A DNA stretch of 35,033 nucleotides from an uncultured Bacilli bacterium (lineage in GTDB: Bacteria > Bacillota_I > Bacilli_A > RF39 > UBA660), in assembly GCA_947624515.1 (NCBI GenBank), contig CANQKN010000006.1, positions 1-35,033 of the forward strand, in the 5' to 3' direction. Positions 1 through 35,033 of the stretch are shown here, one piece after another. Positions within the stretch are counted from its first letter, which is position 1; every line of letters starts with the position of its first letter. The notes under the pieces were generated by a model. It saw only the letters and a list, made by a program, of their open reading frames with translations, had not been told where the DNA came from and ran no database searches. The translations under genes and the position numbers were made by a program.

Positions 1-834
1 GGAAAAGTAGATTGGTATAATGGTGGTATGGAACATGCTACTAGACATTTACTTTATGCAAGATTTTGGAATCAGTTCCTATATAATAATCATCTAGTTC
101 CTAATAAAGAACCATTTAAAGTTCGTGCTAGTCATGGCATGATTTTAGGTGAAGGTGGCGTCAAGATGAGTAAAAGTCTTGGTAATGTTATCAATCCAGA
201 CGATATTGTAGCAACCCTTGGTGCTGATGTATTGCGTACTTATGAAATGTTTATTGGTGATTATGAAAAAGAGGCTACTTGGAGTGAACAAGGATTAAAT
301 GGATGTAAGAGATTTATTGATAAAGTTATTCGTTTAGGAGAACACTTAAATCAATCTAATAGTTATTCTAAAGAATTGGAAAAGGATATTCATAAAACGA
401 TTAAGAAAGTTACAGAAGATATGGATGAACTTAAATTTAATACAGCAGTATCGGCATTAATGATTTTATTAAATAAAATGGAAAAGATGGATTCTATTTC
501 TCGATTAGATTATCGTACCTATTTGATGCTTTTTAATCCAATTGCTCCACATATTACAGAAGAATTAAATGAAAGATATATGCTTGGTAATCCAATCTGT
601 GAATCTAGTTGGCCAAGTTATGATGATGATAAATTAATAGACTCTGAAAAAGAGATTGCAGTTCAAGTAAATGGAAAGGTAAGAGCTACTATTCATGTTC
701 ATATGGATGATAGTGATGAAATGATTCAAGAACAAGCAATGAAAGAAGCTAATGTTATTAAACATTTAGAGGGAAAAGAAATTGTAAAAGTAATTGTAAT
801 TAAAGGAAAGATTGTTAATATTGTTGTAAAATAA
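1..834 (+). CDS. leuS: Leucyl-tRNA synthetase, C-terminal part (5' truncated by window edge)
   Basis: Frame is open from base 1 (GKVDWYNGGMEHATRHLLYARFW...); contains KMSKS (VKMSKSLGNVINPDDI) and a LeuRS anticodon-binding/C-terminal region. Confidence 0.95.
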   Translation, partial: GKVDWYNGGMEHATRHLLYARFWNQFLYNNHLVPNKEPFKVRASHGMILGEGGVKMSKSLGNVINPDDIVATLGADVLRTYEMFIGDYEKEATWSEQGLNGCKRFIDKVIRLGEHLNQSNSYSKELEKDIHKTIKKVTEDMDELKFNTAVSALMILLNKMEKMDSISRLDYRTYLMLFNPIAPHITEELNERYMLGNPICESSWPSYDDDKLIDSEKEIAVQVNGKVRATIHVHMDDSDEMIQEQAMKEANVIKHLEGKEIVKVIVIKGKIVNIVVK

Positions 835-846
835 TATAAAATAAAA

Positions 847-928
847 AAAACTTGTAAAAAAGTTTTTTGAATCGTATCAATAAAGGGATTTTTTAAATTT
901 CGTTAGGGAAAATAAAAAATTCCTTTTT
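847..928 (+). repeat. 82-bp intergenic repeat copy 1, containing a hairpin plus T-run (terminator-like)
   Basis: About 93% identical by eye to 7309-7390. AAGGGATTTTTTA...TAAAAAATTCCTT stem followed by TTTTT. Confidence 0.85.
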
Positions 929-1030
929 CTTTTATTATCAATATAAAAAATAGGTGATTTTACAGTTATTTATCTTTCTGTTATGGTATCCTTTGTAAGT
1001 TGAAAGATTCAATTTTGAAGGAGGGAAAAA

Positions 1031-1833
1031 ATGCAGTTAGAAACGATTAATATGTTAAATGATGCTATGTTTAAATTCTTGTTTCGAAGTATTGAAGCAA
1101 GAAGTATGGTAGCATCTTTTTTACATGAAATCACAGGAATCGAAGAAAATTTACTAAAAAATGCCAACTATCAAGGAGGAGAATTAGTAAAGAAAAATCT
1201 AAAAGAAAAGAAAAAAGAAGCAGATATCATAATCAATTAATATTAGAAATGAATCAATATCCAAATAATCATATTTTTGAAAAGAATACAAGTTATGCCT
1301 TTTCAGTAATATCAGAAAGTATACCAATTAGTACTAAACGATATCCAACAGTAATCTTAATAAACTTAGATTATTTTAATAAATATCAAACTAAGAAATC
1401 AATATTACACTTTAAACTAAGAGATGAAGAAGGAACGATAGAAACAGAAATGTATGATTCATATCATTTAATACTTGAAAATATAGTTAACGAAAAGTAT
1501 AATAAAGATAGTGAAATACAAAAAGTAGTAAAATTATTAATGAGCAAGAAAATAGAAGAAATGATAGATCAGTTTAAAGGGGATGAGAAGTATATGGCAG
1601 CAATTAGGAAAGTAGAGGATTTATCAAAAGATCCAAACTTTGTAGGATACTATGATAAGGAAGAAGCACATAAATGGGATTTAGAAGATATGAGAGAAAC
1701 CGGATATGATGAAGGCGTGAGAAAAAGAAGTATTGAAATAGCACAAGCGATGTTAAAAAATAGGGAACCAATTGATAAAATTTTAAAATATACGAACTTA
1801 ACTGTTGAAGAAATTATGACATTAAATTTATAA
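1031..1833 (+). pseudogene. Rpn / PD-(D/E)XK nuclease family transposase-like protein, interrupted by a frameshift near 1240
   Basis: ORF 1031-1240 (MQLETINMLNDAMFKFLF...KKKEADIIIN) continues in another frame as NQLILEMNQYPNNHIFEKNTSYAFSVIS...; together they read as one Rpn-family protein. Confidence 0.75.
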
Positions 1834-1840
1834 AATGTAG

Positions 1841-1871
1841 AAAAGTAGGATATGTGGAATTCTACTTTTTT
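1841..1871 (+). terminator. Rho-independent terminator after Rpn-like gene
   Basis: AAAAGTAG ... CTACTTTTTT stem with T-run. Confidence 0.6.
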
Positions 1872-1918
1872 CGATTTTTTTAGCTATTCTTTTCTTTTAT
1901 ATTTATTTTGGTGATATT

Positions 1919-2092
1919 ATGAAAGTAAAACTTTTTGATTTTGAGGATGAAAAGGATTTGGAAAATGCAATCAATGATTTTTTAGATGATACTTTAGAAG
2001 TTATTGATATTAAATATCAAGTATCAGCTAGTGTTTTTAGTGAAGAACAGATTTACTGTTTTTCTGCTATGATTGTTTACTATAAAAAATAG
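1919..2092 (+). CDS. Cse60-like sporulation protein (57 aa), absent from supplied ORF track
   Basis: Translation MKVKLFDFEDEKDLENAINDFLDDTLEVIDIKYQVSASVFSEEQIYCFSAMIVYYKK*; the IDIKYQV and EEQIYCFSA motifs resemble Cse60. Preceded by GGTGAT ribosome-binding site. Confidence 0.75.
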   Translation: MKVKLFDFEDEKDLENAINDFLDDTLEVIDIKYQVSASVFSEEQIYCFSAMIVYYKK

Positions 2093-2147
2093 TGATGTTC
2101 GATTGTTTCTCATTTTTTTCTGATTTATAATAAAGAAGGGTGGTACT

Positions 2148-3344
2148 ATGAAAGAAAGATTAATATTTCATATTGATGTTAATAATGCTTTTTTATCATG
2201 GACTGCTGTTGACTTATTAAAGAAAGGTTATCCGATTGACATTCGTACTATTCCTTCTGTTATTGGTGGAGATGAAGAAGCTAGAAGAGGAATTGTAACT
2301 GCGAAAAGTCCTGTTGCTAAGAAAATGGGAGTTGTAACGGCAGAACCTTTATATATGGCTAGAAGAAAATGCCCTGGTTTAAAGATATTTAAAGGAGATT
2401 ATGAATTATATCACAAAGAATCTAATAAATTATATGAATATTTTTGTTTATTTACGGATAAAATAGAAAGATTTTCGATTGATGAATGTTTTTTAGATAT
2501 GACAGGTACTGAACTATTATATCCAGATCCTATCCAACTTGCTTATAAAATGAAAGATGAAATTTATCAAAAATTTGGTTATACTGTTAATATAGGAATT
2601 GCCAATAATAAACTTTGTGCTAAAATGGCTAGTGATTTTGAGAAGCCTAATAAAGTTCATACTTTATTTCAGTATGAAATAGAGGAAAAAATGTGGCCTC
2701 TTCCTGTTACAGATTTGTTTATGGTAGGTAAATCTTCTAGTAAAACTTTAATGGAAATGGGAATTCGAACTATTGGTGATCTTGCTCATATAGATGTACA
2801 TTTTTTAAGAAAAAGATTTAAAAGTCAGGGAGATATGATGCATGAATATGCTAATGGTATTGATTATAGTGAAGTAATACCTAGAAATAGTAAGAGTAAA
2901 AGTATTAGTACGACCGAAACTCTTCCGAAAGATATCGATACTTTTTCTGAATTAAAAAAAGTATTAATGAAACAAGCTGAACGGGTAGGAAGGCAGGCTA
3001 GAAAGGAAAAACTTTATGCAAAAACGATTGCTTTAATCTTTAAAACGAATGATTTTGTTTCTTATTCTCATCAAATTAAATTGATCAATCCTACGAATGT
3101 TACTGCTGAAATTTATCAAACTTCTTTAGAAATTTTAGAAAAAGGATGGAAAAGGGAACCACTTCGTTTAATTGGTATTCGCTTATCTGATTTTACACAA
3201 AATAATCATAAGCAAATATCATTATTCGATGTAGAAAAAGATTATCATAGTGATAAGATTCAAGAAGTCATGGACCATATTTCTGATAAATATGGAGATG
3301 GTATTATCATTCCAGCTTCTTTAAAGAATAAGAGTGGAAAGTAG
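2148..3344 (+). CDS. dinB: Y-family DNA polymerase (DNA polymerase IV / UmuC-like)
   Basis: FHIDVNNAFLSW, RFSIDECFLDMT and NIGIANNKLCAKMASDFEKP motifs typical of Y-family polymerases. Confidence 0.88.
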   Translation: MKERLIFHIDVNNAFLSWTAVDLLKKGYPIDIRTIPSVIGGDEEARRGIVTAKSPVAKKMGVVTAEPLYMARRKCPGLKIFKGDYELYHKESNKLYEYFCLFTDKIERFSIDECFLDMTGTELLYPDPIQLAYKMKDEIYQKFGYTVNIGIANNKLCAKMASDFEKPNKVHTLFQYEIEEKMWPLPVTDLFMVGKSSSKTLMEMGIRTIGDLAHIDVHFLRKRFKSQGDMMHEYANGIDYSEVIPRNSKSKSISTTETLPKDIDTFSELKKVLMKQAERVGRQARKEKLYAKTIALIFKTNDFVSYSHQIKLINPTNVTAEIYQTSLEILEKGWKREPLRLIGIRLSDFTQNNHKQISLFDVEKDYHSDKIQEVMDHISDKYGDGIIIPASLKNKSGK

Positions 3345-3352
3345 GAATATTT

Positions 3353-4261
3353 ATGAAATATAGTAATGAATTTATTAATCAACTGATAGAAAGTGAAATA
3401 GAATTTAGTAATCATTTAGCTTCTATTTATCACTATCCTGATAATATTACACATCTTTTATATATTATGATTCCTGCATTTATTTTAAAATATGGAACGA
3501 ATTTTAAACAATTATTAGAAAAATGTTTTGCAACCGTTCCTATTATTATTGATGATCAGCAAGATCAAATCTATCAAGCTTATTATTTTAGTAAATTGGA
3601 AAGAAAACAAGAAATTCGTGTAGTAAAAGGAATTGTTTTAAAAAATTATAAAAATATAGGGTTAATGCAATTACTAGACAATTTAGTTCATGAATTTAAT
3701 CATGCAGTAAATTCTTTACAAAACGAAATGATTGAAAATCATCATTTTTTAGTTAGAACAGGTATTGTTTATCATTATTTTGATAAGACTACTTTGCAGT
3801 TAGTTAAAACTGGTGAAGAAGAAATTTTAGAAGAAGTAATTAATACTAAACAAACGGAAATGATTATTGATATTATTAAACAATTATCTAATTATTCTAT
3901 TTCAAATTCTACTGTTCAAAGTACATTATATTCTATTGATTCTAATTATCATTCTAATAGTTATTTTTTAGAATCCTATGTTTGTAAAAAGTTAATGGAA
4001 AATAAGACTTTTTTATCTACCTTAGAAGTTTTACGATTTGAAGGACAAATTGAAGATATTTACCATTTTTTCGATTCTATTGTGGGTCAAGATGGTTCTT
4101 TCTTAAAATTATCTAATTATTTAAGACAGTCTTTAAAGTTACAGCGGGAACTTACTAATACAAAATGGTTTAAAAAAAGAAAAATAAATCGGATAAAAGA
4201 AATTAATCAAAAAGCTTTTGCTATTATACAGAAATTTGATTCTAATACCATTTATAAATAA
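3353..4261 (+). CDS. Hypothetical protein with HExxH zincin-like motif
   Basis: Intact 302-aa ORF; contains LVHEFNHAVNSL. Confidence 0.7.
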   Translation: MKYSNEFINQLIESEIEFSNHLASIYHYPDNITHLLYIMIPAFILKYGTNFKQLLEKCFATVPIIIDDQQDQIYQAYYFSKLERKQEIRVVKGIVLKNYKNIGLMQLLDNLVHEFNHAVNSLQNEMIENHHFLVRTGIVYHYFDKTTLQLVKTGEEEILEEVINTKQTEMIIDIIKQLSNYSISNSTVQSTLYSIDSNYHSNSYFLESYVCKKLMENKTFLSTLEVLRFEGQIEDIYHFFDSIVGQDGSFLKLSNYLRQSLKLQRELTNTKWFKKRKINRIKEINQKAFAIIQKFDSNTIYK

Positions 4262-4295
4262 AAAAGATCCTATTTCTTTAATATAGGATCTTTTT
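4262..4295. terminator. Bidirectional terminator between convergent genes
   Basis: AAAAGATCCTAT-ttctttaat-ATAGGATCTTTTT perfect inverted repeat between convergent ORFs. Confidence 0.85.
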
Positions 4296-4812
4296 CAACA
4301 ATATAAATATTTTTTAAAACTTTAATAATTTTACTTGGTATTTCATGAATTGGAATTTGTGGATTGGGAATGATTTCAGTGATAGTTATATTATTTTTCT
4401 TAATGGTAATAATTTGCTTTAGGTATTGTTGTTCTTGATCTGTTATCATATGGGTTTTATTCATTTCACCAAGAATATATATAATATTATAAATATACTG
4501 GATAAAAAAGTCGTATTTTTCTTTTTCTGTTGGAATTTGTGAATCTAGTTTTTGTGTGATTCCATCTAATGTCATCCATGATTCTATATCTTCTAACTTG
4601 ATCTCTTCCTTTTTTCTCTTCTTCCAACCTATTATTTTTTCAAATGAGTATATTTCCATAGCTTTTTCTAATAGAAAAATATTTTCAATCGTAGAATTTT
4701 TATGAAAATCATGTTCTAGAACAAAACTACAGCAGTATCTTGTAATATCTGTTGATTCACTTTGATAATTAATAGTTGGGACATATGGCTTATAAATTGG
4801 TTCTTGTTTCAT
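4270..4812 (-). CDS. Hypothetical protein (180 aa)
   Basis: Intact ORF on the minus strand, convergent with 3353-4261, overlapping the shared terminator. Confidence 0.65.
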   Translation of the reverse strand: MKQEPIYKPYVPTINYQSESTDITRYCCSFVLEHDFHKNSTIENIFLLEKAMEIYSFEKIIGWKKRKKEEIKLEDIESWMTLDGITQKLDSQIPTEKEKYDFFIQYIYNIIYILGEMNKTHMITDQEQQYLKQIITIKKNNITITEIIPNPQIPIHEIPSKIIKVLKNIYIVEKDPILKK

Positions 4813-4987
4813 TATATTTTACTCCTTCTTCTTGATAGTATGTTATTATAACATATATTTTTAAAAAATGCTATTTAGATAGTAAAAAATAGTAAAATTG
4901 TTAAAAATATTATTGATCCTATTGACTTTTTCGTTTCTGTAAGGGTTTAATAATATAAGAGAGTATCTTTTTAAATAGGGTGATTAT

Positions 4988-5491
4988 ATGAAAGATAATT
5001 ATGTATTTGAATATTTAAATGAGAATGATTTTAGAGTAAAAGAACGATCAGTTCGTAAATATAATATGCTTGCTTATAAAAAAATGACTTTTGAATATTA
5101 CCCTAAAATGAAATCAGGAGAGTTTTTAGGAAAACAAGTTTCTAAAAATGAAGATGGAAGTATCATGTATGAATTACCATTACCAACAGATGATATGTTT
5201 GCAAAAGTTCATGGTGTTATTACTTTACATTATACTGTTTATAAGGATAAGAAAGTTATTTTATTAACCAATATTACACCAGAAGGTATTTTAGAAGAAG
5301 GACATCGTACAGAGCTTAGTGCTTATAAAGGTGTTATGGTATCAAAAACTAATAAAGAAAAAGATATGTTTAAAATCAATTTATTAAATATGATGAATAA
5401 AGGGTTTGGGACTACTTTTGCTCTTACTACAATAGTAGCTTCTCTAATTGTATTAATGATTGGTATTATTGGTTTTTTATTTTTAAAATAG
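4988..5491 (+). CDS. Hypothetical protein with C-terminal transmembrane helix
   Basis: 167-aa ORF, GGTGAT ribosome-binding site, hydrophobic C-terminus TFALTTIVASLIVLMIGIIGFLFLK. Confidence 0.7.
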   Translation: MKDNYVFEYLNENDFRVKERSVRKYNMLAYKKMTFEYYPKMKSGEFLGKQVSKNEDGSIMYELPLPTDDMFAKVHGVITLHYTVYKDKKVILLTNITPEGILEEGHRTELSAYKGVMVSKTNKEKDMFKINLLNMMNKGFGTTFALTTIVASLIVLMIGIIGFLFLK

Positions 5492-5512
5492 GATAATTCA
5501 TAAGGAGATTAT

Positions 5513-7303
5513 ATGAATAAGGGTAGGAAACTATATTTTATGATATTAATATTAACTGTAGTTTTAGTATCGGCAGTGTATTTTTCGTATGCTATTTTTA
5601 CTAATAAAGTAGAAGAACATGGAAAGTTAAATATAGTAGCAGGAACACTAGATTATAAAATAGAGAGTGATAATTTAAAAAATAATCAAATAACTTTAAA
5701 ATCAAAAATGACACAAGAAATAATTATCAAAGTGATTTCCTTAAATAAAATTGATTCTAATTACGAGTTATATTATGAGATTAAAGAAGGAACAGATGTA
5801 GAAGTAGGATATAGTGAGAATACTAAAGATAACCCAAGCGGAACTATTAAAGCTGATGAATCAAAAGAAATCACAGTAACTATTCAAAATAAAAGTAATG
5901 ATAATGCTACTATAGAATTTAAAGTACTAGGTGGATTTACTCATAATGAGTTAGTGTTAGAACAAGGAAATAAAATAAATTTAACCAGTTTATATGTAGA
6001 GGAAATTTTAAATGGAGCGGATCCAGTATTAAAAGGAAATTTAATACCAGTAACAATAGATAAGGATGGGACTGTAAGAAAAGCAGATATCAGTAAAAAG
6101 TGGTATAGTTATGAAGAAAAAGAATGGGCCAATGCAGTTATCTTGAAAGATGAGTCAAAAACTTATACCAATGAACAAACTATTCCAGAAGATGAAATAG
6201 AAAGCTATTTTGTATGGATACCGAAATACAGTTATCAAATATGGGATTTAGGAACAAGTTATACAGGAGTAACCACATTAGATACTAAAAAAGTACATGC
6301 AATCAATATCCAATTTGGAACAGAGGATACAACAAATAGTAGTAATAGTTGTGCAACACCAAACAAAACTGGAGACAGTGGAAGTTGTCAAGTAGGATAT
6401 TATATGACACATCCAGCATTTACATCCTTTGGAGTAAATGGAATATGGGTAGGAAAATTTGAAACAGGATATAATGGAGCAACCCAAACTAGTGGAGCAG
6501 AACAAGATAGTAGTGATCATACTAAAATAATAATCAAGCCCAATGTATATAGTTGGAGAAATATAACCATAGGGCATGCTTTTCAAGCAAGTTATAATTA
6601 CCAAAGAGAAGAATTAGATAGTCATATGATGAAGAATACAGAATGGGGAGCAGTAGCATATTTAAGTCACTCCAAATATGGAACCTGTACTAATGGAAAT
6701 TGTAGTGAGGTAAGAGTTAATAATAATGAAGCATATATTACTGGATATGCAGCAACAGTAGCACCAACAAAAGGATATAGTACTACTAGTATAGAAGGAA
6801 ATCAATTTGAAACGACTTCATTAGGGGATGATGGAACCTATACAGTAAATTATAAAAATAGTAGTGCAGATGTAGCATCAACAACAGGAAATAAAACAGG
6901 AATCTATGATATGAGTGGAGGATCCTGGGAATATGTTGTAGGTTATACCACTTCAAATGGAAGTAATGATAAATCAGAACTTAATACAGTAACTTATCCT
7001 CTAAAATATTATGACATTTATTCATCAACCAAAGATAAAAATTATAATAATCGTATTTTGGGAGATGCAACCGGAGAGATGGGGCCATTTGGAAGTAAAG
7101 TTGATCCAGATAATATTGCACATAATCGCTCTAGCTGGTATGAGGATTATGCTTATTTCGCGGACTTGTCTTATCCATGGTTTGAACGTGGTGGTGGTTG
7201 GTATGATGGTACAATTGCTGGTGTTTTTGCATTCATACATGGGACTGGTAGATTGAATTTATCGAATTCTTTCCGTATCGTCCTAGCACCAAATAATGAC
7301 TAA
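5513..7303 (+). CDS. Secreted/surface-anchored protein with C-terminal formylglycine-generating-enzyme/C-type-lectin-like domain
   Basis: N-terminal signal/TM segment (YFMILILTVVLVSAVYFSYAIF); FVWIPKYSYQIW, MSGGSWEYVVG and C-terminal RGGGWYDGTIAGVFAF...SFRIVLAP resemble FGE-fold proteins. Confidence 0.75.
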   Translation: MNKGRKLYFMILILTVVLVSAVYFSYAIFTNKVEEHGKLNIVAGTLDYKIESDNLKNNQITLKSKMTQEIIIKVISLNKIDSNYELYYEIKEGTDVEVGYSENTKDNPSGTIKADESKEITVTIQNKSNDNATIEFKVLGGFTHNELVLEQGNKINLTSLYVEEILNGADPVLKGNLIPVTIDKDGTVRKADISKKWYSYEEKEWANAVILKDESKTYTNEQTIPEDEIESYFVWIPKYSYQIWDLGTSYTGVTTLDTKKVHAINIQFGTEDTTNSSNSCATPNKTGDSGSCQVGYYMTHPAFTSFGVNGIWVGKFETGYNGATQTSGAEQDSSDHTKIIIKPNVYSWRNITIGHAFQASYNYQREELDSHMMKNTEWGAVAYLSHSKYGTCTNGNCSEVRVNNNEAYITGYAATVAPTKGYSTTSIEGNQFETTSLGDDGTYTVNYKNSSADVASTTGNKTGIYDMSGGSWEYVVGYTTSNGSNDKSELNTVTYPLKYYDIYSSTKDKNYNNRILGDATGEMGPFGSKVDPDNIAHNRSSWYEDYAYFADLSYPWFERGGGWYDGTIAGVFAFIHGTGRLNLSNSFRIVLAPNND

Positions 7304-7308
7304 AATTA

Positions 7309-7390
7309 AAAACTTGTAAACAAATTTTTTGAATTGTATCAATAAAGGAATTTTTTAAAATCCGTTAGGGAAAATAAAAAATTCCTTTTT
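7309..7390 (+). repeat. 82-bp intergenic repeat copy 2 with hairpin/T-run
   Basis: Near-identical to 847-928; AAGGAATTTTTTA...TAAAAAATTCCTT perfect stem followed by TTTTTT. Confidence 0.85.
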
Positions 7391-7406
7391 TTAGTAATTG
7401 GATTTA

Positions 7407-7430
7407 AGAAATTATGACATTAAATTTATA
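7407..7430 (+). pseudogene. 3'-terminal remnant of an Rpn-like gene
   Basis: AGAAATTATGACATTAAATTTATA is an exact 24-bp match to 1809-1832, which encodes the C-terminal EIMTLNL* of the Rpn-like ORF. Confidence 0.7.
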
Positions 7431-7434
7431 ATAA

Positions 7435-7590
7435 ACAAGAAAATATAGTGATGTGATGCTATTACAGAACTGATAAATGGTTAAAGATATCTTAGACAAC
7501 ACACATTGTTTAACATCTATCCTTAATAATAATTAGATTTTTAGTGTAACACTATTCTTGTTTTTCGTACTGATTTATCAGTACTTTTTT
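7435..7590 (+). ncRNA. Candidate structured non-coding RNA ending in a terminator
   Basis: No ORF; TATAAT at 7427-7432; closing helix ACAAGAA..TAGTG with CACTATTCTTGT (to 7561); inner helix GATAAATGGTTAAA with TTTAACATCTATC; terminal hairpin GTACTGAtttaTCAGTACTTTTTTT. Confidence 0.45.
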
Positions 7591-7591
7591 T
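7567..7591 (+). terminator. Rho-independent terminator
   Basis: GTACTGA-TTTA-TCAGTAC followed by T7. Confidence 0.8.
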
Positions 7592-7657
7592 GTTTTCTTA
7601 GAAATATATTAGGCTCTTTTGGTATTTGTGTGGTAAAATATGGTTAGGTGATAAAAG

Positions 7658-9295
7658 ATGCGACGCAAGAAATTAAGAATCAACAATTATATGGAAGGTG
7701 CTTTTATTGCAACTCTAGGTATCGTTATTTCCAAAATTTTAGGAATGATTTATGTAATCCCTTTTTATTCTATTATTGGAGAGCAGGGGGGAGCATTATA
7801 TGGTTATGCTTATAATATCTATTCTATTTTTTTAGGAATTTCTTCTGCCGGAATTCCGTTAGCAATTAGTAAGATTGTAAGTGAATATAATACTTTAGAA
7901 TTGTATGAATCCAAAGAAAAGGTTTTTAAAATTGCTCGAATAGTATTAAGTACTTTAGGTATTATTTGTTTTCTTGTATTAGTGATTTTTGCTAGAAATA
8001 TTGCGACTATGATTATTGGTAATATTCAAGGTGGTAATTCGATTGAAGATATTGTTTATGTTATTCGCGTAATTGCTGTTAGTATTTTAGTTGTTCCTAT
8101 TTTAAGTGTTTATCGTGGATATTTACAGGGACATCGTTTTATGGAGCCTACTTCTGTTAGTCAAGTTTTGGAACAAATTATTCGTGTTACTATTATTATT
8201 GTTGGCAGTTTCTTAGCAATTAAAATTTTCCATTTAGAATTAAAACAAGCTGTTGGTATTGCGTTATTTGGTGCGACAGTTGGTGCAGTATTTTCTACTC
8301 TTTATTTAGTTAGGAAAGTTGCTAAAAATAAAGAAGTTTTAAAAAATCATCCTAAAGAAGCTGTTGTTAAAACAACTAAAGAAATTATTTGGCAAATTCT
8401 CATCTATGCTTTTCCTTTTATCTTTAGTGATGTTTGCAAATCACTATATAATTCTGTCGATACATTTTTTGTAGTTAAGACTTTAGTTAATGATTTAGGG
8501 TATCGTGTAACAGATGCTGAAGCTATCATGGGATTTATTTCTACATGGGGTAATAAATTAAATATGATCGTGATTGCGATTGGAACTGGATTTATGGCAA
8601 GTTTGATTCCTAACTTAACGATTAGTTTAGTCAAAAAAGATAAAAAAGATATTAATCATAAAATTAATAAAACTTTACAAATATTAGTTATGATTACTTT
8701 GCCAATGACAGTAGGATTAAGTTTTTTAGCAAAACCAGTTTGGAATATTTTCTATGGAGCAAGTTATTATGGACCTAGAGTATTTGCCTTTTCTATTTTT
8801 ACAGCTTTTGTAACAGTTTTATTAAGTACAGCAACTACTACTTTATTAACTTTAAAAGAATATAAAGTGTTATTTATTAATTTAATTTTAGGATTATTGA
8901 TCAATGCTATTTTTGATGTACCTCTTATGCGTTTATTAGCAGCAATTGGCTTACCTGGTTATTATGGTGCTACTTTATCTACCATTTTAGGAAATACTTT
9001 TTCTATATTAGCAACTTTCCTTTATTTAGGTAAAAAGTATGAAATTCATTTTAAAGAAACAATAAAAGTTATCTTAAAAGTAGTTTTATCTGTTATTTTA
9101 ATGTATTTTGGTTTAATGCTAGTAAAAGTTGTGATTCCATTCCCAACAAGTAGAATTTTCTCTTTTATTATTATTTGTATCTATGCTCTCATTGGTGCTG
9201 GCATTTACTATTTATGTTTAAAGCAATTTCATTTACTCGATACCGTATTAGAAAAGGATTTTTTGTTAAAAATAAAAAAGAAATTGAAGAGGTGA
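7658..9295 (+). CDS. MurJ/SpoVB-type polysaccharide/lipid II flippase family protein
   Basis: Multi-TM MOP-family protein; GAFIATLGIVISKILGMIYVIPFYSIIGEQGGALYGYAYNIYSIFLGISSAGIPLAISKIVSEY is typical. Confidence 0.85.
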   Translation: MRRKKLRINNYMEGAFIATLGIVISKILGMIYVIPFYSIIGEQGGALYGYAYNIYSIFLGISSAGIPLAISKIVSEYNTLELYESKEKVFKIARIVLSTLGIICFLVLVIFARNIATMIIGNIQGGNSIEDIVYVIRVIAVSILVVPILSVYRGYLQGHRFMEPTSVSQVLEQIIRVTIIIVGSFLAIKIFHLELKQAVGIALFGATVGAVFSTLYLVRKVAKNKEVLKNHPKEAVVKTTKEIIWQILIYAFPFIFSDVCKSLYNSVDTFFVVKTLVNDLGYRVTDAEAIMGFISTWGNKLNMIVIAIGTGFMASLIPNLTISLVKKDKKDINHKINKTLQILVMITLPMTVGLSFLAKPVWNIFYGASYYGPRVFAFSIFTAFVTVLLSTATTTLLTLKEYKVLFINLILGLLINAIFDVPLMRLLAAIGLPGYYGATLSTILGNTFSILATFLYLGKKYEIHFKETIKVILKVVLSVILMYFGLMLVKVVIPFPTSRIFSFIIICIYALIGAGIYYLCLKQFHLLDTVLEKDFLLKIKKKLKR

Positions 9296-9299
9296 CGCT

Positions 9300-10568
9300 A
9301 TGAAATTCGAAATATTAACAGAGGAACAATTTAATACTTTTGCAAAGAGCCATGAACAAGCTAGTTTTTTTCAAACAGCAGAGACTGCTAAATTAAGAAG
9401 TATTTATGGTAGTAAGATTCATTTTGTAGGAGTTACTAAAAATAAAAAAATTATTGCAGCTAGTATGTTAACAGAAACTACCACTTTTCGAGGAAAGAAA
9501 ACTTTTTATGCACCTCGGGGTTTCTTATTAGACTATCATAATTATGAAGTACTAGAGTTCTTTGTTACCAATTTAAAAGCTTATTTAAAGGATAAGAATC
9601 CCTTACAAATCAAAATTGATCCCAATGTTATTTATCGTGTTCATGCCAATGATGGTAGTATTATAGAAGAAAATGGTTGTGATCATGAAACTCTTGAAAA
9701 TTTAAAAAAAGTAGGATTTTATCATTATGGATTTAATACGGATTTTATCTATACTCAATCTAGGTGGAATGTAAGATTAGAATTAGATAAAGATTATGAA
9801 AAATTAAAAAAAGGCTTTTCGAAAAGTACGAGGAAAAACATAGAATCTACTTATAAAAAAGGTGTTAGAGTCAGAAAAGGTACTTTTGAAGATTTAGAGT
9901 CTATGGAAGAAATTTTAATTAAGACTGCTGAAAGAAAGCATTTTGAAGCAAGAAGTCTAGAATACTATCAAAATATGTATCAGTGTCTAGGTAGTTTAAT
10001 GAATATTTATATTGCTTATTTGGATAGTGATATTTACTTAAACAGTACTATGGAATTATTAAAAGAAGAAAAACAGCATCATCAAGAAATTTTAGATAAA
10101 ATGGAAAAAGATATGGTAGGTAGTAAATTAATTCATCAAAAAGAAACTTCCGAACATCTTTTGGAAAAATTAGAACTAGAGGTGAAAGAGGCTAAACAAT
10201 TTCAGAAGGATTATCCACAAGGTAAAAATATCGGAGTTTTAATTTCTTTAGAATCTGGTTTAGAATATATTACATTATATAGTGGTATTTTAGTTGAGTA
10301 TAAAAAGTTTACTCCTAAGTATTTAATGTATGATGCACATATTCGTGATGCTTATGAGAAAAAAATAAAGTATGTTAATTTTTATGGAATATCTGGTATT
10401 TTTGATCCTAAAGATAAGGATTATGGAATGTTTGAATTTAAAAGAGGATTTGGTGGAAATGTAGTTGAATTAATTGGAGAATTTTCTTATCCACTTAGTC
10501 CGTACTATCATATTTATATCTTTTTAAGAAATATAAAAAGAAAAATATATAATTTAAGAAATAAGTAG
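9300..10568 (+). CDS. FemABX-family peptidoglycan aminoacyltransferase, paralog 1
   Basis: FYAPRGFLLDY, SKSTRKNIESTYKKGV, coiled-coil insertion, NFYGISGIFDPKD...GMFEFKRGFGGNVVELIGEFSYP typical of FemABX. Confidence 0.88.
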   Translation: MKFEILTEEQFNTFAKSHEQASFFQTAETAKLRSIYGSKIHFVGVTKNKKIIAASMLTETTTFRGKKTFYAPRGFLLDYHNYEVLEFFVTNLKAYLKDKNPLQIKIDPNVIYRVHANDGSIIEENGCDHETLENLKKVGFYHYGFNTDFIYTQSRWNVRLELDKDYEKLKKGFSKSTRKNIESTYKKGVRVRKGTFEDLESMEEILIKTAERKHFEARSLEYYQNMYQCLGSLMNIYIAYLDSDIYLNSTMELLKEEKQHHQEILDKMEKDMVGSKLIHQKETSEHLLEKLELEVKEAKQFQKDYPQGKNIGVLISLESGLEYITLYSGILVEYKKFTPKYLMYDAHIRDAYEKKIKYVNFYGISGIFDPKDKDYGMFEFKRGFGGNVVELIGEFSYPLSPYYHIYIFLRNIKRKIYNLRNK

Positions 10569-10576
10569 GTGATATC

Positions 10577-11818
10577 ATGGAGATTTTAGAAAATATTGAG
10601 GAAAAAGAATATACAGATTTTGTATCTCATCACTCTATGAGTCATTTTTTAAAATCATATGAATGGGGACAAGTTTCTAAATCTCGTGGCTTGATTCCAT
10701 ATTATGTAGGAATTAGGAAAAAACAAAAGTTAGTAGCCTGTGCTCTTTTACTAAAAAAAGAATTACCGTTTGGATACTCTTATTTTTATATTCCTAGAGG
10801 GTATACCATTGATTATACTAATTATTCTTTATTAAAAGAATTTACGGAAGCAATCAAAGAATTTACCAAAAAACAGAAATCGCTATTTTTTCGGATTGAT
10901 CCAGATATTTATTTGCATCATATTAATTCTGAAGCAGAGGTAATTGATGATCAAGATAATCATTATGAATTAGTAAAAGAACTTACTAATATTGGTTTTA
11001 AAAGAAGAAAACTAACTAAGTACTTTGAAACTATGCAACCACGGTTTACTTTTCGTGTTGATGTAACACCATCTATGGAAGAAATTAGAAAACGCTATAG
11101 TAAAAGTGTTATTCGTTGGATAAAATTAGCGGATAAGTACCAAGTAGAAGTTAATATTGGAAATCAGGAAGATGTGAAAGAATTCGTAAGACTCATGAAA
11201 TTAACAGAAAAAAGACAGAATTTTTTCTCTCATGAATATTCTTTCTATCAAGAATTTTATGATTTATTTCATGAGAAAGGGTATGTTGATTTACTTTATG
11301 CAACAGTAGATAATCAAAAAGTGTTAGAAGTAGTTAATCAAGAACTTATCAGTATTGAAGATGAAAAAGAAGAAAATAAAGAACGCTATCAAAAATTACT
11401 CATGATGAAAACTCATTTTGAGTCCTTAGATTCTTCTAAAAGACAAGTAGTAAGTGCTTACTTTAATGTAAATTATGGGAATAAAAGCTGGTATCTATAT
11501 GGTGCTAATGATATGGATTATAAACTTACTTATGCTAACTATAAATTATTTGATTTTCAAATAGAACATGCGCATCGTAAAAACAAGGAAATTTTTGATG
11601 AATTTGGTACAGTTGGAAATCCTCATACAACTAAAAGTATTGGTGGACTTCATGAATTTAAAAAGAAATTTGGAGGAGAATACACTGAATTTATTGGAGA
11701 ATTTGATTACATTACCAATTCTTTGATGTATTTTGTATTTATGAAATTGATACCACTTTATCGAAAACCATTAAAATGGCTTCGCCATATCAAAGTTCAT
11801 TTTCAGAAAGGAGCTTAG
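10577..11818 (+). CDS. FemABX-family peptidoglycan aminoacyltransferase, paralog 2
   Basis: SHFLKSYEWGQVSKSRGLIPYYVGI, FYIPRGYTIDYTNY, GGLHEFKKKFGGEYTEFIGEFDY. Confidence 0.86.
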   Translation: MEILENIEEKEYTDFVSHHSMSHFLKSYEWGQVSKSRGLIPYYVGIRKKQKLVACALLLKKELPFGYSYFYIPRGYTIDYTNYSLLKEFTEAIKEFTKKQKSLFFRIDPDIYLHHINSEAEVIDDQDNHYELVKELTNIGFKRRKLTKYFETMQPRFTFRVDVTPSMEEIRKRYSKSVIRWIKLADKYQVEVNIGNQEDVKEFVRLMKLTEKRQNFFSHEYSFYQEFYDLFHEKGYVDLLYATVDNQKVLEVVNQELISIEDEKEENKERYQKLLMMKTHFESLDSSKRQVVSAYFNVNYGNKSWYLYGANDMDYKLTYANYKLFDFQIEHAHRKNKEIFDEFGTVGNPHTTKSIGGLHEFKKKFGGEYTEFIGEFDYITNSLMYFVFMKLIPLYRKPLKWLRHIKVHFQKGA

Positions 11819-11819
11819 T

Positions 11820-13112
11820 ATGAAACTAGAAAAAATAACAGAATCTGAATTTTCTAATTTTGCTTACCAACATCCTCTTTTTAGTTTTCATCAAACGAAA
11901 GAATGGGGAGAATTAAAAAAACAGAATGGTTGGGAATATGAATTTGTTGGATATAAAGAGAAACAAAAGATAATTGCAGGAGCTATTCTTTTATCTAAGA
12001 AAACACCAATTGGGAAAAAAATTTTTTATTCACCTAGGGGTTTTTTATTGGATTATGAAAATCAAAAATTATTGGAAACATTCACACGGGAGATGAAAGA
12101 ATATATTAGAAAAGAAAATGGTTTCTTTATTAAAATTGATCCTTATCTAATTTATAAACAAAGAGATATGAATGGTGATATTGTAGAAGGAGGAATCGAT
12201 CACTCCCAAGTGGTTGAAAATTTAAAGAAATTAGGGTACAAGCATTATGGATTTAATCTTACTTTTGGAAGTGAACTTCAGCCTAGATGGATTTATGTTT
12301 TAGATTTAAAGGGAAAAGATGAAGATACTGTTTTTCAAAACTTTTCTAGTGATACTAAAAGATATATTCATCGTGCTATTAAAAATGGTTTAGAAATAGA
12401 GGAGGTAACTTTAGAAAATTTAAAAGATTTTACAGGTATTATGGAACATACTTCTAAAAGAAGAGGCTTTATTAATAGACCTTATTCGTATTATCAAAAT
12501 ATGTTAGAAATACTAGGTAAAAATGTTAAAATATTAAGTTGCTTTTTAGATACTAATCAAGCTTTAGAAAAAGTAAGAGAAGAGAAAAAGGTCTTGGTGC
12601 AGGAAGTGAATGATGCCAAAATTCATATGGAGGAATCTGGTAGTAAGAAAAGTAAAGATCATTTTAAAACAAAACAAACAGAATTAGAAAAACTAGAAAA
12701 AAAGGAACAAGAATTTTTAGAATTAAAAGAAAACCATGGTGATAAAATTATTATGGCAAGTTCGATGTTCTTATTATTTGGACATGAGGTTTTGTATTTA
12801 TATAGTGGATCTTATGAAGAATTTATGAAATATAATGCTCAATATTTGATTCAATGGGAAATCATACAATATGCCATCAAAAATGGTTATGATCGATATA
12901 ATTTTTATGGAATCGAGGGTAATTTTCAGAAAGAAAATAATGATACTTATGGAATTTATGAATTTAAAAAAGGTTTTGATGGTAATGTAGAAGAGTTTAT
13001 TGGGGAGTTTGACTTAGTAATTAGTAAATTCTATTATTATTTATATAAGCTTTTATTTAAAGTCTATCGTGGTATGAAACATTTATTATTTAAATTAAAA
13101 GGAGGAAAATAG
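11820..13112 (+). CDS. FemABX-family peptidoglycan aminoacyltransferase, paralog 3
   Basis: FHQTKEWGELKKQNGWEYEFVGY, FYSPRGFLLDYEN, GIYEFKKGFDGNVEEFIGEFD. Confidence 0.88.
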   Translation: MKLEKITESEFSNFAYQHPLFSFHQTKEWGELKKQNGWEYEFVGYKEKQKIIAGAILLSKKTPIGKKIFYSPRGFLLDYENQKLLETFTREMKEYIRKENGFFIKIDPYLIYKQRDMNGDIVEGGIDHSQVVENLKKLGYKHYGFNLTFGSELQPRWIYVLDLKGKDEDTVFQNFSSDTKRYIHRAIKNGLEIEEVTLENLKDFTGIMEHTSKRRGFINRPYSYYQNMLEILGKNVKILSCFLDTNQALEKVREEKKVLVQEVNDAKIHMEESGSKKSKDHFKTKQTELEKLEKKEQEFLELKENHGDKIIMASSMFLLFGHEVLYLYSGSYEEFMKYNAQYLIQWEIIQYAIKNGYDRYNFYGIEGNFQKENNDTYGIYEFKKGFDGNVEEFIGEFDLVISKFYYYLYKLLFKVYRGMKHLLFKLKGGK

Positions 13113-13113
13113 A

Positions 13114-14403
13114 ATGGAACTACAACAGTTAACAGAAGAAGAATTTAAAAAATTTGCCTATCATCATGAACAAGCTTCCTTTTTACAAACGATTGGTTGG
13201 GGAAAATTAAAGGAAGATAATGGTTGGAAATGTGAATTTGTTGGCTTAGAAAAAAATAAAAAAATCATTGCTGGTACGATGTTACTTTCTAAAATGACTC
13301 CTATTAAGAAAAAAATGTTTTATGCTCCTCATGGTTTTTTATTAGATTATACTAATTTTGAATTATTGGATGAATTTGTATCTCTTATGAAAGATTATGT
13401 AAAGAAAAATAATGGTATCTTCTTTAAGATTGATCCTTATGTTATGTTGGTAGAAAGAGATATTGATGGTAAAAAAGTAGAAAATGGTATTGACCATACT
13501 GAAGTTTATCAACATTTAAAAAAGTTAGGATTTGTGGAAATCAATGGTAAAGTAACAGAACAGACGCTACAAGGAAAATGGATCTATTGGATTGATATTA
13601 ATGGAAAATCCTTAGAAGAAATTATGACTCCTAAAATCCGTCAAGTGATGAAAAAGAATGAAAAAAATGGTGTTTATGTGCGTGAAGGAAGTTATGATGA
13701 ATTAGATAAATTTAAGAAGATTATGGATCATATTAGTAATCGTCGTGAATTCTTAAGTAGATCTTTAAAATATTATCAAGAAATGTATCAGGCTTTACAC
13801 AAAGAGGGAATTTGTAAATTGTATTTTGCTGAATTAAATTTAAAAGAACAGTTAGAGGCTTGTAAGAAAGAATGGGAAGAATTAAATACTGAATATCAAG
13901 CTAAAGAACAGGATTTTAAAGATGGCAAAATTACCGTTAATGAGAAAAAATTTAGAGTAAGACAGAATGAATTAAAAAACGCTATTACTCGTTTAGAAAA
14001 GAGTATTAGCGAATATGAGCCTCTTTATCAAGAACATGGCGATGTTTTAACTTTAGCTGGTATTATGTATATGATTCATGGTAATGAAGTATTATCATTT
14101 ATTGGTGGAGGCTATAGTGATTATTTAGAACTTCAACCTGCCTATTCTATTCACTATGAAATGATTAAATATGCAGTTGAAAATCATTATCGTTACTATA
14201 ATTTCTATGGAATATCAGGTAATTTAGTAGAAAGTGATCCCATGTATGGCGTATATCAGTTTAAACGTGGATTTGGTGGTCAGGTGGTAGAATTAATGGG
14301 AGAATTTGATTATCCAGTTAGTCCATTTTATTATCGAATTTATCGTATTAGTTATGATATTATTCATAAATTAAAAAAGATAAAAACGAAATTACATTTA
14401 TAA
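13114..14403 (+). CDS. FemABX-family peptidoglycan aminoacyltransferase, paralog 4
   Basis: FLQTIGWGKLKEDNGWKCEFVGL, FYAPHGFLLDYTN, GVYQFKRGFGGQVVELMGEFDYP. Confidence 0.88.
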   Translation: MELQQLTEEEFKKFAYHHEQASFLQTIGWGKLKEDNGWKCEFVGLEKNKKIIAGTMLLSKMTPIKKKMFYAPHGFLLDYTNFELLDEFVSLMKDYVKKNNGIFFKIDPYVMLVERDIDGKKVENGIDHTEVYQHLKKLGFVEINGKVTEQTLQGKWIYWIDINGKSLEEIMTPKIRQVMKKNEKNGVYVREGSYDELDKFKKIMDHISNRREFLSRSLKYYQEMYQALHKEGICKLYFAELNLKEQLEACKKEWEELNTEYQAKEQDFKDGKITVNEKKFRVRQNELKNAITRLEKSISEYEPLYQEHGDVLTLAGIMYMIHGNEVLSFIGGGYSDYLELQPAYSIHYEMIKYAVENHYRYYNFYGISGNLVESDPMYGVYQFKRGFGGQVVELMGEFDYPVSPFYYRIYRISYDIIHKLKKIKTKLHL

Positions 14404-14450
14404 AGTAGAATTATTTAAAAAAAGAAAAATCAAATAACGGTTTTTCTTTT

Positions 14451-14669
14451 TTACATCATATTATAAGTGTTTGGTTGATAATTAGAAGTATAGTTATCAT
14501 TATATGGATTAGAACTATTTTCGAGTTTTTCTACTTTTCTTTTTAAGCGGTTTACTTCTTTTTCGAGATTATATACTCGATTTTCCAAATTTCTAATATC
14601 TTGACTGTAATTATCATTTGGTATATTCATTCCATTTGGTAACATAAATGGTGGTATATTATTGTACAT
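14451..14669 (-). CDS. Small coiled-coil hypothetical protein (72 aa)
   Basis: Minus-strand ORF with heptad-like DIRNLENRVYNLEKEVNRLKRKVEKLE; AGGAGATG ribosome-binding site upstream. Confidence 0.65.
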   Translation of the reverse strand: MYNNIPPFMLPNGMNIPNDNYSQDIRNLENRVYNLEKEVNRLKRKVEKLENSSNPYNDNYTSNYQPNTYNMM

Positions 14670-14724
14670 AAGACATCTCCTTTATTTATTTTATTATATG
14701 TTATATAATAGTTTTGGTGATATT

Positions 14725-15366
14725 ATGCGACTTAGAAATGTCAAAAATAAGCAACAGATTATAGATTCTTCTTCTTATCTAATTTCTAATCCAGAAGATT
14801 TTTCTGGTAAATGGAAAGATGTATTTCAAAATTCTAATCCAATTCATATAGAAATTGGTACTGGAAAAGGTAAATTTATTATTGAAAAAGCTGTTCGATA
14901 TCCACATATTAATTTTATTGGAATTGAACGCTATGATAGTGTTATTGCCAGATGCTTACAAAAAATACCGGAAGGTTTATCTAATTTGAAAATGATTCGT
15001 ATGAATGCTTTAGAAATAGATCAAGTTTTTTGTCATGAAATTGATACTATTTATTTAAATTTTTCAGATCCATGGCCTAAAAAAAGATGGTACAAGAGAA
15101 GATTAACGAGTCCTGTTTTTCTAGAAAAATATGATTATCTGTTTCAAAATGAATGTAAAATTATTCAAAAAACGGATAATTCATCTTTATTTGAATATTC
15201 TATTTGTTCTCTTAGTCAATATGGTTACACTATCGAAGAAATCTCTTTTAATCTACATCATTCTGAAATTTTAGATAATATCACAACAGAATATGAGGAA
15301 AAATTTTCTAAGAAGGGAAATCCTATTTATTATTTAGTTGCAACTAAGAAAATTAAAATAAAGTAA
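14725..15366 (+). CDS. trmB: tRNA (guanine-N7-)-methyltransferase (start revised from ORF-track 14662)
   Basis: MRLRNVKNKQQIIDSS; EIGTGKGKFI, NFIGIERYDSV, LNFSDPWPKKRWYKRRLTSPVFLEKY motifs; GGTGAT ribosome-binding site before 14725. Confidence 0.92.
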   Translation: MRLRNVKNKQQIIDSSSYLISNPEDFSGKWKDVFQNSNPIHIEIGTGKGKFIIEKAVRYPHINFIGIERYDSVIARCLQKIPEGLSNLKMIRMNALEIDQVFCHEIDTIYLNFSDPWPKKRWYKRRLTSPVFLEKYDYLFQNECKIIQKTDNSSLFEYSICSLSQYGYTIEEISFNLHHSEILDNITTEYEEKFSKKGNPIYYLVATKKIKIK

Positions 15367-15421
15367 AAAATATTTTTCTTTCTTTAATTATTTGGTATAA
15401 TATTAATAGAGTAGGTGAAAT

Positions 15422-16084
15422 ATGAAGAAATTATTGCTTATAAGTTGTATGATTTTACTTTTAAGTGGGTGTTCTTTCGTATATGTTAATGAACAATCAA
15501 TAGATGAAATTGTGAATTCTATTTTAGTTGATAACCATTCAAATTTAAAATCTGCATCTTTTGATGGATATTCCTACTTTTTGCCACAAGGAGTAAATCT
15601 ACATACAAATGATTCTGGTAATTCTATTCTTTATTATAATCATCAAAAAATGTATTTATATGTGGATATTGTTTCTTACTATCATCATGTAGATAGCAAT
15701 TACCAAGAAAATTCAGATAGTTATTATTCACTAGCCATTAACAAAAATGGAAATAAAGGTTATATTGAAATTACACAGATTTCTGACCGTTATTTTGTAG
15801 AATTTATGTATCATTATAGCAAAATTGAAGCTTATGTTAACAAAACAGATCTTAATAAAACTATTACTGTTATGGCTTATATTTTAAATAGTATCCAGTT
15901 TCATGATTCTGTTTTAGAGTCTTTAATTGGTAATAATTTATTAAACTATTCTGAAGAACAATTTAATATTTTTAAACCCAATAGTGGTAATAGTGATTTC
16001 TTAGATTATATTGAACAGTATGATGATGGAAGAACTGGTAGTAAAAATGAAGATATTTTTGAATTAGAAGATAATTTAGAGTGA
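15422..16084 (+). CDS. Putative lipoprotein, unknown function
   Basis: N-terminal signal with lipobox MKKLLLISCMILLLSGCS. Confidence 0.7.
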   Translation: MKKLLLISCMILLLSGCSFVYVNEQSIDEIVNSILVDNHSNLKSASFDGYSYFLPQGVNLHTNDSGNSILYYNHQKMYLYVDIVSYYHHVDSNYQENSDSYYSLAINKNGNKGYIEITQISDRYFVEFMYHYSKIEAYVNKTDLNKTITVMAYILNSIQFHDSVLESLIGNNLLNYSEEQFNIFKPNSGNSDFLDYIEQYDDGRTGSKNEDIFELEDNLE

Positions 16085-16096
16085 GGAATGATATAT

Positions 16097-16945
16097 ATGA
16101 AACTATTAGATAAGCTAAAAAATACTTTTTTTGAAGAAGAATATGTTGAAGTAGATGAACCAGAAGTAAAACCTCAACCGGTTGCTAAAAAAGTAGAACC
16201 TAAAGAGACTAAAAAACCTCCTGTTGTGGAAGAAATAACAGAAACGAAAGAAGAATTACCTCCTGAACCTATTGAGAAAAAAGATAATAAAATTTCTTAC
16301 TTTGAAGAAGAAGATTTTATTGAAATGGATTTAAATCAAGAAACAAAAGAAGAACCAAAAAAGATATATGGGGAAAGTAAAGATTCACTATATCAATCTA
16401 TTAATTATAGTGATACAAATCATAAACCATATAGTAATCCTACTCGTGAAGGATTTAAGCCAACTCCTATTATTTCTCCTATTTATGGTATTTTAGATAA
16501 AAATTATAAGAAAGATGAAGTAATTGATAAAAAAGATAAAATGGCTACTCATAGTAGTTATGTATCCAAAAAAAATGCCGATTTAGATTCTATTCGTATG
16601 AAGGCTTTTGGTGGATTAGAACCATTAGAAGGAATCCATTCATCAACTGCTTCTTCTGAAGAGGATATAGCGGATGATAATGTACTTTATGACATGACAA
16701 ATGATAATTCTACTCCTGTTGTTGATAAGGTAACCATTGCAGATGCAGAAGAATACTTTGAAGATTTAGGATTAGAATATAATATTGATTATAAAGATAA
16801 TCGCTATGAAAAAGCTACTGGTAGAAGAACTAGTGTAGCACCATCTACTAATGATACTGATTCTAATGAAGAAACTGAAGAAGCTGATTTAAACAATAAT
16901 TTATTTGATATTATTGATTCTATGTATGAGGATGGTGAAGAGTAA
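16097..16945 (+). CDS. Hypothetical acidic, low-complexity protein (start may be 16088)
   Basis: Intact ORF MKLLDKLKNTFFEEEYVEVDEPEVKPQP...; overlaps the next start by 1 nt. Confidence 0.6.
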   Translation: MKLLDKLKNTFFEEEYVEVDEPEVKPQPVAKKVEPKETKKPPVVEEITETKEELPPEPIEKKDNKISYFEEEDFIEMDLNQETKEEPKKIYGESKDSLYQSINYSDTNHKPYSNPTREGFKPTPIISPIYGILDKNYKKDEVIDKKDKMATHSSYVSKKNADLDSIRMKAFGGLEPLEGIHSSTASSEEDIADDNVLYDMTNDNSTPVVDKVTIADAEEYFEDLGLEYNIDYKDNRYEKATGRRTSVAPSTNDTDSNEETEEADLNNNLFDIIDSMYEDGEE

Positions 16946-17238
16946 TGGAAGAAATATTACATTATTTTCCTATTATTTTATACTTATTAGGTACTTTTTT
17001 GTTAGTCATTATGATTATTTTAGGATTTAAATTAATTCGTATGATTGATAAAACGAATGCTATTTTAGATAATGCATATAATAAAATAGAAAGTTTAAAT
17101 GGAATATTTAAAGTTATTGATTCTTTTACAAATGTAATGTCTTCTATTAATGATCGTGTTATCCATAATATTACTAATATTATGAATAAATTTTTGAATA
17201 ATAAAAAAAGAAAGAAGGAAATTGAAGAAGATGAGTAA
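16945..17238 (+). CDS. DUF948/YtxG-like membrane protein
   Basis: N-terminal TM followed by amphipathic helix; lies directly upstream of a YtxH-like gene as in ytxGH operons. Confidence 0.55.
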   Translation: MEEILHYFPIILYLLGTFLLVIMIILGFKLIRMIDKTNAILDNAYNKIESLNGIFKVIDSFTNVMSSINDRVIHNITNIMNKFLNNKKRKKEIEEDE

Positions 17239-17668
17239 AAAAGAAGAAACTGTAAAAAACAAAAAGAAAGGAACTGCAGGTAAATTTATACTTGGAGCTT
17301 TAATTGGTGCTGGTTTAGGAGTATTATTTGCTCCAAAATCTGGTAATGAAACTAGAAAAGAATTGAAAAATAAATTCTCTAATTTATTGGATAAAGCAAA
17401 ATCTATTGATGTAGAAGAAGTTCGTAATCACATTTCCGATAAAGTAGAAGAGATTAAACAGGAATTAAGTGATTTAGATAAAGAAAAGGTATTAAAAATT
17501 GCGAAACAAAAAGGAAATGATATTAAGGATAAATGTGAAGATTTAGTAGAGTTTGCTAAGAAAAAGGGTACTCCTATCTTAGAAAATGCTGCTAATGAAG
17601 TAAGAGAAAAAGCTATTGAAGTGATTAAAGATATACTTAATCGCTTAGAAGAAACGGATAAAAAGTAG
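17231..17668 (+). CDS. YtxH domain-containing protein (start revised from 17222)
   Basis: GKFILGALIGAGLGVLFAPKSGNETRKELK is the YtxH signature. Confidence 0.88.
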   Translation: MSKKEETVKNKKKGTAGKFILGALIGAGLGVLFAPKSGNETRKELKNKFSNLLDKAKSIDVEEVRNHISDKVEEIKQELSDLDKEKVLKIAKQKGNDIKDKCEDLVEFAKKKGTPILENAANEVREKAIEVIKDILNRLEETDKK

Positions 17669-17669
17669 T

Positions 17670-17706
17670 ACTAAAAAACTAATTCATAAGTGAATTAGTT
17701 TTTTAG
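17670..17706. terminator. Bidirectional terminator
   Basis: AAAAAACTAATTCA-taag-TGAATTAGTTTTTT between convergent genes. Confidence 0.85.
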
Positions 17707-18245
17707 TTTTCTTTTAAAATTTCTAAAGTTTCGATTTTTTCTTCTTTAAAGAATTCTTCCTTCTTATAATGAAAAAGGATAGCTACTAAATTGGAAGGAA
17801 AACACTTTACTATGTTATTATACATAACGATATTATCATTATAATATTTTTTAGCAGCATTTAAATCATTATCAATTTCTATTAAATCTTCATTTATATT
17901 TTTTAAAGAACTATTTTGTGCTAATTTTTTATCAAGATCTAAAAGTGCATAATATTCTCTTAAAGCAATAGTAAGTTCTCTATTTAAATCAAAACGATTA
18001 AATTTTTGATTTTTTATTTTAATTAAATTATCTAGTAATTCTTCTTCTTTATATTTTTTGTTACTATCTTTAATAATCGTAATACACCTATCTAATAGAT
18101 TTAATTTTTTTTCAAATAAAATATCAATATTATTTAGTGCTTCACTTATTTTTATATGTAGTAATTGAAATTTATTATAATAATTTACTTCTAATATGAT
18201 AAATAACATTACTAAAGTAACTATACCCACTATTATATAATACAT
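17703..18245 (-). CDS. LemA-like membrane protein
   Basis: N-terminal TM then YYNKFQLLHIKISEALNNIDILFEKKLNLLDRCITIIKD, resembling a divergent LemA. Confidence 0.6.
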   Translation of the reverse strand: MYYIIVGIVTLVMLFIILEVNYYNKFQLLHIKISEALNNIDILFEKKLNLLDRCITIIKDSNKKYKEEELLDNLIKIKNQKFNRFDLNRELTIALREYYALLDLDKKLAQNSSLKNINEDLIEIDNDLNAAKKYYNDNIVMYNNIVKCFPSNLVAILFHYKKEEFFKEEKIETLEILKEN

Positions 18246-18267
18246 ATGATCACCTATCTTATCTACT

Positions 18268-18296
18268 ATTTTAACATTCTTTTTTTTTTTAGTAAA
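18268..18296 (-). promoter_or_regulatory. Candidate sigma-A promoter with A11 tract in the spacer
   Basis: Minus strand: TTTACT - 17 nt (A11 GAATGT) - TAAAAT, about 22 nt upstream of the LemA-like ATG. Confidence 0.5.
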
Positions 18297-18330
18297 TAAA
18301 ATATCTCAATTCATAAAAAAAAGAAAATTT

Positions 18331-18696
18331 CTAATAAGAAATTTCTTCATCGAATGTTGCAAAGTTAATATATACGAGCCATAATAAAATAATTTGTCCA
18401 TTCTCATCTTTTAATAATAGGTAATCTCTACCACCTGCTAAGATTGTACCAGTAAAAGCACGATCTCTCCATTCTATAGAATCAGGATATGATAGATAGA
18501 CGGTAACTTTTTTTCCATGATTTAAGGTAAATAAATTTTCTGCATATTGTGGATCTGCATTACTATTAGGATTGGTAGTTGTTCCTGTATTATTAGGACT
18601 TACATATCCAGGTATATTCATATAGGGAGGAAAAGTACTTTGATTAGGAATATAAGAAGGATTTCCTGTTCCTGTACTTGTGTAATTCTGATTCAT
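18331..18696 (-). CDS. gerQ: Spore coat protein GerQ
   Basis: YAENLFTLNHGKKVTVYLSYPDSIEWRDRAFTGTILAGGRDYLLLKDENGQIILLWLVYINFATFDEEISY; P/N-rich N-terminus. Confidence 0.9.
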   Translation of the reverse strand: MNQNYTSTGTGNPSYIPNQSTFPPYMNIPGYVSPNNTGTTTNPNSNADPQYAENLFTLNHGKKVTVYLSYPDSIEWRDRAFTGTILAGGRDYLLLKDENGQIILLWLVYINFATFDEEISY

Positions 18697-18753
18697 AAAT
18701 ATCTCCTTTCTTCTAAGTAAATTTATGCAATAAGAAAAGAGATTATGAAAGTA

Positions 18754-20733
18754 CTAATTATTTTCCATAAATTCATCAAAAACAGGATCTGTATCCATAG
18801 GTTCTGTACCTCTTACATAATACATAATTCTGCGATTATTATCTTTTTCAGTAACTGGTTTTCCAGTAATAGGATTTACAAGTACTCCTACAACATTACT
18901 AGGTTGTTTGTACCAACTATCTTCATGACCTTCTAAATATCCTTCAATGGCATCTACCCAAATATTTCGTGAATATTTATAATCACTGGATGATAGGAAA
19001 GTATTATCATCATATCCAACCCATACTGCTGTAACAATTTCACCATTATAACCAATGGACCAATGATCTGTATCGGTAGTTCCACTTTTTAATGCAATTT
19101 TATGTTTAATTTTCGGTGCAATTCCAATAGCAGTTGGATAATTATAATCAATAAAACTTGAGTCATAAGTAGCTGTTAATAAATCACTTAAAATAAAAGT
19201 TAAACTCTTATTTAAAATTACTTCTTCTTTATACTTTTTCTCATATAGAACATTTCCTCTTAAATCTTCTACTTTGGAAATTAAATGACCTTCTACTTTG
19301 TATCCTTCGTTTGCAAAAGAAGAGTATGCTTGTGCCATTTCAATAATGTTAATACTAGCAGTACCAAGTGGAAGAGAAGGAACTTCTTCTAATTTAGCTG
19401 TGATTCCTAATCTTCTTGAGATATCTACTAGTGCATCTTCTCCTAAAAACATATGTGTTTTAACAGCATAAATATTATCTGAATATGAGATAGCAGTAGC
19501 AAGGGAAATTGGTTTATTTCCATACTGACCTCCATAGTTTTGGGGAGAATAAGTTTTATGATTGGAAAAAGTAAAAGTAGTTTCTTGACTTGTAAATGTA
19601 GTACTGGCTGTAAAACCATTTTCTAAAGCAGCATAGTAGAGAAGTGGTTTCATTGTAGAACCAACTTGTCTTTCTGATTGATAAGCACGATTATATTGAC
19701 TAACACTATAATCTCTTCCACCAACTAAAGCAATAATTTTTCCTGTTTTAGGATCCATCATTACACTAGCAACTTGGAGATTTTTTTCTGTATTTAAATT
19801 ATTTTTCACACTATCTTCTAGTATCTTTTGAGCATTCATATCTAAATTTGTATAAATACGAATTCCTCCTGTTTCTAAATAAGAATCTGGTATTTGATCT
19901 AGTGATTTTAATTCCCTCATGACAGCATCTTGATAATACATAATTGTAGATAAATCCTGAAAATTTTTTTCTCCAACTAAATGTAGTTCTTCATTTACGG
20001 CTTGATTATATTCTTCTTCGGTAATCTTTTTATTTTGATAAAGACTATACAAAACATTAACTTGTCTTTTTTTGGCAAGATCAAAATTGACTAAGGGTGA
20101 ATAATTAGCTGGAGATTTGGGTATTCCTACTAACATAGAAGCTTCTGCTAATGTTAAATCACTAGCATCTTTATCAAAATAAAATTGACTTGCATTTTGA
20201 ACACCATACATTCCATGTCCATAATTAATCGTATTTAAGTATCCTTCTAAGATTTCATCTTTGTTGTAACCTACTTCTAGTTTTAAAGTAAGCCACATTT
20301 CATTTAATTTTCTCTCCCAAGTTTTATCAAAGTCTAAAAATAGATTTTTTGCATACTGCTGTGTGATCGTAGATGCACCTTCTTTGGTAGTACCAGAAGT
20401 AATGTTGACATACATTGCTTTCACAATTCTTAACAAATCAAATCCAAAATGTTTATAAAAATGTTGATCTTCAGTATTGATAGTAGCCATAATTAAATCA
20501 TCAGACATATGATCCAAAGATACCCATTCTTGAGAACCACTTCCTTGAAAGAAAAGTTCGTTATTTCCATCATACATTAAAAAAGCATTAGCAGATTTAA
20601 TTTCTAATTTAGGAGACATTTTAATGTATAAAATAGTACCTGCAACAACCACAACAGAAAGTGTTAGAAAAATCGTTATTATCTTTAAAATAAGTTTTAA
20701 TTTTTTAGTAGTCTTTTTCTTCATCTTTTTCAT
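18754..20733 (-). CDS. Class A penicillin-binding protein (transglycosylase/transpeptidase), start revised from 20793
   Basis: TINTEDQHFYKHFGFD, EGASTITQQYAKNLFL, GSTMKPLLYYAALE and KSGTTDTDHW motifs; GGAGG ribosome-binding site before 20733. Confidence 0.92.
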   Translation of the reverse strand: MKKMKKKTTKKLKLILKIITIFLTLSVVVVAGTILYIKMSPKLEIKSANAFLMYDGNNELFFQGSGSQEWVSLDHMSDDLIMATINTEDQHFYKHFGFDLLRIVKAMYVNITSGTTKEGASTITQQYAKNLFLDFDKTWERKLNEMWLTLKLEVGYNKDEILEGYLNTINYGHGMYGVQNASQFYFDKDASDLTLAEASMLVGIPKSPANYSPLVNFDLAKKRQVNVLYSLYQNKKITEEEYNQAVNEELHLVGEKNFQDLSTIMYYQDAVMRELKSLDQIPDSYLETGGIRIYTNLDMNAQKILEDSVKNNLNTEKNLQVASVMMDPKTGKIIALVGGRDYSVSQYNRAYQSERQVGSTMKPLLYYAALENGFTASTTFTSQETTFTFSNHKTYSPQNYGGQYGNKPISLATAISYSDNIYAVKTHMFLGEDALVDISRRLGITAKLEEVPSLPLGTASINIIEMAQAYSSFANEGYKVEGHLISKVEDLRGNVLYEKKYKEEVILNKSLTFILSDLLTATYDSSFIDYNYPTAIGIAPKIKHKIALKSGTTDTDHWSIGYNGEIVTAVWVGYDDNTFLSSSDYKYSRNIWVDAIEGYLEGHEDSWYKQPSNVVGVLVNPITGKPVTEKDNNRRIMYYVRGTEPMDTDPVFDEFMENN

Positions 20734-20914
20734 GGTATCCTCCATACTTCTAATTTTAGTATGAAAAAAAATAGAAAAAGTATGTAAGCACAATAAAAAA
20801 ATTGATTTTAAAAATAATTTTCTTTTTTAACTTAACAATAAATAAAAATTTTAAGTTGCATTTATACAATCTTATGTTATAATCTGTCTTAGAAATTCAA
20901 ATGGGATGGGTAGG

Positions 20915-21277
20915 ATGAAAAAACAAAAAATACATATTACTTTAAGGACCAATGATATGAATGAAGAATATAATCTATTAGGAGAATATGATCAAGAACA
21001 TAAAATTCTTTGTTATCAGGAGAAAAGAAATTTGGTAACGATCGTAAAAATAGATTTACAGAATCAATGTTTATCACGAGAAAATAAAGATTATATACTT
21101 ACTTATCAATTTCATGAAAAAAAAGTAACCTCTAATCTATTTCATTTAAAAGAATTTAATCAGAACATGATGATAAAAATTAAAACCGAAAAGTTTCAAG
21201 TAACTACCAATAAATTAGAAATTAGATATACTTTATTAGATAGTAAAGAGAATATTGATTATCAAATAGAATTTTAG
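20915..21277 (+). CDS. DUF1934/YwiB-like beta-barrel protein
   Basis: Small beta-rich protein immediately upstream of argS, matching ywiB-argS gene order. Confidence 0.6.
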   Translation: MKKQKIHITLRTNDMNEEYNLLGEYDQEHKILCYQEKRNLVTIVKIDLQNQCLSRENKDYILTYQFHEKKVTSNLFHLKEFNQNMMIKIKTEKFQVTTNKLEIRYTLLDSKENIDYQIEF

Positions 21278-21286
21278 GAGGAAATC

Positions 21287-23029
21287 ATGAGTATTATCAA
21301 GAATGTAGAAAATAAAATCAAAAACCATATTATTGATGCCGGATATCAAGTAGATCACGTTATATTAGAACCTTCTAGTAGAAAAGATTTGGGTGAATAT
21401 CAAATTAATAGTGCTTTTCAATTAGGAAAAGAGAATCACTGTAATCCAAGAGAAGTAGCTGAAAAAATAGTAATAGAATTAGAAAAAGATTCCATATTTC
21501 AAAATATCAATATTGCTGGTGCTGGTTTTATTAATTTAAGTTTCTGTAATCAATTTTACTTGGATTCTATGAATCAAATGTTAGAAAATATCGAAAATAA
21601 TATTGATAAGCAGGAAAGTAAAAAGATCTTTATGGATTATGGTGGAGCTAATATTGCGAAAACATTACATGTAGGGCATCTTCGTAGTGCTGATATTGGA
21701 GAAGCTTTAAAAAGATTAACTAAATTATTAGGTCATGAAGTAATTAGTGATGTTCATTTTGGAGATATTGGTCGTCAATCAGGTATGGTTATTTATGAGA
21801 TGAAAGAACGTTATCCTCATCTAAATTATTTCCATGATCCTGTAGTAGGGGAATATGATGAACTTCCTATCACTGTAGAAGACTTACAAGAGATTTATCC
21901 TATTGCTTCCGAAAAAGCCAAAAATAATGAAGAAGTTATGGAAGAAGTAAGAAATATTGCGATGGATATTGAAGAAGGATATCCGAATTATACGGTGTTG
22001 TGGAATAAGATAAAAGAACTTTCTATAAAAGATATTAGAAGTATCTATGATCGATTAAATACGACTTTTGATTTATATGAAGGAGAAAGCGATTGTTATC
22101 CATATATTCCAGAAGTAGTAAAAATCTTAAAAGAAAAGAATCTGATTCGTGAAAGTGAAGGCGCTATGGTTGTTGATGTAAAAGAAGAAACAGATACAGA
22201 ACCAATGCCACCACTTGTTGTTTTGAAAGGAAATGGTGGGACTGTTTATCAAACCAGGGAACTAGCCACTATTCTTTCTAGAGAAAAAAGATTTTCTCCT
22301 GATGAAATTTGGTATTTTGCTGATAATCGACAAGAATTATATTTTAAACAAGTCTTTCGAGTAGCTAAGAAGGCAGAATTAGTTTCACCTCAAACAGAAT
22401 TAAAATTCTTTGGCTTTGGAACCATGAATGGTAGTGATGGAAAGCCTTTTAAAACACGTGCTGGTGGAGTTATGAATTTAATAGATTTAATGGAAATGGT
22501 TAAAAACATTACAGCTAGTAAAATTAATATGGATTTAGTAAAAGAAACCGATAAAGATCAAACAGCTGAAAAAATCTCAATTGCTGCTTTAAAATATGCT
22601 GATTTTCTTCCTTATCGTAGTAAAGATTTTATTTTTGATATCAATAAATTTGCGGATTTAGAAGGAAAAACAGGACCTTATTTACTTTATTCTACAGTTC
22701 GTATAGGATCTTTACTAGAAAAAGCCAATCAAGACATCAGTAATTTAACTATGAAAAAAATATCAGAGGTAGAGAAAGAAACTGTTCGTACTTTATTAGA
22801 ATTGCCAACTGTTTTAAATAATGCTTTTGAATCAAAATCACTAAATGAAATTGCAGACTATTTATATCGTTTAACTAGTAATTATAATAAATTTTATGCA
22901 GAAAATCATATTCTAACCTGTGAAGATGAAGATTTAAAAGAGTCTTGGTTAGCATTATCTAAACTAGTTCGTACTACCAATTTACTTCTTTTAGATACTT
23001 TAGCAATAGAAGTTCCAGAAAAAATGTAA
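21287..23029 (+). CDS. argS: Arginyl-tRNA synthetase
   Basis: DYGGANIAKTLHVGHLRSADIGEAL, DVHFGDIGRQSGM, FKTRAGGVMNLIDL motifs. Confidence 0.97.
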   Translation: MSIIKNVENKIKNHIIDAGYQVDHVILEPSSRKDLGEYQINSAFQLGKENHCNPREVAEKIVIELEKDSIFQNINIAGAGFINLSFCNQFYLDSMNQMLENIENNIDKQESKKIFMDYGGANIAKTLHVGHLRSADIGEALKRLTKLLGHEVISDVHFGDIGRQSGMVIYEMKERYPHLNYFHDPVVGEYDELPITVEDLQEIYPIASEKAKNNEEVMEEVRNIAMDIEEGYPNYTVLWNKIKELSIKDIRSIYDRLNTTFDLYEGESDCYPYIPEVVKILKEKNLIRESEGAMVVDVKEETDTEPMPPLVVLKGNGGTVYQTRELATILSREKRFSPDEIWYFADNRQELYFKQVFRVAKKAELVSPQTELKFFGFGTMNGSDGKPFKTRAGGVMNLIDLMEMVKNITASKINMDLVKETDKDQTAEKISIAALKYADFLPYRSKDFIFDINKFADLEGKTGPYLLYSTVRIGSLLEKANQDISNLTMKKISEVEKETVRTLLELPTVLNNAFESKSLNEIADYLYRLTSNYNKFYAENHILTCEDEDLKESWLALSKLVRTTNLLLLDTLAIEVPEKM

Positions 23030-23116
23030 AATATATTGCATTTTGTATAGAATAATGATATAAGTTTAAATGATAAAAGCGAAAAAATGAAATTTAAATA
23101 TATAGGAGGAAATATC

Positions 23117-23551
23117 ATGAGTATTAAAAGCATGAAGAAAGAAGATTTAGAGTTATTATCTAATAAAGATATAACGAATTTATTACTAGAGGAAAAGGGA
23201 AGACAAAAAACTCCTGATTTGTTTAAAAAAATTATTAAGTTATTAGATTTGCCAGAATCAACTTTTGATAATAAAATAGGAGATTATTATACATCACTTA
23301 CTACTGATAAAAGATTTATTTTATTAGAAGATGGTACTTGGGATTTAAGAAATAGACATACTTCAGATAAAGTAATTAAAATTGATGAAGAAGATGAGGA
23401 AGAAGATTTAGAAGAAATGGAAGAAGAGGAAGAAGAGGAAGAAAACGACTATGATTCTATCGATAGTGACGATGATGATATTGACGATAGCGATGATGAT
23501 TTAAAAGATTTAGTTGTTTTAGATGAAGATGAGATTGAAGAGACAGAGTAG
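23117..23551 (+). CDS. rpoE: DNA-directed RNA polymerase delta subunit (start revised from 23087)
   Basis: N-terminal ASNase/HTH domain ending in FILLEDGTWDLRNRH plus long acidic D/E-rich tail. Confidence 0.92.
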   Translation: MSIKSMKKEDLELLSNKDITNLLLEEKGRQKTPDLFKKIIKLLDLPESTFDNKIGDYYTSLTTDKRFILLEDGTWDLRNRHTSDKVIKIDEEDEEEDLEEMEEEEEEEENDYDSIDSDDDDIDDSDDDLKDLVVLDEDEIEETE

Positions 23552-23608
23552 TTCTCTTTTTCTTTGGGAAAAGAAAAAAGAATGGTATAATAATTTTGGT
23601 GAAGAAAT

Positions 23609-24592
23609 ATGAATTTGATAGAGATATTAAAAGTGAAAGCAAAAAAAGAGAAAAAGAGAATTGTTCTTCCGGAAACTATGGATGAAAGAGTATTAGAAGC
23701 AGCCGAACAAATTATAAAAGAAGATTTGGCAGAGATTATTCTAATTGGGGAAGAAGACATTTTCATCAATCATGAAACTTTAAAAAAGGCAACTGTAATC
23801 AATCCGAAAACCAGTAATCTAACTAATATTTATATAGATAAAATGGTAGAATTAAGAAAAGAAAAAGGATTAACGAAAGAAGAAGCTAGGAGACTATTAT
23901 TAGAAGATTATATGTATTTTTCTTGTATGCTAGTTTTAGATCACAAAGCGGATGGAATTGTAAGTGGTGCATGTCATTCCAGTGCCGATACTTTAAGACC
24001 TGCCTTACAACTGATTAAAACTAAGTTAGATACAAAACTAGTATCCTCTTTTTTTCTGATGTTAGTTCCTAACTGCTCCTATGGAGAAGAGGGTACTTTC
24101 CTATTTGCAGATTGTGGCTTAATTCAAGACCCAACTAGTGAAGAATTAGCTGAAATTGCTTTAGCTAGTAATGAGACTTTCCGAGAATTAATCGAAAAAA
24201 CACCATATATTGCGATGCTTTCACACTCTACTAAAGGAAGTGCTCATCATAAAGAAGTCGAAAAAGTAATCGAAGCTACTAAATTAGTAAAGGCAACTAA
24301 TTCACAAGTTCATATTGATGGAGAGCTACAACTAGATGCTGCTATTATTCCCGAAATAGCCGCAATGAAAGCACCAAATAGTGAAGTAGCAGGAAAAGCT
24401 AATGTTTTAATTTTTCCTAATTTAGATAGTGGTAACATTGGTTATAAATTAGTAGAAAGATTGGCTCATGCAAAAGCATATGGACCTTTAACACAAGGAA
24501 TGAAATATCCCGTTAACGATTTATCAAGGGGATGTAGTGTTGATGATATTGTTGGAGTTATCGTAATTACGGCTGTACAAGCGCAAAAATAA
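23609..24592 (+). CDS. pta: Phosphate acetyltransferase
   Basis: RIVLPETMDERVLEAA, DGIVSGACHSSADTLRPALQ, ANVLIFPNLDSGNIGYKLVERL. Confidence 0.96.
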   Translation: MNLIEILKVKAKKEKKRIVLPETMDERVLEAAEQIIKEDLAEIILIGEEDIFINHETLKKATVINPKTSNLTNIYIDKMVELRKEKGLTKEEARRLLLEDYMYFSCMLVLDHKADGIVSGACHSSADTLRPALQLIKTKLDTKLVSSFFLMLVPNCSYGEEGTFLFADCGLIQDPTSEELAEIALASNETFRELIEKTPYIAMLSHSTKGSAHHKEVEKVIEATKLVKATNSQVHIDGELQLDAAIIPEIAAMKAPNSEVAGKANVLIFPNLDSGNIGYKLVERLAHAKAYGPLTQGMKYPVNDLSRGCSVDDIVGVIVITAVQAQK

Positions 24593-24646
24593 GTACAAAT
24601 CAAAAAAACTATGTTATAATAAAAACCATCAAAAGAGGTGAAATAA

Positions 24647-25087
24647 ATGCAGAATACTATTCAAAAAATAAAATATCATCAAGAATTAATCAAAAATAAA
24701 ATTAGATTAGAAAAAGAATTAAAATTTGTCAACCATTTAATCGAGGAAGAACAGGATAGTTGTAACCATATTAGAGTGCTTTTAGGATGGGTTGGATCAC
24801 ATCCTTATCGTGATACTATAAAAGACATGTGCTTATTTTGTGGTGAAAAAGGTTTAGATCCCTATCTACCAACAATTGATGCTACTAATTATCAAAAATT
24901 CAAGTATAGTCATGGTGAAAGAGAAAGTAGTCGACTACAAAAACTGGATGATATTAGAAATTTATGGATACAGTATCAGACAGAAAATCAGCAATTAACA
25001 GATGAAGAACTGGTTGATAAAGTTAATAATACCATTCAAGAAAATATAGAAGAAATTAAACAATTGGAAAAGAAAATGAAAGGGTGA
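24647..25087 (+). CDS. Hypothetical protein with CNH / CLFC cysteine motif
   Basis: 146-aa ORF, ribosome-binding site [39 protein letters not shown]. Confidence 0.7.
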
Positions 25088-25091
25088 TTTT

Positions 25092-26156
25092 ATGATCGAG
25101 CGTTTAGAGGTAATTGAAAAGAAATATCAAGAACTGCAAACTGAACTTGCTAGTCCAGATATTTATAATGACATGAATAAAATGCGATCTTTATCCAAAG
25201 AAGCAAGTGATTTGGAAGAAACAGTAAATACTTATCATGAATATCAAAAAGTATTAACAGAAATCGAAGATACAAAAGAAATGGTAAAAGATCCAGAAAT
25301 GGGAGAACTTGCAAAAGAAGAATTAGAATCTTTAGAAGAACAAAAATCTAAATTAGAAGAAAAACTAGAAATCTTATTAATTCCAAAAGATCCTAATGAT
25401 AATAAAAATGTTATTGTGGAAATTCGTGGTGCAGCAGGTGGAGATGAAGCTAATATCTTTGCTGGAGATTTATACCGTATGTATTCTCGATATGCTGAAA
25501 AACAAGGTTTTAAAATAGAATTAATTGATGCCGAAGAAGGAGAAGCAGGAGGATTTTCTCAAATTGAATTTATGGTAAAAGGTGATGGTGCTTATTCCAA
25601 ATTAAAATATGAAAGTGGGTCTCACCGAGTACAAAGAGTACCAGAAACTGAATCTCAAGGAAGAATTCAAACATCGACTGCTACTGTTTTAGTAATGCCA
25701 GAAGCCGAAGATGTTAATATTGAGATTAATCCAAGTGATTTAAGAATCGATATCTATCGTTCTTCTGGTTGTGGTGGTCAAGGAGTAAATACAACGGATT
25801 CTGCTGTTAGAATTACCCATTTACCTACAAATACTGTTGTTACTTGTCAAAATGAAAGAAGTCAAATTCAAAATAAGGAACAAGCTATGAAAGTACTAAA
25901 GGCTCGTCTTTATGAGCAAGAACTTCAAAAACAAGAAGAAGCTTTAGGAAATGAAAGAAGAAATAAAATCGGAACAGGAGATAGAGCTGAAAAGATCAGA
26001 ACATATAATTATCCACAAAATAGAGTAACCGATCATAGAATTGGATATACAACTAATAATTTAGACAGAATTATGAATGGTTCTTTAGAAGAAATCATAG
26101 AAGCCTTAATTACAGAAGATCAAAAAAGAAAATTAATGGTAGATAGTAATGAATAA
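25092..26156 (+). CDS. prfA: Peptide chain release factor 1
   Basis: GGQ motif in [23 protein letters not shown]; full-length RF1. Confidence 0.97.
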
Positions 26157-26382
26157 AATAAACATCATTTGTCTAAGATGTGGAACTGTTCAAATTAGAT
26201 CAGATATTTTAGAAGTATGTAATGATAAGTATATCCTACTAAATCATAAACAACTTTGTCCAAAGTGTGGAATGAAAACTACACATATAGCTACCAATGA
26301 TATCAAAAGTTTAAGAAAAAGTTTAGAAGAAAATCCAAATAGAAAACTTGATAGTTATCTCTTAAAATTAGTAAAAAGGTGA
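26149..26382 (+). CDS. Small zinc-ribbon-like protein between prfA and prmC
   Basis: 77 aa with CLRC and CPKC pairs; overlaps the prfA 3' end by 8 nt (ATGAATAA). Confidence 0.75.
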
Positions 26383-26386
26383 ATCT

Positions 26387-27208
26387 ATGACAGTAGAAGA
26401 ATTAATTATCTATGGCAAACAATATATTCATTCAACTTATGCTAAAATGTTACTTGCTGACTTATTAGGAGTTAATCCATTAGAACTTTTAAATTGTTTA
26501 GATAGAGTAGTGGAAGAAGAAGTAGTAGAAAAATATAAACAAAAGGTAACTCTAGTAAAGGAACAAACACCAGTTCAATATGCTATAGGAAATACTAATT
26601 TCTATGGAAATTCCTTTTTGGTAAATGAAAAAGTTTTGATTCCTAGATTTGAAACAGAAGAATTGGTAGAAAATACTTTAAATTATATTGATAAACTATT
26701 TTCTAACAAAAATCTAACAGTAATCGATCTAGGATGCGGTTCTGGATGTATTGGAATTACCTTAAAAAAGAAAATTCCTTCTTTAAATGTTACTTTATTG
26801 GATATTAGTAAAGAAGCATTAGAAATCGCAAAACAAAATGCTAACCAACTAAATACAGAAGTAACCTTTATAGAAAATGATATGTTAGAAAATATAGATG
26901 GAAAATTTGATATTATTATATCAAATCCACCATATATTAAAGAAAATGAAGAAATCGAAGAAATCGTAAAAAATAATGAACCTCATATTGCTTTGTATGC
27001 AGGATTAGATGGTTTAGATTATTATCGAAAAATATTAAAAGAAGCACCTAATCATGTAAATGAAAAATTTTTGATTGCGTTTGAAATTGGAATGGATCAA
27101 AAAGATGCAGTAAAAAAAATAGCCCAAGAAGCTTTTCCTAATGCTTGTATTATTTCTAAAAAAGATATGCAAGAAAAAGATCGAATGATTTTTATATATC
27201 AAGAATAG
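26387..27208 (+). CDS. prmC: Release factor glutamine methyltransferase
   Basis: VIDLGCGSGCIGITL and NPPYI motifs; located next to prfA. Confidence 0.95.
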   Translation: MTVEELIIYGKQYIHSTYAKMLLADLLGVNPLELLNCLDRVVEEEVVEKYKQKVTLVKEQTPVQYAIGNTNFYGNSFLVNEKVLIPRFETEELVENTLNYIDKLFSNKNLTVIDLGCGSGCIGITLKKKIPSLNVTLLDISKEALEIAKQNANQLNTEVTFIENDMLENIDGKFDIIISNPPYIKENEEIEEIVKNNEPHIALYAGLDGLDYYRKILKEAPNHVNEKFLIAFEIGMDQKDAVKKIAQEAFPNACIISKKDMQEKDRMIFIYQE

Positions 27209-27232
27209 AAGACTTTTATAAAGTCTTTTTTC
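27209..27232 (+). terminator. Rho-independent terminator after prmC
   Basis: AAGACTTT-tat-AAAGTCTTTTTT. Confidence 0.8.
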
Positions 27233-27289
27233 ATTATTTGTATAAAAAGGATCAAAACTTATCATTATGTAACTAGAAAAGGTGATTCT

Positions 27290-27820
27290 ATGAAAAAAGT
27301 AATATTCGTAATGATTGCAGTTATGATTTTTTCTATATTAAATGCTAAAAGTGAAGAATTAATCATTCCTAAGGAGGCAATTCGTTTTCGTGTTATAGCA
27401 AATAGTAATGAACAACAAGATCAAGAAAATAAAATATTAGTTAGAGATCATATTCAAAAAGAAATGACGCAAGACTTAATTAAGTCAGAAAGTGTAGAAG
27501 GTGCGCGTAATACATTAAAGAATAATCTTTCCAAATATGAAAATTTAGTTTCTAATACTTTACAGGAAAATAATATTCATACTACCTTTCAAATGAATTA
27601 TGGGATGAATTATTTCCCTGAAAAAGTTTATAAAGGAGTAAAATACGAAGAAGGATATTATGAATCCTTGGTTGTTACTTTAGGAAATGGTTTAGGAAAT
27701 AATTGGTGGTGTGTATTATTTCCTCCATTATGTCTCTTAGAAGCAGAGGAAACAGAAGAAAAAACAGAAGTAGAATATAAATTCTTTATTACGGAATTAA
27801 TAGACAAATATTTTAAATAA
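27290..27820 (+). CDS. spoIIR: Stage II sporulation protein R
   Basis: IRFRVIANSNEQQDQENKILVRDHI, YEEGYYESLVVTLGNGLGNNWWCVLFPPLCLLE are characteristic. Confidence 0.93.
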   Translation: MKKVIFVMIAVMIFSILNAKSEELIIPKEAIRFRVIANSNEQQDQENKILVRDHIQKEMTQDLIKSESVEGARNTLKNNLSKYENLVSNTLQENNIHTTFQMNYGMNYFPEKVYKGVKYEEGYYESLVVTLGNGLGNNWWCVLFPPLCLLEAEETEEKTEVEYKFFITELIDKYFK

Positions 27821-27850
27821 AGTTATAATAAATACCAAGAGGAGATAAAT

Positions 27851-28600
27851 ATGATAAAACAAAATATGCATATTCATTCAAATTATTCTTGGGATTCAAA
27901 AATGGATATTGATACCATTGCGAAAATTTTAGTTGAAAACAATATTTCCTATGGGGCACTTACTGATCATGTAGAATTAGATAGAGAACCACTTCCCTAT
28001 GTAATCACAAAACTAAAAATAAGAAATGTAGATATTGATAGAATCAATCAACAATACCAAGGAAAATTAACATTGTTAAAAGCAGTAGAAATTTCTGAAC
28101 CTCATTGGTATCCAGATCAAGTAGAAAAATTAAGTCAAGAAGTAGAATTAGATTTTATTATGGGGAGTGTTCATTCCATTCCCAAAGATATAGAATCAAA
28201 GTATGGAAGGGAAGATGCTACTTATCAATATTATAGAGAGATTCTAGAAATGATTAGAGCAGATCAAATCGATGTAGTTGGACATTTGGATTATATTAAT
28301 CGCTATTATGAAAAAGATTATAGTTTCTTTAGACAAGTTACGGATGTTTTAGATGCTATCAAAGAACATAATATGATTATAGAAATCAATACTTCAGCGG
28401 AAAGAAGATGTCACTTAAATGTTTTTCCTAGTTTAGATAAAATCTGTAGATATCGATTCAGACAAAATGAAATCATCATAGGAACTGATGCTCATACACC
28501 TAATGAATTAACTGATCATTTAGAGCAAGCAGAAGTAATTACTAATGAATTAGGATTAAAACCAGTTATCTATCAGAAAAGAAAAAGAATAAATCTTTAA
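27851..28600 (+). CDS. PHP-domain phosphatase (histidinol-phosphatase-like)
   Basis: NMHIHSNYSWDSKMDIDTI, LTDHVEL, GSVHSIP, VVGHLDYINRY, GTDAHTP metal-ligand motifs. Confidence 0.85.
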   Translation: MIKQNMHIHSNYSWDSKMDIDTIAKILVENNISYGALTDHVELDREPLPYVITKLKIRNVDIDRINQQYQGKLTLLKAVEISEPHWYPDQVEKLSQEVELDFIMGSVHSIPKDIESKYGREDATYQYYREILEMIRADQIDVVGHLDYINRYYEKDYSFFRQVTDVLDAIKEHNMIIEINTSAERRCHLNVFPSLDKICRYRFRQNEIIIGTDAHTPNELTDHLEQAEVITNELGLKPVIYQKRKRINL

Positions 28601-28634
28601 GCTTCCTACATATCTTTAAGTAGGAGGCTTTTTT
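28599..28634 (+). promoter_or_regulatory. Hairpin/terminator whose 3' arm contains the Shine-Dalgarno of the next gene
   Basis: AAGCTTCCTAC-atatcttta-GTAGGAGGCTTTTTT immediately followed by ATG at 28635. Confidence 0.7.
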
Positions 28635-29165
28635 ATGTCACTATTCGTTATTTTGATGTTAGCAGTAGGACTTAGTATGGATGCATTTTCTCTTGCTATG
28701 ATTTATGGAACACTAGATTTAAAAAATAGTATGCGCAAACTAATGAGTATCATGGTAGGAATTTTTCATTTTTTTATGCCTATTCTTGGGTATCAAATAG
28801 GGGAACTTATTTTAAAGTTAATTAAAATAGATCCAGAAATACTAGTAGGAACTATCTTTATTATTCTTGGAATTGAGATGATTTTATCTTTAAGACAAGA
28901 AGAAAAAGTTAAAATACTAACAGGTCTTTTATCGGTTATTTTCTTTGCATTTACAGTAAGTATTGATAGTTTTTCAATTGGAATTAGTTTTGGTATTGTC
29001 AATGCTCATATCATTTTACCATGTATTATTTTTTCACTTGTTAGTGCTATTTTTACTTATATAGGAGTCATGTTAGGTAAAAAGTTATCAGATAAATTTG
29101 GAAATATTACTACTTTAATAGGAGCTATTATTTTGTTAATATTGGGTATTAGTTATCTGTTGTAA
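28635..29165 (+). CDS. MntP/YtaF-family membrane protein
   Basis: LAVGLSMDAFSLAMIYG and FAFTVSIDSFSIGISFG internal duplicated motif; six hydrophobic segments. Confidence 0.82.
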   Translation: MSLFVILMLAVGLSMDAFSLAMIYGTLDLKNSMRKLMSIMVGIFHFFMPILGYQIGELILKLIKIDPEILVGTIFIILGIEMILSLRQEEKVKILTGLLSVIFFAFTVSIDSFSIGISFGIVNAHIILPCIIFSLVSAIFTYIGVMLGKKLSDKFGNITTLIGAIILLILGISYLL

Positions 29166-29285
29166 AATGAAAAAGTCATCTATTTTCAGTTTCCCATCCG
29201 CTTATTTTATGATATAGTAATATTAGAAGTAAGAACGAAAGTTTGAAACTAAAATACAATATAGTAGGAGTTACTGGAGGGAAGT

Positions 29286-30542
29286 ATGAAAATATTAGAA
29301 ATTCATGGTGGAAAGAAATTATCAGGAACCATTCGTATTAGTGGTGCTAAAAATGCGTCTGTTGCATTAATTCCAGCTGCTATTTTAGCAGATAGCGAAG
29401 TAACTATTTGTAATGTTCCAGAAATTACAGATACGGATGCTCTAACAGAAATTTTACAGTATTTAGGTGCTGATGTTAAAAGAGCTAGTGAAAGTATTTT
29501 AATTAATCCACAAACTATTGAAAATAAAGAAATTCCAGAAGAATTGTCTGTTAAATTACGAGCTTCCTATTATTTTATGGCTGCTTTACTTGGAAAGTAT
29601 AAATATGTAGAAATGTATTTTCCAGGAGGATGTTCTATTGGAGCAAGACCTATTGATCAGACTTTAAAGAGTTTTAGAGCCTTAGGTGCATCCATAGAAG
29701 AAAAGGATAATCATTATAAAATTTATGCAGAAGAATTAGTAGGTGCTCATATTTATTTGGATATGCCAAGTGTAGGGGCAACTATTAATGCTATGTTGGC
29801 ATCAGTTAAAGCAAAAGGAGAAACGATTATCGAAAATGCTGCTAAAGAACCAGAAGTCGTTAGTGTAGCCACTTTTTTAAATGGAATGGGTGCTAAAATT
29901 ACTGGTGCTGGAACTAGTGAAATTAAAATTAAGGGAGTAGAAAAACTACAAGGCTGTTATACAGAAGTAATACCTGATCGAATTGAAGCAGGTACTTATA
30001 TCATTGCAGGAGCATTAGTAGGAGAAAATTTAAAAATAGATAATATTATTCCTGAACATGTGGAAATGTTAATATTAAAATTAAAAGAAATGGGTGTACA
30101 CATGGAAGTTGGCCCTGACTATGTTGTTGTATCTAAGACAGAAGATTTAAAACCTGTGAAAATCAAAACGCAAGGATATCCTGGTTTTGCTACTGATTTA
30201 CAGCAACCAATTACTCCATTATTAACTCAATGTTTAGGAATTTCTACTTTAGAAGAGACCATTTATGAAAATCGATTTAAGAATGTACCTTATTTAAATG
30301 AAATGGGTGCTAATATTGAAATCGATGATCGCACTATTAAAGTTTCAGGAAAAACAGAATTAGTTGGGAAAAGAGTAGAAGCAACTGATTTAAGAGCTGG
30401 AGCTTGTCTGGTACTTGCTGGATTATTAGCAAATGGGGTTACTACTATTACCAATATTGAGCATGTTCTAAGAGGATATGAAAATATTGTTCAAAAATTG
30501 GAAGATGTAGGGGCAGATATTACATTAAAAGAAGAAAATTAA
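29286..30542 (+). CDS. murA: UDP-N-acetylglucosamine 1-carboxyvinyltransferase
   Basis: GTIRISGAKNASVALIPAAIL; PGGCSIGARPIDQ with catalytic Cys. Confidence 0.96.
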   Translation: MKILEIHGGKKLSGTIRISGAKNASVALIPAAILADSEVTICNVPEITDTDALTEILQYLGADVKRASESILINPQTIENKEIPEELSVKLRASYYFMAALLGKYKYVEMYFPGGCSIGARPIDQTLKSFRALGASIEEKDNHYKIYAEELVGAHIYLDMPSVGATINAMLASVKAKGETIIENAAKEPEVVSVATFLNGMGAKITGAGTSEIKIKGVEKLQGCYTEVIPDRIEAGTYIIAGALVGENLKIDNIIPEHVEMLILKLKEMGVHMEVGPDYVVVSKTEDLKPVKIKTQGYPGFATDLQQPITPLLTQCLGISTLEETIYENRFKNVPYLNEMGANIEIDDRTIKVSGKTELVGKRVEATDLRAGACLVLAGLLANGVTTITNIEHVLRGYENIVQKLEDVGADITLKEEN

Positions 30543-30604
30543 TTTCTTCTTTTCTTTTTCTTGAAAAAGTATTATAATAAGTCTTATTTAAAGGAGTGAT
30601 TTTC

Positions 30605-31402
30605 ATGAATTGGGATGAAATATTTGACCAAGCAGCTGAAATTATAAATTTACAATTTAAATTAGATGAAAAAATAAATCATTCCACTATCCAAAAAATC
30701 CTTTTTAGAAATCAAAAATATTGTGTTTCAGAGATGGATTACAAAAGTTTAAATAATGCAGTATTAGAACATCAAATCGATATTACACCATATCAAATTC
30801 TTATATTAAGAAAAATTAATGAATTATCTTTAAAATTAGATACTAATTCTATTTATGTGAATATGCCAAATGATTTAGAACAAGCTTATAACTATATAGC
30901 TCAATTAAAAGAGGATTATTTACTTGCTATTCATTGCTTTGATTTAGTAATTGATTTGGAAACGTTATCTACTATAGAATATCAAGATGATTTTCAAAAT
31001 AATGAATATACTAGAAAAAGACAAATGGAAGATAAGTTGTTTTTGGGTGCTTTGGATAAAAAAATAGAATATAGTGTATTAGAAGAAGTAATCATTGGTG
31101 AACATAATAAGTATCTACAATCGTTATCTCAAGAACAGAAAAAAGAATTAATTTTACAGACTTTCTGTTTATCTTATTCTAGAAATGTTTTTTCTTACTT
31201 TGATATTCAAAAGGTAGCTTTAAATTCTGCCTCAACTAAGTATGATTTTGAATTTGTTTATAATGCACTTTTCACATTTCAAAAAGGTATTAAAGCTTGT
31301 GAACTTTTAAATATGACTAGAATGAATTTATCAAACTTATATGGTGAATTGAGAATTATTTATGATACAGATCTACTTCAACAAAAAATACATAAAATCT
31401 AA
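30605..31402 (+). CDS. Hypothetical protein (start may be 30596)
   Basis: Intact 265-aa ORF MNWDEIFDQAAEIINLQFKLDEK..., GGAGTGAT ribosome-binding site. Confidence 0.6.
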   Translation: MNWDEIFDQAAEIINLQFKLDEKINHSTIQKILFRNQKYCVSEMDYKSLNNAVLEHQIDITPYQILILRKINELSLKLDTNSIYVNMPNDLEQAYNYIAQLKEDYLLAIHCFDLVIDLETLSTIEYQDDFQNNEYTRKRQMEDKLFLGALDKKIEYSVLEEVIIGEHNKYLQSLSQEQKKELILQTFCLSYSRNVFSYFDIQKVALNSASTKYDFEFVYNALFTFQKGIKACELLNMTRMNLSNLYGELRIIYDTDLLQQKIHKI

Positions 31403-31479
31403 TTGGCATTTTTTCTATTTTATGTTAATATAATAGTTGTATTTAATAGTGATTAATTATCAGTAGTTATCTTATGTAT

Positions 31480-31645
31480 ATTTAGAGAGTTCATGGCTGG
31501 TGTAAATGAACATAGTATGATAATGAAATACAAAATTATGAATTAAATCGGAGTAGTCCGTTATGGCTAAAAAGATAGAAGAGTTTCTATGAATTAAGGT
31601 GGTACCACGGTAATTCCGTCCTTATTTTGTAGGGCTTTTTATTGT
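31480..31645 (+). promoter_or_regulatory. T-box riboswitch (tyrosine) leader of tyrS
   Basis: AGAGAG and GGCTGGTGTAA stem I elements, UAC (Tyr) candidate specifier at 31529-31531, T-box core AAGGTGGTACCACGG, terminator-like TCCTTATTTTGTAGGGCTTTTT; directly upstream of tyrS. Confidence 0.9.
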
Positions 31646-31658
31646 TTAGGAGGAAAAA

Positions 31659-32894
31659 ATGAAATTATATGAAGATTTAGTATGGCGTGGCTTAATAAAA
31701 GATGTTGCAGGAGACGATTTAGAAAAAAAATTAAATGATGAGAAAATTACTTTTTATTGGGGAACTGATCCTACCGCTGATAGTTTGCATCTTGGACATT
31801 ATTCCTCTTTAGTAACTGCTAAAAGATTAGCTCTTGCTGGGCATCATCCTATTTTATTAGTAGGAGGAGCAACAGGATTAATTGGAGATCCCCGTCCAAC
31901 TAGTGAGAGGGAAATTATTCAAAAAGAAGTATTACAGAAGAATTTGGAAGGAATTCAGAGGCAAGTTTCTAAAATCTTTAATGGAAAAGCTACGGTTGTT
32001 AATAATTATGATTGGATGAAAGAATATAATTATCTTGAATTTTTAAGAGATATTGGAAAATATATTAATGTTAATTATATGCTTGATAAGGATATTATTC
32101 GTAGAAGATTGGATACTGGCATTACCTATGCAGAATTTTCTTATACATTGATGCAAGGTTATGATTTTTTATATTTGTATCAACATCATAACTGTATTAT
32201 GCAAGTAGAAGGTTCTGATCAGTGGGGAAATATTACGACTGGTATTGATTTAATTAAAAAGAAACTTGGAAAAGATGCTTATGGATTCACAATGCCTTTA
32301 ATTTTAGATAAATTTGGAAATAAATTTGGTAAAAGCGAAGGCAATGCTTTATGGTTAGATCTTAATAAAACTTCTTCTTATGAATTATATCAATATTTAA
32401 TTAATACAGATGATGAAATGATTATTCATTATTTGAAAGTATTTACTTTCTTATCAAAAGAGGAAATAGAAAAGATAGAAAAAGAACATTTTGCATGTCC
32501 TGAAAAACGTTTAGCACAACAAGCTCTTGCTAGAGAAATGATTACTGATCTTCATGGAAAAGAAGAATATGAAAAAGCACTTCGTTTAAGCCAGGTTTTA
32601 TTTAGCGGGGATGTCTCAAATTTAACAGGAAAAGAAATTGAAGAGGTATTTCATGGTGTTTCTACTTTCCATATTGAGAAAGAGGAAAATATTCTTGATT
32701 TTTTAGTAAACTATGGTATAGTAACAAGTAAACGTGAAGCAAGAGAATTTTTAGCAAGTGGTAGTATTTCTATTAATGGTAGTAAAATAGCAGATTTAGA
32801 GTATATTGTATCTAGACAAGTAGCAATTGAAAATAAATATATTATTGTTCGTCGTGGAAAGAAGAAATATTATTTAGGAATTTATCTTGTTTAG
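31659..32894 (+). CDS. tyrS: Tyrosyl-tRNA synthetase
   Basis: YWGTDPTADSLHLGHY, QGYDFLYLYQHHNCIMQVEGSDQWGNI, KFGKSEGNALWLD (KFGKS), C-terminal S4 domain. Confidence 0.97.
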   Translation: MKLYEDLVWRGLIKDVAGDDLEKKLNDEKITFYWGTDPTADSLHLGHYSSLVTAKRLALAGHHPILLVGGATGLIGDPRPTSEREIIQKEVLQKNLEGIQRQVSKIFNGKATVVNNYDWMKEYNYLEFLRDIGKYINVNYMLDKDIIRRRLDTGITYAEFSYTLMQGYDFLYLYQHHNCIMQVEGSDQWGNITTGIDLIKKKLGKDAYGFTMPLILDKFGNKFGKSEGNALWLDLNKTSSYELYQYLINTDDEMIIHYLKVFTFLSKEEIEKIEKEHFACPEKRLAQQALAREMITDLHGKEEYEKALRLSQVLFSGDVSNLTGKEIEEVFHGVSTFHIEKEENILDFLVNYGIVTSKREAREFLASGSISINGSKIADLEYIVSRQVAIENKYIIVRRGKKKYYLGIYLV

Positions 32895-32909
32895 TATGGA
32901 GGTAGTTAT

Positions 32910-34823
32910 ATGGCTAATGCAAAGAAAGAGGAAAATGTAGCAGAAAAAGCTAAAAAGTCTAATCATAAAACTTCTAATAGTAAAAAAGACTCTAGTAATC
33001 AAGTTAGCTCTTCTAAAAAAGTGGTAAAATCCTCAAAAACCAATACTTCTTCTAAGGATGCGACTACTTCCACAAGAAATAAAAATATACAGAGTTCAAA
33101 GCAAAATTCTGTTTCTAAAACTACTGGTAAAAAAGGATCAACCAATCAGAAAAAAACTGTTAAAAAAGTAGTAAATTCTAAAAAAACTAATGGTTCTTCT
33201 AAGAGTACAACTACTTCTACAAAAAATAAAAATATCCAAAGTTCAAAATCTTCTACTCCTAAATCTACTAGTAAAAAAGGTTCTAGTAAACAAGTTGATG
33301 TTTCTAAAAAGAAACTAGTAGAAGCTTCTAATCGTAATTTAAAATCAGATCTTGATTATAAAGATTCTAACAAAGATAAAAGTTCTCTAATTGATCAGCC
33401 AAGAAAAAATCTTAAATCTTATATTTCTCTTATCGGATCTAAAATCAATGCTTTTTTTACACATTTTGGTAAAAATCGTAATTTGAATAAGAAAACAAAA
33501 CATTCACAAAATAGTGAAAAAAAGGAACCTATTTTTACTAAAAAAACCAAAAAGATATTTCTTTTAGTATCTTTGATTTGTGGAATCATTATTCTATTAG
33601 AGGGGGTTATCTTCTTAATTTATTCTATTCAAAACGATCAAAAGAATGTTTATTATGATGTTTTAAATGCTATTGATTTAGATGGCCAGGAAATTGTTGC
33701 TGTAGGGAGTAGCGACTTTCGATATAGTAAATCTCAAAATTATACAAAGGGATATCGAAAAGGTAAACTTATTAAATATGATTCTGAAGGCAAAATTATA
33801 TTTGAAAAAATGTATGATAATGGCATAAATACTAACTTTAATTCTGTTATTTCTGTGAGTGATGGTTATGTAGTAGTTGGAAATGGTGTTTTTAGTGAAG
33901 AAGAACAGGAAAATGAAGCAAGTGAAGCCTTTATCATTAAATTTGATAAAGAAGGAAATATCATTTGGCAAAAATTTTATCAAGTTGTTACCTATACTAC
34001 TTTTAATAAGGTAATAGAAACCACTGACGGTTATGTGGCAATTGGACAAAGTATTTACGCTAATATGGAAATGGGTAATCATACTACTGGTGGAGGTATT
34101 ATTGTCAAATATGATTTTAATGGTAATGAGATTTGGCATAATAATCATGGTGGTATGAAATCAGGAAACTTTAATGATATTATTGAGGTGGATGGAAATT
34201 TCTATGTTGTAGGAAAAGATGCTACTGATAGTGCCAATCTTATTAAATATGATCAAAATGGCAACTATCAATGGCATAAGAATTATAGTTATACAGATGG
34301 AATTGGCTTTACAGGAATTACTTATTTAGATCATTCTTTATATGTAGTTGGTTCTAAAAAAGTATTACCAGAAGGAACTGGAGACGATGATGATCGTACT
34401 ACTACTAATACAGATGCTTTAATAATTAAATATGATTTAGATGGTAATATTCAATATGAAAAAACTTTCGGTGGTAGTAACTATGAGCGATATAATTCGA
34501 TTTTAACTTATAAGAATGAGTTATATGTTATAGGACATACTACTTCTAGTGATGCAGGTTTTAAAGTTGAAACAGACGGTAATCTTATGACAGGAATTTT
34601 GGTCCGCTATGATCAAAATGGAAATATTTTAAAGAAGCAAACTTTTGGTGGTAGTAATAATGATAATTTAACAGATATTGTTACTGATGGTGTTAGTATT
34701 TATATGTGTGGGTATAGTAATAGTAAGAATGGTAATATCACCACTTCTAAGAACAATGGTAAGGATTACTTTGGTAAAATAATAAAAGTTGACTTTAAAT
34801 TTAGAACTTTAATTGTTAAATAA
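32910..34823 (+). CDS. Membrane-anchored protein: Lys/Ser/Thr-rich repeat N-terminus, one TM, C-terminal beta-propeller-like repeats
   Basis: Low-complexity basic N-terminus, TM IFLLVSLICGIIILLEGVIFLIYS, recurring IIKFDKEGNIIWQK / LIKYDQNGNYQWHK / IIKYDLDGNIQYEKTFGGSNYE / LVRYDQNGNILKKQTFGGSN. Confidence 0.75.
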   Translation: MANAKKEENVAEKAKKSNHKTSNSKKDSSNQVSSSKKVVKSSKTNTSSKDATTSTRNKNIQSSKQNSVSKTTGKKGSTNQKKTVKKVVNSKKTNGSSKSTTTSTKNKNIQSSKSSTPKSTSKKGSSKQVDVSKKKLVEASNRNLKSDLDYKDSNKDKSSLIDQPRKNLKSYISLIGSKINAFFTHFGKNRNLNKKTKHSQNSEKKEPIFTKKTKKIFLLVSLICGIIILLEGVIFLIYSIQNDQKNVYYDVLNAIDLDGQEIVAVGSSDFRYSKSQNYTKGYRKGKLIKYDSEGKIIFEKMYDNGINTNFNSVISVSDGYVVVGNGVFSEEEQENEASEAFIIKFDKEGNIIWQKFYQVVTYTTFNKVIETTDGYVAIGQSIYANMEMGNHTTGGGIIVKYDFNGNEIWHNNHGGMKSGNFNDIIEVDGNFYVVGKDATDSANLIKYDQNGNYQWHKNYSYTDGIGFTGITYLDHSLYVVGSKKVLPEGTGDDDDRTTTNTDALIIKYDLDGNIQYEKTFGGSNYERYNSILTYKNELYVIGHTTSSDAGFKVETDGNLMTGILVRYDQNGNILKKQTFGGSNNDNLTDIVTDGVSIYMCGYSNSKNGNITTSKNNGKDYFGKIIKVDFKFRTLIVK

Positions 34824-34838
34824 TAGTGTTTTTGTTAC

Positions 34839-34871
34839 AAAGGAATGTGTATTTTAACACTTTCCTTTTTT
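34839..34871 (+). terminator. Rho-independent terminator
   Basis: AAAGGAATGTGT-atttta-ACACTTTCCTTTTTT. Confidence 0.75.
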
Positions 34872-34872
34872 G

Positions 34873-34901
34873 TTGACAAAAGTGCCTGGGGGGGGTAGAA
34901 T
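34873..34901 (+). promoter_or_regulatory. Sigma-A-type promoter with G8 homopolymer in the spacer
   Basis: TTGACA (34873-34878), 17-nt spacer AAAGTGCCTGGGGGGGG, TAGAAT (34896-34901). Confidence 0.75.
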
Positions 34902-34933
34902 AAAGATAGAAAAATAGTAGTATGGAGGATACC

Positions 34934-35033
34934 ATGAAGAAGAAAGTGAAAAAAAGTAAAAAGAAGGAATTGATAATTACTATTATGGCTTTAATTAGTT
35001 TAGTAGTAATAACTGTAGGAATTAGTTATGCTT
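34934..35033 (+). CDS. Putative secreted/surface protein, N-terminal signal/TM only (truncated by window end)
   Basis: GGAGG ribosome-binding site then MKKKVKKSKKKELIITIMALISLVVITVGISYA..., similar in layout to the 5513 surface-protein N-terminus. Confidence 0.65.
   Translation, partial: MKKKVKKSKKKELIITIMALISLVVITVGISYA

Follow-up and report, generated by a model that had tools for sequence, protein, structure and literature searches.

A run of eight G residues lies between the -35 and -10 hexamers of a promoter that precedes a putative surface protein gene, and the question raised by this locus is whether the run acts as a switch for that gene. The window analyzed was an entire contig (C6) of 35,033 nucleotides from the 1.02-Mb draft genome G000, which comprises 72 contigs and in which sites were found by pattern search. 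The results make it very likely that the promoter is phase variable by slipped-strand mispairing. Replication slippage would add or remove Gs in the tract, the altered G number would shift the -35/-10 spacing onto or off an optimum of about 17 nt, and this spacing would set the transcription of the secreted or surface protein. The assembled G8 allele would provide the optimal spacing and is predicted to be ON. Slippage at this locus, the effect of spacing on transcription and the identity of the truncated gene are inferred. The strand and position specificity of the tracts, the length differences between paralogues and the mostly surface-type genes located downstream in relatives support the candidate switch that had been proposed from the window alone. 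The promoter is one of three of its kind in its own genome and part of a large class in the genus and family.

Promoter structure

The sequence-only reading had described TTGACA, a 17-nt spacer with G8, TAGAAT, GGAGG and a signal-peptide-like ORF, and both this anatomy and its interval proved exact (Table 1). With a score of 11/12, the G-tract promoter was the top promoter match within the last 1 kb. A homopolymer of at least eight residues was found inside the -35/-10 spacer of this good, vegetative-type promoter, where it fills the -10-proximal half. Transcription would start near position 34908, which would make the leader about 25 nt long and place the GGAGG motif within it.

Table 1. Features of the G-tract promoter locus at the end of the window
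Feature	Position	Strand	Basis or remark
Terminator-like hairpin followed by T-rich tail	34839-34868	+	RNA fold -11.4 kcal/mol, z -2.65
-35 hexamer TTGACA, 6/6	34873-34878	+	sequence
Spacer AAAGTGCCTGGGGGGGG, 17 nt	34879-34895	+	sequence
Part of spacer without G, AAAGTGCCT, 9 nt	34879-34887	+	recurs in G250 with G10
G8 tract, proposed slipping element, 3' end of spacer	34888-34895	+	sequence and behaviour of the class
-10 hexamer TAGAAT, 5/6	34896-34901	+	sequence
Ribosome-binding site GGAGG, 5 nt 5' of ATG	34924-34928	+	sequence
5' end of putative secreted/surface protein gene, MKKKVKKSKKKELIITIMALISLVVITVGISYA...	34934-35033	+	ATG at 34934; ORF cut by contig end

The hairpin ends the preceding gene (32910-34823) just 5' of the -35 hexamer. 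The G-tract promoter directly follows this terminator-like structure and is therefore probably required for expression of the downstream gene. A simple terminator scan did not call the hairpin. The preceding ORF encodes 637 residues with a lysine/serine-rich N-terminus, one membrane segment and GGSNND-type repeats, and no Pfam family was found above the cut-off for it.

Precedents and mismatch repair

In Neisseria meningitidis porA, a poly-G tract is located between -35 and -10 with an optimum of 17 nt, and in Treponema pallidum tp0126 a poly-G tract lies in the spacer and transcription is best at a total spacing of 17 nt (PMC7864442). The promoter in the window resembles porA in the G homopolymer within the spacer, the putative surface protein and the predicted 17-nt optimum. 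However, the bacterium and the protein are unrelated, and porA is one porin gene, whereas here a promoter class is repeated before several gene families. The tp0126 gene likewise has poly-G within the -35/-10 spacer but belongs to a different phylum and is a different gene. Of the two precedents named in the sequence-only reading, porA was apt and opc was not, because the poly-C tract of opc overlaps the -35 and is not in the spacer; tp0126 is the better second precedent (PMC7864442). The related tprE/G/J/L tracts of T. pallidum adjoin the start site, outside the spacer. For the sortase-dependent pili of Bifidobacterium breve, a G-tract switch operating by replication slippage was demonstrated (PMC9187656). 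This system is alike in its gut commensal host, its G tract and its surface pili, but the tract is intragenic and acts by frameshift, while that of the window is in the promoter; the coding-start tracts of genome G030 (see below) match it more closely.

The promoters of the multigene vlp surface lipoprotein family of Mycoplasma hyorhinis, a small-genome relative of Firmicutes, contain a homopolymeric A tract. They differ from the promoter studied here in having an A tract instead of a G tract and in serving lipoproteins. Mycoplasmas are not known to have mismatch repair, whereas MutS and MutL are present in the genome of the window. The mechanism is thus already known from promoters of the porA/tp0126 type, and what is new is the host lineage and the scale, an unusually large repertoire. 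A literature search of partial coverage found no report of G-tract promoters for this lineage.

MutS and MutL were both intact in the own genome. MutS exceeded the cut-off in 16 of the 17 congeneric genomes, the own genome included, and MutL also in 16/17. Loss of mismatch repair as a cause was ruled out by the presence of both proteins. Their presence should lower slippage rates, which counts against a switch; any slippage would have to take place in the presence of mismatch repair, as happens in other bacteria with phase variation.

Sister promoters and contig ends in the same genome

Runs of at least eight Gs were found at three sites in the own genome, and all of them belonged to one promoter type, TTGACAAAAGTG[C/A]CT-G(8-9). 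By chance, a genome of 1.02 Mb with this base composition should contain between 0.5 (independent bases) and 1.4 (first-order) such runs, so the count of three is only mildly unusual, but the shared promoter at all three sites is beyond chance. The earlier statement that a G8 run is very unlikely here did not hold for the genome-wide count; it is the position in a promoter spacer that chance does not explain. The proposed search for further G-tract promoters yielded the two additional sites, both with the same promoter. The three copies are G8 with a 17-nt spacer on C6, G9 with an 18-nt spacer on C53, and G8 at the contig edge on C49. At a fourth locus, on C29, the -35, -10, leader and gene start are all shared but the spacer (AAATAGTTAGGAAAAAGG) lacks the G run, which makes this locus a natural tract-free relative.

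The contig ends of C6 and C29 were identical over 77 nt, and the final 77 nt of C53 were found inside C6, which looks like an assembly with k = 77 breaking at a repeated gene start. These identical stretches lie 3' of the promoter, so that several loci have nearly the same 5' coding end, as would be expected if the locus varied by recombination between paralogues, with gene-body cassettes exchanged downstream of a common 5' end and the G run incidental. However, gene duplication also yields shared 5' ends, C29 has the shared coding stretch without a G tract, and across genera it is the tract that recurs and not the shared coding end. We regard this explanation as quite improbable on its own; recombination could act in addition to the tract.

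C49 ended exactly after its G8, and its 77-nt end shared at most 23 nt with C6, C29 and C53. A contig end exactly after G8 is expected where reads disagree on tract length, and the break in C49 could reflect mixed tract lengths, as it could a coverage gap. Among the 87 tracts of the genus described below, three ended a contig in this way: L212 (G013:C55), L167 (G010:C12) and L002 (G000:C49). G-tract loci break assemblies, and variable surface genes therefore tend to be truncated in drafts, that of C6 included.

G tracts in the genus

The strict promoter pattern was detected in 12 of the 17 congeneric species, while a reversed-pattern control gave 3 matches in total. Through identical promoter DNA, two of the congeners were recognized as Bacilli bacterium isolate ABMPRH_183_0 (G008) and uncultured Bacillales bacterium isolate MGG03199_1680015500 (G002). 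All tracts of at least eight Gs in the genus were listed, 87 distinct tracts were classified, and a tract was assigned to a promoter spacer when it lay between -35 and -10 with a spacer of 14-24 nt. This position was occupied by 59/87 tracts on the G strand and 0/87 on the C strand, compared with 5.6% of random 10-mers from the same loci. About one third of the tracts were outside recognisable promoters.

The strand bias bears on whether the G runs could have arisen artificially during sequencing or assembly, for instance as poly-G from two-colour chemistry. Homopolymer lengths in drafts are error-prone, and one obvious case was present: contig C23 of G008 has a G33 run at its end (L160), probably a poly-G sequencing artefact. 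An artefact would nevertheless have no reason to favour the sense strand and the promoter spacer (59 versus 0), and most runs had unique sequence on both sides and came from many independent genomes. The chance that the class arose in this manner is therefore very slight.

Tract length was the variable part of these promoters. Among the 41 genus sites with a tract directly adjoining the -10, 37 had a spacer of 8 or 9 nt once the Gs were left out, while the number of Gs varied. Near-identical tract pairs, which are paralogous loci and not alleles of one locus, differed in G number in 7/10 cases. With G8, the tract of the window is among the shorter ones of the class, a point against the switch. 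Tract-free TTGACA..TANAAT sites of the own genome (n = 41) had a spacer mode of 17 nt and reached 19 nt or more in 5 cases, whereas the spacers of tract promoters spread to 18-20 nt and were at least 19 nt in 25/56. These longer spacers would be expected if optimal and off-optimal alleles were mixed; alternatively, a slightly longer spacer could be preferred by G-rich DNA.

Genes behind the tracts

The contig stops 100 nt, or 33 codons, into the downstream ORF, and its product is consequently classed as a putative surface protein from the N-terminus and by comparison with relatives. The designation as a surface gene was in agreement with the signal-peptide-like N-terminus and with the surface proteins behind the promoters of relatives, but in the window it covers an ORF cut after 33 codons. 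Own contigs other than C6, C29, C53 and C49 gave no strong match to the C6 end, and the rest of the gene was not recovered. Of the 33 residues present, 25 could be compared with a paralogue on C22 and 15 of these were identical. A full-length own paralogue on C1 carries DUF285. A match to the camelysin-like family PF12389 was obtained only in the related genus of G097, behind a G tract, the C6 gene being truncated. The C6 product probably belongs to a paralogous family of TasA/camelysin-like proteins. The own genome had 13 matches to a TasA-like congeneric protein, and those whose upstream DNA was read had no G run upstream, so tract-controlled and tract-free TasA-like members seem to coexist in this genome.

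Behind the tracts of relatives, proteins with von Willebrand domains (PF13519), prepilin-type proteins (PF07963), the camelysin-like proteins of G097 and TasA-like N-termini with DUF285 (PF03382) were identified. In these relatives, the genes behind the promoters are mostly surface or pilin-like. Exceptions that are not obvious surface proteins included a sugar-nucleotidyltransferase-like ORF in G011, recognized by eye. G12-G13 promoters (TTGACAAGGT..G12/13..TATAAT) in G007 (L068) and G014 (L081) precede a near-identical ORF of 390 residues with no evident signal peptide, so that a product of another name would come under the same kind of switch.

Distribution in the family and order

A G9 run was present in 65 of the 117 sampled species of the family. 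The promoter pattern was detected in 87 of the 241 sampled species of the order, all 87 belonging to the same family, with up to 51 matches in one genome (overlapping matches counted) and the reversed pattern matching no genome more than 2 times. No match to the promoter was found in the viral contigs scanned. Genome G028, from a related genus, had eight near-identical promoters, TTGACAAATAT[GA]C-Gn-TAT[CT]CT, with n = 9, 9, 10, 11, 11, 13, 14 and 14. In G250, from another genus, the C6 spacer part AAAGTGCCT recurred with G10. In G030 (L009, L014, L019, L021 and L023), the tract was located in the first codons of signal-peptide ORFs, arranged as ATG..AAAAAGAGTCT-G9/10-TCAGAATTA, and would switch translationally, by frameshift. 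The flanks of these tracts resemble the promoter version.

The spacer sequence adjoining the tract is conserved among paralogues and, as AAAGTGCCT in G000 and G250 shows, even across genera. Together with the intact mismatch repair, this is what would be expected if the G run were a fixed promoter element, either a regulator-binding site or a spacer tuning promoter strength, that spread by descent and duplication without any switching. A binding site should keep its length, yet it is the number of Gs that varies. Moreover, the distance between tract and -35 differs in other genera, as do the flanks, and the tract of G030 is in a coding start, where only frameshifting makes sense. A fixed element is therefore unlikely, and slipped-strand phase variation is the reading we prefer.

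On the scale of the lineage, we consider it reasonably likely that a whole uncultured, small-genome Bacilli-type lineage runs its surface, comprising TasA-like proteins, von Willebrand-domain proteins and prepilins, via numerous G-tract promoters, up to dozens in a genome, each slipping independently of the others, with mismatch repair kept. If true, this would be a combinatorial switching repertoire comparable in scale to those of Neisseria or Campylobacter, although these organisms are not known to have one. The promoter class suggests that bacteria known chiefly from metagenome assemblies harbour a large set of contingency loci that has apparently not been described. Since G-tract lengths can be read from existing deep metagenomes, the switching state of the surface genes should be measurable without culture.

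Two further arrangements were observed. G060 (e.g., L117-L120) contained more than 30 G8-G9 tracts in a 1.3-Mb genome, located before secreted-protein genes with the conserved flanks ATGCAACT-G9-TGCAATACAAT. The nearest -35-like hexamer is farther away there, at about 24-25 nt, and the mode of action may differ. In CAOJDX01, labelled "uncultured Clostridia bacterium", the same promoter was found before TasA-like genes (L134 and L139) as TTGACAAAATGACCT-G9-TAGAAT and TTGACAAAATTACCT-G10-TAGAAT; either this genome is loosely labelled or the device extends beyond one class.
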